Shown here: in pieces, positions 1 through 64,000 of the stretch
Layout: every line of letters starts with the position of its first letter
Position numbering within the stretch: the first letter of the stretch is position 1
Notes under the pieces: generated by a model
The model's database searches: none
Told to the model about the DNA's origin: nothing
What the model saw: the letters and a program-made list of their open reading frames with translations, nothing else
Made by a program: the position numbers and the translations under genes
Source of the DNA: an uncultured Cohaesibacter sp.
Lineage (GTDB): Bacteria; Pseudomonadota; Alphaproteobacteria; Rhizobiales; Cohaesibacteraceae
Direction of reading: 5' to 3'
Length of the DNA stretch: 64,000 nt
Assembly: GCF_963678225.1 (NCBI RefSeq)
Contig: NZ_OY782763.1
Span: forward strand, 930,001-994,000

Positions 1-564
1 GGGACGTCCTTCGACCCGGATCGCAGAGGTCCCTCGCCCACCACCGAGTAGAACGTCGATGATGGAATAGATGAGGCTTGAGTCAACCGTAATCAATCCA
101 AGGTTATCCCACTCTTCAGCCTTGAACACCGTCAGAATGGCGGGCAGCGGAATGGAGTTCAGATAATCCCCAAACCGGATCGACGTGATGGAATCCAGAG
201 ACACCTCAACATTGTCCGAGGTAAAATTGCGCAGGCTGGTTGTCGTCATCCGAACCAGACGGTCGAACACGATCTCCAGCATTGGAAGACGTTCGTAAGA
301 AACGATGGCCGAGTCGATCAGCGCACGCACACCACTGCGCTCGCCGGCAAAGCCATCATCCAGACTAAAGCCAAGCAGGTTGTCGATCTCTTCCTGATTG
401 AGCACACGATCAGCGCCGCGCGAGGAATTTTCATCCCCGTCCATCGGCTCATCAATCATCGCAGCCCATTGCGCAGCCATTTCGTCGGCACTACCTGCAC
501 CCTGCTCTTCCAGAGCGGCGCCCCAATCGGCCATCAGGTCTACGCTGTCATCATCGTCAGCCAT
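1..564 (-). CDS. fliM: FliM, flagellar motor switch protein (3' part beyond the window)
   Basis: FliM is the C-ring protein that binds CheY-P and switches the rotation of the flagellar motor. The first 188 codons are visible, read leftward from ATG at 562-564, and the frame stays open to the edge. After an acidic N-terminus, residues 55-66 (LNQEEIDNLLGF) form the CheY-P-binding EIDxLL motif. The part from about residue 75 (RALIDSAIVSYERLPMLEIV, then a stretch ending in DVLLGGGRG) matches the FliM middle domain. The start has a ribosome binding site (TAGGACTTCA) and lies 8 nt behind the fliL stop, so the two form a fliL-fliM operon. Confidence 0.93.
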   Translation of the reverse strand, partial: MADDDDSVDLMADWGAALEEQGAGSADEMAAQWAAMIDEPMDGDENSSRGADRVLNQEEIDNLLGFSLDDGFAGERSGVRALIDSAIVSYERLPMLEIVFDRLVRMTTTSLRNFTSDNVEVSLDSITSIRFGDYLNSIPLPAILTVFKAEEWDNLGLITVDSSLIYSIIDVLLGGGRGTSAIRVEGRP

Positions 565-572
565 TTGAAGTC

Positions 573-1073
573 CTACTGAATCAGGATTTCCTTGAACAAA
601 ATATCATTCACTTTAACCGGATAAATCGCATCATTGATCCGTTTCAGCAATTCTCTCTTGAGGCGAAACAGACCCGCAGATCCTTCCAGATCCCGCGTTC
701 TGAGCTCTCGCAGATAAACCTGAAACGCATCCAGCACCCGAGGCATGAACGGCTCGATCTTCTGCGCCTGCTCCTGACTGATCAGCTCCAAAGACACCTT
801 GAGACGCAGATACTGCGCACGGCGGTTCTGGGAATTCAGATTAACAGTCATTTCAGGCAGATCGTAGAAGTAGGCCTTGCTCTCCGGCTCCGCATTCGGA
901 TCGTTCTCCGGCTCGATCAATTCGTTGGAAGACGGAGAGGAAAATAGGAAAAAATAGGCAGCAGCCCCACCGCCAATCAGCAGGACGAGTGCAAGGGCTG
1001 CGATGACAATCAGCTTCTTTTTGCCGCCGCCAGAGCCTCCCTCTTCTTCACCATTTTCATTCTCTTCCGACAT
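573..1073 (-). CDS. fliL: FliL, flagellar basal-body-associated protein
   Basis: FliL is an inner-membrane protein that surrounds the stators and supports motor torque. The 166-residue product has an acidic, Gly-rich cytoplasmic tail, one membrane segment after a KKK stop (residues about 20-42, rich in Ala/Leu/Gly), and a periplasmic domain ending in the typical FliL pattern (Y.V.VNDILFKEILIQ). The frame can begin at TTG 1103, ATG 1100 or ATG 1073. I chose 1073 because a CtrA-like box at 1106-1123 lies directly in front of the upstream starts and would leave them little room for a leader; the choice is uncertain. fliM follows 8 nt downstream. Confidence 0.9.
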   Translation of the reverse strand: MSEENENGEEEGGSGGGKKKLIVIAALALVLLIGGGAAAYFFLFSSPSSNELIEPENDPNAEPESKAYFYDLPEMTVNLNSQNRRAQYLRLKVSLELISQEQAQKIEPFMPRVLDAFQVYLRELRTRDLEGSAGLFRLKRELLKRINDAIYPVKVNDILFKEILIQ

Positions 1074-1105
1074 ACCGGACCCAATCTGATAACGATTCAT
1101 CAATC

Positions 1106-1123
1106 ATGGTTAATGACCCTTAA
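1106..1123 (-). promoter_or_regulatory. CtrA-like box in front of fliL-fliM
   Basis: Read toward fliL, the site is TTAA-N6-TTAACCAT. CtrA sites in alphaproteobacteria are TTAA-N7-TTAA or contain a TTAACCAT half site; here the half site is perfect but the spacing is 6 instead of 7. In Caulobacter fliLM is a CtrA-controlled operon. The assignment rests on motif and context only. Confidence 0.4.
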
Positions 1124-1136
1124 TAAATAGCGCAGA

Positions 1137-1155
1137 AAAGGTTAACAAAACCTTT
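1137..1155. repeat. Inverted repeat in the fliL/flgF divergent region
   Basis: AAAGGTT, a 5-nt spacer and AACCTTT form a perfect 7-bp inverted repeat between the divergent fliLM and flgF operons. There is no T-run, so it is more likely an operator or activator site than a terminator. Its binding protein is unknown. Confidence 0.35.
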
Positions 1156-1277
1156 CTAAACCTTAACCACAGCCAAATAGGCAACTTTTTCCCACTGGGC
1201 ATTTTTGCACCCTGAATTCATTGCCGCAGCGCCAATTATAAATCACCAACCCATTGAAATATATAGATTTCGCAATT

Positions 1278-1293
1278 TGGCACGCATCATGCT
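1278..1293 (+). promoter_or_regulatory. Sigma-54 (-24/-12) promoter of the flgF operon
   Basis: The sequence TGGCACGCATCATGCT differs at a single position from the sigma-54 consensus TGGCACG-N4-TTGCT, with GG at 1279-1280 and GC at 1291-1292, exactly 10 nt apart. Transcription would begin near 1303. This shows that the flgF coding region cannot begin at the in-frame ATG at 1254, upstream of the promoter. Confidence 0.8.
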
Positions 1294-1364
1294 TAACAAA
1301 CATTGAACGCATCACGCTGGGGAGCAGAGATGCGCATCATTTGGGAGCAAAGTGGTTAACGGTT

Positions 1365-2105
1365 ATGGAGAACCTACAACTTATAGGTCTGACGCGGCAG
1401 ATGGTTCTGCGGCGTAAAATGGATGTAATCGCCAACAACTTGGCGAACATCAATACGGCAGGCTACAAATCAGACAACCTGCTGTTCAAGGAATATGTCA
1501 TGCCCGTGGCCGAAATGAACGATTTTCGGTCTTCGGACAAAAAGCTGTCCTATGTGCAGGATGATGTCATCGTACTTCAGTTCGAGCCCGGCTCGATCGT
1601 CGCAACCGGCAATCCGGCCAACGCAGCCATCAACGATGACTCGTCCTTCTTCGTCGTCAACACTCCGCAAGGAGAACGATACACGCGCAATGGCGAATTC
1701 GAAATCAACGGCCAAGGCCAGTTGGTAACGACAGAAGGCTATCAGGTTCAAGGCATTGACGGCCCGATCACGGTAACGCCCGAAGACACCAACTTCGAGA
1801 TCGCCCGCGACGGCCTGATCACATCAGATCAGGGCGAACTGGGGCAGCTACAGGTCGTTACCTTCGACAATCTTCAAACCCTGAAGAAAGAAGGCAAGTC
1901 TCTCTTTATCGGAGAGAATGCTGTTGCCGTTGAAGATCCCAACATCATGGGTGGCCATGTCGAACAATCCAACGTGCATGGCGTTGTTGAAATTTCCCGC
2001 ATGATTGAAGTCTCGCGCTCTTATGGCTCTCTAGCCAAGGCGCTCAAGGCAACCGACGATCTGCGCGAGAACGCAATTGACAAACTCGGCAGATTGAATG
2101 CCTGA
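1365..2105 (+). CDS. flgF: FlgF, proximal rod protein
   Basis: FlgF is a structural protein of the proximal rod of the basal body. The 246-residue product begins with the rod/hook N-terminal signature (residues about 3-35, containing MDVIANNLANINTAGYK) and ends with the C-terminal FlgE/F/G helix (MIEVSRSYGSLAKALKA). The reading frame is open from an ATG at 1254, but the start at 1365 gives the normal family length and lies downstream of the sigma-54 promoter at 1278-1293. The Shine-Dalgarno match is weak. It heads the flgF-flgG-flgA-flgH operon. Confidence 0.93.
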   Translation: MENLQLIGLTRQMVLRRKMDVIANNLANINTAGYKSDNLLFKEYVMPVAEMNDFRSSDKKLSYVQDDVIVLQFEPGSIVATGNPANAAINDDSSFFVVNTPQGERYTRNGEFEINGQGQLVTTEGYQVQGIDGPITVTPEDTNFEIARDGLITSDQGELGQLQVVTFDNLQTLKKEGKSLFIGENAVAVEDPNIMGGHVEQSNVHGVVEISRMIEVSRSYGSLAKALKATDDLRENAIDKLGRLNA

Positions 2106-2129
2106 CGCAACTAGAACAGGAGATCGAAA

Positions 2130-2915
2130 ATGAGAGCCCTCCATATCGCATCCACTGGCATGATGGCGCAGGAACGCAACGTCGAGGTCACGTCGAACAA
2201 CATCGCCAACATGCGGACCACTGGCTACAAGAAGCAGCGCGCACAGTTTCAGGATCTGCTTTATCAGGATCTGCGCCGTTCCGGTTCCAACACATCCGCA
2301 CAGGGCAATCAGGTGCCCGTGGGTGTGCAGATCGGGTCTGGCGTCAGACTGGCCGCAACTTCACGCATCATGTCGCAAGGGTCACTGGAAAGCACCGGCA
2401 AGGAACTGGACGTCGCCATTCGTGGCGAAGGCTACTTCCAGATTACGCTGCCAGACGGCACAACAGCCTATTCACGCGACGGATCTTTCGAGATCGATAG
2501 CGAAGGTCGACTAGTGACCGCTGACGGCTACGAAGTGCAGCCCGGCATTACCTTCCCCGATGACACCCGCGACATCACCATCAGCAACGATGGCGAAGTT
2601 CAGGTCACAATCGGCAATAGCACGCAGAACACGACACTTGGTCAATTCACACTGGCACGCTTCATCAACAAGGCCGGTCTGGAACCAATGGGCGACAACC
2701 TCTTTCTGGAAACCAACGCCAGTGGCGCACCTCAGGTTGCGGTTCCGAATGCAGATGGCTATGGCAACATGCTGCAGAAATATCTGGAAAGCGCCAACGT
2801 CAACTCGGTTACCGAGATCTCCGACCTGATCGCAGCACAGCGCGCCTATGAAATGAACTCCCGCGTCATTCAGGCAGCAGACGACATGCTGTCGGCAACC
2901 TCACAGCTAAGCTAG
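2130..2915 (+). CDS. flgG: FlgG, distal rod protein
   Basis: FlgG builds the distal rod, the drive shaft that crosses the periplasm through the P and L rings. The length of 261 residues is standard. The N-terminal motif NNIANMRTTGYKKQRAQF and the C-terminal ESANVNSVTEISDLIAAQRA are diagnostic. The start has a strong ribosome binding site (AGGAG, 7 nt before ATG) and lies 24 nt after flgF. Confidence 0.96.
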   Translation: MRALHIASTGMMAQERNVEVTSNNIANMRTTGYKKQRAQFQDLLYQDLRRSGSNTSAQGNQVPVGVQIGSGVRLAATSRIMSQGSLESTGKELDVAIRGEGYFQITLPDGTTAYSRDGSFEIDSEGRLVTADGYEVQPGITFPDDTRDITISNDGEVQVTIGNSTQNTTLGQFTLARFINKAGLEPMGDNLFLETNASGAPQVAVPNADGYGNMLQKYLESANVNSVTEISDLIAAQRAYEMNSRVIQAADDMLSATSQLS

Positions 2916-2925
2916 GCCAGATAAA

Positions 2926-3969
2926 ATGAGATTTTCATTGAACAAATATCGGGACCGCAAGGCTTCAGACTTGGGACGCAAGATCAAGGCAGCTGGTTTT
3001 GCCGCTCTGACCGCTGGCGCCATTCTTCTTGCTCGCCCGGCAGCCTGGGCAACCACCTTCGATGCCGACACCGCAATCCTGAAAAAGAATGTCACCGTCG
3101 ATACCCGTCTGGTTACACTTGGCGACCTATTCAAGAATGCAGGGTCCTACGCAAACAAGGCCGTCTTTCGCGCACCTTCTCTGGGGCAAAGCGGCACCAT
3201 TCAGGCAGACCGTGTGATTGACGCAGCTCTTCAGGCTGGTCTTAGCAAGATCACGACCAACAATATTTCGGTCGTCCGGGTTGCCCGTCTGTCGGAGCTG
3301 GTAACCGAAATGGACATTCTCAGCAAGCTGGAAGCGCAGCTGAAGGCAAAGGGCTATGTCGATGACACCGCCAAGCTCAATATCGAGCTGACGAACCACC
3401 TGTCCGACCAACATGCAGCCCCCGGCGGCTTTAGTCCGTTTGAAATTAGAAGCTTGCGCTACGACCGAATGAGCGGACGCTTCTCAGCCAATCTGCAGAT
3501 CTATGGGCGCGACGACCTGGGGGTCATTCGCCTTGGTGGCGAGGCCATGGAAACCGTCATGGTGCCAGTTCTGAGCCGCACCGTACAACGCGGCGAGATC
3601 ATCTCGAAATCCGATGTCACCTTGACGCCAATGCCCCGCCAAAAAGCACAAACATCAAGCGCGGCAACTCTGGACGAAGTCGTAGGCAAGGCTGCCCGTC
3701 AGTCCCTGCGCGCTGGCATTATCGCCAATGCGGCCTATTTTACCGAGCCCGACATGGTCAAACGGTCTGACATGGTCACCATCGTCTTCAATGCAGGCAA
3801 CCTCAATCTGTCCATCATGGGCAAAGCCCTCTCCGATGGTTCGAAGGGCGATGTCATTCCCGTGCAGAATTCCCAGACCAGCCGCGTAATCCGCGCTGAG
3901 GTCATCGGGCACGGCCTACTCGAAATCGGCCAGCCCGGCAGTATCGTCGCATCCCTTGGAGCCAACTAA
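2926..3969 (+). CDS. flgA: FlgA, P-ring assembly chaperone
   Basis: FlgA is the periplasmic chaperone that helps FlgI assemble into the P ring. The 347-residue product has a basic N-terminus and a signal peptide ending near residue 42 (AAWA). The C-terminal half is the SAF/ChapFlgA domain, with VLSRTVQRGEIISKSDVTL, VVGKAARQSLRAGIIA and a final IRAEVIGHGLLEI stretch. It lies 10 nt after flgG and 2 nt before flgH, in the order typical of alphaproteobacteria. Confidence 0.92.
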   Translation: MRFSLNKYRDRKASDLGRKIKAAGFAALTAGAILLARPAAWATTFDADTAILKKNVTVDTRLVTLGDLFKNAGSYANKAVFRAPSLGQSGTIQADRVIDAALQAGLSKITTNNISVVRVARLSELVTEMDILSKLEAQLKAKGYVDDTAKLNIELTNHLSDQHAAPGGFSPFEIRSLRYDRMSGRFSANLQIYGRDDLGVIRLGGEAMETVMVPVLSRTVQRGEIISKSDVTLTPMPRQKAQTSSAATLDEVVGKAARQSLRAGIIANAAYFTEPDMVKRSDMVTIVFNAGNLNLSIMGKALSDGSKGDVIPVQNSQTSRVIRAEVIGHGLLEIGQPGSIVASLGAN

Positions 3970-3971
3970 TC

Positions 3972-4715
3972 ATGAAAACGAGACAAATTTTGACAATCTG
4001 CCTCATGGCTTCCGCGCTCAGCGCATGCGGTGCAGGCGAACGTTTGAAAAATATCGGCAAAGCTCCTGCTCTGGCCGCCATAGACAATCCGACGACCCAG
4101 AAAGGCTACAAGCCTGTGCAGATGCCGATGCCAACCGTGGAACCGGCTGCCTATAGCCCGAACTCACTCTGGCAAACCGGATCACGCAAATTCTTCAAGG
4201 ATCAGCGCGCAGCCAAAGTCGGCGACATCCTCACCGTACAAGTCAGCATCACCGACAGCGCCAAGATCGACAACACAACCTCTCGCAGCCGCAGCGGCAA
4301 CGACAATGTCGGCCTCACAGGGTCCGTTGGCTCCATCCTGGGCAGCGCCCTGTCTGGCATCAACGAAATTGACGCGACCAATCTGGCCAACGCATCGTCC
4401 ACCTCTTCCTCCGAAGGAACTGGAGCCATCGATCGGTCGGAAACCATTACAACATCCGTCGCGGCGGTTGTTCTTCAAGTCTTGCCAAACGGCAATCTCG
4501 TGATTGAAGGCCGTCAGGAGATCCGGGTCAATTTCGAAGTTCGTGAAATTCTCGTCGCCGGTATCGTTCGACCAGAAGACATCGCGTCTGACAACACCAT
4601 TGAATCGGAAAAAATTGCCGAAGCCCGCATCGCCTATGGTGGCCGCGGTCAGCTCTCCGATGTCCAGCAACCACGCTATGGCCAACAGGTCATGGACGTC
4701 ATCCTGCCATTCTAA
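3972..4715 (+). CDS. flgH: FlgH, L-ring lipoprotein
   Basis: FlgH forms the L ring in the outer membrane. The 247-residue product has a lipoprotein signal peptide with lipobox LSAC (Cys19), the conserved SLWQTGSRKFFKDQRAAKVGDILTV-type region near residues 56-80, and the VLPNGNLVIEGRQEI and GRGQLSDVQQPRYGQQVMDVI C-terminal motifs. It is the last gene of the flgF-G-A-H operon and is followed by a bidirectional terminator-like hairpin at 4865-4897. Confidence 0.95.
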   Translation: MKTRQILTICLMASALSACGAGERLKNIGKAPALAAIDNPTTQKGYKPVQMPMPTVEPAAYSPNSLWQTGSRKFFKDQRAAKVGDILTVQVSITDSAKIDNTTSRSRSGNDNVGLTGSVGSILGSALSGINEIDATNLANASSTSSSEGTGAIDRSETITTSVAAVVLQVLPNGNLVIEGRQEIRVNFEVREILVAGIVRPEDIASDNTIESEKIAEARIAYGGRGQLSDVQQPRYGQQVMDVILPF

Positions 4716-4864
4716 CCGCGTTGCGGGCTTGAGCCTGCAGCTCCCACGCTCCCCAATCGGTCCTGATAACCACCAGGACCGGTTTCCGGCGAGGTCCGCT
4801 CCCAAACCGACCTCCCGATCCGTGATCAGAACCATGCTCCCAAATTTGGCCTGATCACAAATAA

Positions 4865-4897
4865 AAGGCGCGGATCTATCTCCAGGATCCGCGCCTT
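4865..4897. terminator. Bidirectional terminator between flgH and dksA
   Basis: A perfect 12-bp stem (AAGGCGCGGATC / GATCCGCGCCTT) with a 9-nt loop lies between the convergent flgH and dksA genes. The T-runs are short on both sides. The rest of 4716-4948 shows nothing else. Confidence 0.7.
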
Positions 4898-4948
4898 CTA
4901 TCATTGAATTCTCATCAGTCTGCTAAAAAAGCAAACACCCTAACGGGA

Positions 4949-5365
4949 TCAGTCGTCCCGATAGACTTTTTCTCTGCGCTCGTGACGCTCTTGCGCCTCG
5001 ATGGACAAAGTAGCCGTTGGCCGTGCATCCAGACGCTTCAGAGAAATAGGCTCCCCGGTATCTTCGCAATATCCGTAGGACCCATCTTCAATCCGCTTCA
5101 AGGCTGCATCAATTTTGGATATTAGTTTTCGCTGCCGGTCGCGCGCGCGCAATTCGATCGCCCGGTCAGTTTCCGACGAGGCCCTGTCAACGAGATCCGG
5201 ATGGTTAGAATTCTCATCCTGAAGATGCTGCAAAGTCTCACGGCTTTCTTTCAAAATATCGTCTTTCCACTGCTGTAGTTTTAGACGAAAATATTCAATT
5301 TGCCGTTCGTTCATGAAGGGCTCACTGTCCGAAGGACGATAGTCACTATCTATCTCGATCGACAT
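4949..5365 (-). CDS. dksA: DksA-family RNA polymerase-binding regulator
   Basis: DksA enters the RNA polymerase secondary channel and, with ppGpp, adjusts transcription of rRNA and many stress and flagellar genes. The 138-residue product has the long coiled coil (residues about 18-95, with the DxxDRA-type tip LVDRASSETDRA) and the zinc-finger region GYCEDTGEPISLKRLDARPT. Only one of the four canonical zinc-binding cysteines remains, as is common in alphaproteobacterial DksA. The ribosome binding site AAGGGG precedes ATG. It lies between the flagellar operons. Confidence 0.92.
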   Translation of the reverse strand: MSIEIDSDYRPSDSEPFMNERQIEYFRLKLQQWKDDILKESRETLQHLQDENSNHPDLVDRASSETDRAIELRARDRQRKLISKIDAALKRIEDGSYGYCEDTGEPISLKRLDARPTATLSIEAQERHERREKVYRDD

Positions 5366-5511
5366 GGGCTAACCCCTTAGTTCCCTGGAAAAGACGAGAG
5401 TTATATAGAGGTAGCAAGGCTCGCGCACAACTACTCATTATAAAAAAAGTATAAAGAGATTAATTTGAGGGCGTAACCCCATGGAACTGATCTTAAATTA
5501 GCAACGGATAC

Positions 5512-5940
5512 TCAGTTTGCGGAAACAGCTTCAAGTTTTGCGACTTCAACTTGAGCTCTCAAAGCTATTTCTTCAATAAGAGCATCGATTCGCTCGTCGC
5601 CAGTCTGCTCATGATCGCTAGCCAAGCGCTCCAATTGCTGCAACACGGCGAGCGACAGGGTTCCACAAAGAATCCCCATACGCAGCTCCTCAAGCAAGTC
5701 CAGCATCTTGTTGCCCTTGCGTACAGCCTTGCGACGCTTGCCCTGAAGGGCATCATCGACCGATTGCAGAGCCAGCAGCGAAGACATGTCCTGCACAGCA
5801 CTGCTCTGGGCGGTTTGCTGGGAGCGGGTTGCGCTTTGCGTCTCTTCAGGCACAGAAAAACCACCAGAGGATGACTTGGACGCTCCGGCCTTGCCAGTCT
5901 TTCCGATATGCTTTGTTCCAGATCCACCTTGAACGCGCAT
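5512..5940 (-). CDS. fliX: FliX, flagellar assembly regulator
   Basis: FliX is an alphaproteobacterial protein that couples early basal-body assembly to activation of the sigma-54 activator FlbD. The 142-residue product begins MRVQGGSG, has a Ser/Gly-rich linker, and ends with the conserved helical domain (ALQGKRRKAVRKGNKMLDLL, then a region ending EIALRAQVEVAKLE). A strong ribosome binding site (GAAGGATTTGAA) precedes ATG. The gene is divergent from flgI, exactly as in Caulobacter, and the shared region holds a perfect TTAA-N7-TTAA box. flbD itself is not in this window. Confidence 0.88.
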   Translation of the reverse strand: MRVQGGSGTKHIGKTGKAGASKSSSGGFSVPEETQSATRSQQTAQSSAVQDMSSLLALQSVDDALQGKRRKAVRKGNKMLDLLEELRMGILCGTLSLAVLQQLERLASDHEQTGDERIDALIEEIALRAQVEVAKLEAVSAN

Positions 5941-6049
5941 TTCAAATCCTTCGCTTATCTGTGGCTCGCGCCAACTCTATCAAATCAAACCAGCATGAAA
6001 AACCGCAAGACGCCGAAACCGGCGCCTTAGGAAAAGATTAACCCAATTA

Positions 6050-6066
6050 GTTAACGCAACGTTAAC
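6050..6066. promoter_or_regulatory. CtrA box between fliX and flgI
   Basis: The sequence GTTAACGCAACGTTAAC contains TTAA-N7-TTAAC, the CtrA consensus with correct spacing, and is also a perfect 7-bp inverted repeat with a 3-nt centre. A third TTAA lies at 6038-6041. In Caulobacter fliX is a CtrA-dependent class II gene, so the site most likely drives fliX, about 110 nt away on the minus strand. Confidence 0.7.
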
Positions 6067-6182
6067 CAACCCGGCAATTTCTGCAGCGCACTTGATTTCA
6101 ACATTATCGGAAACATTCTAAAATATCTTTAAAAAGCGCGCCTTTCTGCGCCTCATTGGCAGAAACCAGCCACTCCCGCCTG

Positions 6183-6199
6183 TTGGCATATGCTTTGCA
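6183..6199 (+). promoter_or_regulatory. Sigma-54 (-24/-12) promoter of the flgI operon
   Basis: TTGGCATATGCTTTGCA has GG at 6185-6186 and GC at 6197-6198, 10 nt apart, with a full TTGCA -12 element. The start point would be near 6210, giving a leader of about 65 nt before flgI. Confidence 0.78.
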
Positions 6200-6273
6200 A
6201 AGTGAAGGGCGAACACTCTTGCAAATTGAAAAGCCCAAAGCACCAACAGCCTGATTGAAAAGGTTTACCAAAA

Positions 6274-7383
6274 ATGTCACTGCGTTCTTTCATCCTGACG
6301 GTATTTGCACTTCTCTGCATGGCCGTTCTTCCGGCGCACAGCGCATCCCGGATCAAGGATATTGTTGACTTCGAAGGCATCAGGGATAACCAGTTGATTG
6401 GCTATGGCCTTGTCGTGGGGTTGAATGGCACCGGCGACTCGCTCAACAGTGCCCCTTTTACCAAGCAGAGCTTGCAGTCGATGTTGGAACGTATGGGCGT
6501 CAACATCTCCGGTACAAACCTCAATACCAAGAATGTCGCGGCCGTCATCGTAACGGCAACTCTGCCTCCCTTCGCAGTGCAGGGCTCACGCATTGACGCA
6601 ACGATCAGTGCTCTTGGTGACGCTGGCAGCCTGCAGGGCGGCACCTTGATGGTAACCCCTCTAATGGGTGCAGACGGTGAAACCTACGCAATCGCGCAAG
6701 GCCCGATCGCCATTGGCGGTTTCACCGCAGCAGGCGATGCGGCAACTGTGACGCAAGGGGTGCCGACATCTGGTCGCATCGCCAACGGTGCTGTGGTTGA
6801 ACGCGAGCTCTCCTTCCAATTGGCAAGCATGACGACCCTGCGCCTTTCCCTGCGCAACCCGGATCTCACGACTGCTCGCCGCATTGCACAGACGATCAAC
6901 GACCTGATCGGCCAGCCGGTTGCCGAGCCGCTCAACCCGACGGGTATCCGCCTTACCCTGCCGAAACACTTCAACGGCAACATGGTCGACCTGATCACGG
7001 ATATCGAGCAACTGAATGTAGAACCGGATCTGCCCGCAAAGATCGTTATCGACGAAACCACCGGCATTATCGTGATGGGACAGGAAGTGCGCGTCAGCAC
7101 CGTCGCCATCGCTCAAGGCAATCTGACGGTAACGGTCAGCGAAACGCCTCAGATCAGCCAGCCCAACGCATTTGCAGGCGGACAGACAGCCGCCGCTCCG
7201 CGTTCGAATGTTGACGTCAACACAGACACCGAGAAAAAGCTGGCTCTGTTGCAAGGCAGTGTGCCCCTTCGCGATCTGGTGTCCGGGCTCAATGCTCTGG
7301 GAGTTGGCCCGCGTGACATGATCTCCATTCTTCAGGCCATCAAGGCCGCTGGTGCCCTACAGGCAGAAATCGAGGTAATGTAA
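6274..7383 (+). CDS. flgI: FlgI, P-ring protein
   Basis: FlgI forms the periplasmic P ring around the rod. The 369-residue product has a signal peptide cleaved after about residue 24 (PAHSA) and the family signatures SRIKDIVDFEGIRDNQLIGYGLVVGLNGTGD (split here only by prose), LPPFAVQGSRIDATISALGDA, and a conserved C-terminus (LRDLVSGLNALGVGPRDMI). Its stop codon overlaps the ATG of the next gene, flgJ, which indicates translational coupling. It is driven by the sigma-54 promoter at 6183-6199. Confidence 0.97.
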   Translation: MSLRSFILTVFALLCMAVLPAHSASRIKDIVDFEGIRDNQLIGYGLVVGLNGTGDSLNSAPFTKQSLQSMLERMGVNISGTNLNTKNVAAVIVTATLPPFAVQGSRIDATISALGDAGSLQGGTLMVTPLMGADGETYAIAQGPIAIGGFTAAGDAATVTQGVPTSGRIANGAVVERELSFQLASMTTLRLSLRNPDLTTARRIAQTINDLIGQPVAEPLNPTGIRLTLPKHFNGNMVDLITDIEQLNVEPDLPAKIVIDETTGIIVMGQEVRVSTVAIAQGNLTVTVSETPQISQPNAFAGGQTAAAPRSNVDVNTDTEKKLALLQGSVPLRDLVSGLNALGVGPRDMISILQAIKAAGALQAEIEVM

Positions 7384-7685
7384 TGGCCGCAGTTACCTCA
7401 ACCCCCTTTTCCATTGCCCAGAACAAGGGTCTTCAGACCAACCTGAGCCGGGAAGAACAGGCTCGTCAGGCGGCTCAGGAATTTGAAAGTGTGTTCCTCT
7501 CGCAGATGCTCTCGGGCATGTTCGAGGGCGTGGGAGGAGACGAATTCGGCGACTCTTATGCGCAGAACACCTATCGCAGTCTGCTGACAGAAACCTATGC
7601 AGATGAAATCACAAAAGCCGGCGGCATCGGCATTGCGGACTCCGTAATGCGAGAGCTGATCAGCATGCAGGAAATGGAACAATAA
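7383..7685 (+). CDS. flgJ: Rod-binding protein, FlgJ N-terminal type (CheL-like)
   Basis: This 100-residue protein matches only the rod-binding (FlgJ-N) domain, with ARQAAQEFESVFLSQMLSGM and a C-terminal ADSVMRELISMQ. It has no peptidoglycan-hydrolase domain, as is usual in alphaproteobacteria, where the gene is often called cheL. It probably caps or chaperones rod subunits during assembly. The start overlaps the flgI stop by one base, and flgN-like follows after 1 nt. Confidence 0.88.
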   Translation: MAAVTSTPFSIAQNKGLQTNLSREEQARQAAQEFESVFLSQMLSGMFEGVGGDEFGDSYAQNTYRSLLTETYADEITKAGGIGIADSVMRELISMQEMEQ

Positions 7686-7686
7686 A

Positions 7687-8193
7687 ATGTCCGAGCACCA
7701 GAACGCCCCCCAGAATCCTGTAACCCAGGCAGCAGCGCTTGCCAAGGCCCCTATCGGCACCCCCGAAGACGTACAGCGTTTGCTTGGCGCTATCGAACAG
7801 ATCATGGATGCGCTCGACAGTGTCTTGATTGAGGAAACCGCTCTTCTGCGAAACGGTGACATAAAAGAAGCTCTGGATCTTGTAGAGGCCAAGAACCAGC
7901 TTTCCATTCAGTATATGCTGTTGCAGAAATCCATTGCGGCCAACGCTTCGCTCGTCAAGCAATTGGCCCCGCAGGATGCAGAACTATTGGCACGCCGCCA
8001 TGAAATGTTCCAGTCCACCCTGCAAACCAATCTGGCCGTTATTGCGACCGCCAAGGAAGTCTCTTCCGAACTGGTGGGCGACATCAACGAAGTGATCCAG
8101 AAGGGCGCCAAGGCCCAGACTTATGGCAATGCAGGTCAGGCCCCCGTACAAGTAAGCCAGAAGCAGGGCATCTCCATAGACACCCGCTCGTAA
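7687..8193 (+). CDS. FlgN-like flagellar export chaperone
   Basis: The 168-residue, mostly helical protein carries the FlgN-type core (LLGAIEQIMDALDSVLIEE, then ALLRNGDIKEALDLVEAKNQ). FlgN chaperones the hook-filament junction proteins FlgK and FlgL, both encoded in this window. It lies 1 nt after flgJ and ends 18 nt before the TPR/glycosyltransferase gene. The FlgN assignment rests on length, the helical pattern and position and is less certain than that of its neighbours. Confidence 0.7.
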   Translation: MSEHQNAPQNPVTQAAALAKAPIGTPEDVQRLLGAIEQIMDALDSVLIEETALLRNGDIKEALDLVEAKNQLSIQYMLLQKSIAANASLVKQLAPQDAELLARRHEMFQSTLQTNLAVIATAKEVSSELVGDINEVIQKGAKAQTYGNAGQAPVQVSQKQGISIDTRS

Positions 8194-8211
8194 GCTAGGT
8201 CTTTTTGGTTC

Positions 8212-10176
8212 ATGAATAGAGCAGAAAAAAAGCGCGCCGAAAAAGAACTGAAAGCGGCACAGAAGCTTTTTAACGCTGCCAGCTATAGTCGAGCAGCAGA
8301 AATCTGCCATCACCAAATTCAAACCTATCCGGATTTTCTGCCAGCAAGAGAATTGTTGGCAGAAATCTATTTTGCGCTCAGTAAACCACATGAAGCGTCA
8401 GCAACAATGGTCGATCTGGCCATTAAGAATCCTGACGACATTGAATTGCAGTCCAAGGCCGGACGCACCCTTCAGCGCGCCAAGCTGTTCAGCGACGCGG
8501 TTACATTTTTCCAGAATGCGGTCACCAAAGCTCCTACCGATTCTCAAAAATGGGCGGACTTGATCGCCTGCATGTACGCTGCAACCGCACAGGAATCCCG
8601 CCAGACAGGGAATGCGTCTCCGGCAAGCTTTACCCCTCTCGTGACATTGGGAAAAAACGCCCTTCAGTCATTTCCTGAAGACCTGCAACTCTGTGCACTG
8701 GTTGGAGACATTTTTCTAGCGGCAGGTCTGGAAAATGCAGCAATCCTGTGTTTCGAGCGCGCTATGAAAGCGAGCCCCGTCATCCCTGAAGCACATATCC
8801 GCTGGCTTGAGAACCGACTGCGCAATCAGGCTTATGAGGATATTGTTGCCTACTCTGAAAAGCACGCTGATGCCTCACTGCAAATTCCTGCTGCCAGACG
8901 AATGATAGGCGCAAGCCTTGATCATCTTGCACTCTTTGATAAAGAGGAAACCTATCTGAGTAGGGCCTTAGCCAGATTTCCCGAAGACGCCCAACTCAGA
9001 GCGGGACGCGGTCGAGCTCGCATGTTTCTTGGCAAATTCGAAGAAGCCCTTGAGGATCTCAACAAAAGCATCAGGGCATTACCCGAGCAAGCGGGGCTGA
9101 AATATGAGAGAAATCTCGTACAGAAAAGCCTTGGTAACATCGCTCAGGCCGCAAAAGACGAATATGCCCGTTTCGAAATACAGACACAAAACCCGGTCCT
9201 TGATCTTGATGTTCCTCATTGGAAAGGAGAAGCCATCGAAGGAAAGCGACTTTTGGTATGGTCTGATCAGGGGATCGGAGATGTTTTCAAGCATGTCCAA
9301 CTGATGAAAGAAATCCCCTCAGAGGTGCAAACAACCCTCTTGTCTAGAAAGAAGACCCTCGACTTGCTCAGGGTCATTTTGCCCGAAGTCAATATCCAGC
9401 AACTGCCAAGGCAGGTTGAAACCTTTCAATTGGAAGACAACAGAGACCACGCAACAGGCAAAGCTGCAGCACCGGCAGGCCTCTTCCCCGGCAAGCAACA
9501 GAAGCGGCTGATAAACAAATATGAGAAGGTTGACGGGGACTATGACTATCAAATCCCCCTCACCTGTCTTTACACAGTGTTCAGACCCAGTCTGCGGTCA
9601 TTTATCGACAAGACGATGGCCATTCGATTGCCGCATGAGGTTATGAAACCCTTCCTTGAGCACGAACTCATGCGAGACAATGGAAAGACAAAAGTCGGTC
9701 TGGCATGGTCGAGCATAAAGAAGAACAGATTGACCGATCGAAACTATCTTTCGCTGGAAGATTTGTTGCCGATCTTGCGGTTACCAGGCTTCGATTTTTT
9801 CAACTTGCAATATTCCGCTTCAGAAGAAGAAATCCAAGCCTTCCGTGAAGAATTCGAAGTACCGATTTATCATATTCCCGGCTTGGACATAAATGACGAT
9901 CTACTGAACACGGCAGCATTTACAGCCTGCCTTGATCTCTTTGCAGGTCCGGCAAACAGCAGTGCTGATATGGCCGGCGCCATGGGCGTAAAAAGCTACC
10001 GGATGGATCTCGTACATCTGCCGGAGAATCTCGGGCAGCAATTCATACCCTGGTATGAAGACCAGTTTTGTCGCTCCATTCCATGGGGCAAAACGGTGCA
10101 CGACTATCTTGATGATATGTCCGACTGGCTACTTCAGAATCGCGACCATAGAAGCATCGTCAGACAGACTAACTGA
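8212..10176 (+). CDS. TPR protein with C-terminal GT9-like glycosyltransferase domain
   Basis: The 654-residue protein has TPR-like helix pairs over residues about 5-320 (for example ALARFPEDAQLRAGRGRARM and KFEEALEDLNKSIRALPEQA) and a C-terminal domain (about 335-640) that resembles heptosyltransferase-type (GT9/GT-B) enzymes: KRLLVWSDQGIGDVFKHVQL, KVGLAWSS, FFNLQY and LDLFAGPANSSADMAGAMG. TPR proteins with a glycosyltransferase domain, such as Caulobacter FlmG, glycosylate flagellins, with the TPRs binding the acceptor. The position at the end of the flgI operon and near two flagellins supports flagellin glycosylation, but the substrate is inferred. Confidence 0.7.
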   Translation: MNRAEKKRAEKELKAAQKLFNAASYSRAAEICHHQIQTYPDFLPARELLAEIYFALSKPHEASATMVDLAIKNPDDIELQSKAGRTLQRAKLFSDAVTFFQNAVTKAPTDSQKWADLIACMYAATAQESRQTGNASPASFTPLVTLGKNALQSFPEDLQLCALVGDIFLAAGLENAAILCFERAMKASPVIPEAHIRWLENRLRNQAYEDIVAYSEKHADASLQIPAARRMIGASLDHLALFDKEETYLSRALARFPEDAQLRAGRGRARMFLGKFEEALEDLNKSIRALPEQAGLKYERNLVQKSLGNIAQAAKDEYARFEIQTQNPVLDLDVPHWKGEAIEGKRLLVWSDQGIGDVFKHVQLMKEIPSEVQTTLLSRKKTLDLLRVILPEVNIQQLPRQVETFQLEDNRDHATGKAAAPAGLFPGKQQKRLINKYEKVDGDYDYQIPLTCLYTVFRPSLRSFIDKTMAIRLPHEVMKPFLEHELMRDNGKTKVGLAWSSIKKNRLTDRNYLSLEDLLPILRLPGFDFFNLQYSASEEEIQAFREEFEVPIYHIPGLDINDDLLNTAAFTACLDLFAGPANSSADMAGAMGVKSYRMDLVHLPENLGQQFIPWYEDQFCRSIPWGKTVHDYLDDMSDWLLQNRDHRSIVRQTN

Positions 10177-10333
10177 AGATAATCAAAACCACTTTCCTAT
10201 AAAGACAACAATATCTTTATGAATCTCCAGCATTTTTATGAAAATATTTGCCAAAATGAAGAAGAAATGACAACCGCTGCTTTTTAAGATATAGTTATTT
10301 CATACGACTGCGCATTGAGTATGAGGTACGTAA

Positions 10334-10723
10334 ATGGATCTCTCTGTTCAGAAAATGCAGCCGCCAGCCACTACGCTGGGTAAAACTGCGGCGAAGAAGA
10401 CCAGTAATAACTTGAGCGATGACTCGGTCGAGGATGTTCCTCGTGATCAGGCCATCGATTTCAAACACGGTAACACCGGATATGAAGCCGTTGATCCTGA
10501 CAAGGAAAAATCACGGCCCCAAAATAAGCCCAAAAGACAAGGGCGCCGCAAAAATCGTCAGATGCTCTCCGGCGATGACCTTTTGGAACTGACAAACACC
10601 TTGGAAACCGAACAGGAAGAGGACGCGTCAGCTGAAGAGTTCTTGCAGGTGCGCGCCTATCAAGCCAAGACACAACCAAAAAACGATGAGGACGACCTGC
10701 CTCATTTCGAGATAAATATCTAG
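10334..10723 (+). CDS. Hypothetical charged, probably disordered protein
   Basis: I do not recognise this 129-residue protein. It is very polar, with a basic centre (KPKRQGRRKNRQ), a possible short helix (MLSGDDLLELTNTLETEQEE) and no membrane segment, signal peptide or cysteine. The start has a GAGG at 10321-10325 about 8 nt upstream. It stands alone in the same direction as the flgI operon, 157 nt behind it, after an AT-rich spacer. A link to motility is possible from position only. Confidence 0.55.
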   Translation: MDLSVQKMQPPATTLGKTAAKKTSNNLSDDSVEDVPRDQAIDFKHGNTGYEAVDPDKEKSRPQNKPKRQGRRKNRQMLSGDDLLELTNTLETEQEEDASAEEFLQVRAYQAKTQPKNDEDDLPHFEINI

Positions 10724-10823
10724 AGACACGCCTGCCCGCCAAGCGCAAACACACGCGCCTTTGCGACAGGCTGCGTGGTCATTCGCTCTGCGCGAACGCG
10801 CCTCTTATCCATAGCAACAGACG

Positions 10824-12983
10824 TCAACGCCCAGGTTCGCTCACCAGAATATCGCGCAGCTTCTCTCCGTTCGAATAAATGGCATACGCTTGGGCAATTC
10901 CCTCTTCAAAATTGCGCGTGTAGCGCTCTGTATCAAACAAGGGCGACGTCATTCTATCCTCTTGCAAATGATCTCGTAGGGCTCTTAGACGGTCTGGCTC
11001 GGTAGCCAATGTCCTGATCAGTTGCTCATAGTCCGCTTGAGAAGATGTAACCAACTCCTCCAGTCCAACCGCATGAAGCAAACTGGCAGCAACCCTCGCA
11101 GGAAACTGATCTCCCACCATCGTCACAACGGGCACTCCAGCCCAAAGCGCATCACTGGCGGTCGTGTGAGCGTTGCAGATAAATGTATCAAGGAACAGGT
11201 CCGCAAGCTTAAATCTTGCCAAATGTTCATTTTGCGGAACCCAATCAGCAAATACGATGCGCGCAGGATCAATGTTGCGTTTCTTCGCCTCGGCTCTGAG
11301 GTTGGTCTTTGCAAATTCATTCGTGTTCAACAGCCATAGAACGCTGCCTTCAACATCAGCAAGCAATCGCATCCAGATATCGAACTCGGACGATGAAATC
11401 TTGTAGCTGTTATTGAAACAGCAGAAGACAAATCCGCTTTCAGGCAGCCCCGCTTCGCTACGCGAGACTAAGTCTGGCGCAATCACCCGGCGATTGTCAT
11501 TGGGTTGATAGCAATTGGGTAAATAAATGACCTTCTCACTGAAGAAAGCTCTTTGCTGTTCTGAAATGACAACCTCATCTGCAATAACATAATCCATGAA
11601 GTCAGCAGCAACGGTTCCGGGATAGCCAAGATAACTAATCTGAACAGGCGCAAGCCCATATTGGAATAGATCGATCCTGGAATCTTTCGTGTATCCTTTG
11701 AGGTCGAAGGCTATGTCTATTTGATGGGAATGCACCAGCTCCAGCACGACATGGTCGGCTTGCGCGCTGATATCAAAAAAATGATCACAATGCTCGACAA
11801 TAAAGTCATGCCATTTACCTCCGGAATGAATACCATAACTGTAAACGAATATTTCAAACCGGGATCTGTCATGGCAGCGCAGAAGACCGGACATCAGATG
11901 CATTGTTGCATGATCGTGAAAGTCCGATCCAAAATAGCCGATCCGAATACGGTCCCCAGCGTCCCATTGTGGCCGCAGATCCGTTTGCTGCTTGAAGGTG
12001 CTACGCGCATAGTTTTTCGCACGCAGATACTGGTTCTCCGCACTGCCATCGTTAGAAATCAGCATGAATGGCTGAATGGGATCAGAAGCAACACCGAGAT
12101 CGGCAACGCCCTTCAGCAATCGCTCCAAACGATCCCAATCGCAAATATTGGCGCAAGTCCAAATCAACTCGGCTCGGGTATCCGCACGGTCAGGCTTGAG
12201 TTCCAAAGACCGTTCAAAAGCCTCGATTGCCTTATCGAACATCATTTGCGTGCGGTAAGTAGAGCCAAGATTATTCAGAGCAAGCGTAGAGAGCGGATCA
12301 TTCTGTAGCGCCTGCTCGAACGCGGCCACGGCCTCTTGTGTTCGCCCCTGAAGGCGCAGCACATTGCCCAGATTATTAAAAGCGTTCGATAAATCGGGCT
12401 GAAACTCGATTGCCTTGCGGTAGAATAATTCTGCTTCTTCAAGCCGCCCCAGGCTTCTGAAGACAACACCCAGATTCACATAGGCCTCGGCATTGCGACT
12501 ATCCAGACTGAGGGCTTTCTGATAGCAATGAACACCCTCTTCAATCTTGCCCTGCTCTCTTAGGGCAACTCCCATCTTGTTTTGCAGATCCGCACTGGAT
12601 GGATCGAGTTCGATCGCCTTTCTATAGGCACCCTCTGCCTCATCCAGCAAACCGAGCTTGCGACTTGCATCCCCCAACAAGGTCCAGGCAACCAAAGAAG
12701 TCGGAACGCTCTTAACAAGAGTGCGTGTGAAATCGCGCGTTTTGCGTGCGTCTTCTTCGGTTTCAAGAGAGAGAACCTGATCAGCAGGCATATTCGAAAG
12801 AGGAGCGCTCCCCTTAACTTGGGTATGTGTCTGGGAAAGCTTTTCAAGCTCACGTTTGGCACTGATGTTGGAAGGATAGCTATCAATAATCGATTGATAT
12901 AAGGCTCTGGCCTTATCAATTTCACCTTTGCGGGCAAATGACTTCGCGCGCGAGAGGGTTTGCCGTACGGAAAGTTTCGTCAT
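10824..12983 (-). CDS. TPR O-GlcNAc-transferase-like (GT41) glycosyltransferase
   Basis: The 719-residue protein has about seven or eight well-formed TPRs (residues about 5-330; for example AEAYVNLGVVFRSLGRLEEA and NAFNNLGNVLRLQGRTQEAV) followed by the SPINDLY/OGT catalytic region (about 345-700): RIRIGYFGSDFHDHATMHLM, IDIAFDLKGYTKDSR, VQISYLGYPGT, FCCFNNSYKISSSEFDIW and LFLDTFICNAHTTASDALWAGVPVVT. Enzymes of this type transfer a sugar to Ser/Thr of proteins bound by the TPRs. Between the rod genes and the flagellins, flagellin is the likely acceptor. It is the second TPR-glycosyltransferase here, and either could be the functional counterpart of Caulobacter FlmG. Confidence 0.82.
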   Translation of the reverse strand: MTKLSVRQTLSRAKSFARKGEIDKARALYQSIIDSYPSNISAKRELEKLSQTHTQVKGSAPLSNMPADQVLSLETEEDARKTRDFTRTLVKSVPTSLVAWTLLGDASRKLGLLDEAEGAYRKAIELDPSSADLQNKMGVALREQGKIEEGVHCYQKALSLDSRNAEAYVNLGVVFRSLGRLEEAELFYRKAIEFQPDLSNAFNNLGNVLRLQGRTQEAVAAFEQALQNDPLSTLALNNLGSTYRTQMMFDKAIEAFERSLELKPDRADTRAELIWTCANICDWDRLERLLKGVADLGVASDPIQPFMLISNDGSAENQYLRAKNYARSTFKQQTDLRPQWDAGDRIRIGYFGSDFHDHATMHLMSGLLRCHDRSRFEIFVYSYGIHSGGKWHDFIVEHCDHFFDISAQADHVVLELVHSHQIDIAFDLKGYTKDSRIDLFQYGLAPVQISYLGYPGTVAADFMDYVIADEVVISEQQRAFFSEKVIYLPNCYQPNDNRRVIAPDLVSRSEAGLPESGFVFCCFNNSYKISSSEFDIWMRLLADVEGSVLWLLNTNEFAKTNLRAEAKKRNIDPARIVFADWVPQNEHLARFKLADLFLDTFICNAHTTASDALWAGVPVVTMVGDQFPARVAASLLHAVGLEELVTSSQADYEQLIRTLATEPDRLRALRDHLQEDRMTSPLFDTERYTRNFEEGIAQAYAIYSNGEKLRDILVSEPGR

Positions 12984-13310
12984 GAAGCCAAAGCGCAGTC
13001 CAAATGCCTAGAAAATTGCGAAGCGAAAAAAGAATGAAGCACACAAGCACCGCCTGTCAAGCATCTGAGCGGTAGGTCACCGAGTGATCCGAATGACCAC
13101 CTGGAACACCCAAAGACCTCTCGGCCCCATACATGCCAGAACGATCTTCCCTACCAGTCATCTCCGCTACCAACGAAATGATATTGCGGGCTGTATCACC
13201 CTGTAATTCAGGTTATAACTGATTCTGGAGCTTAGAGGCTTGGAAGTTAGAAGATTCGAAACAGCATAACTTGGCTGCATCATGAATAGTCACACACAGC
13301 GGAGGCGATC
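12984..13310. other. Gene-less divergent region between two glycosylation genes
   Basis: About 327 nt separate the GT41-like gene (leftward) from the pyruvyltransferase-like gene (rightward). It must contain both promoters, but I see no sigma-54 element with correct spacing, no CtrA box and no strong hairpin. The ribosome binding site GGAGG at 13301-13305 belongs to the rightward gene. Confidence 0.5.
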
Positions 13311-14396
13311 TTGCTCCGAAAGAACTGCTTAATACTCAATTTCACCGCCAACTCATATCACTGGGGCTGCTTTGGCACGTCGATCGAAATTTATGATCGT
13401 CTTGTAGAGCGCGGTTACTACGTCAATTATCTGCCTGTCGAGCAAACACACACACCTCTTCCCGAGTTGCCGCAACAAATACCGGACTTTGACAGCAGCG
13501 AGGTCGCCAAACGCTTCACAGCAGCCAATATGCCGATTGTACGAGCCATCACGCAGGCTGATCTCGTTCTCTGCAATGGCGAAGGAACCTTGCATGAGCA
13601 TGCTCTGGGGCCATGGCAACTGCTCTATTTAATGTATTTCGCCAAAAAATACGCAAACAAGACAGTCGCGCTTATCAATCATTCATCCTATCCGAGCGGC
13701 AGTCTTGAGCCATCAGAAAAAGTTGACCAGTTCTATGGTGAAATCCTCAAGCATCTGGACCTCGTAGCAAGCCGCGAAGTCCATTCCACCCAGATTTTGA
13801 AACGTCTGGGCGTCAATGCAGTGCAAAGCTTTGACTGCCTGCCCCTTTTTATCGCGCGCAATGGGTATGACCGTTCCGTCAGTCCGGATGGCCCGATCAT
13901 ATTGTCCGGTGGTGTCTCACTAAACAATGCGCTCGCAGGAGAATTGGCAGCAGCGCTTCAGCCTCTCGTCGATGGCGATAGAAAAGCCGTGTATCTGGCC
14001 GGAGCCAAGAACAGTCCTGCGCCTGAGGACCTCAAGCATTTTGAGCAAATGAAAGGCGAGATTCCTAAGCTTGAACTGCTGAACGCGCAAGACGTGGACA
14101 CCTGGATAGCGGTGATCGGCTCAGCAAGCCTGCTGGTTTCGGCAAGATTTCACCACACGATTGCAGCGGCAAGTCTACAGACCCCGCTCGTATGCCTGCC
14201 CTCGAACACCCCTAAAATAGAGGGCATCTGCTCGATGCTAGGACTTGAGCCCCCCATATCTCCGGCGGAACCGGATTGGCAGAGCAAAGTTCAAGCCGCA
14301 AGCGAACGGGCCTTGAAAGACAACAAACCTGTTGTGAGCGAGGAAACCTGGCAGAGCATTCTGAAGCTGGGGAAAACGAATTTTCTCGACCTCTAG
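13311..14396 (+). CDS. Polysaccharide pyruvyl transferase family protein
   Basis: The 361-residue protein matches the polysaccharide pyruvyl transferase family, which usually adds pyruvate ketals to sugars. Supporting motifs are NFTANSYHWGCFGTSIEIYD near the N-terminus, LVLCNGEGTLHEHA, LDLVASREVHSTQIL and the C-terminal SARFHHTIAAASLQTPLVCL with NTPKIEGICSMLGL. The start is TTG: GGAGG lies 5 nt upstream, and the only nearby ATG (13282) is out of frame. It stands between the TPR-glycosyltransferases and the flagellins, so it may modify the flagellin glycan or a surface polysaccharide; this is inference. Confidence 0.78.
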   Translation: MLRKNCLILNFTANSYHWGCFGTSIEIYDRLVERGYYVNYLPVEQTHTPLPELPQQIPDFDSSEVAKRFTAANMPIVRAITQADLVLCNGEGTLHEHALGPWQLLYLMYFAKKYANKTVALINHSSYPSGSLEPSEKVDQFYGEILKHLDLVASREVHSTQILKRLGVNAVQSFDCLPLFIARNGYDRSVSPDGPIILSGGVSLNNALAGELAAALQPLVDGDRKAVYLAGAKNSPAPEDLKHFEQMKGEIPKLELLNAQDVDTWIAVIGSASLLVSARFHHTIAAASLQTPLVCLPSNTPKIEGICSMLGLEPPISPAEPDWQSKVQAASERALKDNKPVVSEETWQSILKLGKTNFLDL

Positions 14397-14860
14397 CCAC
14401 ATATGAAGCCAGTTCCGATGGCCCCGGATAAAGAAGGTCCCAAAGAGAAGGAATGACAAAGAAGAAATGACGCGGCTATTTTTTGCGCCCTTCCACCCCG
14501 TTTTCCCTTCGGCGATCATGCACAGGGCCGCGTAAATCCCCTCATTTCAACGCAGCTTTTCTTCCAAAGATTACCAGCCGAACATAACTTTTAAAAATTT
14601 TCTCTGTGCAATTGAAACACTCACCTGCCAAATGCGTCGGTTTTCCTCACCCAGCCTTCAACGAGACGTCCCATATTTCCAAATTTGGTACACTCGTAAA
14701 AACTCTAGTTGGTTGTTCACAAAGCACTTCCCGCCCTGCAATTCTATCTATCCATATTTTGGTAACCATAGGACAGAAACGCTTACTCTCTATTAACCTT
14801 GCTATCCGTTAACCAACTATTTTTACAAATGATTCTGGTTTTGGCGCGCATTGTTCGGAT
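14397..14860. other. Gene-less region upstream of flagellin 1
   Basis: No convincing gene is present. The stretch is AT-rich toward its right end and has two TTAACC elements (near 14792 and 14808) 12 nt apart. A TTGGCGCG at 14841-14848 resembles a sigma-54 -24 element but lacks GC at the -12 position. The flagellin promoter must lie here but cannot be named with confidence. Confidence 0.5.
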
Positions 14861-14931
14861 GACCGCGAAAGGTCGTTGTCCACGAAGGACGAAGCCCACG
14901 AAGGGCTGACGAGTACTAACCAGAAAGGTTA
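14861..14931 (+). promoter_or_regulatory. Array of four stem-loops in the flagellin 1 leader
   Basis: Four consecutive small hairpins precede the start codon. 1: GACC/GGTC, loop GCGAAA (14861-14874). 2: GTCC/GGAC, loop ACGAA (14878-14890). 3: AGCCC/GGGCT, loop ACGAA (14893-14907). 4: TAACC/GGTTA, loop AGAAA (14917-14931). All close with CC/GG and expose a purine-rich loop; the first three are 16-17 nt apart. The fourth holds the AAAGG ribosome binding site, 10 nt before ATG 14939. FlbT is known in Caulobacter to bind a flagellin mRNA leader and shorten its life; that these are its sites here is inference. Confidence 0.6.
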
Positions 14932-14938
14932 TGGATAA

Positions 14939-16330
14939 ATGTCCGATATCACTCTCTCCGCCGGCGTACGCGCAAACCTGCTCTCCCTGCAGAACACCGC
15001 AGACATGATGCAGACCACTCAGGGACGCCTGTCAACGGGTAAAAAAGTCAACTCCGCGCTTGATAACCCAACCAACTTCTTCACTTCGGCAAACCTGAAC
15101 AGCCGTGCTAACGAGCTGAACAACCTGATGGACTCCATCGGTAACGCTACCAAGGTTCTCGAAGCTGCTGATAACGGTATCTCTGCGATTACCGATCTGG
15201 TTGAAAGTGCGCAGTCCACGGTGAACCAGGCTCTTGCAGCCAACGCTTCCAACTCTGGCACCAATATTCAGGGCACATCAGGCATCAACACCTCTGGCGC
15301 ATCTGAATCAACGGCCAAGGAACGCGCAGAAGGCATCGCGCTCAACAGCGCAAATATCGGCTTTGCTGCAGGCACCAATTTCACCGTCGAATCCAAGTCC
15401 GAATCTGGTGTAACCAAGACCTTCGACCTGATTGAGCATTTCTCCAACACTGGGGAAAGCCTCACTGACGGCGACCTCGACACCACTGGTTCTCAGGCCT
15501 ACACCGTCAAAGATCTGGTCGATGACATCAACGCTTCTGGCGTTGCGACCGCCAAGATCACGGAAGACGGTCGTCTTGATATCAGTGCCAACGGCAACTC
15601 CGAACTGACCCTGACCATTTCCCATGATGACGGTGCCGCCGCTTCTGCTGGTGCTCAGGATACTTCGGTTTGGGCTGGCCTCGGCTTCGGCACCTTCGCA
15701 GACATCGACCCGGGTAGCGATGGCGCCACCGATCCAGGTGACACCGACGCAACCTTCACCGGAGCCGCCTCTGGTACCGACGACGTTCTGACCATCAAGA
15801 ACTATGCTGGTACACAGGATGCTTCCAACACTGAGCTGGTTGCGCAGTTCAATGATATCATGGATCAGATCGATGAACTCGCTCGCGACTCCAGCTTCAA
15901 TGGTATCAACCTGATCAACGGAACGGGCAGTGATCTGACTGTTGCCTTCAACGAAAAACGTGATGAGACCAAGTCCGAGCTGACCATCGAGTCCGCAGAC
16001 CTGAGCTCCTCCGGCCTCGGCTTGGCTGATGCAACTTCGTTGAATACGGAAGACTCGAACAATCAGCTCGATGCTTTGTCCGAGGCTCTTTCTACGCTGC
16101 GTACACAGGCTTCCAGCTTTGGTTCTCAGTTGAACACGGTGACGATCCGCGAGGAATTCACCAAGGACATGATCAATACCCTGCAGACCGGTGCAGATGA
16201 TCTGGTTCTTGCTGACACCAACGAGGAAGGTGCAAACATGCTCGCACTGCAGACCCGTCAGTCTCTGTCGACCACGGCTCTGTCCCTGGCATCGCAGGCC
16301 GACCAGGCAGTTCTCAGCTTCCTGCGCTAA
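14939..16330 (+). CDS. Flagellin 1
   Basis: Filament subunit of 463 residues. The N-terminal D0/D1 helices (residues about 3-90, with LSLQNTADMMQTTQGRLSTG and VNSALDNPTNFFTS) and the C-terminal helices (MINTLQTGADDLVLADTNEE, then QTRQSLSTTALSLASQADQA) are those of alphaproteobacterial flagellins. The surface part is rich in Ser, Thr, Asp and Gly, plausible for O-glycosylation. ATG 14939 is chosen because AAAGG lies 10 nt upstream; the ATG at 14931 is too close to it and in another frame. A strong terminator follows at 16354-16382. The central domain is nearly identical to that of flagellin 2. Confidence 0.95.
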   Translation: MSDITLSAGVRANLLSLQNTADMMQTTQGRLSTGKKVNSALDNPTNFFTSANLNSRANELNNLMDSIGNATKVLEAADNGISAITDLVESAQSTVNQALAANASNSGTNIQGTSGINTSGASESTAKERAEGIALNSANIGFAAGTNFTVESKSESGVTKTFDLIEHFSNTGESLTDGDLDTTGSQAYTVKDLVDDINASGVATAKITEDGRLDISANGNSELTLTISHDDGAAASAGAQDTSVWAGLGFGTFADIDPGSDGATDPGDTDATFTGAASGTDDVLTIKNYAGTQDASNTELVAQFNDIMDQIDELARDSSFNGINLINGTGSDLTVAFNEKRDETKSELTIESADLSSSGLGLADATSLNTEDSNNQLDALSEALSTLRTQASSFGSQLNTVTIREEFTKDMINTLQTGADDLVLADTNEEGANMLALQTRQSLSTTALSLASQADQAVLSFLR

Positions 16331-16353
16331 TTTCAAAGCACCATACGAACGCG

Positions 16354-16382
16354 AAACGGGGCCAAATGGCCCCGTTTTTTTT
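16354..16382 (+). terminator. Rho-independent terminator of flagellin 1
   Basis: A 10-bp stem (AAACGGGGCC / GGCCCCGTTT) with tetraloop AAAT runs directly into a stretch of eight T. It ends the flagellin 1 transcript 24 nt after the stop codon, so flagellin 2 must have its own promoter. Confidence 0.93.
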
Positions 16383-16554
16383 AACCTTTCGCCCTCCCCC
16401 TTAAGATAAAATTAAATTTCCAATCATTTCCAAGTTTCTGATCCGACACAGAAATCGGCTCTATTTGTACAACCGGAAACGAAACACTTTGTTTAGGTTA
16501 ATACGAAAGGTCTGGTTAACCTTAAATTAGGGTTTACGCGCGAACATCTATTTA

Positions 16555-16609
16555 AGCCTCAGAAGGAGGCTGAATAAACAATATCTGTGTGTGAGTACCC
16601 AGAAAGGTA
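16555..16609 (+). promoter_or_regulatory. Two stem-loops in the flagellin 2 leader
   Basis: Hairpin 1 is AGCCTC/GAGGCT with loop AGAAG (16555-16571). Hairpin 2 is TACC/GGTA with loop CAGAAA (16596-16609) and contains the ribosome binding site AAAGG. The block CCAGAAAGGT is identical to that in front of flagellin 1, and all loops are purine-rich. A palindromic GGTTAACC lies upstream at 16514-16521. As with flagellin 1, FlbT is a candidate partner. Confidence 0.55.
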
Positions 16610-16614
16610 ACCCA

Positions 16615-18021
16615 ATGTCTTCGGATATCACTCTCTCAGCCGGCGTGCGTTCAAACCTTTTGTCCCTGCAAAAAACCGCGGACATGATGTCAACAACGCA
16701 AAATCGCCTGGCAACCGGTAAAAAAGTCAACTCGGCGTTGGATAACCCAACCAACTTCTTTACCTCTGAAAGCCTCGGCGCGCGCGCCAACGACCTTAGC
16801 AATCTGCTAGACGGCATTTCAAACTCGATCAAAACGATCGAAGCTGCTGACAATGGTATCTCCGCGATTACCGATCTGGTGGAAAGTGCACAGGCAACCG
16901 TTCGTCAGGCTCAGTCAAACAACAATTCCAACACCGGCACCAACATTCAGGGCAACCGAAGCATCAATACCTCGGGCGCATCTGAATCAACAGCCAAGGA
17001 ACGTGCTGAAGGCATCGCCCTCAACAGCGCAAACATCGGCTTCGCCGCAGGCACCAACTTCACCGTTGAATCCAAGTCTGAATCGGGCGTAACCAAAACC
17101 TTCGATCTTGTTGAACATTTCTCCAATACAGGGGAAAGCCTCACAGATGGTGATCTGGACACCACGGGTTCTCAGGCTTACACCATTAAAGACCTGGTCG
17201 ATGACATCAACGCCTCTGGTGTTGCAACTGCCAAGATCACGGAAGACGGTCGTCTGGATATCAGTGCCAACGGCAACGCAGAACTAACCCTGTCAATCTC
17301 CCATGATGATGGCGCAGCAGCCTCTGCTGGTGCTCAGGACACCTCCGTTTGGGCAGGTCTTGGCTTTGGCCAATTTGCCGACATCGACCCGGATGGTGCA
17401 GGTCCCTTAACCGCAACGGATCCCGGTGGTACCGATGCAACCTTCACCGGCGCGGCTTCCGGTACCAACGACGTTCTGACCATCAAGAACTTTGCTGGTA
17501 CACAGGATGCTTCCAACACCGAACTGGTTGATCAGTATAACGGCATTATGGATCAGATTGATGAGCTTGCTCGCGACTCCAGCTATAACGGCATCAACCT
17601 CATCGACGGTTCAAGCAATGACCTGACTGTGTCGTTCAACGAAAAACGTGATGAGACCAAGTCCGAGCTGACCATCCAGTCCGCAGACTTGACCGCTTCC
17701 GGTTTGGCTCTGACCGATGCAACGACACTGGACACCGACGAGTCCAACCTCAAGCTTGACGCCCTGTCTGACGCTTTGATTACCCTGCGCAAACAGGCAT
17801 CAACCTTCGGTTCCAACCTTTCCACCGTGCAGATCCGCAAGGATTACACCAAGGAAATGATCAACACCCTGCAAACCGGTGCAGACAACCTGGTCCTGGC
17901 AGATTCGAACGAGGAAGGCGCCAACATGTTGGCTCTGCAAACCCGTCAGACGCTGTCTACCACAGCTTTGTCTCTGGCATCGCAGGCCGATCAGGCAGTT
18001 ACCAGCTTCCTACGAGCTTAA
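16615..18021 (+). CDS. Flagellin 2
   Basis: Second flagellin, 468 residues, with the same organisation as flagellin 1. ATG 16615 is chosen rather than the in-frame GTG at 16591 because it gives MSSDITLSAGVR, aligned with the other flagellin (MSDITLSAGVR), and has AAAGG 9 nt upstream. Against flagellin 1 the first ~112 aligned residues differ at about 28 positions, whereas the next 136 differ at only 4. A short insertion (about five residues, around PDGAGPLTATDP) distinguishes the centre. A terminator follows at 18042-18076. Confidence 0.95.
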   Translation: MSSDITLSAGVRSNLLSLQKTADMMSTTQNRLATGKKVNSALDNPTNFFTSESLGARANDLSNLLDGISNSIKTIEAADNGISAITDLVESAQATVRQAQSNNNSNTGTNIQGNRSINTSGASESTAKERAEGIALNSANIGFAAGTNFTVESKSESGVTKTFDLVEHFSNTGESLTDGDLDTTGSQAYTIKDLVDDINASGVATAKITEDGRLDISANGNAELTLSISHDDGAAASAGAQDTSVWAGLGFGQFADIDPDGAGPLTATDPGGTDATFTGAASGTNDVLTIKNFAGTQDASNTELVDQYNGIMDQIDELARDSSYNGINLIDGSSNDLTVSFNEKRDETKSELTIQSADLTASGLALTDATTLDTDESNLKLDALSDALITLRKQASTFGSNLSTVQIRKDYTKEMINTLQTGADNLVLADSNEEGANMLALQTRQTLSTTALSLASQADQAVTSFLRA

Positions 18022-18041
18022 TTCGGCTCAAAAGACACGTA

Positions 18042-18076
18042 AGAAAGGCGGAGCAATACTCCGCCTTTCTTTGTTT
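18042..18076 (+). terminator. Rho-independent terminator of flagellin 2
   Basis: A 12-bp stem (AGAAAGGCGGAG / CTCCGCCTTTCT) with loop CAATA is followed by TTGTTTT. It separates flagellin 2 from flbT-flaF. Confidence 0.88.
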
Positions 18077-18279
18077 TATGGGAAACGTCTTTTCTTCTAT
18101 TTGATCTTTGCAAGACAATCAGAATAAATTACAGAAGCAGTCAGTGGTTGGGTTGTGCGTCACGGGAATTTTCAAAACAATTTCTCTGAGCGGTTTATTA
18201 ATACAACGCAGCTATTATTGATCCTATCAAAAATACCAGATAGACGCAGACATTCACTTGTGTGAATAGAGGAATAAAG

Positions 18280-18678
18280 ATGTCTCTTAAAATAGAACTG
18301 CGCCCAGGCGAGCGTATTATTATCGGAAACAGTGTCATTACAAACGGTGACCACCGTGCGCGCTTCTATGTCGACGGACAGGCGCCAATATTGCGCGAAA
18401 AAGACATCCTCACATCCGAAACGGCAAATAGTCCTGCAAAAAGAATATATCTTTGCATACAACTTATGTATCTGGCGCAAGATCTAGCCGAGCATAAGGA
18501 CATGTACTTCACTTTGGTAAATGATTTTTTACACGCAGCCCCCAGTGCGTTAACGATAATTGACAGCGTAAATAATAAAATATTAACCGGTTCCTTTTAT
18601 CCTGCATTAAAAGAAGCAAAAGCTCTCATAAGGTTCGAAGAGGAGTTACTTCGGAATGTACAACCATTCAGCGGCTAG
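18280..18678 (+). CDS. flbT: FlbT, flagellin post-transcriptional regulator
   Basis: FlbT binds the leader of flagellin mRNA and destabilises it until the hook is complete (known from Caulobacter). The 132-residue product has the family start MSLKIELRPGERIIIGNSVI, and the following KRIYLCIQLMYLAQDL helix. The reading frame is open from GTG 18262, but ATG 18280 has the ribosome binding site AGAGGAAT 7-8 nt upstream and matches the family start. Its last 23 nt overlap flaF. Confidence 0.92.
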   Translation: MSLKIELRPGERIIIGNSVITNGDHRARFYVDGQAPILREKDILTSETANSPAKRIYLCIQLMYLAQDLAEHKDMYFTLVNDFLHAAPSALTIIDSVNNKILTGSFYPALKEAKALIRFEEELLRNVQPFSG

Positions 18679-19024
18679 AGCTTATCAGGACGCCAGTTCT
18701 CATGCAGGGTCCCCCAGGGAGCGTGAAGCAGCTTTGTTGATCAAGGCTGCTGCCAAGTTGCAGAAAACAAAATCTGCAGACACCACCCCCGCGCAACTGG
18801 ATGAGGCTCTGACATTCAACCGCAAGATCTGGACCCTTTTTGTAGGCGAGCTCATGAGCGAAGATCATGAAATGCCTAAGGAATTGCGTCAGAATCTGGT
18901 GAATCTCGGCATCTTCACATTCAACCATACGCTGCGGATCATGACGGACCCCAAATCAGCGACCGTTGATAGTCTGATCAACATCAACCGTAATATCGCT
19001 GAAGGTCTACGCGCTGACGGCTAG
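18656..19024 (+). CDS. flaF: FlaF, flagellin synthesis regulator/chaperone
   Basis: FlaF acts with FlbT on flagellin synthesis and secretion in alphaproteobacteria. The 122-residue product shows the family pattern: AARAYQDASSHAGSPREREA at the start, LDEALTFNRKIWTLFVGELM in the middle and a final LININRNIAEGL helix. It overlaps flbT by 23 nt, so the two are probably translationally coupled. Confidence 0.93.
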   Translation: MYNHSAARAYQDASSHAGSPREREAALLIKAAAKLQKTKSADTTPAQLDEALTFNRKIWTLFVGELMSEDHEMPKELRQNLVNLGIFTFNHTLRIMTDPKSATVDSLININRNIAEGLRADG

Positions 19025-19151
19025 AACCGAGAGCGCATACCTCACCCCGGCCCAGGTTTTTCAAAAACGCTCAAGCGTCGCACCATTCCGGTTCGGCGCT
19101 TTTTCGCTTTATGGCTTTTGAAAAACTCAACGCCCCGATCGCGAAATGCAA

Positions 19152-19176
19152 AAAAGCAGCCTCAAAGGCTGCTTTT
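19152..19176. terminator. Bidirectional terminator between flaF and flgL
   Basis: An 11-bp stem (AAAAGCAGCCT / AGGCTGCTTTT) with a 3-nt loop lies between convergent operons, with A-rich and T-rich flanks suited to both directions. Confidence 0.85.
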
Positions 19177-19222
19177 ATTGTTTCAGGGTTAACAAGCAGA
19201 GCCGATTGTGGCCCTAAAAGGC

Positions 19223-20725
19223 CTAGATGAACTTGGTCAGAGACAGGTTATACATCATCGAAGCAGCCTGATAGGATGCTTCAATCGTTGTGCGGATGGT
19301 CATGATCTTGGCTGCCACCTCTTCATCATTGATGCCTTCTTTGTCCGTCAAGGCCGTCTGCAACATACTCAGGCTTGTATGGTGGCGCAAATTCGCATCC
19401 TCCATTACCTTACTGGATACGCCGATTTCCGTCAGCGTCGTCTTGACAACATCTCCCTGATTGACACTGGAAAGACCGGACGAAATCGCATCAGCAAAGG
19501 TGGTGTAGCGTTCTTCATCGGCATCACTATTCTGATCATAGGTCGGTAGCGAAAAGGCGGTCATATAAGCCAGCTGACGCGCAATGCTGTCTTCATTGGC
19601 CCGCGCGCCATAGGAGACATCCAGCCTGTTATCGATCTGGACCTTGGCAGTGTCTCTTGAGGAAACCAGCGCGTCATTGTCTCCGACATACCAGTTCAAG
19701 GTCGGCTTGCCCGCTACCGTAGCCGTATCCAATGTTGTCGCCGTTTCTGGGACCCCCACAACGCGCTTCGGCTCTCCGCCCCCTGACGTCATGAAAAAGT
19801 CCATCGAGCCCTGAATACGCGATGCTGCTTCACCAGCGGAGGCGACATTCTGACCAAGTTGATAGGTCAGCACGTCTTGGATTGCAGTAGCAATCGTACC
19901 CGGCGCACCACTTACCGAAAATTTGCCCTCAGAAGGACTTGTAGCTCCCTGATGCCCAGTCATCTGAATGATCTCGGAAGATCCATCAGGCATATCAAAA
20001 GTAAAGCTGAGCACCTGCCCCGCGATCGGCTCGCCCGTCACGGTAACATCGATACTCGCAGGGCTCCCAGCAGGACCAGCCACAGTCACGTTGCTGAGGG
20101 TACTCGTCACAGCACTCAGCTTATAGCCGAAATCGGTTGCTTCCTCGCTGAGCGTCATGGTCGGTCCGGCCGTTGACAAGTCGAGGCGCCCTAATCCATC
20201 AGCCCCCGCATCAGCCCGAATACGCTCGTCAGTGACCGTTAGCAGGCCATCTTCGCCTCCATAGCCATACACAATGCGATCATAGTTGATGGCAGGCTCA
20301 ACGTCGGTTGTCGTGCCTGAAAAGACAAAGTCCCCATCCACTTCGGTGTTTAGAATACCGATCATTTCCCTAGACAGGGTGGCGGCGGTTACCTGTGCAA
20401 CGGATTGATTGTTGGACGTGATATCATATTGCGTACCCGTTGCAGACCCGCTGACTTCCGCCCCCATTTCGACAACACGCTCAAGCCCGAGATTCATCAT
20501 CGAGATCTGCACCTGCGCCTGCTCGATACTGCTCTGATAGCCCTTAACGGAAGTGATCTGCGATCGGTAATCAAGCGCCATGCCAGCATCCCGGCCCAAA
20601 CCGCCATAGGTCTGCGCTTTCTTACCAGTGCTCAGCTGAATGGTAAGATCCTGCATCAGGCTGGAATTGTTTCTCAGCACATTCATCATCACAGAGGATG
20701 AAAATCCATTAAGAGTACCGATCAT
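19223..20725 (-). CDS. flgL: FlgL, hook-filament junction protein (HAP3)
   Basis: FlgL joins FlgK to the filament. The 500-residue product has a flagellin-like N-terminus (VLRNNSSLMQDLTIQLSTGK, then DYRSQITSVKGYQSSIEQAQ) and C-terminal helices (MTIRTTIEASYQAASMMYNL). It is long for the family because of a beta-rich insertion in the middle (residues about 190-330). It is the third gene of the leftward flgE-flgK-flgL operon, 36 nt behind flgK. Confidence 0.92.
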   Translation of the reverse strand: MIGTLNGFSSSVMMNVLRNNSSLMQDLTIQLSTGKKAQTYGGLGRDAGMALDYRSQITSVKGYQSSIEQAQVQISMMNLGLERVVEMGAEVSGSATGTQYDITSNNQSVAQVTAATLSREMIGILNTEVDGDFVFSGTTTDVEPAINYDRIVYGYGGEDGLLTVTDERIRADAGADGLGRLDLSTAGPTMTLSEEATDFGYKLSAVTSTLSNVTVAGPAGSPASIDVTVTGEPIAGQVLSFTFDMPDGSSEIIQMTGHQGATSPSEGKFSVSGAPGTIATAIQDVLTYQLGQNVASAGEAASRIQGSMDFFMTSGGGEPKRVVGVPETATTLDTATVAGKPTLNWYVGDNDALVSSRDTAKVQIDNRLDVSYGARANEDSIARQLAYMTAFSLPTYDQNSDADEERYTTFADAISSGLSSVNQGDVVKTTLTEIGVSSKVMEDANLRHHTSLSMLQTALTDKEGINDEEVAAKIMTIRTTIEASYQAASMMYNLSLTKFI

Positions 20726-20761
20726 GTTTCAGGTTCCATTTCCAGTCGCCACACTTGGTGG

Positions 20762-22621
20762 TTAAATCCGCATAAGGGCATCCATCATGTCTTTGACGGC
20801 AGTCATAACGCGCGCATTGGCCGAATAGGCAGTCTGCAACTCCAACAGGCGTGCCAGTTCTTCATCCACATCCACACTGGAGGATTGCTCAAGGCGCGAC
20901 ATCACATTGTTCATCACGATCTCCTGCCCCTCATGCCGCGTTTGAGCCGTAGCCGCCTGCTGAGACTGGAAGGAGATCACCTGACGGGCAAATTCATCCA
21001 CCGTCATGGACACTGGTGCCCCGCCCTGCTGATAGGTGAAAGCCAGCTTATTTTCTGTCAGAGCGCTATAAAGCGCTGCCGGGCGGGTCTGGTCACCGAT
21101 CCCCGTGCTGGCGCTATGCTGGACCAGAAGGGTCGGGTCATTAAAGAGCGCTTCGTTAACCGTTATACGCGCGGCAAAGCCGGTCTGCTGCACCATGCCG
21201 TCTACACTGCCGGTATAAAGGCCCGGCCCCTCGCCCCCATCAACGAAGAGTGGCAAGGCCCCAGCGGTCTGCTGAAGGCCGGTAGCGGTAGCTTCCGCAT
21301 CGAACGACTGGATGGAAACCGTATTGGCGGCACCATCATCCAGTATCTGCAGATTGTTGCCAGCCGGATTGCTTACACTGAAAGCACCACCCAGCGCAGT
21401 TTGCACCTGAGTGACAACACTTGCCATGCCGCCAGAAAAATCGATCCCCACCACGCTATCATCGTTACGCGCGGTCACGTCATCATCCAGAGGCAATGAA
21501 GACGCAGAATCAACACGAACGAAAGTGACCGTGTTGGTCTCCCCAGTCCCCACATCCTGATAGGTGAAGGTGAACTCATTGCCAGATTGCAGGTCGGTCA
21601 AATCAAGATCAAAACCGGCCTGCGCGCCGGAGGTAACCGCCGTACCTTCCACATCGAACTTACCGAAAGCATCGGCCAATCCATCTGCCAGACTATCGAG
21701 CTGGTTCTGCGCTTCCACCAGAATATCGTCGCGCAGCTCCAGTAGTGCCCCGATCTTGCTGCCGCCAAATCCACCGGACAGGGTGACGTCATGCAGATCA
21801 CTATTATTCGATTTCAGATACACCGTGCCCAGTTGATTGTCTGGCGAGGCGGAATCCCACTCGGTATAAGGGCCGACCGTACCATAAGCGGAAAACTCGA
21901 ACTGCGATGCAGACACATCATAGAGCGTCATGCCGCTGGTCGTGGAAATCTGGATTGAGTTATTCTCGCGCTGTGTCACGCGCACCGGCATCAGTTCAGC
22001 CAGTTGCGACACATAGGCGTCGCGCTGGTCCATCAGGCCAACAGCCGACTCGCCTGAGGACAGGGTCAGCTCCTGGATCTGTAGATCCAGCTTCTCGATA
22101 TGCTTCAAGATCTCGTTCGTATCCTGAACCGCCGTTTCAATCGCAAATTCAGCATCCTGACGCAAAGCCTGCAGCGTCTCGGACGCATCATTCATGGCGC
22201 GCGTCATCACGGACGCATTGTTGAGCACCTCAAGCCGGGTCGTTGCGTCATCAGGACTGGTCTCCAAAGCCTGTAGCGATGTAGCAAAGGCGTTGACCAG
22301 AGAATCCAGAGAATTGCCATCCCCCGGTTGTCCGAACATGGCGTCGACCTGCGTAAGATAGTCATTGATAGTTTTGGAATAGCTCGTCGCACCGGTCTCA
22401 GACCAGAACTGCCTTTGTGCCACCAGATCGAGGGTCCGCTGCGCATCGGTCTGAATGACACTGGTTACCTGCCCGTTCAGAACCATATCCTGACGGCTGG
22501 AAATCTTTCTGGTGTAACCAGGCGTGTTGGCATTTGTAATATTGGACGAAACAATCTCGAGGTCTCGGCTGGTAGCCTTCAACCCGGATGATGCGACCGA
22601 TAATGCTTGTGACAACGCCAT
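20762..22621 (-). CDS. flgK: FlgK, hook-filament junction protein (HAP1)
   Basis: FlgK is the first junction protein added to the finished hook. The 619-residue product has the signature SNITNANTPGYTRKISSRQ near residue 26, the HAP1 region with QLSELMPVRVTQRENNSIQI-like sequence (here QLAELMPVRVTQRENNSIQI), and a C-terminal ELARLLELQTAYSANARVMT helix. A strong ribosome binding site (GGAGG) precedes ATG. It lies 66 nt behind flgE. Confidence 0.95.
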   Translation of the reverse strand: MALSQALSVASSGLKATSRDLEIVSSNITNANTPGYTRKISSRQDMVLNGQVTSVIQTDAQRTLDLVAQRQFWSETGATSYSKTINDYLTQVDAMFGQPGDGNSLDSLVNAFATSLQALETSPDDATTRLEVLNNASVMTRAMNDASETLQALRQDAEFAIETAVQDTNEILKHIEKLDLQIQELTLSSGESAVGLMDQRDAYVSQLAELMPVRVTQRENNSIQISTTSGMTLYDVSASQFEFSAYGTVGPYTEWDSASPDNQLGTVYLKSNNSDLHDVTLSGGFGGSKIGALLELRDDILVEAQNQLDSLADGLADAFGKFDVEGTAVTSGAQAGFDLDLTDLQSGNEFTFTYQDVGTGETNTVTFVRVDSASSLPLDDDVTARNDDSVVGIDFSGGMASVVTQVQTALGGAFSVSNPAGNNLQILDDGAANTVSIQSFDAEATATGLQQTAGALPLFVDGGEGPGLYTGSVDGMVQQTGFAARITVNEALFNDPTLLVQHSASTGIGDQTRPAALYSALTENKLAFTYQQGGAPVSMTVDEFARQVISFQSQQAATAQTRHEGQEIVMNNVMSRLEQSSSVDVDEELARLLELQTAYSANARVMTAVKDMMDALMRI

Positions 22622-22687
22622 ATACTATCCTCCGCCCCTCTTCCCCGCCACCCATTGACGAGGAAGCAAAGGGGCTGAACCAAATGC

Positions 22688-24070
22688 CTACCGAATGACC
22701 TGCATGACTTCTGTCAGCATATCCCGCGCCGTAGACAAAACACGCGTGTTGGCCGAATAAGCCTGCTGCGAGATGATCATCTTGGAGAATTCATCCGCGA
22801 TATCAACGTTGGATGACTCCAGAGAAGATCCACGAATGGATCCTGTTGCACCAAGAATGGCCAAACCGGAATCATCCGTCGCCCGGAACGCACCGCCACC
22901 GGCACGCGCCAGATAGTTGTCACCATCAAAGGACGCCAGAATGACCGAGGCCATATTGCTCGACTTGCCGTTAGAATAGTTGGCCACAACATAGCCCGCA
23001 TCATCGATGGAAATGCTGGTCTGTTCACCGGCTGCTGCCCCATCCTGTGACAGATTCATGTTGGCAATACCAGTGGTCGTTGCATAAGCGGTGATACCAT
23101 CCCCATTGCCGCCGTGATCAAGAATGATATTGCCAAGCGCAACACCATCAATGGTCATAGCAGGAACCGTCACATTGGCCAGAGGCGACGTCATCTTGCC
23201 TGTGGTATCAAAGGTGTAGTCCTGCCCTACGTTTGTCCATTTGGTCGCGGCACCGGTTGCACTCGAGTCAGACTTGTAGAACAGGTTCCAGGTATCTTCG
23301 GTTGGCGGAACAGCAGAGGGGTTGCCTTCTGAAATTTTGGCCCAACGCAGCTGAACGCTAGCATTCTCACCATTGGCAACATAGGCCGTGATCGCGCCGC
23401 CAGAAATGGACTGGCTAAGGAACTGAACCTCATCCTGAGCCTGAACAACGCCGGCACCGGCGGTAGTCGGATTAACCGCATAGCCGGCACCACCGGTCAA
23501 CAGATAACCAGTCGGATCCGTCGTCGTCGGAATAGAAGGCAGGTTGCCGTTATAAGTCAGCTTGGTTGTTGCCTCTGCGGCCATAAACCCTTCTTCAAAG
23601 GTAGTCGGCTGGGGCACGGAACTCACCGGGTTACCAGTCGCATCATCCAACTCGATAACAGCCAGATAATAGCCAGCTTCATTGACAAAATAGCCGTCTT
23701 CATCCTGCGTAAAGTCACCGCGGCGCGTATAAAGCGGCGTCCCGTCAAAGATGGGCTGGCCATCGGTCTCGCCAATTTTTTCGTAGACAACAAAATAGCC
23801 ATCGCCACTGATCGACATATGCGTGGCAGTCTGCGAAGAATCAACAGAACCAGCCACCGTGTTGGTCTGGCGCGAGCTGGCAAGCACAGACCCGGACGTC
23901 TGATTGCGACTGTTTGCGTTATAGTCGCTAACCAGATCAACAAACGCCGTATCAACGCGTTTGAAGCCATTGGTCGATGTGTTGGCGATGTTGCCAGAAA
24001 TATTCTGCATAGCAGAGGACTGCGCTGCCAAACCGGCGACCGAAGTTGTAAGCGCTGAATAAAGACTCAT
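22688..24070 (-). CDS. flgE: FlgE, flagellar hook protein
   Basis: FlgE polymerises into the hook, the universal joint. The 460-residue product begins MSLYSALTTSVAGLAAQSSA with the NISGNIANTSTNGFKRVD motif, contains the SISGDGYFVV turn and ends with ESSNVDIADEFSKMIISQQA. It heads the flgE-flgK-flgL operon. A sigma-54 promoter (24115-24130) lies 45-60 nt upstream and a TTAA-N7-TTAA box further upstream (24178-24192). Confidence 0.96.
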   Translation of the reverse strand: MSLYSALTTSVAGLAAQSSAMQNISGNIANTSTNGFKRVDTAFVDLVSDYNANSRNQTSGSVLASSRQTNTVAGSVDSSQTATHMSISGDGYFVVYEKIGETDGQPIFDGTPLYTRRGDFTQDEDGYFVNEAGYYLAVIELDDATGNPVSSVPQPTTFEEGFMAAEATTKLTYNGNLPSIPTTTDPTGYLLTGGAGYAVNPTTAGAGVVQAQDEVQFLSQSISGGAITAYVANGENASVQLRWAKISEGNPSAVPPTEDTWNLFYKSDSSATGAATKWTNVGQDYTFDTTGKMTSPLANVTVPAMTIDGVALGNIILDHGGNGDGITAYATTTGIANMNLSQDGAAAGEQTSISIDDAGYVVANYSNGKSSNMASVILASFDGDNYLARAGGGAFRATDDSGLAILGATGSIRGSSLESSNVDIADEFSKMIISQQAYSANTRVLSTARDMLTEVMQVIR

Positions 24071-24114
24071 GGGACATCCCTTTGACCAGATACAAATCAG
24101 ATTACCATTGAGCT

Positions 24115-24130
24115 AGCAAAAAGCGGGCCA
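24115..24130 (-). promoter_or_regulatory. Sigma-54 (-24/-12) promoter of flgE-flgK-flgL
   Basis: Read leftward the site is TGGCCCGCTTTTTGCT, one change from TGGCACG-N4-TTGCT. GG (complement of 24128-24129) and GC (complement of 24116-24117) are 10 nt apart. Transcription should begin near 24104, giving a leader of about 34 nt. Confidence 0.8.
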
Positions 24131-24177
24131 TTTTTCACAAACAGAAATATTTTTATAAATACAGACACTTAACTTTT

Positions 24178-24192
24178 TTAACTCTTTGTTAA
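24178..24192 (-). promoter_or_regulatory. CtrA box upstream of flgE
   Basis: TTAA-N7-TTAA with exact spacing (spacer CTCTTTG); a further TTAA lies at 24169-24172. It is centred about 80 nt upstream of the expected sigma-54 start. It could be a CtrA site, but AT-rich context raises the chance of a random match. Confidence 0.45.
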
Positions 24193-24615
24193 GTAGGCAA
24201 TTTCTTTCCCACAGCGGACATATATCGGCAAAAATTGCGATGGTAGGAAGACACCTCCACATGGACACTCAGTCCATGCGAAACCGACCTGCGTGCCGAT
24301 TGACCGTATGTTTGACACATAAGATTGATTCCTCGCGCCAGCGCGCCTGTCCCCCGACCTTTTCGGAACAAAAAGCCAAAAGACACCCTCTGTCATGAAA
24401 TTGTAGCCTTGCTGAGCAAGAAAGCTGTCTGACGCCCCGGTTTCGCCGACGCGCACCAGACACACAGGCCGCGCAATTGGCCACACGGTTGACAGCGCGA
24501 AAGCGAAAGGCCACAACGCCCGGACTTCAAAGCCGCCTTGCGCCCACATCAGGCAAAAGGCACGTGCCCGTCAGGCAAGAAACAGAAAACAACGACAACA
24601 GGAGACAGAAACCCG
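24193..24615. other. Gene-less region between flgE and sixA
   Basis: Beyond the flgE control elements, this stretch has no convincing gene, repeat or strong hairpin. AGGAG at 24599-24603 may serve sixA. Confidence 0.5.
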
Positions 24616-25185
24616 ATGCTTAGGCTTTTTCTGCTGCGACACGCAAAATCATCCTGGTCGGACCCATCTCTGCACGACTTTGATCGACCGCTGAACAAAC
24701 GCGGCCAGAGAGACGCTCCAAAGATCGGTCGTGTCATGAAAGCACGCCACTATAATCCGGACCGCATCCTGTGTTCCTCAGCACAGCGCACAAAGGAGAC
24801 AATGGCAGGGATCATCCCAAGCCTCACCGGCGACGTCAGCCTAAGGCTTCTGGATGCTCTGTATGAAGGCAACAATCCCGATTATCTCTCCCTCCTCAAG
24901 GAGAATGCCAGAAACAGCAAGAATCTGATGATCGTGGGTCACAATACCGGCCTTCAGGATATTGCTGTCGAGCTGGCCGGATCGGGAGATCCTGAGCTAA
25001 TCATGCAGATGCGCGTGAAATATCCCACCGCCGCCCTTGCTATTCTGGAATTCAATTGCGGCGACTGGAATGACATTTCCAAAAAGTCTGGCCATCTGCT
25101 GGACTTCATCAAGCCAAAAGACATCGCCCATGACGAAGAAGAGCTGATTGTCGAAAATCCTGCCCCGACCTTCTTTCGCCGCTAG
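24616..25185 (+). CDS. SixA-type phosphohistidine phosphatase (histidine phosphatase family)
   Basis: SixA-like enzymes remove phosphate from phosphohistidine, for example on Hpt domains. The 189-residue product has the catalytic RHG-type motif at the start (LFLLRHAKSSW, with the RHAKS variant typical of SixA), CSSAQRTKET and VGHNTGLQDIA with the second catalytic His. The frame is open from 24538, but ATG 24616 places the RHA motif near residue 8 as in the family; AGGAG lies 12 nt upstream. It stands alone between flgE and ycjX. Confidence 0.85.
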   Translation: MLRLFLLRHAKSSWSDPSLHDFDRPLNKRGQRDAPKIGRVMKARHYNPDRILCSSAQRTKETMAGIIPSLTGDVSLRLLDALYEGNNPDYLSLLKENARNSKNLMIVGHNTGLQDIAVELAGSGDPELIMQMRVKYPTAALAILEFNCGDWNDISKKSGHLLDFIKPKDIAHDEEELIVENPAPTFFRR

Positions 25186-25335
25186 AAAAGCAACTGGCAG
25201 GCGGACCTAGAGAGCCGCGCGCACAGATCATCAAAGATGCAGGGAGAGGCCCTACAAAGCCACTCCCTGCCTTGCCCTAAATCCCCCGCATTGATTGCAA
25301 TCTCCCCTCTCCTCGCCTACATGCTAAAGAAACAA

Positions 25336-25367
25336 GCCTGAATGAGCCCTTTCGGCTCAGCGTCAGG
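25336..25367. repeat. Two-tier hairpin upstream of ycjX
   Basis: An outer stem GCCTG/CAGGC (25336-25340, 25363-25367) encloses TGAGCC/GGCTCA (25343-25348, 25354-25359) with loop CTTTC. It is about 80 nt before the ycjX-like gene. A second 8-bp repeat (GCAGGGAG/CTCCCTGC, 25239-25246 and 25263-25270) lies behind sixA and may end that transcript. Neither has a T-run. Confidence 0.35.
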
Positions 25368-25449
25368 CAGGCTGCAGCCTCAGAGAAGGAATCCGACACC
25401 AATCGCATTCCCCATCAGGCGCGTCTTATCCATTTAAGAGGCGGAAGAT

Positions 25450-27006
25450 ATGAAAGTCCTTGAAGAGCTTCGCATCGCAACGGCCAATCTAGCCGACTTC
25501 GCGAGCGACATGACAGAGCCATCGGTTCGCCTCGGGGTGACGGGTCTTGCCCGAGCTGGCAAGACCATCTTCATATCCTCCAGCCTGCACAATATCATCC
25601 ACCGCGGACGCCTGCCCCGCTTCGAGGCCCATGCCACAGGGCGCATTGGCACTGCCGAAATCACGCCCCAACCAGACAGCCTGACTCCGCGTTTTCGCTA
25701 TGAGGATCATGTCGCGGATTTGACCGACAAACGCATCTGGCCCTCCTCCACCAGCCGCACCAGTCAGGTGCGCCTGTCACTGCGCTACCAGTCTCGCGAC
25801 ACCCTCAAACGCACCTTGCGATCCGACCGCCTCGCCCTTGACATCGTCGATTATCCGGGCGAGTGGCTACTTGATCTGACCCTGATGGATCACAGCTTCC
25901 AAAGCTGGTCAAAGCGCTCTTTCCAGCAGGCTCGACAACCGCTCTACAAGCCCTATTCCCAAGCCTGGCTAACCTATGCCAACAGCATCCAGAGCAAGAT
26001 TGACGCGAACGAACAGGGCGACGAACCGGTACTGGAAACCATCGCCCGCGAAACAGCCAACAACTTTACCGCGTATCTTCTGAAAGCCAAAAAGGCGCGG
26101 GGGGCCTATGCTCTTCTCACGCCGGGGCGTTTTCTCATGCCCGGCGATTTGCAGGATAGCCCAGCCCTCACATTCGCCCCCTTGCCTGAAGCACTCTATA
26201 GCAAGGATCGCAAGAGCCTATGGGCGATCATGGAGCGCCGCTTCGAGGCCTACAAGACCTCCATCGTCCAGCCCTTCTATCGTGATCACTTCGCCCGCCT
26301 CGACCGGCAGATCGTTCTGATCGACCTGCTCGCAGCCCTTAACGAAGGCCCCGATACGCTGGCCGAGCTGGAAGATACCATCACAGAAATTCTGCGTGCC
26401 TTCCGTCCCGGCTCGCATTTCTGGCTGCGCAATCTCGTCTCCCGCCGCATCGACAAAATCCTCTTTGCAGCAACCAAGGCAGACCACTTGCACCATACCT
26501 CGCATGACCGGCTGGAACGCATCCTCAGCCGCCTTGTTGAGCGCGCAGCCAAGCGGGTAGAAGCCTCCGGCGCAGACTATGAGACCATGGCCATTGCGGC
26601 AGTCAGGGCAACACGGGAAGCCACCCTCACCGTTGAGGGAGACGAATTGCCCTCTCTTATCGGCATTCCGATGCAAGGTGAATCTCTGGGCGAGGATGAA
26701 TTTGATGGAGAAACAGAATTCGCTCTATTTCCCGGGGACTTACCCAAGAATCCTGAATCAGTTTTCAAACGTGTTGAATCAGTTTCTCACCCCATTTATA
26801 CCCCGAAAGCGGATTCAACACTTGAAGACAAATCCGGGCAAGTTGAATCATTTTCTGAACTGCCGGAGCATTTTGAGGACCCACTTTGCTTTGTCCGGTT
26901 CAGGCCGCCAGAGCTCGACAAGGATGCCGAGGGCGTTGCCCGCTCGCTTCCCCATATTCGCCTCGACAGAGCCCTCGACTATTTGCTGGGAGACATTCTG
27001 AAATGA
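25450..27006 (+). CDS. ycjX: YcjX-like P-loop protein (DUF463)
   Basis: A 518-residue member of the YcjX/DUF463 family of GTPase-like P-loop proteins, associated with stress responses; the molecular role is poorly known. Walker A is GLARAGKT (residues about 33-40), and the DIVDYPGEWLLDLTLMD region plays the Walker B/switch part. FWLRNLVSRRIDKILFAATK further supports the family. A good ribosome binding site (GAGGCGGAAGAT) precedes ATG. Its stop overlaps the next gene by 4 nt, and the YcjX-YcjF pairing is conserved in proteobacteria. Confidence 0.88.
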   Translation: MKVLEELRIATANLADFASDMTEPSVRLGVTGLARAGKTIFISSSLHNIIHRGRLPRFEAHATGRIGTAEITPQPDSLTPRFRYEDHVADLTDKRIWPSSTSRTSQVRLSLRYQSRDTLKRTLRSDRLALDIVDYPGEWLLDLTLMDHSFQSWSKRSFQQARQPLYKPYSQAWLTYANSIQSKIDANEQGDEPVLETIARETANNFTAYLLKAKKARGAYALLTPGRFLMPGDLQDSPALTFAPLPEALYSKDRKSLWAIMERRFEAYKTSIVQPFYRDHFARLDRQIVLIDLLAALNEGPDTLAELEDTITEILRAFRPGSHFWLRNLVSRRIDKILFAATKADHLHHTSHDRLERILSRLVERAAKRVEASGADYETMAIAAVRATREATLTVEGDELPSLIGIPMQGESLGEDEFDGETEFALFPGDLPKNPESVFKRVESVSHPIYTPKADSTLEDKSGQVESFSELPEHFEDPLCFVRFRPPELDKDAEGVARSLPHIRLDRALDYLLGDILK

Positions 27007-28124
27007 CTTGGGACAACAACGCAGGAAGCGATCAGCCTAGCCCACGCAAGCGCGCCCCCAGAGCCGTCAAGCTGGACAGAGGAGCCTATGGCGAAGACAT
27101 TGCGCGCCCCTCTCCGGACACCGCCGCCACCCTGTCGATGACATCGGACTTCACACCAGACAGTGAGGACTATTTCGACAAGGTGAATGAGACAAGCGAG
27201 ACCCGATACAAGCCCGTACGCAAACGCGGATGGTCTCTCTCCGCCTTTTTCTGGAGTGCCTTTTCAGGCATCGTGACGCTGGCCATCGGGCTCTGGCTCG
27301 ACCGCCTGATCCGCGACCTTTTCGCCCGCTGGGATTATCTTGGCTGGGCAGGACTGGCGCTTGTTGCCATCGCGATTTTGTCTCTTCTCTTCTTCGTCGC
27401 ACGAGAGCTCCTAGCCCTGCGGCGCCTCTCTCATCTGGACCATCTACGCGCCAAGGTTGAAGATATTTATCAAGAAGGGGACCGCAAAGACGCACAACAG
27501 ATCGCCAACAACCTGCTCGATCTTTACAAGGAACAGCCGTCTTTATTCCGCGCCCGCCAGACCCTCAAACAGGACCTGCCACACCTCTTCGATCGGGAAG
27601 ATATTCTCGCCCAGACAGAGCAGATTCTTATGCCTCCGATTGACCGTCTGGTGACCCATCGCGTCCATCAGGCGGCCAAGCGCGTAGCTGTGGTCACGGC
27701 CCTCAGCCCCCGCGCCCTGTTCGATATCGTGGTGGTGCTGGTCGAGACCATCCGCATGGTCCGCTTCATTGCCGAGAGCTATGGCAACCGCCCCGGCTTC
27801 GTCGCGATGCTGCGCCTGACAGGACACATCGCCAGTCACCTTGCGGTAACGGGAGGCATGGCCGCAGGCGAAAGCCTTCTCCAGCAGATCGTCGGCCACG
27901 GCCTTGCCGCCCGCCTCTCTGCCAAGCTAGGCGAGGGTCTGCTCAATGGCATCCTAACCGCGCGCATTGGCCTAACCACGATCGCCCTTTGTCGCCCCAT
28001 GCCCTTCATCACCAAACCGCAACCGCAGTTGGGGGCTGTGATCAAAACCCTAAGAGCCACATCCGAAGAGATGGAGAAGGAAGAAGAAGAACTGAGCGGC
28101 AAGAACAAAGGCACCAAACGCTAG
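27003..28124 (+). CDS. ycjF: YcjF-like membrane protein (TIGR01620/DUF697)
   Basis: A 373-residue membrane protein with a polar N-terminus, two membrane segments (about residues 80-100 and 112-135; FFWSAFSGIVTLAIGLWLD and GWAGLALVAIAILSLLFFVA) and a C-terminal hydrophobic domain (VVTALSPRALFDIVVVLVET). ATG 27003 overlaps the ycjX stop as ATGA; an in-frame extension upstream would lie inside ycjX and is rejected. It is likely cotranscribed and functions with the YcjX-like protein. Confidence 0.85.
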   Translation: MTWDNNAGSDQPSPRKRAPRAVKLDRGAYGEDIARPSPDTAATLSMTSDFTPDSEDYFDKVNETSETRYKPVRKRGWSLSAFFWSAFSGIVTLAIGLWLDRLIRDLFARWDYLGWAGLALVAIAILSLLFFVARELLALRRLSHLDHLRAKVEDIYQEGDRKDAQQIANNLLDLYKEQPSLFRARQTLKQDLPHLFDREDILAQTEQILMPPIDRLVTHRVHQAAKRVAVVTALSPRALFDIVVVLVETIRMVRFIAESYGNRPGFVAMLRLTGHIASHLAVTGGMAAGESLLQQIVGHGLAARLSAKLGEGLLNGILTARIGLTTIALCRPMPFITKPQPQLGAVIKTLRATSEEMEKEEEELSGKNKGTKR

Positions 28125-28281
28125 GCTCGTTTGACCGGCGAACCAAGGCAAGCAACCACTAAAACCATGCGCAAAGAGCGCCAGACGAATAGGACGATCA
28201 ATTTTCTTGATTTGACGGGGTTGCGGAGCGCCTGCTAGGTATCAGTCCCCTTCCGAGTTCCCTTTTTATAAAGGCTCCGTC

Positions 28282-29493
28282 ATGAAAGCTTCTGCTGTTC
28301 CCGCCAACTCTTGGCGTACCCCGTTCGTTCTGCTCATGCTCATGGCGGCCGCAAACCAGCTTGGCTTTGCAAGCTGGAACAATTTGCTCAACAATTTCGC
28401 CATCAATGAGGTGGGCTTTACCGGACGGGAAATTGGCATCGCCCAGTCCATTCGCGAGATACCAGGCTTTCTGGCCTTCACCGCTATCTTCGTGTTGCTG
28501 ATCATGCGCGAACAGACCATGGCCTTTCTGGCACTGGCCTTTCTCGGTGTGGGCGTGGCCATGACGGGCTTTTTGCCAACCATCTATGGCCTTTATTTTT
28601 CGACCATCATCATGTCCATCGGCTTCCACTATTATGAAACGGCGAACCAGTCCCTTTCGCTGCAGTGGCTGCCCAAAGACAAAGCCCCCGCCATGATGGG
28701 ACGCATCCTGGCGGTTGCAGCGACCGCACAGTTGGTGGCCTATGGTGTGATCTTCATCACCTGGAAGACGATGCATCTGTCTTACGAGACTGTCTTTCTG
28801 ATCGGCGGCTCGATGACGATCATCATGATTGCCGTTCTCTGGTTCCTCTTCCCACAATTTGAAGCCCCGAACCCGCAGCGCAAGAAGCTGGTGCTGCGCC
28901 AGCGCTACTGGCTCTATTATGCCCTCACCTTCATGGGAGGCGCCCGCCGCCAGATCTTTACGGTCTTTGCAGGCTTCATGATGGTGGAAAAATTCGGTTA
29001 TCGCGTGGATGAGATTGCAGCGCTGTTCTTTATCAACTGCCTCTTCAACATGATCTTTGCGCCACAGATCGGCAAGTTCATCGGACGCTTTGGCGAGCGG
29101 CGCATGATGGGCATTGAGTATGTCGGCCTGTTCCTGATCTTCACCTCTTATGCCTTCGTCTCCAGCCCGTGGATGGCAGCCGCCCTCTATGTTGCAGACA
29201 ATGCCTTCTTTGCCATGGCAATTGCGATGAAGACCTACTTCCAGAAGATTGCCGACCCGGCAGACATTGCTCCCACCGCAGGGGTGGCCTTTACCATCAA
29301 CCATATCGCAGCCATCGTCATTCCAGCATCCTTTGGGCTTATCTGGCTGATCAATCCAGCAGCCGTTTTCCTGCTCGGCTCCTGCATGGCAATCATTTCC
29401 TTCATCCTTTCCCGCTTCGTGCCAAGACATCCCGAAGAAGGCCATGAGTGGGTCGGCAAGGCACCATCAGCACCGCAACCGGCGGCCGAATAA
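28282..29493 (+). CDS. MFS transporter
   Basis: A 403-residue major facilitator protein with about 12 hydrophobic segments (for example FLAFTAIFVLLIMREQTMAF, TVFLIGGSMTIIMIAVLWFL and YALTFMGGARRQIFTVFAGF). The substrate is not evident. The motif FTGREIGIAQSIREIPGF after the first helix is typical of one MFS group. It is convergent with the methyltransferase gene, 38 nt away, with no clear terminator. Confidence 0.82.
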   Translation: MKASAVPANSWRTPFVLLMLMAAANQLGFASWNNLLNNFAINEVGFTGREIGIAQSIREIPGFLAFTAIFVLLIMREQTMAFLALAFLGVGVAMTGFLPTIYGLYFSTIIMSIGFHYYETANQSLSLQWLPKDKAPAMMGRILAVAATAQLVAYGVIFITWKTMHLSYETVFLIGGSMTIIMIAVLWFLFPQFEAPNPQRKKLVLRQRYWLYYALTFMGGARRQIFTVFAGFMMVEKFGYRVDEIAALFFINCLFNMIFAPQIGKFIGRFGERRMMGIEYVGLFLIFTSYAFVSSPWMAAALYVADNAFFAMAIAMKTYFQKIADPADIAPTAGVAFTINHIAAIVIPASFGLIWLINPAAVFLLGSCMAIISFILSRFVPRHPEEGHEWVGKAPSAPQPAAE

Positions 29494-29531
29494 AAGCAGA
29501 GAATGCAGAAAATAAAGAATGGCCTGCGCGC

Positions 29532-30185
29532 TCAGCGCTTACGCGCCACACCGACATGGTGGGTTCCCAGGATGCGGGTGCCCACCCCCAGGTCATAGAT
29601 ATCGTAACGCTCCATTTTAAAGCCCGCCTGCTGAATGAGCGCCCCCGTGTCCCGGTTAAGGTGACAACCCGCCGCCATCCAGCGCCATGGCGCATTGAAC
29701 CGGTCCTGAAGCCGCGCCACATGAGCCTTGGGTGAACGGCCGTGTTCGCAGAAGAGAAGACGTCCATGCGGACGTAAAATGCGATGCGCTTCCCCCAGAG
29801 CCGCCATCACGTTTGGTATGGAGCACAGACTGTAGGTGACAACCACGGTGTCCGCCGAAGCAGACGACAAAGACATCGCTTCTGCGCTCTCCACCAGCAA
29901 CTCGGCGGGCAAATCCTGTTTGGCTATGGCCTTCTCTCCCAAAAGAGGCAGTCCGTCATCGGGATTGACTCCAATCAGGCTGCGCACGGCGCTGCGGTCA
30001 TAGTGAGGTAAGTTCAAACCGGAGCCAAAGCCGATTTCCACCACATCCCCTTGTGCCATCGGAACCACCTTGGTGCGCTGACGCGTGACCACCGGCAACC
30101 CGCACACAAGATGCACGCCAATCGGCATGAAACCGCCCAAAAGAGACCCCGCCCGTTTGCTTTTGCTGGCGCAACAGTCTGTCAC
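29532..30185 (-). CDS. Class I SAM-dependent methyltransferase
   Basis: A 217-residue methyltransferase with motif I VVEIGFGSGLNLPHY, motif II area ESAEAMSLSSASADTVVVTY, and HRILRPHGRLLFCEHG, as in UbiE/Methyltransf_11 proteins. The substrate is unknown. The start is GTG at 30185, supported by a strong ribosome binding site (GGAGGCGGG) directly upstream. Cysteines near the N-terminus (TDCCASK) are unusual but not informative. Confidence 0.8.
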   Translation of the reverse strand: MTDCCASKSKRAGSLLGGFMPIGVHLVCGLPVVTRQRTKVVPMAQGDVVEIGFGSGLNLPHYDRSAVRSLIGVNPDDGLPLLGEKAIAKQDLPAELLVESAEAMSLSSASADTVVVTYSLCSIPNVMAALGEAHRILRPHGRLLFCEHGRSPKAHVARLQDRFNAPWRWMAAGCHLNRDTGALIQQAGFKMERYDIYDLGVGTRILGTHHVGVARKR

Positions 30186-30261
30186 CCCGCCTCCATTTCG
30201 TTAATGTCGAATATACAAAACTACCAAACTCAATGTGCCCGATCCCTTCGCACGCTTCAAT

Positions 30262-30294
30262 AAAAAAGCGAAGGCCTGCACCAGACCTTCGCTT
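30262..30294 (-). terminator. Terminator behind the ferredoxin gene
   Basis: A 9-bp stem (AAGCGAAGG / CCTTCGCTT, 30266-30274 and 30286-30294) with an 11-nt loop is followed, read leftward, by six T. It ends the leftward ferredoxin transcript, 35 nt after its stop. Confidence 0.85.
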
Positions 30295-30328
30295 GTCATA
30301 ACGTCTTTACCCTTAAGAGCAATGCCCG

Positions 30329-30649
30329 TCAGGCTTGAGATTCGGGGATGCGCACCACGAGCCCATCCAATTCGTCAGTCACCTTGATCTGACAGGAAAG
30401 GCGGCTCCGCTCATCAGCATCTTGGGCAAAATCCAGCATATCCTCTTCCATGGCCCCTGGTTCACCGGTTTTCTCGGCCCATGCCTCATCGACATAAACA
30501 TGACAGGTCGCGCAAGAGCAGGCGCCGCCGCACTCGGCTTCAATTCCGGGAACGCCATTTTTGATGGCCGTTTCCATCACGGTCGCACCTTCCTTGGCCT
30601 CCACGTCATACTGCGTCTCATCAAATGTAATATAAGTAATCTTCGGCAT
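30329..30649 (-). CDS. 2Fe-2S ferredoxin (adrenodoxin type)
   Basis: A 106-residue electron carrier. The cluster ligands are in the pattern C-x5-C-x2-C ([15 protein letters not shown], residues about 40-49) with the fourth Cys in RLSCQIKV, as in adrenodoxin/FdxB-like ferredoxins that serve monooxygenases or Fe-S assembly. No hsc or isc genes are adjacent, so the partner is not known. A terminator follows at 30262-30294. Confidence 0.92.
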
Positions 30650-30775
30650 GAACTCAGCTCGCTGGTCTATTATTGGTCAGGTTCCCTGCATATAGACAAT
30701 TTTGCCTCGATTACAAAGAGGGCGAATTGTATCGAAGGGTAACTCATGTGCGCATTTTTGCGCGCCCCGGTGCAG

Positions 30776-31099
30776 TCACCCTTTTTCAAGCAATGCAGCA
30801 ATCTCGAGCACCGTTCTGTCAACAGCCCCTTTTAGAGACAGGATTTCTCTCGACCGGTCGCCAGATGCCTTCTCAACAGCTTCCGCAGCAGTTGCAACGC
30901 TCCAGGCACCGATGCCACGAGCCGATCCCTTTATACTATGGGCAATCTGGCTCACCTCTTCAGAAGCGGAAACCAAACGAGGCATTGTCTCGCTCATATG
31001 ATCCACAAAAATGGATAGAACCTGCTTCTGCAGCCCCTCGTCCCCCATGGTCTGTCTGGCCAGGTGATCCAGATCGAGGCCGCAATTTTGTGTATCCAT
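30776..31099 (-). CDS. Small Hpt-domain phosphotransfer protein
   Basis: A 107-residue protein that is essentially one Hpt domain: the phospho-accepting His is in IAHSIKGSARGIGAWSVATA (about residue 53). Stand-alone Hpt proteins pass phosphate between hybrid kinases and response regulators. The frame is open from GTG 31165; ATG 31099 is preferred because GGGGAG lies 13-18 nt upstream and the extra N-terminus has no domain character. No kinase or regulator gene is adjacent; a SixA-type phosphatase that could act on it lies 5.6 kb away. Confidence 0.85.
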   Translation of the reverse strand: MDTQNCGLDLDHLARQTMGDEGLQKQVLSIFVDHMSETMPRLVSASEEVSQIAHSIKGSARGIGAWSVATAAEAVEKASGDRSREILSLKGAVDRTVLEIAALLEKG

Positions 31100-31158
31100 G
31101 CCCACTTTTCTCTCCCCTTGAGTGGCCTTTGCAGGAATCAAAATATTTTCCAAAATGG

Positions 31159-31176
31159 TTACCACGCGTTAACCAT
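31159..31176. promoter_or_regulatory. CtrA-like half site upstream of the Hpt gene
   Basis: TTAC-N6-TTAACCAT, with the perfect TTAACCAT half site at 31169-31176. The same N6 spacing occurs at the fliL box (1106-1123). It is about 70 nt upstream of the chosen Hpt start. The evidence is motif only. Confidence 0.3.
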
Positions 31177-31562
31177 GTTTGCCGGATTCGTAGCGACTCG
31201 CCATAAATATTTTGTGCAATTTTGCATGTCTCGACAGTGCAGGGGCAAACAAAATCAAAAAGATAAAAAACACAGTAAACACATATAGTTAACAGACAAG
31301 TCCTAATCCTCCCCCTGAAACACCCCTCGACATCATGCGATTTTGGTTAACAGCTTGAGAGGACTCATGAAAAATAGTAGTTCCTTTGCCTTTCCTCTCC
31401 TTGTACGATGCGTCGCAATATGTTGGACACTCTTTTCTATCCACCTTGCCCCCGCAGCGCATCGCTTGCGGACGTCCAAGAGCTATTGGCGCGCGGATTC
31501 CTGGATACAAGGATCCCCGGATAGGAATAGTGACGATAAGGTTTGACCCTTTAGAGGTTTGT
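31177..31562. other. Region before the GPR-like gene; possible 59-codon ORF
   Basis: The direct repeat GTTAACAG occurs at 31288-31295 and 31346-31353. A 59-codon frame (ATG 31367 to 31546) has GAGAGGACTC in front and a hydrophobic N-terminus like a signal peptide (LVRCVAICWTLFSIHLAPAA), but the rest is nondescript. I regard it as a possible small secreted peptide or simply leader sequence, not a firm gene. Confidence 0.3.
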
Positions 31563-31608
31563 CACTCGCTTGAGGCTAGTTCCACCCGGTTTGGTGGGAG
31601 TACGAGTG
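31563..31608 (+). promoter_or_regulatory. Structured RNA leader of the GPR-like gene
   Basis: An outer stem CACTCG/CGAGTG (31563-31568, 31603-31608) encloses an inner hairpin CCACC/GGTGG (31582-31586, 31593-31597, extendable by two pairs). It ends 45 nt before the start codon. No known riboswitch class is recognised. Confidence 0.4.
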
Positions 31609-31652
31609 AAAAGCCCGATGCAAGTATTGAGTAGAACAAGGCTAGAGCAGAC

Positions 31653-34600
31653 ATGGTAACGAAGTCTCCAAAGATTCAGGATCCGACAGAAGCGGCTCTG
31701 TCAGCGGTTGAAGATGCTTTGAAAATGGATTTCGACGTCTCCGAAGAGACCAATGAATCCAAGCCGAAAGACGACGCTGACACGGCAAGAGACGCCTCGG
31801 GCGAAAAGGCAGCTGCCAAAGGCGAAGGGCGCGGCAACAAGATCAAGCCAAGGCCAGCCAATGACGATCAGCAATCGGTCGGCCATCTGCTGCATTCCCT
31901 GCAACAGCCACCAAGCTCGGCTCCTTACATGTTTGCCTCGATCCTGTCGCTCTTCTGGGTTGCCATTGGCGGGGGCCTGTTCTTCATGGGCTTTGGCGGT
32001 GAGCAGATCGCTCAGGACGGCTTTGCATCCCTGATGGATTCGCCCGCGGCTCTTGCAGCCATGGCAGGCATCTTCCTACCGGTGATCCTGTTCTTCATGA
32101 TGGCCTACATTGTTGTTCGGGCGCATGAAATGCGTCAGGTGTCCAACGCCATGACGCAGGTTGCTATGCGTCTTGTGGAGCCGGAAAACGTCGCCAAGGA
32201 ATCGGTCGTCAATGTTGGTCAGGCCATTCGCCGCGAAGTTGCCTCCATGAGCGACGGCATCGAACGGGCTCTGGCCCGTGCTTCCGAACTGGAAGTGATG
32301 GTGCATAACGAAGTATCCTCGCTGGAACGCGCCTATACCGAGAACGAACTGCGCATTCGCTCGCTGATCGACGAACTGATCACCCAGCGTGAAGCCATCG
32401 TGACCAACTCAGAACGCGTGCGCGCCTCCATTTCCGGCGCCCATACCAGCCTCTCCGACGAGCTGAACACCACCAGCGAGTCGATCTCCAAAAGCGTTTC
32501 CGATGCAGGATCGCGCGTTACCCTGTCTCTGGCTGAAAAAGGGGAGCAGATCACCATCGCGCTGGCCAACGCTGGCGAGACCATGGTCAATGTGCTTTCC
32601 AACCGCGGCTCCGATCTGGTGGATCGCCTCTCCACCACCGGCGCCAATGTGACCGAATCCCTGACCGATGCCGGTCAGTCGATCACCAATCAGCTCAGCA
32701 TGTCTGGCACCGACATTTCTCAGAAACTGGAAATGACCGGTAGCGACCTGACGAGCCAGCTCGCCAGCATCGGCCATGAAGTAACCGATCGCTTCATCGG
32801 CGCAGGTCAGGAACTGACCTCCACTCTCTCCCAGACAGGCGAGACGGTAACCCAGAATATCGCCGAAGTTGGCGCCGGACTGAACACCAATCTGCAGTCC
32901 ATCGGCAATGACGTAACGGCCAACCTGTCGACCACCGGCAACGCGCTCACCAGCGAGTTGAAGTCCATCGGCTCGGAAGTCACCGAGAATCTTGCCTACA
33001 CCGGCAGTTCCCTGACGAGCGAGTTGAAATCCATCGGCACCGAGGTCACGACCAATCTGGCCGACACGGGCAACAGCCTCACCGGCGAGTTCAGAACCAT
33101 CGGCGCGGAAGTCACCGCGAATCTTTCCAGCACTGGCGGCGCCCTCAGCACCGAGCTGCGCACCATTGGTACGGAAGTCACCGAAAATCTGGCCAACACC
33201 GGCAATTCTCTTAGCAGCGAGCTGAAAACCATCGGCACCGAGGTTACCGAGAATATCGCAACCACCGGCCAGTCTTTGACGGACAATCTCAGAAGCTTCG
33301 GTACCGAAGTTACGACGAACCTTGCCGATACCGGCGGTTCCATCACGTCTGAGCTTCGTGAAATCGGTACGTCTGTCACCGGCAGCCTGACGGAAATCAG
33401 CTCCACGATGACCCTCTCCATGTCCGAGACGGGCTCCACCGTGGCAGAAAATATCCGCACGCAAGGCACCGAGATCGTTTCGGCCATCACCGAACGCTCC
33501 TCCGAAGTTTCCCAGGCCCTCAAAGGCACTGGCGATGCGCTTCTAGTGGATCTGTCGCTGCGCGGCACGGAAATCAACGAGAAGCTGGACGAGACGGGTA
33601 CCAACATTGCCCAGACCATTTCCAGCACCGGCGAAACGCTTACCCAGCGCATGACGCAGACCGGAACCCATATTTCCGAAACCCTGTCAACGCAGGGCGA
33701 GCAGTTCACCATTAAGCTCGACACTACAGCAGAGCGCATTCATCAGACGGTCACCGTCAAGGGCGGCGAGCTCAACGAGCAGCTTGAAGCCCATGCCTCC
33801 AATCTGGGCTCGATGCTGGATGAACGTACAAGCAGCATGAGCATTGTGCTTGAGACCCAGTCCAAGGCTATGTCCGAAAATCTCGAAGAAGCCACGGGCA
33901 AGGCAACCGACGCGCTCAACTCCCGTTCCATGGAAGTCACCGAACGCCTTGCCATGGTCGGCACCGAGATCGCCAAGGTCATTGCCCAGCGCGGCAACAA
34001 GGTCAAGGACCTGTTCGAGAGTGCTGGCGGCGAACTCACCAACGCCCTGCAGGGTCAGAGCGAAGAGATCCGCATCGCCATGGAAGAACGCGTCAAGGCG
34101 TTCGACGATGTCATTACCGTTGGCGGCACCAATCTCGTCAGTCATCTTGGCGATCGCCTCGACAATCTCAGCCAGTCCATGGATCAGCGCATCAACTCGC
34201 TTGACCAGACCCTGTTCGCACGAGCCGGTGAAATTGAAAGCATGCTGGATAACCGCCTTGAAGGCTTCTCGGTCAGCGTTTCGGCGCGTGCTGAAGAAGT
34301 GGCCAACGCGCTTACCAGCCGCACCGAAACATTCGAGCAGGAAATTGCGACACGCCTGAGTGGCTTCGAAGACAATGTCTCCAGCCTGACGATGAATTTC
34401 GCCACCAAGGCCGACACGCTCAATACCGCACTGGAAGAGCGCACCACAAGACTGGACGAAACCCTCGATTCCCGAGCACGCAATATCAACGAAACGCTGC
34501 TTGAGCGCACCCGCGATATCGCGCAGGCCTACTCGCAAGGGCAGAATGACATCAACGAGAGCATGGACAAGCGTCTCACTCTGGTTGGCGAAACCCTGTC

Positions 34601-37331
34601 CCGTCAGGCGCACGAGCTCACCGAAACCCTGTCGGATCGTGTTGCCGAAATCAACGTCTCCCTTGGCAGCAAGGTCTTCGAGGTTGCAGAAACCCTCGAC
34701 AGCCGGTCTGCACAGATCGAGGCCATCCTCAATGATCGCCTGAACGCGATCTCCACCAACTTCGCAACCGAAAGCGCCAAGGCGCGCGACGCTCTCGCCT
34801 CCACGTTGACAACGGCAAGCGCCGAAATCACCGAGAAGACCGAGAACTTCAACGCAGTCCTCGGGTCGCGCTCGGCTGAGCTTTCCTCCATTCTGGATGA
34901 AAAAGGCAACTCCGTGGTTCAGGCTTTGGATAGCAGAAGCCAGAGCATCACCGAGACCTTCCAGAAGGCGGGTGAAAGCATCATTCACAGCCTCTCCAGC
35001 CGCGGTGGCGAAATTGCACGCGCCGTTGCTCAGGAAAGCGCCCGCGCCTCCCAGACCCTCGCCGAAACAGGCGAGCATCTGGTCAGCGCCATCAACGACA
35101 ACAGCTCACGCGCCACGGAAACGCTCAACGAGAGCACGAGCCGTGCCGTTCAGGCGATTACCGAAAACACCGATCGTTCCGTTGGCTCTTTGACCAACAG
35201 CACCGATCGAGCAGCGCACACCATGTCTGAAAGCGCCCAGATGGCCGTTCAGACTCTCGAGGAAAGCACATCGCGCACCCAGATGGCCCTTTCCGCCAGT
35301 GCCGAAATGGCCGCCAAGGCACTCAACGAAAGCTCAAGCACGACGCTTGCGGCCTTCGAAGATACGTCAAGACGCGCCGTATCGGCTCTCACCGAAAATT
35401 CCAGCGAAACCCTTGCCGCCTTTGAAGACACATCAAGACGCACGGTCACCGCGATCACGGAAAGCTCAAGCGGCACTCTGGAGGCCCTTGAAGAAGGCTC
35501 ACGCCGTGCAGTCGAAGCCATCAGCCAAAGCTCCAATGGCACCCTTGCCGCTCTGGATGAAGGCTCTCGGCGCGCTGTATCCGCACTTACCGAAAGCTCC
35601 CGTCAGGCTGTTGAGACCATTGGCGAGAAATCCAATGAAACCCTCACCGCCATGGACGAAAGCTCCAAGCGGACAGTGGAAGCCCTTACCATCAGCTCCG
35701 ATCAGGCAAGAAATGCGCTGGAAGCCTCTTCGAGCAATCTGGTCAAAGCCATTGCCCAGAGCAGCCACGACGCAATTGTCAAACTCGACACGTCCAACAA
35801 GCGTCTGGTGGAAGCAATGCGCATAGCCTCGGACGAAGCCAGCCAGTCCATGAGCAGCACAAACGAATTGCTGCGGGCGGATGGCACAGAGATTGTCGAG
35901 CGGCTCAAGCATGCCAACGACACACTCTCCGAGCTGCTGCTCAATGCCGGTCACAGTCTGTCGACCATCGAGACCAGCCTATCCGATCAGACCAACCAGT
36001 TCCGCACGGTCGTGGAAACGGTGGTCAACGAAGCAGGCAACTCGACCAATCAGCTTACCGGCCATGTGCATGATCTTCGCGATGTTTCCAACAGCATCCT
36101 TGGTCAGGTCGCCTCCCTTACCGACAAGTTCGAAGAGCAGGCTTCCGCTCTGGTCAACACGACCCGTATCATGGAATCCACCAATGACCGCCTTGAAGGC
36201 TCGGTCGAGGAACGACGCGCCATGCTTGTCAGCATGACCGAAGACCTCTCCCAGCGGACAGAAGCCATCGAGAATGTGCTCAACAACTTTACCTCGATCA
36301 TTGCCAGCACCCTGAGCACAGCCGAAGGCCGCGCGCGGGATGTGGGCATGCTGCTCAGCCAGAGCACCGAAGGGGTTTCCAAGGAAGTCATGGACCAGCT
36401 CGAACAGCTGCGCATCAATGCGGCTTCCGAAGGGCGCCGCGCCGCGGAATCCATTCGTGCCGTGCAGCGTGAAATGAGCGAGGAAATGGCCCAGTCCATG
36501 TCCGATGCCAACACACGCTTCGAGCAGGCCACGCAGGACATTCGCACCATCACGCAGGAAATCAAGCGTGACTTGGATGTCACCCGCTCCGAGCTCAAAC
36601 AGGGCCTCAGCGAACTGCCAACCGAAACCCGTGAGGCAACCGGCGCCATGCGCCGTGTGGTCTCCGAGCAGATCGACGCCCTCAAGGAACTGTCCCGCGT
36701 GGTACAGCGCCATGGCAACATGTTCGATACGGTGCCCGCATCGGATCGTTCCAGCCAGCAGCGCAACAATGCACCAGCAGCGAGCAACCAGCAGCGTCCG
36801 CTGCCACCTGCTCAGCAGCCAGCCCGACAGCCTGAGCCGCAACCACAGCCTCAACAGCAGCCACAGCAGACGGCAAGCAACTATGCGCCGCAGAGCGCAA
36901 GAGAAGAACCAGAAGGCCGCTCCGGCGGCTGGGTCTCAGATCTGCTGCGTCGCGCCTCCCAGCCAGAGGACAACATTCCTCAGCCGGGCGATGCCGAGGC
37001 ACTGGCTCCCATTTCCAAGGATATCATCCGCGGAATTGATACCAACAACCAGTCGGAAGCATGGGAAAGCTATCGCCGCGGCGAAGGCGGGAGCTTCACA
37101 CGGCGGCTCTACACTCTGAAAGGTCAGCAGACCTTTGAAGATGTGCGCATGCGCTACCAGCGTGACACAGACTTCCGCAACACGGTGAACCGCTATGTCG
37201 GCGATTTCGAGCGCATTCTGGATGACATTTCCAGAAAGGATCGCGACGGAAGCTCGACCATGAACTATCTGACGTCAGATACAGGCAAGATCTACACCAT
37301 GCTTGCCCATGCCAGCGGCCGGTTGGGATAA
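31653..37331 (+). CDS. Giant coiled-coil membrane protein, growth-pole-ring (GPR/RgsE)-like
   Basis: A 1892-residue protein: acidic N-terminus (1-80), two membrane segments (about 92-114 and 133-155), an immense helical region of 11/22-residue repeats (about 165-1690), a Pro/Gln-rich linker (about 1695-1750) and a conserved C-terminal domain (about 1785-1892, with RRLYTLKGQQTFEDVRMRYQ and SDTGKIYTMLAHASGRLG). This layout, and apolipoprotein-like repeats, match the GPR/RgsE proteins that form a ring at the growing pole and are required for polar growth and rod shape in Agrobacterium and Sinorhizobium. The family call is from memory of the architecture. It is preceded by a structured leader and followed by a strong terminator. 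Confidence 0.8.
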   Translation: MVTKSPKIQDPTEAALSAVEDALKMDFDVSEETNESKPKDDADTARDASGEKAAAKGEGRGNKIKPRPANDDQQSVGHLLHSLQQPPSSAPYMFASILSLFWVAIGGGLFFMGFGGEQIAQDGFASLMDSPAALAAMAGIFLPVILFFMMAYIVVRAHEMRQVSNAMTQVAMRLVEPENVAKESVVNVGQAIRREVASMSDGIERALARASELEVMVHNEVSSLERAYTENELRIRSLIDELITQREAIVTNSERVRASISGAHTSLSDELNTTSESISKSVSDAGSRVTLSLAEKGEQITIALANAGETMVNVLSNRGSDLVDRLSTTGANVTESLTDAGQSITNQLSMSGTDISQKLEMTGSDLTSQLASIGHEVTDRFIGAGQELTSTLSQTGETVTQNIAEVGAGLNTNLQSIGNDVTANLSTTGNALTSELKSIGSEVTENLAYTGSSLTSELKSIGTEVTTNLADTGNSLTGEFRTIGAEVTANLSSTGGALSTELRTIGTEVTENLANTGNSLSSELKTIGTEVTENIATTGQSLTDNLRSFGTEVTTNLADTGGSITSELREIGTSVTGSLTEISSTMTLSMSETGSTVAENIRTQGTEIVSAITERSSEVSQALKGTGDALLVDLSLRGTEINEKLDETGTNIAQTISSTGETLTQRMTQTGTHISETLSTQGEQFTIKLDTTAERIHQTVTVKGGELNEQLEAHASNLGSMLDERTSSMSIVLETQSKAMSENLEEATGKATDALNSRSMEVTERLAMVGTEIAKVIAQRGNKVKDLFESAGGELTNALQGQSEEIRIAMEERVKAFDDVITVGGTNLVSHLGDRLDNLSQSMDQRINSLDQTLFARAGEIESMLDNRLEGFSVSVSARAEEVANALTSRTETFEQEIATRLSGFEDNVSSLTMNFATKADTLNTALEERTTRLDETLDSRARNINETLLERTRDIAQAYSQGQNDINESMDKRLTLVGETLSRQAHELTETLSDRVAEINVSLGSKVFEVAETLDSRSAQIEAILNDRLNAISTNFATESAKARDALASTLTTASAEITEKTENFNAVLGSRSAELSSILDEKGNSVVQALDSRSQSITETFQKAGESIIHSLSSRGGEIARAVAQESARASQTLAETGEHLVSAINDNSSRATETLNESTSRAVQAITENTDRSVGSLTNSTDRAAHTMSESAQMAVQTLEESTSRTQMALSASAEMAAKALNESSSTTLAAFEDTSRRAVSALTENSSETLAAFEDTSRRTVTAITESSSGTLEALEEGSRRAVEAISQSSNGTLAALDEGSRRAVSALTESSRQAVETIGEKSNETLTAMDESSKRTVEALTISSDQARNALEASSSNLVKAIAQSSHDAIVKLDTSNKRLVEAMRIASDEASQSMSSTNELLRADGTEIVERLKHANDTLSELLLNAGHSLSTIETSLSDQTNQFRTVVETVVNEAGNSTNQLTGHVHDLRDVSNSILGQVASLTDKFEEQASALVNTTRIMESTNDRLEGSVEERRAMLVSMTEDLSQRTEAIENVLNNFTSIIASTLSTAEGRARDVGMLLSQSTEGVSKEVMDQLEQLRINAASEGRRAAESIRAVQREMSEEMAQSMSDANTRFEQATQDIRTITQEIKRDLDVTRSELKQGLSELPTETREATGAMRRVVSEQIDALKELSRVVQRHGNMFDTVPASDRSSQQRNNAPAASNQQRPLPPAQQPARQPEPQPQPQQQPQQTASNYAPQSAREEPEGRSGGWVSDLLRRASQPEDNIPQPGDAEALAPISKDIIRGIDTNNQSEAWESYRRGEGGSFTRRLYTLKGQQTFEDVRMRYQRDTDFRNTVNRYVGDFERILDDISRKDRDGSSTMNYLTSDTGKIYTMLAHASGRLG
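32922..33383 (+). repeat. Seven tandem 66-bp repeats inside the GPR-like gene
   Basis: Seven successive units of exactly 22 residues (residues 424-577) follow the pattern NLxxTGxxLTSELKxIGTEVT. Units 1-5 are closest to each other. A second run of 22-mers with a different pattern (TLAAFEDTSRRAVSALTE) lies near residues 1230-1330. They are protein-coding repeats of an amphipathic helix type. Confidence 0.9.
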
Positions 37332-37391
37332 CGGGATCAGGCAAGAGGAACCTTCCCTCTTGTCTCTCTCCCCCAAATCTTTAAAGACACA

Positions 37392-37420
37392 AAAAAGGGT
37401 GCCAGCATGGCACCCTTTTT
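37392..37420. terminator. Bidirectional terminator between the GPR-like and CheZ-like genes
   Basis: A perfect 13-bp stem (AAAAAGGGTGCCA / TGGCACCCTTTTT) with a 3-nt loop lies between convergent genes, with A-run and T-run flanks. Confidence 0.93.
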
Positions 37421-37469
37421 CATTACATATATAAGGTGGGCAACAGCCCTGCTGGGCTGTCAGGAAAGA

Positions 37470-38882
37470 TCAGCTGAATTGAGCCACACGATCACGCAGA
37501 TCGAGAAGCTCTTCTTCTTCCTCTTCGGAAGAAACCAGCTCTTCATTCAATGCCTTGTCGAAGATATCAGCAGAAGCAAAGATATCCGGCTCACCGTCTT
37601 CGGCTGCGGGCATGGCTTCGGGTTCATCCTGAGCAATCACATCAGTATCAATGGAGGCCTCAGCAGACGGCTCTTCTGCATCAGTTGAAGCAAAGATATC
37701 GGCTTCCTGATCATCGGCACTCTCAGCAGCGTTCGGCTCAACAGCCTCCATATCATCGGCAACATCGGTATCAACGTCTGCTTCAGCCGCCCAATCAAGA
37801 TCCTGCATATCCATGATGTCCGCATCGACATCTGCATCGATAGAGTCAACATCGACCACTTCGTCAGCTGCGTCGGCCGCTTCATCGGCAGCCCATGCAG
37901 CCATCTCGTCAGAAGGCATTTCCTCTGTGCCGCCTTCATCAGCCTCATCATCTTGATAAGCCGTTGCAAACAGCGCGTCGGCTGCATCCTGGCTCATCTC
38001 GGCAGAAAGATCGCTATCTTCCTCAATCGCTTCGTTTGACGGGGCTTCATTAGAACCGGCCGTATCGAATAGGGCGTCTACATCGCTCTGGTCAGACTGT
38101 GCGTTATTGTCAAACAACGCATCCACATCATTCTGATCGGCTTCCTCATAAAGATCCGGAGCACTGAACAGATCATCAACGTCGTCTTGTCCGACCCCCT
38201 CGCCTTCAAGGGCGGGCCCATTGAGCAGATGGGCATCGGGACGTTTATCATGGCGTCGGTGATCATGCTGATCCACTTCCACGCCTTCTGCTTCGAATCC
38301 CCAGATATCAATCATGGAATTAATGCGGCTCTCTACATAGCGCATGGCATCCACAATTTTTCTGATCCTCTGGCCGGTCAGGTCCTGGAAGGAACAAGCC
38401 ATATAAATATTGGTTGCTTCCATATCCAGTTCATCGCACTTGTCGCTGTCAGCGCCCATTTCGCGCAGCGTCCAGGCGAATTCCTGAATTTTTTCAGCAG
38501 CACCCAGAATATCCCCGGTTGCACTTTCCGTTTGAGAAACAATAGCATCAAGCTCAACCGTTGCGCGCTCGAAGCGCTCGGAACCCTGATTGTCTTCATG
38601 CTTGATTTGAGCGATTTCCGTTTTGGTGCGCTCAATGGCATTGGCCATATCCGTCAGATCCATGCGAACCTGGTGCATCAGAGAGGACGGAGCTCTTTCC
38701 CTTACGACCGTTTTTTCCAGTTTATCGATCGCGGTCAATAGGGTATCAGTATCTGCATTCCGATTTCTACGGGCATATTCCGCCAGGAACCAGCGACCTC
38801 TCGCAGTTTCCATCACGGCGGCTTCGATCGCCAGATAGTCCTCTTGTCGCAGTGGTGTAGGTGGCATTGGTTTGCTGCTCAT
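37470..38882 (-). CDS. CheZ-like phosphatase with repeated FliM-like motifs in an acidic tail
   Basis: The 470-residue protein has an N-terminal helical domain (about 10-200) with the CheZ catalytic region CSFQDLTGQRIRKIVDAM (catalytic Gln about 171) and a very acidic tail. The tail repeats a short motif four times: QDDVDDLF (232-239), QNDVDALF (250-257), QSDVDALF (265-272) and QDAADALF (298-305). They resemble the CheY-binding motif of FliM (QEEIDNLL in this window) and the CheY-binding C-terminus of CheZ. CheZ dephosphorylates CheY-P; binding of CheY by the repeats is inference. It lies opposite the GPR-like gene, and no che operon is in the window. Confidence 0.75.
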   Translation of the reverse strand: MSSKPMPPTPLRQEDYLAIEAAVMETARGRWFLAEYARRNRNADTDTLLTAIDKLEKTVVRERAPSSLMHQVRMDLTDMANAIERTKTEIAQIKHEDNQGSERFERATVELDAIVSQTESATGDILGAAEKIQEFAWTLREMGADSDKCDELDMEATNIYMACSFQDLTGQRIRKIVDAMRYVESRINSMIDIWGFEAEGVEVDQHDHRRHDKRPDAHLLNGPALEGEGVGQDDVDDLFSAPDLYEEADQNDVDALFDNNAQSDQSDVDALFDTAGSNEAPSNEAIEEDSDLSAEMSQDAADALFATAYQDDEADEGGTEEMPSDEMAAWAADEAADAADEVVDVDSIDADVDADIMDMQDLDWAAEADVDTDVADDMEAVEPNAAESADDQEADIFASTDAEEPSAEASIDTDVIAQDEPEAMPAAEDGEPDIFASADIFDKALNEELVSSEEEEEELLDLRDRVAQFS

Positions 38883-39001
38883 GGTTCAGACCAAGTTCCT
38901 ATCATTATTGGCGCGAATCACGCTCGGTATACGCATTCTCACTGCCTGATGCTACAGGCCAAATCTTAACGCACTTTTACTTTTCAGCAGGCAAATCCGC
39001 G

Positions 39002-40198
39002 ATGCACCCCCCAATTCAGCAAAAATACGCGCTGCGCATGTCGCTTTTTTATGCCGGGTTTTTCTTTCCTTTTGGTATTTACGTACCCTTTTTCGGAATC
39101 TGGCTGAAGAGTCTGGCCTTTAGTCCAGAGGAGATCGGGTTGGTATTAACCATACCCATGATTGCGCGCGTGATTTTTACGCCCCTCATGGCAGCAATAT
39201 CGGACAAAATCGGCGACCGGCGGTTGGCCTTGCGCATCTATTGCAGCTTCTATGGCCTGACCTTTGCATTGATTATGCTTAACGACAGCCTGATCTGGAT
39301 CGCATTAGTTATGGCAGTATCACATATTGCCCAAAGTGCCATCATCCCCGTGGGAGACTCTCTAGCGCTGGCTGGCACACGCCGCTTCGGGCTCGATTAT
39401 GGCCGCATGCGCAGCGCTGGCACCCTCGCTTTTCTGGCTGCCAATCTCGCAGGCGGCCTCTTCATGGAGCATTTTGGCGCCAACAAGCTGATCTGGCTGC
39501 TGGTTATTGGCAATATGCTGCATATTATCTTTTCGGCTTCCCTACCCATAGATCCCCGCCGGATCGACAACAAGGCGCTCGCGAAAGGCACCCGGCTGGA
39601 TTGGGCCCAATTGAAGCAATTCGGGCAAGGCTGCTTCTGGATCATTCTTGTGTCGGCATCCCTCCTTCAGGCGTCACACAGCATGCTCTATTCTTTTTCA
39701 GCGATCTATTGGACCAAGATCGGCGTCTCGGCCAACATGACCGGTCTTTTGTGGTCCATGGCTTCTGTCTCCGAAATCATTCTGTTTCGCTATTCCAAGA
39801 AGATATCTGCAATATTCGACTGGCGAGCGCTGCTGAAGATTGCGGCCCTGATCGCTATTGTCCGCTGGGCCACCTTCCCTCTGGAGCTGCCGACATACGG
39901 TTATCTACTGCTTCAGGTGCTGCATGCGGGAAGTTTTGGCTGCGCGCATCTGGGCGCCATGTTCTTCATCAATGAAACCGTCGACGACGAGCTTTCGGGT
40001 ACAGCACAGGGACTTTACACAATGCTCACAGGCCTCCTATCGGCCATGGCAACAACAGCTTCAGGGTTCCTTTATGCCGAATTCGAAGGCGCAGCATTCC
40101 TGACCATGAGCGTCATCGGCCTTTTGGCCTTGAGCCTCTTGATGCTGAGCAGATGGGTTCCGCTCACCCATATAAGGGTCAATGACGCCAGCAAATAG
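39002..40198 (+). CDS. MFS transporter of the HcaT-like (MFS_1-like) group
   Basis: A 398-residue, 12-helix transporter. MSLFYAGFFFPFGIYVPFFG with the following GIWLKSLAFSPEEIGLVL is characteristic of the 3-phenylpropionate/HcaT-like group, and ARVIFTPLMAAISDKIGDRR is the MFS loop 2-3 motif. The frame is open from 38861, but the extra 47 residues have no family match and would overlap the leader of the divergent CheZ-like gene. The substrate is not known. Confidence 0.82.
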   Translation: MHPPIQQKYALRMSLFYAGFFFPFGIYVPFFGIWLKSLAFSPEEIGLVLTIPMIARVIFTPLMAAISDKIGDRRLALRIYCSFYGLTFALIMLNDSLIWIALVMAVSHIAQSAIIPVGDSLALAGTRRFGLDYGRMRSAGTLAFLAANLAGGLFMEHFGANKLIWLLVIGNMLHIIFSASLPIDPRRIDNKALAKGTRLDWAQLKQFGQGCFWIILVSASLLQASHSMLYSFSAIYWTKIGVSANMTGLLWSMASVSEIILFRYSKKISAIFDWRALLKIAALIAIVRWATFPLELPTYGYLLLQVLHAGSFGCAHLGAMFFINETVDDELSGTAQGLYTMLTGLLSAMATTASGFLYAEFEGAAFLTMSVIGLLALSLLMLSRWVPLTHIRVNDASK

Positions 40199-40398
40199 TC
40201 TCCGGCAGATATGACGCGATAATTTACCCTCTGCAAAGGCATGAATTTCCTGTATAAAAGACAGGGAATCTGGCATGCCTCGGGTAGGATGATATCCGGA
40301 TCGCGTATGATTTTATCGATTCTTTTGAAGGCCATCCCTATAGTTTGGCCGATCGATGATTTTGAAGCAGCACAAAAGCAAGTAAGGCAAACTGTTAT

Positions 40399-41553
40399 AT
40401 GGCTCCACAGGGATCAGACTTAGCCGCCTCGGGGCAGCTCCCCGTTTTGGAGGCCGACGGTACGTCTGCGTCCGGCGTGCTGCTCATCTCTGGCAGTTGG
40501 ACCATCGAAACCCTGAAAGATGCCGACAATCAGGTTGATCAGGCGCTCAAAGAGACACCTTCCATTAAACAGCTCGACCTTTCCGGTCTGACTTCTCTGG
40601 ACACCTCAGGCGCCTGGGTCATCATTCGCCTGCTGCGCGGACTGGGCCTTGAGCTATCCAGCGCAACACCGATCAATCCGGATCATGTGTCGCTGTTTGA
40701 AGCGGTGGCAGAGACCAACCTGTCTGCGCCGTCGACCCAGAAGGATCTGAATTTCTTCATCGCCGTATTTCAGAAAACCGGTGAAGATGTCGTTGAAATC
40801 TACAAGGATATCAAGATTCTCGCCTATCTGGCTGGAGAAATCGTCGCCTGCCTGCTCAAAGGGATCATTCATCCGCGCAGCCTGCGCATCACTTCCATTG
40901 TCCATCATATGGAGCATACAGGGCTGAAGGCGGTTCCCATCGTGGCCATGATGTCTTTTCTGGTCGGCGCCATTGTTGCCCAGCAAGGGGCTTTCCAGCT
41001 GCGCAAATTCGGCGCGGAGCCGTTTGTCATCGATCTGGTCGGCATTCTCGTCTTGCGAGAAGTGGGCATTTTGCTAACGGCAATTCTGGTAGCCGGGCGC
41101 TCGGGCAGTGCTTTCACAGCAGAAATCGGCTCGATGAAAATGCGCGAGGAAATTGACGCCATGCGCGTCATGGGCCTCAATATCATCGAAGTCCTTATCG
41201 CGCCGCGCGTCATTGCGCTGATCATCGCTCTGCCTCTGCTGGGCCTTGTCGCCAATCTGGCCGGTCTGGTCGGCGGTGGCATTCTGCTATGGGCTTACTC
41301 GGATATCTCCTTGTCCACCTATATCACATGGTTGCGCGATGCCGTGGCGATCAACACCTTCCTTGTCGGTGTAATAAAAGCGCCCTTCATGGCCCTGATC
41401 ATTGCGCTCATCTCTTGCAGCGAAGGGCTGCAGGTAGGCGGCAGCGCAGAAAGCCTTGGGCGGAGAACAACGGCTGCCGTGGTGAAGTCCATTTTCCTGA
41501 TGGTGTTGGTCGATGGTCTCTTTGCCATTTTCTTCGCCGCAGTCGGGTTTTAG
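40399..41553 (+). CDS. mlaE: MlaE-type ABC permease with fused N-terminal STAS (MlaB-like) domain
   Basis: The Mla/MCE system moves phospholipids between inner and outer membrane. The 384-residue product has a STAS-like domain (about 20-115; IKQLDLSGLTSLDTSGAWVI) that replaces the separate MlaB, and a permease domain (about 130-384) with KAVPIVAMMSFLVGAIVAQQ, LVLREVGILLTAILVAGRSG, and FTAEIGSMKMREEIDAMRVM. It heads mlaE-mlaF-mlaD and ends 10 nt before mlaF. The gap 40199-40398 shows no clear promoter. Confidence 0.92.
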   Translation: MAPQGSDLAASGQLPVLEADGTSASGVLLISGSWTIETLKDADNQVDQALKETPSIKQLDLSGLTSLDTSGAWVIIRLLRGLGLELSSATPINPDHVSLFEAVAETNLSAPSTQKDLNFFIAVFQKTGEDVVEIYKDIKILAYLAGEIVACLLKGIIHPRSLRITSIVHHMEHTGLKAVPIVAMMSFLVGAIVAQQGAFQLRKFGAEPFVIDLVGILVLREVGILLTAILVAGRSGSAFTAEIGSMKMREEIDAMRVMGLNIIEVLIAPRVIALIIALPLLGLVANLAGLVGGGILLWAYSDISLSTYITWLRDAVAINTFLVGVIKAPFMALIIALISCSEGLQVGGSAESLGRRTTAAVVKSIFLMVLVDGLFAIFFAAVGF

Positions 41554-41563
41554 GGAGCGCAGC

Positions 41564-42376
41564 ATGTCAGCCAAACCGCAAACACCGCAAAGCACAGCGC
41601 CCTCTGGCTCCAGCACGCGCCCCATTCTGTCCGTAAAAGGGCTGACGGTAGGCTTTTCCTCGCGTCTTGTGTTGGAAAATCTGGATCTGGATGTCCAACG
41701 CGGCGAAATTCTGGGCATCGTGGGCGCTTCCGGCACGGGCAAGAGCGTGTTGCTGCGCAGCGTTCTGGGGCTCGTAAAACGCCAGTCCGGCCAATTCATC
41801 ATGTTCGGGCACAATACCGAGAAACTGTCGCGCCAGGAGCGGCTGGCCATCGAGCGCCGACTGGGAGTTCTCTTCCAGCATGGCGCGCTCTTCTCCTCGC
41901 TTTCGGTGTTGCAGAATATTCAGGTTCCCATGCGGGAATATTACACGCTGCCTCAGCGCCTTATGGATGAGTTGGCCATTTCCAAGCTTGAGCTTGTGGG
42001 TCTCTCCCCGGATGCGGCTCACAAATTCCCGTCAGAACTTTCAGGTGGCATGATCAAGCGCGCAGCCTTGGCTCGGGCGCTGGCGCTTGACCCCCAGCTG
42101 CTGTTCCTTGACGAACCAACCTCCGGCCTTGATCCGATCAGCGCCGAAGAGTTCGATGATTTGATTTCTACCCTTAGAGACACTTTGGGTCTCACGGTTT
42201 TTATGGTAACCCATGATTTGGATAGCCTCAGTCAAGCCTGCGATCGCATCGCGGTGCTGGCCGAGCGCCGCGTTCTGGCCATAGGAAATATGAACGATCT
42301 GCAGAAGAATCCGCATCCCTGGATCAAGAGCTATTTCACGGGCAAGCGGGCCATCAGACAATGGGACAAGAGCTGA
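41564..42376 (+). CDS. mlaF: MlaF-type ABC transporter ATP-binding protein
   Basis: ATPase of the Mla/MCE lipid transporter, 270 residues. Walker A GASGTGKS, signature LSGGMIKRAALARAL, Walker B LLFLDEP and the H-loop VTHD are all intact. ATG 41564 has GGGAG 7 nt upstream and lies just after the mlaE stop; an in-frame extension to 41513 would overlap mlaE and is not needed. mlaD starts 3 nt after its stop. Confidence 0.95.
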   Translation: MSAKPQTPQSTAPSGSSTRPILSVKGLTVGFSSRLVLENLDLDVQRGEILGIVGASGTGKSVLLRSVLGLVKRQSGQFIMFGHNTEKLSRQERLAIERRLGVLFQHGALFSSLSVLQNIQVPMREYYTLPQRLMDELAISKLELVGLSPDAAHKFPSELSGGMIKRAALARALALDPQLLFLDEPTSGLDPISAEEFDDLISTLRDTLGLTVFMVTHDLDSLSQACDRIAVLAERRVLAIGNMNDLQKNPHPWIKSYFTGKRAIRQWDKS

Positions 42377-42379
42377 GAC

Positions 42380-43777
42380 ATGGAAACAAAAGCCAATTAT
42401 GTGGCCATAGGCCTGTTCACATTGCTTCTGACCGCAGTCGGTTTCGGCTTCATCTACTGGATTGCCAGATATGATGAAACTCGTCCGACGACCGAGGTTG
42501 TTGTGCGCTTTGAAGGCTCTGTTGCCGGCCTTATTCGCGGTGGCGCAGTGATGTTCAACGGCATCAAGGTAGGCGAAGTCGCAAAGCTCGAATATGATCC
42601 GGACAACCCCAAATATGTCAAAGCGGATCTTCTGGTTGATGCCGGCATTCCGCTCAAGAAAGACAGTGATGTCAGCCTCTCCTTTCAGGGGCTTACAGGG
42701 GTAGGCACCGTCGAAATCAAAGGCGGCAGTCCGGATCTGCCCGATCTTCTTGATCAGCCGGGCACCCCTGAAATGATTGCCCAGAGCTCTTCCTTTGAAG
42801 ATCTGATGAATGGCGCACGCCAGCTCATGTCCCGCGCCGACAAGGTGCTCTCGAAAATCGAGACAGTGGTTGATACCAATCAGGACGGCATCAACAAAAC
42901 GGTCCAGAATATCGAGAGCTTTACAACGGCGCTCAACAACAATTCCGGCAATATCGAGACCTTCCTCGCAGATGCGTCCGACGCCGCCAAGGGTCTCACA
43001 TCGCTATCCGGGCGACTGGAAGACCTTAGCGAAAGAGCAGATACCCTGCTTGCTGCCGTTGACCCCGAGAGCATCAAGACGAGTATCGCCAATGTCGAGA
43101 CAATCAGTGAAAATCTTGTTGGCACATCCAACCGCTTCGACTCAATCGTGGCAGACGCCTCCGAAGCGGCCAAAGGCATCAATGATTTTTCGTCCAACCT
43201 GAATACCTCTCTGGGCAAGGTAGACCGTCTGGTTGAAAGTGTGGACCCGGAAGCGATTTCTTCTGCTGTGGCATCCTTGCAGAATTTTGCAACCACGCTG
43301 GATGAGTCCTCAGGTGATATCAATGTCATTCTGGCCAACGCCAAACAGGCTTCAGGTGATATCAGCAGCTTTTCTACCTCTCTTTCCGCCCGCACCGATG
43401 ATTTCAATGCCATCGTGACCGACGCACAGCAACTTGCTGCCCGCCTCAACAAGGCTTCCGAGCGGATCGACGGCATTCTGGGTAAGGTTGACGGCATTCT
43501 CTCCGATGAAGATGGCGGCAAGGGTGTGATCGAGGAAGTGACGCTCGCAGCGCGCTCCATTCGCAGTGTTGCAGACAAGTTCAACAGCCGGGCAGACGAA
43601 ATCTCCGACGGCCTTGCGCGCTTCTCAGGCAGTGGCCTGCGCAATGTCGAAGCCATGGTTTCAGAAGCAAGACGAACCATCAAACGCGTTGAAGGCGCTG
43701 TAAACAAACTGGAGAAGGATCCCTCCAGCGTGATATTCGGCGGCAACAAGGTGAAAACCTTCGATCAACGCTACTAA
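42380..43777 (+). CDS. mlaD: MlaD-type MCE substrate-binding protein
   Basis: A 465-residue protein anchored by one N-terminal membrane helix (about 8-28), with one MCE domain (about 38-115; VVRFEGSVAGLIRGGAVMFN, then GLTGVGTVEIKGG) that forms the periplasmic lipid ring. The long C-terminal part (about 135-455) is a helical repeat region, much longer than E. coli MlaD (183 residues), and may form a tunnel or needle toward the outer membrane as in other long MCE proteins. It lies 3 nt after mlaF. Confidence 0.92.
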   Translation: METKANYVAIGLFTLLLTAVGFGFIYWIARYDETRPTTEVVVRFEGSVAGLIRGGAVMFNGIKVGEVAKLEYDPDNPKYVKADLLVDAGIPLKKDSDVSLSFQGLTGVGTVEIKGGSPDLPDLLDQPGTPEMIAQSSSFEDLMNGARQLMSRADKVLSKIETVVDTNQDGINKTVQNIESFTTALNNNSGNIETFLADASDAAKGLTSLSGRLEDLSERADTLLAAVDPESIKTSIANVETISENLVGTSNRFDSIVADASEAAKGINDFSSNLNTSLGKVDRLVESVDPEAISSAVASLQNFATTLDESSGDINVILANAKQASGDISSFSTSLSARTDDFNAIVTDAQQLAARLNKASERIDGILGKVDGILSDEDGGKGVIEEVTLAARSIRSVADKFNSRADEISDGLARFSGSGLRNVEAMVSEARRTIKRVEGAVNKLEKDPSSVIFGGNKVKTFDQRY

Positions 43778-43941
43778 TTGTCGGTCGCTCGCCGACCGAT
43801 CAAAATCATGAGTCGATGGCATCGCAGCAAACCATGATTGCCATATGACATTGACTTGCCAGTTACACCGGGCCCTTGTGGAAACGAGGCGCCAACCGCA
43901 AATTTTGACAGTATGGACTGCGCTCAAAAGCGCGCATTTCC

Positions 43942-43964
43942 TCCAAAATTGGTCCAATTCTGGA
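43942..43964. repeat. Palindrome between mlaD and the auxiliary lipoprotein gene
   Basis: TCCAAAATTGG and CCAATTCTGGA flank a single central T, an 11-bp inverted repeat with one mismatch. It lies 70 nt before the lipoprotein start. It could be an operator or, with the following A-run, a weak leftward terminator. Confidence 0.35.
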
Positions 43965-44033
43965 AAAAACGGTTGGCAGTTTCTATTTCTACGGTAAGGT
44001 AAGCCCATATTTGTTTATTGCCGAGGTACACCC

Positions 44034-44639
44034 TTGTTTTCTGCGACCCGATTTGTGCGCGCCCTCTCGTTTGTTTGCCTCGCCCTGTGGCTAGCATCCT
44101 GCTCTGTAGTAGGCGGCGGCAAAGAGTTGACGACCTATGACCTGAGCGCGCCAGAAAGTTTCGACAATTTGCGCGGTCGCAGCAATGCGCAGCTTTTGAT
44201 CTTAGTCCCGACGGCGCTCAAATCGCTTGATAGCGAGATGATCGTGGTGCGCCCCGATAATGCTGAAATCACCTATTTTGGCGACGCGCAATGGAGCGAC
44301 AGCCTACCCAATGTCTTGCAGGACAAGCTGATCCAGACTTTTGAGAATTCCGGCCGCATGCGCTCCGTGGTCAAGCCAGGTGATGGCGTTGTGGTTGACT
44401 ATAAACTCGCAACATCCATCCGTAGCTTTGAGCTGAATGACGCGAACCGGCCTGTCGCCAAAATCGCGCTTTCGGTAAAGATCATCAATGATCGCAATGG
44501 ACGCGTGGTCTCTTCACGCCTGTTCGAAGCCTCCGCACCTGCCGGTTCGGCGACACCGGCCAAGGGTGTAGCTGCGCTTGACCGCGCCCTTGAAAGCATA
44601 CTGAACGAGATCCTCGTCTGGACCCTCAAGACAATTTAG
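44034..44639 (+). CDS. ABC-type transport auxiliary lipoprotein (PqiC-like)
   Basis: A 201-residue lipoprotein with lipobox LASC (Cys23), followed by TYDLSAP and the conserved ILVPTALKSLDSEMIVVRPD and YFGDAQWSDSLPNVLQDKLI regions of the ABC_trans_aux/PqiC family, which works with MCE transporters at the outer membrane. The start is TTG 44034, supported by GAGG at 44023-44026; no ATG is present in the signal-peptide region. It follows mlaEFD after 256 nt and probably belongs to the same system. Confidence 0.88.
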   Translation: MFSATRFVRALSFVCLALWLASCSVVGGGKELTTYDLSAPESFDNLRGRSNAQLLILVPTALKSLDSEMIVVRPDNAEITYFGDAQWSDSLPNVLQDKLIQTFENSGRMRSVVKPGDGVVVDYKLATSIRSFELNDANRPVAKIALSVKIINDRNGRVVSSRLFEASAPAGSATPAKGVAALDRALESILNEILVWTLKTI

Positions 44640-44672
44640 TCCAAGGCTAGCAAAGCCTCCACCATAATAAAA

Positions 44673-44697
44673 AGGACGCCAAACGCGTCCTCTTTGT
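44673..44697 (+). terminator. Terminator of the Mla lipoprotein gene
   Basis: A 7-bp stem (AGGACGC / GCGTCCT, 44673-44679 and 44685-44691) with a 5-nt loop, flanked by AAAAA and CTTTG. The tail is short, so it is moderately strong. It lies between convergent genes. Confidence 0.6.
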
Positions 44698-44746
44698 CTG
44701 TGACCAGACCTATATAGATCACCAAAGCCTCAGAAGCCTTGTCGGA

Positions 44747-45754
44747 TCAATCGGGATGAATCCTGGAAATATTGGAAAGAAACTGGTTGGCACTCGCCTC
44801 CCAGCTATATTGCTGCGCATAGGCCAGACAAGCCTGCGGATCGATTTTCAACGCTTCGACCACAGCCTCTTCCAGATCGTCTTTCAAAGCCCCAACACCA
44901 CTGTCTCCAATCACATCCAGAGGTCCCATAACCGGGTAGGCCGCCACTGGCAATCCCGAAGCCAGGGCCTCCAAAAGCACAATGCCGAACGTGTCGGTTT
45001 TGGACGGGAAAACGAAAACATCGCATGAAGCGTAGATATCGGCGAGGTCCTTGCCTTCCTTGAGCCCCAGAAACTTCACATCCGGATAGCGCTCTTCCAA
45101 AGCGGCCTTCTGCGGGCCATCTCCAACCACTATTTTTGTGCCCTCGACCTTCAGATCAAGAAAGACCTCGATATTCTTTTCCACCGCAACGCGACCGACA
45201 TAGAGCAGCAAGGGCCCGGGATAATCGAGCACCTTCTCTTTGCGCGGATGAAACTGTTCAAGGTCAACGCCGCGCCCCCAATAATGCAGCTGGTCAAAGC
45301 CGCGAGCTTCTAGGTCTCGCTTCAGGCTTGGCGTGGCCACCATGCAGCATCGCCCGGGATTGTGAAACCAGCGCAAGGCCGCATAGGACAGCGACAGCGG
45401 AATGGGGAAACGCGCGGCAAGATATTCAGGAAAGCGGGTATGGTAAGAAGTCGTGAAGGCCTTGTTCGACTTTCTGCAATAGCTTCGCGCCCAGAATCCA
45501 AGCGGCCCCTCGGTGGAAATATGCACATAATCGGGATTGATCTCTTCGATCTTTCTGGCGACGCCGCGCCGCATTGTCAAAGAGAGGCGAATTTCCGGAT
45601 AAGTCGGGCAAGGAACCGTCTTGAAATCAAGAGGCGTCAGATAATGCACCTCCATTCCCTGCTTTTTGACTTCCTGGCCCAAACGATCGAGCGAGCGAAC
45701 AACACCATTGACTTGTGGATGCCAGGCATCCGTTACGATTAAGAGTCCACTCAT
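44747..45754 (-). CDS. Family 4 (GT-B) glycosyltransferase
   Basis: A 335-residue GT4 enzyme with the acceptor-side start TDAWHPQVNGVVRSLDRLG, the central LLLYVGRVAVEKNIEVFLDL and the nucleotide-sugar region YASCDVFVFPSKTDTFGIVL (with the E-x7-E-type GIVLLEALASGLPV). Proteins of this type in alphaproteobacteria make glycolipids or transfer sugars to lipids. It overlaps the upstream LpxH-like gene by 4 nt (ATGA), so they form an operon and may work on the same lipid. Confidence 0.85.
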   Translation of the reverse strand: MSGLLIVTDAWHPQVNGVVRSLDRLGQEVKKQGMEVHYLTPLDFKTVPCPTYPEIRLSLTMRRGVARKIEEINPDYVHISTEGPLGFWARSYCRKSNKAFTTSYHTRFPEYLAARFPIPLSLSYAALRWFHNPGRCCMVATPSLKRDLEARGFDQLHYWGRGVDLEQFHPRKEKVLDYPGPLLLYVGRVAVEKNIEVFLDLKVEGTKIVVGDGPQKAALEERYPDVKFLGLKEGKDLADIYASCDVFVFPSKTDTFGIVLLEALASGLPVAAYPVMGPLDVIGDSGVGALKDDLEEAVVEALKIDPQACLAYAQQYSWEASANQFLSNISRIHPD

Positions 45755-46560
45755 GCAAGTGCCTTGGTTGGGGTATGGTTTTCAAGTTGGGGAACGGTTT
45801 TTGCGCCTTCGCTCCAGTGGATCAGTTCGAACCGTCCGTCTGGATGCTCGACAATTGCGGTGCAGCTTTCCACCCAGTCGCCGGTATTCAAATAGGAGAT
45901 ACCGAATTTCTCATGCATTTCCGCATGATGAATATGGCCGCAAATCACGCCATCAACGTCAAATTTGCGCGCTTCCTGCGAGAGGGTTTCCTCGAAGGTA
46001 CCGATGAAATTGACCGCGTTCTTTACCCGCATCTTGGCCCAAGCAGACAGGGACCAATAGCTGAAGCCGAGCTTGCGGCGCAGAATGTTGAGTACGGTGT
46101 TCAGCCCCAAAGCAAAGCTGTAGGCCCAGTCGCCAAGATGGGCGAGCCACTTGGCGTGCCGCACCACCATGTCATACTGATCCCCATGGATCACCAGCAA
46201 CCGGCGACCATCTGCGGTTTCGTGAATGTCATGTTCCTTGACCTCTACACCGCCGAAATGAGCACCATAATAGCTGCGCAGAAATTCGTCATGGTTGCCC
46301 GGCACATAGATGATACGCGCGCCCTTGCGCGCCTTGCGCAGGAGCTTCTGCACCACATCATTATGCAATTGCGGCCAATGCCAACGCGCTTGCAGGCGCC
46401 AGCCATCGACGATATCCCCGACCAGATAAATCGTCTCTGCATCATTATATTTAAGGAAATCAAGCAGCATTTCTGCCTGACACCCGCGGCTACCCAGATG
46501 AACATCGGAGATGAACATGGTCCGATGTTTATAGAGCCCTTCATCGCTGGACTGATTCAT
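45751..46560 (-). CDS. LpxH-like metallophosphoesterase (UDP-2,3-diacylglucosamine diphosphatase family)
   Basis: The 269-residue enzyme has the full metallophosphoesterase set: ISDVHLGSRG, GDIVDGW, PGNHDE, HGDQYD and CGHIHHAE. It resembles the LpxH/UDP-2,3-diacylglucosamine pyrophosphatase group; lipid A synthesis is possible but many alphaproteobacteria use LpxI for that step. ATG 46560 is preferred to the in-frame GTG 46599; an AGG lies 5-7 nt before the ATG. It is the first gene of a two-gene operon with the GT4. Confidence 0.8.
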   Translation of the reverse strand: MNQSSDEGLYKHRTMFISDVHLGSRGCQAEMLLDFLKYNDAETIYLVGDIVDGWRLQARWHWPQLHNDVVQKLLRKARKGARIIYVPGNHDEFLRSYYGAHFGGVEVKEHDIHETADGRRLLVIHGDQYDMVVRHAKWLAHLGDWAYSFALGLNTVLNILRRKLGFSYWSLSAWAKMRVKNAVNFIGTFEETLSQEARKFDVDGVICGHIHHAEMHEKFGISYLNTGDWVESCTAIVEHPDGRFELIHWSEGAKTVPQLENHTPTKALA

Positions 46561-46734
46561 GTGCCTGCTCTGATTCACGTTCCGTAAGTGTTTGGCCACT
46601 TTTAAGAACGCGCTGTCTCACTTTTGTGACAGTCAGAGCAAATGCCATCTAAAAGACAGATCCTTTCCCCCATCCTGAGAGAAAAAGACCCGTTTCAGCG
46701 AGGCAACGCACGTTTACGGGAAGAGAAGTTACGC

Positions 46735-47640
46735 TCAGAGCGGCTTTGCCTGACGTTCCGCCTTGCGCGAAACACCCAGCTGCCGCTCGCGATAGACAAC
46801 AAACATGCCGGCCAGAACGACAATACCCCCGCCGATGACCACAGCGTGACTCGGATATTCGCCAAAAATCACAATGCCGATCACCACATTCCAGACCACG
46901 TTCACATAGTCGAATGGCGCCACAAGCGACGCTTCCGCCACGCTGTAGGATTTGGTCATGAGGATCTGCCCCAAGCCACCGAAAATCCCAGCCAGAACCA
47001 TCAAGCCGAAGGTGCGAAAATCAGGAATGACCCAGCCCCAGTAAATGGTAATGAGCGAGAAGCAGGAAGCCGTCACGAAGAAATAGAAGATGATCGCCGA
47101 ATTATTCTCGGTTTTCGTCATCTGTCGGATCAGGATACCAGCCAGCCCAGTGAGCACGGTTGAACTCAGACAGAGAATGGCGCCCAGCAAGCCCACATCC
47201 CCCGTCGAGCCACTCAGACGCGGAGACAGAATGATCAGCACCCCGATAAGGCTGATACCGACAGCCGTCCAGCGATAGGCCTTGACAACCTCCTTGAGGA
47301 ACAACGCCGCCATGGCAACAATCATCAAGGGATTGAGAAAGGAAATCGCGGTGGCTTCGGGCAACGGCAAAAGCGAGACCGAGGTGAACCAGCAGAACAT
47401 GGATGTCGTTCCCACCGCAGAGCGCCTCACATGCGCCCATGGATTCTTCGTGCGGATACAGTCGCGCCAGTCACTCTGCCATGCGGTCACCAGCAACAGC
47501 GGCGGCAAGGCGAAAAAGCAGCGCGCGAAGATGACTTCCCCAATGGGCATGGACGTCGATGTATATTTGATCAGGGCAAGCATAACCGCAAAAAACATCG
47601 TCGAAGCAATTTTGAGTCCAATGCCATAGAGGGCGTTCAT
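46735..47640 (-). CDS. DMT-superfamily transporter (EamA)
   Basis: A 301-residue protein with ten membrane helices in two EamA halves (MPIGEVIFARCFFALPPLLL and GQILMTKSYSVAEASLVAPF). The substrate is not known. It is divergent from a second EamA transporter at 48048-48998, with which it shares the overall pattern. Confidence 0.85.
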   Translation of the reverse strand: MNALYGIGLKIASTMFFAVMLALIKYTSTSMPIGEVIFARCFFALPPLLLVTAWQSDWRDCIRTKNPWAHVRRSAVGTTSMFCWFTSVSLLPLPEATAISFLNPLMIVAMAALFLKEVVKAYRWTAVGISLIGVLIILSPRLSGSTGDVGLLGAILCLSSTVLTGLAGILIRQMTKTENNSAIIFYFFVTASCFSLITIYWGWVIPDFRTFGLMVLAGIFGGLGQILMTKSYSVAEASLVAPFDYVNVVWNVVIGIVIFGEYPSHAVVIGGGIVVLAGMFVVYRERQLGVSRKAERQAKPL

Positions 47641-48047
47641 ATCTGATCTTCCCGACTGACGGTTTTGCTAGCAAAATGACGGCTTGGCCGGTCTCGAAAA
47701 GACCTTTGCCTAACGGTCATGGATACGGAGGAAACAAAGGGCAGCTGCACTATGCAGGGGTGAGGCTCTCATTCTCGTCACGCTTTGCTAGAAAGATCAA
47801 GAAAAAACTGGAGCTCCCCGCTACAAAGCGCCATTCCCCTTGCCTGCTTTTCCTCAGCCGATCATGAAAAACGAAACAATCGCGCATTCATCACTATAGT
47901 TGAAGCTATCACGCTATAAGATTTACAGCATTGAATTGTTGTGCTACTCAACAAGTCCCATCCGACACCGGACAAAGCCAACGCATATTGAGCCTTGGCG
48001 ACACGTATCACCCCGGTCTGGACAGCCAAGACAGAGTTTCCTCTTTA
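47641..48047. other. Gene-less divergent region between two DMT genes
   Basis: About 407 nt hold both promoters. I see no strong hairpin, repeat or known binding motif; the frames crossing it lack family character. Confidence 0.5.
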
Positions 48048-48998
48048 ATGACGTCCGTAAAGCACACCATCAGCAAGGCCCTGACTGCCTTTGACGGCAT
48101 GCCGAGCTTTTTGCAAGCCGTTCTGGTCATGTTTATCGCCATGATCGGCTTCACATTGCAGGCCGGCATCGTAAAAGAGCTCGGGCAGGATCTGCATGTC
48201 AGCCAAATCATCGTCATTCGGCAAGCCTGGATGATCGTCTTCCTGCTGCCTCCTATGCTGAAATCTGCCCGTGGCGACCTCAAAATCCATCGGAAAGACC
48301 TGTTCCTCTGGCGGGCTTTCTTCACCTATCTGAGCATCTTGGCAGGTTTCACGGCGATCATCCAATTGCCACTGGCCACCGCCACAACAATGAGCTTCAC
48401 GCGGACATTCTTTCTGACCATTTTTGCGGTGCTGTTTCTTAAGGAAGCAGTCGGCATGCGCCGTATCGGAGCGCTGGTTGTTGGCTTCATTGGCGTATTG
48501 ATCATCGCCCGCCCCTCCGAATTGCTGGCAGCGGGCATTGGCGGCATCGACCAGAACCTGCTTCTGGCTCTTGCCGGAGCAGCCCTTGTGGCGGCCAACC
48601 AGACCATCGTGCGGGTTCATCTGCGCTATGACCGGCCGACCATCATTGTGACCTATCAGGCAATCATCATCGGGCTGGCACTCGTACCCCTTGCCTGGAT
48701 CAACTGGAAGCCCATGACCCTGAGCCAATTCGGCCTAATGGCGCTGATCGGCATCCTGGCGAGCTATGCGCAATGGCTGATGCTTCACTCCTTCAAGCGG
48801 GCCGAGGCAACAGCGCTGGCGCCTTTTGACTATCTGCGCCTTGTCCTCTCGGCAGCCCTTGGCTGGTACATGTTCAATGAGTGGCCAGATGTCTACACAT
48901 GGATCGGCGCGGCCATCATCTTCGCATCGACTTTCTACATCATACGCCGCGAAGCCAAGCTGGGCAAAGAGCGCAAACTGCAACCACCGAAATATTAG
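48048..48998 (+). CDS. DMT-superfamily transporter (EamA)
   Basis: A 316-residue, ten-helix EamA protein (VIRQAWMIVFLLPPMLKSAR, TMSFTRTFFLTIFAVLFLKE, ATALAPFDYLRLVLSAALGW). The frame is open from 47931, but the upstream 39 residues are polar and unlike the family; ATG 48048 is the best start although its ribosome binding site is weak. The DUF123 gene follows 6 nt after the stop. Confidence 0.82.
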   Translation: MTSVKHTISKALTAFDGMPSFLQAVLVMFIAMIGFTLQAGIVKELGQDLHVSQIIVIRQAWMIVFLLPPMLKSARGDLKIHRKDLFLWRAFFTYLSILAGFTAIIQLPLATATTMSFTRTFFLTIFAVLFLKEAVGMRRIGALVVGFIGVLIIARPSELLAAGIGGIDQNLLLALAGAALVAANQTIVRVHLRYDRPTIIVTYQAIIIGLALVPLAWINWKPMTLSQFGLMALIGILASYAQWLMLHSFKRAEATALAPFDYLRLVLSAALGWYMFNEWPDVYTWIGAAIIFASTFYIIRREAKLGKERKLQPPKY

Positions 48999-49004
48999 AG
49001 CCCG

Positions 49005-49469
49005 ATGCCGCAAAGCCATATTCTTGCTCATAAACCACTCGCTGCGGCCCTTGAAGCCCTGCCGACACCTGTCTTCAAGGGCAACCGGCGAGCGCTCGTC
49101 AAATGCCCCAATGCCGGCGGGGTCTATCTTGTGGCCATGATCCTGCCTCGCCGCACGAAAGTCCTGCGGCCAACGTCAGCCATCCTGCCGCCCGGTCTTT
49201 ATTGCTATGCAGGCAGCGCCCATGGCCCCGGCGGGTTGCGCGCGCGCCTTGCCCGCCATCTGGCAAAAGAGAAGTCCGTGCGATGGCATGTGGATCAGCT
49301 AACGATCCGCGCCAGTTCCCTGCATGTCTGGGCGTGGCTGGATGGCTCTGAATGCGCTCTGGCGGGTCATCTTGCTAGCCTGGATGCCTTTTCAATTCCT
49401 CAGCCCGGCTTTGGCAGCTCAGACTGCACCAGCTGCGAGAGCCACCTCTTCATGAGCCCACTCGGCTAG
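49005..49469 (+). CDS. DUF123 (GIY-YIG-like) protein
   Basis: A 154-residue protein with the DUF123 pattern: GGVYLVAMILP, LPPGLYCYAGSAHGPGGLRA and RLARHLAKEKSVRWHVDQLT, ending with a Cys-rich SDCTSCESHLF. DUF123 occurs alone or fused to endonuclease III and is distantly like GIY-YIG nucleases; the function is not established. It lies 6 nt after the DMT gene and 35 nt before the convergent MOSC gene. Confidence 0.8.
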   Translation: MPQSHILAHKPLAAALEALPTPVFKGNRRALVKCPNAGGVYLVAMILPRRTKVLRPTSAILPPGLYCYAGSAHGPGGLRARLARHLAKEKSVRWHVDQLTIRASSLHVWAWLDGSECALAGHLASLDAFSIPQPGFGSSDCTSCESHLFMSPLG

Positions 49470-49504
49470 CTCAGCAACAAGAGCTATCTGGAAGAGCGAG
49501 CGCC

Positions 49505-50101
49505 TCACACCCGCTCCAACTTGCGCCAAGGCTCATCAGGCAATGTCACGGTGATCCTGTCATCAAGCTTCACCATGCCCCCTTTGCGCACAATGCCCAT
49601 AACGCCAGCCTTGCGCACAAGATCGCCCACTTCATCCTTATAGACAAGTTCCTTGAGCAATCCCGGCTGCCAGGCCTCGATCTGGGAACATGGATTGCGC
49701 AGTCCCGTGATTTCCACCTCTGCTTCATCGCCAATATGAAGCACAGCCCCCGTTGGTAGGGCGAGCAGATCAATGCCGCTCGTAGTGATATTCTCCCCCA
49801 TATCGGCCGGTGTCACAGTAAAGCCCTTGTGCGCCACCTCTTCAAACAGCTCCTGATGAATAAGGTGCACCTGCCGCAAGTTTGGTTGGTTCGGATTGGC
49901 CCGCACGCGGGAGCGATGCTGGACCAGCTTCCCCATATGCGCATCCCCTTCCACGCCGAGGCCTTCAAGCAACCGGATCGTGGGTTTCAGCTTTTTAGAA
50001 AATGCATGTGTGTCATCAAGACTGACAGCGACAACTGCGCCTTCAAATTTCTTCTCAACCAAGGCAGAACCTCTATCAAACAAGGAACGGAATAACGACA
50101 A
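49505..50101 (-). CDS. MOSC-domain protein
   Basis: A 198-residue MOSC protein (molybdenum-cofactor sulfurase C-terminal domain), with GLGVEGDAHMGKLVQHRSRV, NLRQVHLIHQELFEEV, DMGENITTSGIDLLALPTGA and ITGLRNPCSQIEAWQPGLLK; the Cys in GLRNPCSQI is the likely catalytic or sulfur-carrying residue. The start given is TTG 50101, which lacks a clear ribosome binding site, so the true start may be somewhat downstream. The exact substrate is unknown. Confidence 0.8.
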   Translation of the reverse strand: MSLFRSLFDRGSALVEKKFEGAVVAVSLDDTHAFSKKLKPTIRLLEGLGVEGDAHMGKLVQHRSRVRANPNQPNLRQVHLIHQELFEEVAHKGFTVTPADMGENITTSGIDLLALPTGAVLHIGDEAEVEITGLRNPCSQIEAWQPGLLKELVYKDEVGDLVRKAGVMGIVRKGGMVKLDDRITVTLPDEPWRKLERV

Positions 50102-50173
50102 GGACAGCCAACCACAAAAAAGGAGGGAAGACCATGTCTACCCTCCTGATATGTCGATGATTTGACGGCCTGT

Positions 50174-51730
50174 TTATTCTGCTGCACTCGTCTGCGCGTT
50201 GTGCACTTCCTTCTCCCGGCGCTGTATCAGCTTGTTGAGCGCAGATACATAGGCCTTGGCGGAAGAAACCATGGTGTCGGTGTCGGCAGACCGGCCTGTC
50301 ACCGTGTGATCCCCCTCGCGCAAACGGCAGGACACTTCAGCCTGAGCATCCGTACCAGCGGTCACAGCGCTCACCTGGTACAGCATCAGGCGGGCCTTGT
50401 GCGGGATCATCTGCTTGATGGCATTGAAGATGGCGTCTACAGGGCCGTCACCAGTGGCTTCCTTGGTGACATGCGTGCCATTCATATCCAGCGTTACAAT
50501 GGCTTTCTGTACGCCACTGGTCCCCGCAATCACGGTCATCGCAATCACCTTGATCTTGTCAGAAGCGGCGCCGACTTCATCATCCACCAAAGCCTCGATA
50601 TCTTCATCAAAGATGTTCTTCTTCTTATCTGCCAGATCCTTGAAGCGGTTGAAGGCATCCTGGAAGGCATTCTCGCCCAGATTATAGCCCAACTGATCCA
50701 GCTTCTGCTTGAAGGCGTGACGACCCGAATGCTTGCCCATGACCAGATCCGTGCCACCAACGCCCACATCTTCCGGCTTCATGATCTCGTAGGTTTCGGC
50801 ATTTTTCAGCATGCCATCCTGATGGATACCGGATTCATGCGCGAAGGCGTTCTTGCCGACAATCGCCTTGTTATACTGCACAGGAAAAGCCGAAACGGCG
50901 GATACCAGTTTGGAGGCACGGGTCAACAGCTTGGTATTGATGCCGGTATTGTAAGCAAACACATCATTACGCGTACGGATGGCCATAATGACTTCTTCCA
51001 GCGCTGCGTTGCCGGCGCGTTCGCCCAGACCGTTGATCGTGCATTCGATCTGACGGGCACCGCCACGCACCGCTGCCAGCGAGTTGGCCACAGCCATACC
51101 CAGATCGTTGTGGCAGTGCGCCGAGAAAATCGCCTTGTCAGAGTTCGGAACCGTTTCGATAACCCGTTTGAACAAATCGGCGATTTCGAGTGGTGTGGTA
51201 TAGCCAACCGTATCGGGAATGTTGATCGTGGTAGCACCGGCATTGATGGCCGCTTCCACGCATTTGCACAGGAAGTCAAATTCGGTGCGGGTGCCGTCTT
51301 CGGCCGACCATTCCACATCATCGGTCCAGTTGCGCGCGCGCGTAACGGACTCGATCACCTTTTCATAGACCCGGTCCGGCTCCATCTGCAACTTGTATTT
51401 CATATGCACCGGGCTGGTGGAAATGAAGGTATGAATGCGGCGCTTTTCAGCGTGTTTGATGGCTTCCCCGGCCCGGTCGATGTCTTTGGAGCCAGCGCGG
51501 GCCAAACCGCAAACGGTAGCGTTCTTGACCACCTTGGCGATTTCGCTTACGGCCTCGAAATCGCCGTTGGAGGCGATGGGAAACCCGGCCTCGATCACGT
51601 CGACGCCCAATTCATCGAGAACCTTCGCCACCTGCAACTTCTCTTCCAGCGTCATGGACGCACCGGGAGACTGTTCACCATCGCGCAAGGTTGTATCGAA
51701 AATGACAATGTCGTTATTCATAGAACTCAT
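50174..51730 (-). CDS. leuA: 2-isopropylmalate synthase
   Basis: LeuA condenses acetyl-CoA and 2-oxoisovalerate, the first step of leucine synthesis. The 518-residue product has DTTLRDGEQSPGASM, the metal-binding SAHCHNDLGMAVANSL, GLGERAGNAALEEV and GKHSGRHAFKQKL, and the C-terminal leucine-feedback domain (about 385-500). Transcription is probably controlled by attenuation through the leader peptide at 51865-51972. AGGATGAG is the ribosome binding site. Confidence 0.97.
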   Translation of the reverse strand: MSSMNNDIVIFDTTLRDGEQSPGASMTLEEKLQVAKVLDELGVDVIEAGFPIASNGDFEAVSEIAKVVKNATVCGLARAGSKDIDRAGEAIKHAEKRRIHTFISTSPVHMKYKLQMEPDRVYEKVIESVTRARNWTDDVEWSAEDGTRTEFDFLCKCVEAAINAGATTINIPDTVGYTTPLEIADLFKRVIETVPNSDKAIFSAHCHNDLGMAVANSLAAVRGGARQIECTINGLGERAGNAALEEVIMAIRTRNDVFAYNTGINTKLLTRASKLVSAVSAFPVQYNKAIVGKNAFAHESGIHQDGMLKNAETYEIMKPEDVGVGGTDLVMGKHSGRHAFKQKLDQLGYNLGENAFQDAFNRFKDLADKKKNIFDEDIEALVDDEVGAASDKIKVIAMTVIAGTSGVQKAIVTLDMNGTHVTKEATGDGPVDAIFNAIKQMIPHKARLMLYQVSAVTAGTDAQAEVSCRLREGDHTVTGRSADTDTMVSSAKAYVSALNKLIQRREKEVHNAQTSAAE

Positions 51731-51739
51731 CCTGCTTTT

Positions 51740-51871
51740 AGCCGCCGAGGCGCATGGGTCTGTTCACATGCAAAGCCAACAAGCGGCTGGAATATTTCCT
51801 GCTGCCTTGAAGTTTGTAATCCCCTGAAGATCCGCCGCCGAATGAGATCAGCGCCTGTCGATGTTCAGGGG
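51740..51871 (-). promoter_or_regulatory. Candidate attenuator hairpins of leuA
   Basis: Read leftward after the leader codons, an 8-bp stem CCCCTGAA/TTCAGGGG (51871-51864 with 51828-51821) overlaps the leader stop codon. A second structure has outer stem AGCCGC/GCGGCT (51788-51783 with 51745-51740) and inner stem GCATG/CATGC. The second has no U-run and ends just before the leuA ribosome binding site, so it may block translation or act in a non-classical way. Confidence 0.6.
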
Positions 51872-51972
51872 CAGATAAGGAGGAGTAGTTCGGAATTTAG
51901 GCGAGCGAGAGCGTTGGGAGCGGATAGCTCAACCAATTTGATTTGACCAATTGTGCTCTCTGGAGCGGCCAT
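51865..51972 (-). CDS. Leucine leader peptide of leuA
   Basis: A 35-codon frame read leftward from ATG 51972. It begins MAAPEST and ends SELLLLICP, with four consecutive leucine codons (CTA CTC CTC CTT) and ten Leu in all. GAGAGAG lies about 6 nt before ATG. Its stop falls within the arm of an 8-bp hairpin, as expected for ribosome-mediated attenuation: when Leu-tRNA is scarce the ribosome stalls at the leucine run and the downstream structure changes. Such leaders are known for leuA in proteobacteria. Confidence 0.8.
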   Translation of the reverse strand: MAAPESTIGQIKLVELSAPNALARLNSELLLLICP

Positions 51973-52358
51973 GAAAATCTCTCTCACGTGTTTACAGAGC
52001 CTGTTTTTACATCTCTGCCATTCGGTAGGAAAATCTGTAACCGATTAAACGCACGGAAACAAGAGGAAATTTCATGCACCATTCCGAGCAAGGATATTAG
52101 TTAAACGACGATAGAAATTATTTTCCATCTTCATAACAACCAAAAAGTGCATAAATCTGGTTAAAGAAGTCCAATCCAATAGTTTAGAATTATTACTATC
52201 CATTAATTGAGTGAACATTATATTTAGTATTTGTAAATTGCGAATATATAAATGCTTTTTAAATAACTTTTTTCAAATATACAGACTAAGGACAAATCGG
52301 CCAATAAATATCCAGTATTAGTTGCTGGAAACAAAAATACAGTCGAAAGGCGAAAAAT
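51973..52358. other. AT-rich region between leuA leader and chemoreceptor gene
   Basis: About 386 nt hold the leuA and chemoreceptor promoters. The right half (52130-52300) is strongly AT-rich. I cannot name a promoter with confidence. Confidence 0.5.
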
Positions 52359-54071
52359 ATGAACCTGCTTTCGAAACTGAAGCTCACCCAGAAAGTGACA
52401 TTTCTGACCATCGGCTCTGTGTTGATCTGCATGATCTCACTCGCAACGGCAACCTGGTCAACAATCAGCAACAAAATCAAATCTGATGTGCTGCAACAAC
52501 AGTCCATCAGCATCCGCGTTGCCTCGCAAGTTTTTGAAGCCAGCCTTCCCGATGTGACCGTTACAAGAGACGCTTCAGGTGGAATCAGTCGTCTCGTCAT
52601 GAAAGAGATCCCCGCTTTTTCCGATCATGACATGATTGACCGCATCGGCTCCATCACAGGCGAAACCGCGACCGTGTTTGCATGGGATCAAGAAAGCAGG
52701 GATTTCTGGCGCAAGACAACCAACATCAAGAAGCCGGACGGCAAAAGAGCCATCGGCACCCCCTTGGGCCAAAATGGCGCTGTTTACCCTGTCGTCACGC
52801 AAGGCAAGACATTCGTTGGTGAAGCTGTGATTCTTGGCGTACCCTACTACACGCTCTATCAACCGATCTTCTCTGCCTCAAACGAGGTCAACGGCATTCT
52901 CTATGTTGGCATCCAGAAAGAACGCGTCCAGTCCATTCTGAGTGACGTATTGCAGAGCCTTCTGATCTCTGCTGTCGTGGTAGGTGCCTTGATTGTAGGG
53001 TTCGCCTTCTTTGCCAGCCGCCGTATGATGAAGCCTCTGCCCGTCATGACCAATCTGTTGGCAGCGATCTCGCGCGATGACAAGATTTCGGAAATCCCCT
53101 ATCAGTCTCGCAAAGACGAAATCGGTGATATGGCTGCAGCCGTTGCCGTGCTGAATGATAAGAATGTGCATCGCCTTGAACTGGAACAGAATAAAGCGGA
53201 AACCGACAAGGAACGCGAACTGCGCGAGCAGAAGATGCTGCAAACCGTAACAGCGTTTGATCACGACATTCAGTCCATTCTGGAAGCAGTCGCCGACAAC
53301 TCAAGAACCATGGAAGGCACCGCTCAGCGCCTGACGGAAATCGCCGAGACAACCGCAGAGCAATCCAACAGCGCCTCTTCGGTTTCCAACGAAGCGGCAA
53401 GCAATGTCCAGACGGTCGCCTCCGCTTCTGAGGAACTCTCCGCCTCCATCGGCGAAATCTCTCAGCAGCTCACCAAGACGCGGTCTGTTGTGTCCCTTGC
53501 ATCCGATGAGTCGGTTGCCACCAACGAGAAGGTCGAGAGCCTCGACATGGCCGCCCAGAAGATTGGCGAAGTCGTAACCCTCATTCAGGCCATCGCCGAA
53601 CAAACCAACCTGCTGGCGCTCAACGCCACCATCGAGGCTGCACGCGCCGGAGAAGCAGGCAAGGGCTTTGCCGTTGTGGCCGCCGAAGTCAAGGAGCTGG
53701 CCAACCAGACCTCCAAAGCTACCGAGGAGATCTCCAACCAGATTTCCGGTATCCAGACCTCGTCTCAGGAAGCAGTTTCTGCCATTTCCAAGATCTCTGA
53801 AACCATGGCCGAGGTGAATGAATATACCAATTCCATCGCCGCCGCCGTGGAACAGCAGGGCTCAGCCACTCAGGAAATCAGTTCCAATGTGCAACAGGCA
53901 TCTGTAGGTACCAGCGAGGTGAACCAACGCATGGCTTCGGTCAGCAGTTCGGTTGCCGATACCCATCAATCCGCCGAGAATGTACTGGAAGCCTCTCGCA
54001 ATGCCGCTGAACAGGCAAAGCAACTGCGCTCCCGCATCGAGAGCTTTCTTAAGGACATTCAGGCCGCTTGA
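52359..54071 (+). CDS. Methyl-accepting chemotaxis protein
   Basis: A 570-residue chemoreceptor: first membrane helix (about 12-35), a periplasmic Cache-type sensor (about 40-200, with [20 protein letters not shown] and [20 protein letters not shown]), second membrane helix (about 205-225), HAMP and a signalling domain with the hairpin tip [20 protein letters not shown] and [16 protein letters not shown]. The ligand is not known. The sensor resembles single-Cache/Cache3-Cache2 domains that bind small organic acids. A strong terminator follows. Confidence 0.93.
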
Positions 54072-54137
54072 CGCAAGCGAAACAGGTCTGGGGCCCATTC
54101 TCCAGACCTTGCCGCTATGCCTTGCAGCAAGAAAAAC

Positions 54138-54179
54138 AAAAAAGCCACGGTGCGGGAGACCCGACACCGTGGCTTTTTT
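54138..54179. terminator. Bidirectional terminator behind the chemoreceptor gene
   Basis: A 15-bp stem (54138-54152 with 54165-54179, AAAAAAGCCACGGTG and its complement) continues inward through CGGG/CCCG with one bulged base. It has A- and T-runs for both directions. Confidence 0.93.
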
Positions 54180-54226
54180 CTAATCTGACGAAGTTGGCCT
54201 TGCGCGCTGGCGCAGCCTTTCCCCTC

Positions 54227-54898
54227 TTAGCGATAATGAGAGAGCAGATAGGCGCGCGTTGCACTCAATGCAGACATCACCTTCTGGGCACGCGGAGATT
54301 TGCAATAGGCCAAAGACGGTGCAATTGATACCTGACCAACCCCCACATGGGTGTATTTGTCATCATTCTCAAGGAAGGTATCCAGCGCGGTCACGCAGGC
54401 CTTTTTATAGCCTTCCAGATCACCGGCAAGGAAGATGTCCCACACTTCGGGCAGCAGAATGGTTTCAACGCCAATCGACTCAGCACCAAGCACATCGCGG
54501 CAGGTCTTGAACAGCCCACCGGTCGCTTCCATGGTGGAAGGCGCGGTAACGAGAATGGCGATATCGCTGCGTCCCGGATTGGACATGGCCTTTTTAAACA
54601 CATCATCGGCCAGCAGACGGTCGGTCCTGAGCACCGGCGCCCCTTCAACCATCAGTCGATCCGCAATCGGGCTGAGCGTCGAGCAGGTGACGAGCAACAG
54701 ATCGACCCCGCGAGCGCATTCCAGAATGGCGCGCTCGATTTCCGCTCCGATGTCCGCGTCGATATATCCAAGTTCGGTCACCTTCTGCAGCAAATCATTC
54801 CGCACAAAATGCTGCTCAGGCACCAGATTCGTGCCTTCTAGCGCTTCGGAAAAAAGCGCAATGTTACTCTCGATGCTGTGTAGGAAAGAAAAAGACAT
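54227..54898 (-). CDS. Aspartate/glutamate racemase-family protein
   Basis: A 223-residue protein of the Asp/Glu racemase superfamily. SFLHSIESNIALFSEALEG is the usual start, and LLVTCSTLSPIADRL holds the catalytic Cys. The second half-site (HVGVGQVSIAPSLAYC) has no Cys at the position where true racemases have one, so it may be a decarboxylase- or isomerase-like member. The frame is open to 54979, but ATG 54898 matches the family start. The reaction is unknown. Confidence 0.7.
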   Translation of the reverse strand: MSFSFLHSIESNIALFSEALEGTNLVPEQHFVRNDLLQKVTELGYIDADIGAEIERAILECARGVDLLLVTCSTLSPIADRLMVEGAPVLRTDRLLADDVFKKAMSNPGRSDIAILVTAPSTMEATGGLFKTCRDVLGAESIGVETILLPEVWDIFLAGDLEGYKKACVTALDTFLENDDKYTHVGVGQVSIAPSLAYCKSPRAQKVMSALSATRAYLLSHYR

Positions 54899-54991
54899 TA
54901 GGGTCGCCTGGAACAATCTTGGATGAAACAAATAGGTCAGCGGATGGCCTGTTGGTGGCACAATAAGACCAAATTTCACCCAACGCCAGTG

Positions 54992-55918
54992 TTAAATATA
55001 CAATTTTCCTTCAGAAACAAGGACCACACGTCCTCCGATTGTCTCACTTGTCAGCCGCCCCTCGGCGACTTCCATTCCCAGCTCGACAATGGACGGGCGT
55101 TCCATTTCAAACCCCTGCTCGATGCGATATTTGTGATTTCCCTGCCCGGGCTTGTCGAATTGGCAAATCACGCCGGCAAAGGCAGCTGCGGCAGATCCTG
55201 TTGCAGGATCCTCCACGATGCCCGTTCCCGGAGCAAACATGCGCGTGTGAAAGCTGGAATCATGGCAGGTGGTTTCGCGCGTATAGAGATAGGCATCGTT
55301 ATGCTCATGCGCCCCAAAAGCCGAACTCCAGCTCGGCATCACCGGCCGCGCCCGTTTCATGGCTTCCAGATTGCGAATAGGCACCATCGCAAAAGGCACG
55401 CCAGCCGAATAAGCCGTCGGCACGTGATTCTCAAAGCCGATATCCTTGATGTGCAATCCCAGCGCAGCGGCAATCTCGTCTTTTGAGCCCAACTGTACCG
55501 ATGCCATGGGCTTGGACAGTTGCGGCACCTCGAACACGGCCTTGCCCATGCCGTCGGACGCCAGTTTGACCTTGGCACGAATGCGCCCCACCTTCTCTTC
55601 CAGCAGCATCACGCAATTCTGTTCGCTTTCCAAATCAGGAAAACGCAAGAAGCCAAGCAACACCGCCGCTCCTACTGTGGGGTGACCGGCAAAAGGCATC
55701 TCGAAGGTCGGCGTAAAAATGCGCAGAAAAGCACTATGTGCCTTGTTCTCGGGTGTGCAGACAAACACCGTTTCAGAAAAATTGAACTCTCTGGCGATCT
55801 TCTGCATCTGCTCATCGGACAGATCATCACTATCGAGCACCACTGCCAGCGGATTGCCCGCAAACAGATCTTTGGTGAACACATCAAGAGTGAAATAGCG
55901 ATGCTCAGCATTGGACAT
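54992..55918 (-). CDS. PhzF-family isomerase/epimerase-like protein
   Basis: A 308-residue PhzF-family protein with TLDVFTKDLFAGNPLAVVLD, REFNFSETVFV (the catalytic Glu of the family), FAGHPTVGAAVLLG and EDPATGSAAAAFAGVI. PhzF isomerises dihydro-hydroxyanthranilate in phenazine synthesis, but most relatives have unknown substrates and there are no phz genes here. ATG 55918 is preferred to the in-frame TTG 55945. It lies 93 nt upstream of the racemase-like gene in the same direction. Confidence 0.88.
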   Translation of the reverse strand: MSNAEHRYFTLDVFTKDLFAGNPLAVVLDSDDLSDEQMQKIAREFNFSETVFVCTPENKAHSAFLRIFTPTFEMPFAGHPTVGAAVLLGFLRFPDLESEQNCVMLLEEKVGRIRAKVKLASDGMGKAVFEVPQLSKPMASVQLGSKDEIAAALGLHIKDIGFENHVPTAYSAGVPFAMVPIRNLEAMKRARPVMPSWSSAFGAHEHNDAYLYTRETTCHDSSFHTRMFAPGTGIVEDPATGSAAAAFAGVICQFDKPGQGNHKYRIEQGFEMERPSIVELGMEVAEGRLTSETIGGRVVLVSEGKLYI

Positions 55919-56028
55919 GTGGTCTCGTTCCGAATTTGATAACAAAGGGACACAGGGCTTGACAGTATAGGCTTAACCCGTTGGGTGGACCAACATCAAA
56001 GCGCGGTAAACCTAAATAAAGAATAAAG

Positions 56029-56059
56029 AAAAATCCCGATCACGAGGACCGGGATTTTT
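56029..56059. terminator. Terminator behind ilvC
   Basis: A 10-bp stem (AAAAATCCCG / CGGGATTTTT) with an 11-nt loop lies 26 nt after the leftward ilvC stop, with T-runs inside the stem for both directions. Confidence 0.88.
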
Positions 56060-56084
56060 GTAGGATTTACAGAAGAAAAGACGC

Positions 56085-57140
<1,056 letters not shown>

Positions 57141-57235
57141 TTACCCGAACAGCCTGATATTTGGTCGAAACCGAAAGATTTGAACTCGGCCTAAAAGATG
57201 TCGCGATCAAGGTCAAGCCCAAATATGAACTGGTT

Positions 57236-57250
57236 GCTCCTTATTGGAGC
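57236..57250 (-). terminator. Short hairpin behind pdxJ
   Basis: GCTCC/GGAGC with loop TTATT lies 19 nt behind the pdxJ stop. It lacks a T-run, so it may be an RNA-stabilising hairpin rather than a terminator. Confidence 0.35.
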
Positions 57251-57268
57251 TGGATTGCTAATGTCCGC

Positions 57269-58012
57269 TTACAATTCGCCCATCGCCCGCTGAAAACGGC
57301 GAACTGTCTCTTCAAATCCATAGATCAGGGCTTCAGCAATAAAGCCATGGCCAATGGACACTTCCCTGATGAAGGGCACTTCCTTCATGAGAGCGGGAAG
57401 ATTCTCCGGTGTCAGATCGTGGCCGGCATTGACGCCAAGGCCCGCTTCCTTCGCCGCATTCGCTGTGGCAGCCACTTCGGCAAGCCGGGTAACGGCAAGA
57501 GCATCATCTGCGTAGCAAGCCCCGTATGGGCCGGTATAGACTTCGATGCGGTCTGCCCCGACAGCGGCAGCCTTGGCTGGCTGATCCGGCTCCGGATTGA
57601 CAAACAGGGACACCTTCATGCCCGAATTCTTGATGACATCGACAGACCGGCGCAACAAGCCGTCATTCGCCTCGAAATCCCAGCCATGGTCGGATGTCTG
57701 CTGAGAGGGATCATCAGGCACGAAAAGAACCTGATCCGGACGCGCTTCCTCGCACAGGGCTAAAAAGCGATTGTCTGGATAGCCTTCTAGGCACAGTTCC
57801 TTGCCGGTGAAATCAGAGCGGATCATATCTGCCAGATCACGAACATCCTGTCCACGGATGTGGCGCTCATCGGGGCGTGGGTGGACCGTGATGCCCTTTG
57901 CTCCTGTTTCCAGAGCAATCCGGGCGAGCCCCGTGACACTGGGCCATGGCAGGTCACGCCTGTTGCGCAACACGGCCACTGCATTCACATTCACGCTCAA
58001 TCGTGTTTTCAT
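57269..58012 (-). CDS. pdxJ: Pyridoxine 5'-phosphate synthase
   Basis: PdxJ closes the ring of pyridoxine 5'-phosphate in vitamin B6 synthesis. The 247-residue product has RLSVNVNAVAVLRNRRD, GITVHPRPDERHIRGQDVRD, GADRIEVYTGPYG, and GVNAGHDLTPENL. It lies between ilvN and ilvC in the same direction. Ilv aminotransferases use PLP, but a functional reason for this position is only a guess. Confidence 0.96.
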   Translation of the reverse strand: MKTRLSVNVNAVAVLRNRRDLPWPSVTGLARIALETGAKGITVHPRPDERHIRGQDVRDLADMIRSDFTGKELCLEGYPDNRFLALCEEARPDQVLFVPDDPSQQTSDHGWDFEANDGLLRRSVDVIKNSGMKVSLFVNPEPDQPAKAAAVGADRIEVYTGPYGACYADDALAVTRLAEVAATANAAKEAGLGVNAGHDLTPENLPALMKEVPFIREVSIGHGFIAEALIYGFEETVRRFQRAMGEL

Positions 58013-58066
58013 AGAAATTCAGTCCTTCCAACGGTAACCCAACGAAAGCCACCCTGGCAGAAGAAG

Positions 58067-58121
58067 GATTGATCGAGCTATCTGGCGAGCAGTTAGCTCC
58101 TTGCAGAAAGCCCGATCAATC
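58067..58121. repeat. Long stem-loop between ilvN and pdxJ
   Basis: GATTGATCG (58067-58075) and CGATCAATC (58113-58121) form a 9-bp inverted repeat that encloses a second one, GAGCTA/TAGCTC (58075-58080, 58094-58099). There is no T-run. It occupies most of the 138-nt gap and could separate ilvBN from pdxJ transcription. Confidence 0.4.
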
Positions 58122-58150
58122 GGTTCCCAATCGCCACCCGGAGGAGTTCC

Positions 58151-58693
58151 TCAGGTTTTATCTTGTCCGCGCCGCAGGGCCACCACACCGGTGCGGCACA
58201 CCTCAACCAGCCCAAGCGGCTGCATAATAGTGATAAACTGCTCGATCTTGTTTTTCCGACCAGTCATCTCGAAAACAAAATGCTCAGCCGTAGCATCAAT
58301 CACCGTAGCACGAAATGCATCAGCCAATCTGAGAGCTTCCACTCTTTTATCGCCCGTTCCGGCGACTTTGATCAAGGCCAGCTCCCTTTCGAGCGGAGCC
58401 ACTTCGAACGTCGACAGATCAGCAACTTCATGCACAGGCACCAGACGGCCCAACTGCGAGCGGATCTGTTGCAGTACAGGAGGTGTTGCAGTCGTTACGA
58501 TGGTGATGCGCGAAATATGATCCTCATGTGAGGTTTCCGACACCGTGAGAGAGTCAATATTGTATCCCCGTCCGGAAAAGAGGCCGATCACGCGCGCCAG
58601 CACACCCGGTTCGTTGTCCACCAGAACAGAGAGTGTGTGCGTTTCTTCAACGGTCGATACTTCTTCAATGAAATAGGCAGATCCTTGCTGCAT
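58151..58693 (-). CDS. ilvN: Acetolactate synthase small (regulatory) subunit
   Basis: IlvN binds valine and controls the large subunit. The 180-residue product has the ACT domain (about 17-90; HTLSVLVDNEPGVLARVIGL, FSGRGYNIDSLTVSETSHED) and the C-terminal ALS_ss_C domain. It lies 40 nt after ilvB and is read in the same direction. Confidence 0.95.
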   Translation of the reverse strand: MQQGSAYFIEEVSTVEETHTLSVLVDNEPGVLARVIGLFSGRGYNIDSLTVSETSHEDHISRITIVTTATPPVLQQIRSQLGRLVPVHEVADLSTFEVAPLERELALIKVAGTGDKRVEALRLADAFRATVIDATAEHFVFEMTGRKNKIEQFITIMQPLGLVEVCRTGVVALRRGQDKT

Positions 58694-58733
58694 CTTGCCG
58701 TTCCTTCTTTTGAAATGCGTGTTGCGTTACCGG

Positions 58734-60503
58734 TCAGACGAGCTTTTTGCCCGCTTCCCCAATGGCCGTCGCGATCTTGCTTGCGTCCTCAGCTTCTTCA
58801 GAGAAGAGCATATCGTTGTGTGCCCGCCCCGACGGGATCATCGGGAAGCAGTTTGCCAGTTTGGCAACACGGCAATCGAAAATGACAGGACCTTCATAGG
58901 CAATCATCTCGTCAATCGCGGCATCCAGTTGATCCGGCTTGTCGCAAACAATGCCCTTGGCACCATAAGCTTCGGCCAGCTTCACAAAGTCCGGCATCGC
59001 CTCGACATAGGAGTTAGAAAGCCGGTTGCCATGCAACAGCTGCTGCCACTGGCGCACCATACCCAGATGCTCGTTATTCAGGATCATGATCTTGACCGGC
59101 AGGTTATGCTGGATAGCGGTCGAAAGCTCCTGAATATTCATCTGGACGGAGCCATCACCGGCAATGTCGATAACCAGACTTTCCGGATGCGCCGTCTGCA
59201 CACCCAAAGCTGCCGGGAAACCATAGCCCATCGTACCCAGCCCACCGGATGTCATCCAGCGATGAGGCTCTTCAAAGCCAAGGAACTGTGCGGCCCACAT
59301 CTGATGCTGCCCCACCTCGGTGGTGACATAGTAGTCCTTGCCCTTCAGCTTTTCATTCAGGCGCTGCAAGGCATATTGCGGCATGATAACGTCGTCATTG
59401 GGCCGATAGGCCAGACAATCACGCTTGCGCCAGATCTTGATCTGCTCCCACCAGGTTGCCAAAGCTTCCTTGTCGGTTTTCTTGCTGCTGGCCCGCCAGA
59501 TGCGCACCATGTCTTCCAGAACATGACCGACATCGCCAACAATCGGCAGATCCACCTGAACAATCTTGTTGATCGAGGAAGCATCGATATCGATGTGAAT
59601 CTTCTTGGAATTGGGCGAGAAGGCATCAAGCCGCCCCGTGATACGGTCATCAAACCGCGCCCCGACACACAGCATCACATCGCATTCATGCATGGCCATA
59701 TTGGCTTCATAGGTGCCGTGCATGCCCAGCATGCCGAGCCATTCCTTGCCGGATGCCGGATAAGCACCCAGCCCCATCAGCGTGGAGGTGATCGGGAAAC
59801 CGGTCAGACTGACCAACTCGCGCAACATCTGACAGGCTTCTGCGCCCGAATTGATGACGCCGCCGCCGGTATAAAGCATTGGCTTCTTGGCAGAAACCAG
59901 CATTTCAACCGCTTTGCGAACCGCATCCAGATCACCCTTGATCTGCGGATGGTAGGTCTTGTGGCTGACATTGCTCGGTCCATGATACATGCCGCTCGCG
60001 AACTGGACATCCTTCGGAATGTCAACGACAACCGGCCCTGGTCGACCAGAACGCGCAACATAGAAGGCCTCATGCAGAATGCGCGGCAGATCCTCAATGG
60101 AGCGAACCAGATAGTTATGTTTGGTACAAGGGCGCGTGATGCCGGAGGTGTCGCACTCCTGAAAGGCGTCAGACCCGATTAGGGAGGTTGGAACCTGCCC
60201 GGTAATGCAAACCAGAGGAATGGAATCCATCAGCGCATCGGCCAGCGGGGTCACGGCATTGGTGGCGCCCGGACCGGACGTCACGAGCAGCACGCCCACT
60301 TTGCCAGTTGAACGGGCATAGCCCTCTGCTGCATGGCCAGCGCCCTGTTCGTGGCGCACGAGAATGTGACGAATATCTTCCTGCTGAAAGATTTCATCAT
60401 AGATCGGGAGAACCGCGCCCCCAGGATAGCCAAAAATATGGTCCACACCCTGATCTTTCAGAGCACGAATAACCATCTCAGCACCCGTCATCTGCCGTGT
60501 CAT
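58734..60503 (-). CDS. ilvB: Acetolactate synthase large subunit
   Basis: ThDP-dependent enzyme that makes acetolactate or acetohydroxybutyrate, the first common step of branched-chain amino acid synthesis. The 589-residue product has FGYPGGAVLPIYDE, the catalytic Glu in RHEQGAGHAAEGYARSTGK, the FAD region VMLCVGARFDDRITG, and the ThDP motif GDGSVQMNIQELSTAIQHNL. A leader peptide and terminator-like hairpin (60674-60779) precede it, so transcription is probably controlled by attenuation. It forms an operon with ilvN. Confidence 0.96.
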   Translation of the reverse strand: MTRQMTGAEMVIRALKDQGVDHIFGYPGGAVLPIYDEIFQQEDIRHILVRHEQGAGHAAEGYARSTGKVGVLLVTSGPGATNAVTPLADALMDSIPLVCITGQVPTSLIGSDAFQECDTSGITRPCTKHNYLVRSIEDLPRILHEAFYVARSGRPGPVVVDIPKDVQFASGMYHGPSNVSHKTYHPQIKGDLDAVRKAVEMLVSAKKPMLYTGGGVINSGAEACQMLRELVSLTGFPITSTLMGLGAYPASGKEWLGMLGMHGTYEANMAMHECDVMLCVGARFDDRITGRLDAFSPNSKKIHIDIDASSINKIVQVDLPIVGDVGHVLEDMVRIWRASSKKTDKEALATWWEQIKIWRKRDCLAYRPNDDVIMPQYALQRLNEKLKGKDYYVTTEVGQHQMWAAQFLGFEEPHRWMTSGGLGTMGYGFPAALGVQTAHPESLVIDIAGDGSVQMNIQELSTAIQHNLPVKIMILNNEHLGMVRQWQQLLHGNRLSNSYVEAMPDFVKLAEAYGAKGIVCDKPDQLDAAIDEMIAYEGPVIFDCRVAKLANCFPMIPSGRAHNDMLFSEEAEDASKIATAIGEAGKKLV

Positions 60504-60673
60504 TCATCCATTCCTTAAACCCGAGCCTTCGCACAGCACGAGGCTCCATTTTATCAGTCATCTGTCAGAAATCGATCAGAACGCCTGATCACTCCTCCCA
60601 ACAGCCTTGGCCCTTCCGCCCGCAAACCTTGTAACCACCAAGAAACACGCTTTGTCATTTCCAATCAGGCAAT

Positions 60674-60697
60674 AAAAAAGGGCCCCTCAAAGGCCCC
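60674..60697 (-). terminator. Attenuator terminator of ilvB
   Basis: Read leftward, GGGGCC pairs with GGCCCT (one G-U) around a 7-nt loop and runs into six T (complement of 60679-60674). It lies 26 nt after the leader stop and about 170 nt before ilvB, as expected for an attenuator. Confidence 0.7.
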
Positions 60698-60722
60698 GGA
60701 CGCGCACCACCATTTGCAATGA

Positions 60723-60779
60723 TTACCCAATCATCACAGCAGCGCGCCTACCCACTAGAATCACAAGAATATTTCGCAT
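60723..60779 (-). CDS. Ile/Leu/Val leader peptide of ilvBN
   Basis: An 18-residue frame, MRNILVILVGRRAAVMIG, read leftward from ATG 60779 to TAA. Residues 4-9 are Ile-Leu-Val-Ile-Leu-Val (ATT CTT GTG ATT CTA GTG), the amino acids whose synthesis ilvBN begins, followed by Val and Ile again. A terminator-like hairpin follows 26 nt later. This is the classical layout of ribosome-mediated attenuation. The Shine-Dalgarno match (GGAAAG, 12 nt upstream) is weak. Confidence 0.85.
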   Translation of the reverse strand: MRNILVILVGRRAAVMIG

Positions 60780-60898
60780 AATCGCTACAAGCTTTCCGTT
60801 CGTTTCGCGAGGCACGTTAGTCTCTCAATCCTGCAAGGTCAACCCGTTTTGCCACAATTTTTGGGAATGCTCGCAATATTAGACCAGTTTCCCACCCC

Positions 60899-61852
60899 CT
60901 ATTTTTTCATTTCTATCAAAAAATGGGCAATCGCATCCTCTGCGGTGTCAAAAAGGGGCCAATCTGACATCTGATTGCGGATCCAGGTCATCTGTCTTTT
61001 TGCATAGCGGCGAGTATCCCGTTTGCAAAGGCGGATGGCCTCCTCATAGTCAAGATGGCCCGCGTCGCAGTCCGCCAGATAGGAAACGCCGATCGCCTTC
61101 ATGGCAGGAAGGTCCGGATCAAGCCCGAGGCTGGCCATATGAACCGCCTCCCGGATGCCACCCAGTTCAACCATCTGATCAAAACGCGCCTCGATTTTCT
61201 TGTAAACCAGATCGCGCGGCGGACAGAGCGCCAACTTCATGGCCCCTTGCGCAATCGCTGGATTGTGACGCAGCACAGGATTCCTTTGCCATTCCAGCAG
61301 GGACTTGCCTGTCGCATCGAGAATTTCCAGCGCCCGCAGAATGCGCTGCCCGTCTGCGGGCTTGAGTGTGGCTGCCATGTCCGGGTCACGTTCGGCAAGG
61401 ATTGCATGCAGCGCTTCAGGGCTCTGCATTCGGTCAAGTTCGCTCTCCCAGTGGGCCCTAATGGGTTCGGGCACATCGGGCACCACATTGAGCCCCTCAA
61501 GCAGGGCTTTGAAATAGAGGCCCGTGCCACCAACCAGAATGGGACATTGCCCCCCTGCCCTGACATCTGTAATGGCCGCAACTGCGTCATCAAGCCACCG
61601 GCCCACGGAATAGCGCTCAGCCGGGTCAACATAGCCATAGAGCCGATGCTCCACGTCTCCCATCTCTGCGGCGGTAGGGCGGGCTGACAGAATGGACAAT
61701 TGGTCATAAATCTGCATTGAATCGGCGTTGATAATCACGCCATCAACGATTTGTGCAAGCCTTAGTGCAAGAGAAGACTTGCCGCTGGCCGTTGGCCCAG
61801 CTATCAACACCGCTGACGGAGCCTTTGCATTCTGTGTTCCGCTATCAATCAC
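60899..61852 (-). CDS. miaA: tRNA dimethylallyltransferase
   Basis: MiaA adds the isopentenyl group to A37 of tRNAs that read UNN codons. The 317-residue product has the P-loop AGPTASGKSSLALRLA, NADSMQIYDQLSILSARPTA, ILVGGTGLYFKALLEGL and the C-terminal RRYAKRQMTWIRNQM. The start is GTG 61852; no ATG lies before the P-loop. It is divergent from serB, 47 nt away. 60780-60898 shows nothing else. Confidence 0.95.
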   Translation of the reverse strand: MIDSGTQNAKAPSAVLIAGPTASGKSSLALRLAQIVDGVIINADSMQIYDQLSILSARPTAAEMGDVEHRLYGYVDPAERYSVGRWLDDAVAAITDVRAGGQCPILVGGTGLYFKALLEGLNVVPDVPEPIRAHWESELDRMQSPEALHAILAERDPDMAATLKPADGQRILRALEILDATGKSLLEWQRNPVLRHNPAIAQGAMKLALCPPRDLVYKKIEARFDQMVELGGIREAVHMASLGLDPDLPAMKAIGVSYLADCDAGHLDYEEAIRLCKRDTRRYAKRQMTWIRNQMSDWPLFDTAEDAIAHFLIEMKK

Positions 61853-61899
61853 GCGAGTCTGTAGCCTCTCGATAAGAGGTTCCCATTTTTGGAGCTGTC

Positions 61900-62793
61900 A
61901 TGTCCTTCACCCTGACCCTCATTAGCGCGCCAGCTGACCCGGCCGTCAGCGCCGATCTTGTGGCTGAAGTTCAATCTATCATCCATGTCGATACAGATTT
62001 TACCTGGCTGATGGAAGGGGTCGCCTGTGATTTTGTTATCCCGCATCACCCCGATTATGCGAATTTGCGCGCCGAGCTGTTTGCTGCTCTGGGCGGGGCT
62101 CCTGTCGATGTAATCTTCCAGCCCAGCAAAGGCCGCAAGAAAAAGCTGCTGCTGGCAGATATGGATTCCACCATGATTCAGCAGGAATGCATCGACGAGC
62201 TGGCGGATGAAGTCGGCCTGAAGGAAAAAGTTTCCGACATCACCGCGCGCGCCATGCGCGGAGAGATCGAATTCGAACCCGCACTCAAGGAACGCGTTGG
62301 CCTGCTCAAGGGCCTCAGCCTTGATATCGTGGACAAGCTGTTTGCCGAGCGCATTACCTTCACGCCCGGAGGCAAGGCGCTGGTGCACACCATGAAGGCC
62401 AACGGCGCCTATTGTGCGCTTGTCTCGGGCGGCTTTACCCATTTCACATCGCGCGTGCGCGAAATCCTCGGGTTTGATGAAGACCGGGCCAATCTGCTGA
62501 TTGAAAAAGAGGGCCTGCTAACAGGCGAGGTCGGCATGCCCATTCTGGGCAAGGATGCCAAGCTGGCCCGCCTCAACGCCCTCATCAAAGAACACAAGCT
62601 CGCCCCTTCAGAAACCATGGCCGTTGGTGACGGCGCCAACGATCTGCCCATGATCATGAGTGCAGGCGCTGGCGTTGCGCTGCATGCCAAGCCCAAGGTG
62701 GCCGCACAGGCCGAGTTCGTCATCAACCATGGCGACCTGACCGGTCTTCTGTTCCTGCAAGGCTACAAGGCTGAAGACTTTGTGCTTGCCTGA
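61900..62793 (+). CDS. serB: Phosphoserine phosphatase
   Basis: SerB dephosphorylates phosphoserine, the last step of serine synthesis. The 297-residue product has the HAD nucleophile motif ADMDSTMI (about residue 87), the motif II SGG in ALVSGGFTHF, and MAVGDGANDLPMIMSAGAGV. The N-terminal part (1-80) is an ACT-like regulatory region as in other bacterial SerB. A terminator follows at 62830-62849. Confidence 0.95.
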   Translation: MSFTLTLISAPADPAVSADLVAEVQSIIHVDTDFTWLMEGVACDFVIPHHPDYANLRAELFAALGGAPVDVIFQPSKGRKKKLLLADMDSTMIQQECIDELADEVGLKEKVSDITARAMRGEIEFEPALKERVGLLKGLSLDIVDKLFAERITFTPGGKALVHTMKANGAYCALVSGGFTHFTSRVREILGFDEDRANLLIEKEGLLTGEVGMPILGKDAKLARLNALIKEHKLAPSETMAVGDGANDLPMIMSAGAGVALHAKPKVAAQAEFVINHGDLTGLLFLQGYKAEDFVLA

Positions 62794-62829
62794 GCACAAA
62801 GTGAGCATGACACAATCACGAACAGCATG

Positions 62830-62849
62830 AAGGGGCCATTCGGCCCCTT
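62830..62849. terminator. Bidirectional terminator between serB and the protease gene
   Basis: An 8-bp stem (AAGGGGCC / GGCCCCTT) with tetraloop ATTC between convergent genes. The T-run is short. Confidence 0.75.
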
Positions 62850-62899
62850 ATTCATTTCTGTCACCCTTGACCGCGCGGCTTGCGGGAAGAATGCGCTTC

Positions 62900-64000
62900 T
62901 CAGTGTAGCTGGCCTTCGCCTTCAACATCCTCAAGCTTGATGGAGACAAATTCCAGCTCTCCACCATCAGGCTTGGCCACAAGAAATAGCAGAGTCTTCT
63001 TGCCCTCGGCCTTCAGACGATCAAGGCGCTCAATCAGGTTGCTGGGCGAAGAGACGATTTCCTGATTGATCTCGACGATGACCATTCCGGCCTCGATCCC
63101 CTTGCGCTCAGCGAGGCTCCCTGCCTCGACATCGGACACCACAACGCCCTCCACATCATCATCAAGATGATGCAGCCGCCGCACATGTGCACTGAGCCGC
63201 GAAAGAGACATACCAAAGAGCGTTGCTCCATTGGGGGCCATATGAGGCGGTTGCGCCGTCTTGCGCTCTTTTTCCGATTGTTGGGCAACGATCACCCTGC
63301 GGCTCAAAATTTGCCCTTTGCGGGCGAACTCGACATCCACTTCCTTGCCAGCTGGCGTATCGGCAACCAGACGCGTCAAGTCGCGCACCCGCTCGATCCG
63401 GGTGCCATCATAGTCCAGAATGACATCGCCGGATTTAAGCCCCGCTTCAAAAGCCGGTCCGTCCTTGTCCACCCATGTAATGAGCGCCCCGCGCACTTCA
63501 CTGACGCCCAGCCCTTCTGCCAGATCCACAGACAGCTCCTGAATGCGAACCCCAAGCCAGCCACGCCGGGCCTCACCATAATCAAGAAGCTGCTGCACCA
63601 CCCGCTGCGCGATATCGGAAGGAATGGCAAAGCCCAATCCAATGGAAGAGCCGGTGGGTGAGATGATCGCCGTATTCACCCCGACGACATTGCCATACAT
63701 ATCAAACAGCGGCCCGCCCGAATTGCCACGGTTGATCGCCGCATCCGTCTGGATGAAGTCATCATAGGGTCCGTTATTGATGATCCGGTTGCGCGCCGAA
63801 ACAATGCCGATGGAAACCGAGCCGCCAAGCCCGAAGGGGTTGCCGATCGCCATGACCCAATCGCCAACGCGCAAATCTTTCGCGCCACCGAAAGAGACGG
63901 TCGGAAGCGGTTTGTCTGCATCGACCTTGAGCAGAGCCAGATCCGTCTTGCTGTCATACCCGACAAGCTCGGCGCGATAATTTGACCCATTGTGAAATTT
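62900..64000 (-). CDS. DegP/DegQ-type serine protease (5' part beyond the window)
   Basis: A periplasmic HtrA-family protease. The 366 visible residues include the catalytic Asp (SKTDLALLKV, about visible residue 20) and Ser (NRGNSGGPL, about 94); the catalytic His lies beyond the right edge. Two PDZ domains follow (about 150-245, from GWLGVRIQELS, and 270-350, with VVSDVEAGSLAERKGIEAGM). It degrades or chaperones misfolded envelope proteins. The frame is open to the edge. Confidence 0.92.
   Translation of the reverse strand, partial: KFHNGSNYRAELVGYDSKTDLALLKVDADKPLPTVSFGGAKDLRVGDWVMAIGNPFGLGGSVSIGIVSARNRIINNGPYDDFIQTDAAINRGNSGGPLFDMYGNVVGVNTAIISPTGSSIGLGFAIPSDIAQRVVQQLLDYGEARRGWLGVRIQELSVDLAEGLGVSEVRGALITWVDKDGPAFEAGLKSGDVILDYDGTRIERVRDLTRLVADTPAGKEVDVEFARKGQILSRRVIVAQQSEKERKTAQPPHMAPNGATLFGMSLSRLSAHVRRLHHLDDDVEGVVVSDVEAGSLAERKGIEAGMVIVEINQEIVSSPSNLIERLDRLKAEGKKTLLFLVAKPDGGELEFVSIKLEDVEGEGQLH

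Follow-up and report, generated by a model that had tools for sequence, protein, structure and literature searches.

The closest described counterpart of the leader analysed here is the 5′ UTR of a flagellin mRNA in Caulobacter crescentus, which Anderson and Gober reportedly found in 2000 to be bound by FlbT. It resembles our locus in being a flagellin leader, in its association with FlbT and FlaF, and in the post-transcriptional control that we propose below. CsrA has operators on the flagellin mRNAs of other bacteria, as in Campylobacter flaA and, as a further case, the Bacillus hag mRNA. Two reviews touch on the Caulobacter site; one reports that FlbT binds the flagellin 5′ UTR (PMC3930126), and the other calls this binding proposed and its mechanism unresolved (PMC4347634). 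In our locus the FlbT and FlaF genes adjoin the flagellins. According to a further paper, Caulobacter FlbT and the flagellin FljJ repress translation until FljJ is exported, and the 2 proteins interact in two-hybrid tests (PMC7591256). In Brucella, FlbT is described in a review as a proposed activator (PMC4347634), which counts against reading FlbT as a repressor. In other bacteria the GGA motifs that CsrA binds often sit in a hairpin loop or cover the Shine-Dalgarno (SD) sequence, and in C. jejuni the motif is a loop AAGGA; the paper that describes this already suggests that FlaF and FlbT form an analogous system (PMC4894983). The hairpins described below share with CsrA operators GGA-type motifs that are often in loops or overlap the SD sequence, but their loops are AGRA or nGRA, often with GAA rather than GGA, and the genomes in and near Cohaesibacter have no CsrA.

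Another described system is the flg-Rhizobiales RNA (RF01736), which is likewise a flagellar leader with repeated purine-loop hairpins (GGGA, in CUUGGGAGAG, with a similar GGGGAGA further on) but precedes a rod gene of the FlgE/F/G type, not a flagellin, in both loci checked (L031 and L060). RF01736, with a gathering score of 55 bits, had no match in positions 14300–18700 of the window (the whole 64-kb stretch of DNA that was analysed) at E ≤ 5, in 10 flagellin loci at E ≤ 1, or in the window's own genome under strict filters. No Rfam family reached its cut-off in window 14300–18700 or in 10 flagellin loci. This lack of an RF01736 match, together with the presence of a flagellin rather than a rod gene downstream, sets the leader apart from flg-Rhizobiales RNA. 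Across the order, RF01736 is present at E ≤ 0.001 in 46 of 297 genomes, 9 of them above the cut-off, and the 4 matches that were aligned have GGGA-type loops. The flg-Rhizobiales RNAs of L031 (1501–1643) and L060 (1501–1609) carry GGGA-type hairpins, 2 of them in L031, and GGGGAG near the start; these RNAs may be under the same regulator as the flagellin element. As judged by titles and the openings of abstracts, the literature holds no description that we could find of the flagellin-leader hairpin element treated here or of an exclusion between FlbT and CsrA.

The initial annotation of the window described 4 consecutive stem-loops, each closed by CC/GG, in front of flagellin 1, the first 3 evenly spaced and the last one containing the ribosome binding site. 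All of these features are present:

14861–14874, forward strand: hairpin 1, GACC-GCGAAA-GGTC (genus consensus GACC-nnGRAn-GGTC), in the minimum-energy fold and the strict scan
14878–14890, forward strand: hairpin 2, GTCC-ACGAA-GGAC, a variable middle hairpin, in the minimum-energy fold and the strict scan
14894–14906, forward strand: hairpin 3, GCCC-ACGAA-GGGC, an extra copy found in 3 of 16 genus loci, in the minimum-energy fold and the strict scan
14918–14930, forward strand: fourth hairpin, the SD hairpin, AACC-AGAAA-GGTT, with the Shine-Dalgarno-like AGAAAGG in its loop and 3′ arm
14939–16330, forward strand: flagellin 1, the putatively controlled gene (Pfam Flagellin_N and Flagellin_C)

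The hairpins start 17 nt (first to second), 16 nt (second to third) and 24 nt (third to fourth) apart. When the RNA of 14850–14945 was folded, all 4 stems lay within the minimum-energy structure at −31.4 kcal/mol, with a z of −3.1 and 1 of 200 shuffles equally stable. When the 64 kb were scanned strictly, for perfect stems of 4 bp or more closed by CC/GG around a loop of 5–6 nt, 76 hairpins came up, and 3 or 4 of them fell within 76 nt at a single place, the leader of flagellin 1. Dinucleotide shuffles of the leader never contained 3 or more strict hairpins (0/5000), and 4 hairpins appeared in 1 of 5000 when any loop of 4–8 nt was allowed.

Comparison within Cohaesibacter used 16 flagellin 1 loci (that of the window among them), which come from 16 of the 18 genomes of the genus; the G017 leader and G008, in which flagellin had no match, are not included. 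Both the stem and the loop GRA of hairpin 1 (GACC-nnGRAn-GGTC) are kept in 16/16 loci, and the SD hairpin AACC-AGAAA-GGTT is identical in all 16, with GAGTA shortly 5′ of it. The SD hairpin is preceded by 3 hairpins in 3 loci, 2 in 9 and 1 in 4, that is, by two, one or no middle hairpins after the first. Middle loops drift across the genus (ACGAA, AAGAA, ATAAG, ATAAA, AAGTAAT and GAACAT). Compensatory changes in related leaders, whose absence the initial annotation had named as refuting, were found in the stems of the middle hairpins (GTCC/GGAC, GCCC/GGGC, GGCC/GGCC and GATCC/GGATC among genus-mates). Since neither the hairpin 1 stem nor the SD hairpin stem varies in the genus, these two yield no covariation there; in an RNAalifold run on 11 of the loci the outer stems did not vary and hairpin 2 changed on both sides, with an overall covariation term near 0. 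All loops of the window's array have GAA and none has GGA, but the genus-mates L010–L014, L018 and L022 have GGA in hairpin 1. The suggestion that regular repetition of a single loop is the key to the array is not supported, given that hairpin number varies between 3, 2 and 1, middle loops are unconserved and nnGRAn and AGAAA alone are kept. Hairpins 2 and 3 may well result from a recent duplication limited to the window's clade. Judged from sequence, the array is a real RNA structure in which repetition is a local elaboration and the first and last hairpins are the constant parts.

A simpler layout of 2 hairpins recurs beyond the genus, and in the window it precedes flagellin 2:

16553–16617, forward strand: flagellin 2 leader, two-hairpin form, with GCCTC-AGAAG-GAGGC and a possible SD hairpin TACC-CAGAAA-GGTA (41.2 bits with the R1 model described below)
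16615–18021, forward strand: flagellin 2 (Pfam Flagellin_N and Flagellin_C)

The general layout, seen in flagellin 2 and in many other families of the Hyphomicrobiales, pairs an AGRAn-loop hairpin, about 45–60 nt upstream of the start, with a short SD hairpin whose loop is nAGRAA. We extracted 193 leaders, kept 147 after filters on length, start motif and N and the removal of 5 named non-flagellin ORFs, and reduced these to 100 that were non-redundant. An upstream AGRA-loop hairpin is present in 40 of the 100 (shuffles: mean 3.0, max 9), an SD hairpin with an AGRA loop in 43 (mean 3.7, max 10) and both in 19 (mean 0.1, max 1). When 4-mers were counted in upstream-hairpin loops with no motif preset, AGAA (22) and AGGA (20) were the commonest. 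Neither strict hairpin is present in 36 of the 100 leaders, which counts against an operator read by FlbT. Longer arrays also exist elsewhere, with 4 such hairpins in each of the G038 leaders L068 and L070 and, by eye, 3 short hairpins in several Bosea leaders.

Covariation was scored on 24 of 29 leaders, all of them picked for an upstream hairpin, so that pair counts lean towards structure; L026, L079, L085, L175 and L184 were dropped (4 with a 4-nt upstream loop, 1 with a long spacer). Changes on both sides occur in 9 of the 10 pairs of the two-hairpin element in these chosen leaders, and the upstream pairs are compensated in 6 of 6. Scored as a whole, the structure had a covariation of 0.496, versus 0.199 for shuffled alignments and 0.080–0.185 for slid structures. 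Because the 24 rows were chosen for the upstream hairpin, we give more weight to the shuffles and to the genome search. The 2 helices are not equally well supported, with 66.7% of cells pairing in the SD helix versus 94.4% in the upstream helix. RNAalifold on the 24 leaders predicted the upstream helix alone, without the SD helix, and the minimum-energy fold of the flagellin 2 leader contains the first hairpin without the SD hairpin. On these folding results the SD hairpin is the weaker half of the two-hairpin element.

For the genome search, we built a covariance model (R1) on the two-hairpin form and ran it on 297 genomes of the order at E ≤ 0.05. It gave 78 matches in 65 genomes, 75 of which are at flagellin starts. 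All 78 were checked by tblastn, and 73 lead into a flagellin N-terminus; in the other 2 of the 75, the start was set by coordinates (L267) or the locus stops at the contig edge after the ATG and the codons for MSDI (L259). Genomes G061 and above, which contributed no loci to R1 training and some of which may be close to named records that were used, have 53 of their 56 matches at flagellin starts. R1 is insensitive, with no match in 232 of the 297 genomes, flagellated or not. In the window, its best match and the genome's sole match at E ≤ 0.05 is the flagellin 2 leader, itself a training sequence; the flagellin 1 leader ranks second at 12.7 bits and E 0.35, which is not significant. The flagellin 1 leader can thus be tied to the two-hairpin element by its layout, its loops and its SD hairpin, and not by a significant model score. 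The finding of the initial annotation is sound and broader than it was drawn, being a conserved hairpin element of flagellin leaders, probably an operator, with a clade-specific array in the window.

The initial annotation placed FlbT 3 kb downstream, and Pfam confirms it there, together with FlaF (18262–19024):

18280–18678, forward strand: FlbT, the proposed reader (ORF from 18262, inner ATG at 18280; PF07378, E 1.8e-41)
18656–19024, forward strand: FlaF, the proposed partner (PF07309, E 9.7e-34)

The genome has a second flagellar locus (G000 contig C2, 1587000–1606900, L346) with its own FlbT (1589463–1589918) and a flagellin of another type (1602166–1603122).

FlbT is likely the reader of the hairpins. 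We put slightly better than even chances on the array being a multi-site, cis-acting operator that governs flagellin translation, with FlbT as its reader where other bacteria use CsrA. Sequence comparison itself shows that the leader hairpins exist and are conserved, that the variable stems covary and that the two-hairpin element is placed almost exclusively at flagellin starts. The FlbT reading is favoured because of the hairpin structure and its conservation, the uniqueness of the array in the window, the AGRA enrichment, the concentration of R1 matches at flagellin starts, the absence of CsrA from the FlbT-bearing genomes tested and the binding of FlbT to a Caulobacter leader reported in reviews. 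The operator core would be 2 hairpins with GRA-type loops, one upstream and one enclosing the SD sequence, and a FlbT dimer or oligomer would grip the upstream hairpin or hairpins and the SD hairpin simultaneously. Ribosomes would be kept from entering the bound leader, and the mRNA left open to decay, for as long as the hook-basal body is unfinished; on its completion FlaF and exported flagellin would lift the block. The extra middle hairpins of the window's Cohaesibacter clade would then be added binding sites or serve to tune affinity. Such an operator would work like the CsrA operators on flagellin mRNAs of other bacteria, with FlbT replacing CsrA, and the row of hairpins is probably a switch that restrains the filament protein until the flagellum is ready. 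The multi-site RNA-binding target read by FlbT that was first proposed remains the best-fitting reading, while the rigid array of one loop does not. The variation of loops within the array (GCGAAA, ACGAA, AGAAA) counts against a FlbT operator, in that any sequence readout must be loose. The reading is also weakened by the failure of the SD helix to appear in the RNAalifold prediction or the flagellin 2 fold, by the low R1 score of the flagellin 1 leader and the many genomes without an R1 match, and, as detailed below, by the lack of R1 matches in FljK-like loci and an excess of AGRA hairpins in FlbT-negative genomes as well. A conserved, covarying and flagellin-specific hairpin element offers a concrete candidate for a FlbT binding site across the whole order.

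The leader might instead work without any protein, its 5′ stem-loops shielding a very abundant mRNA from decay or forming a ribosome standby site that loads the 30S subunit through SD-like loops. Many loops with their 3′ arms do resemble the SD sequence (AGAAAGG, and AGAAGGAGG in the flagellin 2 hairpin), and within the genus the middle hairpins differ in both number and loop. Hairpins that only stabilise, however, could have any loop, whereas AGRA is strongly enriched and is kept in some upstream hairpins that have no SD-like 3′ arm, such as CGCTT-AGAAA-AAGCG (L083) and TCGATC-CAGAAGC-GATCGA (L077). The near restriction of the two-hairpin element to flagellins also argues against such a device, which we consider unlikely.

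The distribution of CsrA bears on whether FlbT or some other factor reads the hairpins. Of 61 genomes that belong to the genus or lie close to it, 45 have FlbT and none, the window's included, has CsrA (PF02599), which speaks against a leader under CsrA control there. In the class, we compared 22 flagellated, nearly complete FlbT-negative genomes, hand-picked mostly by completeness from those with flagellin and without a FlbT match and not comprising all such genomes, with 40 of 99 FlbT-positive genomes. CsrA is present in 17 of the 22 picked FlbT-negative genomes versus 0 of the 40 picked FlbT-positive ones (Fisher 3.6e-11, ignoring relatedness), and by family in 12/15 versus 0/37, relatedness again being ignored. 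Similar hairpins are found on both sides. Among 30 FlbT-negative leaders, an upstream AGRA hairpin was seen in 6 (0.78 expected) and an SD hairpin in 9 (1.72 expected). The 6 leaders with the upstream hairpin are all in CsrA-bearing genomes, as are 25 of the 30 leaders; 3 of the 6 come from the same genus, and 5 of the 6 have CAGGA(T/C)G loops. In the genomes tested, FlbT and CsrA exclude each other and similar hairpins go with either, which raises the testable question of whether FlbT took over the operator of CsrA.

FljK-like leaders from FlbT-bearing genomes of the class present a different picture from the AGRA pair. R1 had no match in 30 FljK-like loci, 28 of them from FlbT-bearing genomes. 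Among 38 FljK-like leaders from FlbT-bearing genomes, upstream AAAA loops number 9 (shuffles 0.95) and SD hairpins 14 (shuffles 1.97), and upstream AGRA loops, at 3 (shuffles 0.99, max 4), show no clear excess. Nine class leaders without a FlbT match, L152 of genome G460 among them, have upstream AGRA in 1, upstream AAAA in 2 and an SD hairpin in 3. Lineages may thus use different loop codes, or it may be that FlbT does not read the AGRA code. In several FljK-like alphaproteobacterial leaders (L133–L135, L139, L140, L350 and L366), tandem hairpins with AAAA-type loops (GGGC-AAAAn-GCCC, GAGC-AAAAn-GCTC) sit before a CC-AGAAT-GG or similar ribosome site and form a second loop class, unlike the AGRA pair; L347 has AGAA loops in place of AAAA.

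These observations also bear on the idea that another RNA-binding protein or a small RNA is the reader and that FlbT acts on flagellin protein or its export alone. A phmmer search of FlbT against PDB sequences gave nothing below E 0.76 and no FlbT–RNA structure was found, FlbT interacts with FljJ in the two-hybrid tests cited above, and FlbT-negative genomes have similar hairpins, all of which would fit this idea. The FlbT-negative leaders with an upstream hairpin, however, are all from genomes that encode CsrA, which is known to read loops of this kind, and CsrA is missing from the FlbT-bearing genomes tested. We regard a reader other than FlbT as quite improbable.

We also considered that FlbT is a diverged CsrA, with a five-strand N-terminal domain descended from CsrA and a helical tail that senses flagellin, which kept reading GRA-loop flagellin operators after CsrA was lost. 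If true, this would explain why FlbT and CsrA never occur together in the genomes tested and why hairpins are alike in both branches. The N-termini show some likeness (LxLxPGExxxxNGxVI...ILREKDI in FlbT, LxLTRxxGExxxIGDxI...VHREEI in CsrA), and the AF2 model of FlbT (pLDDT 92.1) has 5 strands followed by helices. The strands are predicted in the order E2-6, E11-14, E17-20, E26-30 and E36-38, which we take to fit the strand order of CsrA. A Pfam scan of 20 FlbT proteins did not list CsrA, and CsrA was not among the matches listed by Foldseek or VIA-align for the FlbT model. Alignment of FlbT and CsrA by hhalign was weak (probability 1.3–2.8%, E 0.016–0.04), with 5 of 150 column-shuffled profiles as good. 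Descent of FlbT from CsrA is a speculative idea that we rate as doubtful indeed.

Least probable is that a transcription factor binds the unvarying GACC-N6-GGTC of hairpin 1 as a dyad in DNA, with the SD hairpin alone acting in RNA, for although the hairpin 1 stem is invariant without covariation in the 16 genus loci and perfect dyads can bind proteins on DNA, its loop GRA is kept, which a dyad reader would not need, and the corresponding stem in other families changes with compensation.

Several further features of the locus and the searches are of interest. Upstream of both leaders (14800–14850 and 16505–16545) are TTAACC-type elements, conserved in genus-mates, which we take to resemble CtrA sites; this suggests a putative CtrA-type flagellin promoter 5′ of each. 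The flagellins are adjoined by a TPR and glycosyltransferase family 41 protein on the reverse strand (10824–12983) and a polysaccharide pyruvyl transferase on the forward strand (13311–14396), and the layout of the former resembles that of the flagellin glycosyltransferase FlmG (PMC7591256). The nearest flagellin among named records is that of Cohaesibacter marisflavi, at 99% identity (L161), which places the window in Cohaesibacter. Outside flagellin loci, stretches containing CTCAGGATGAG in L308 (G290) and L312 (G280) mimic the upstream hairpin and are perhaps dispersed repeats.
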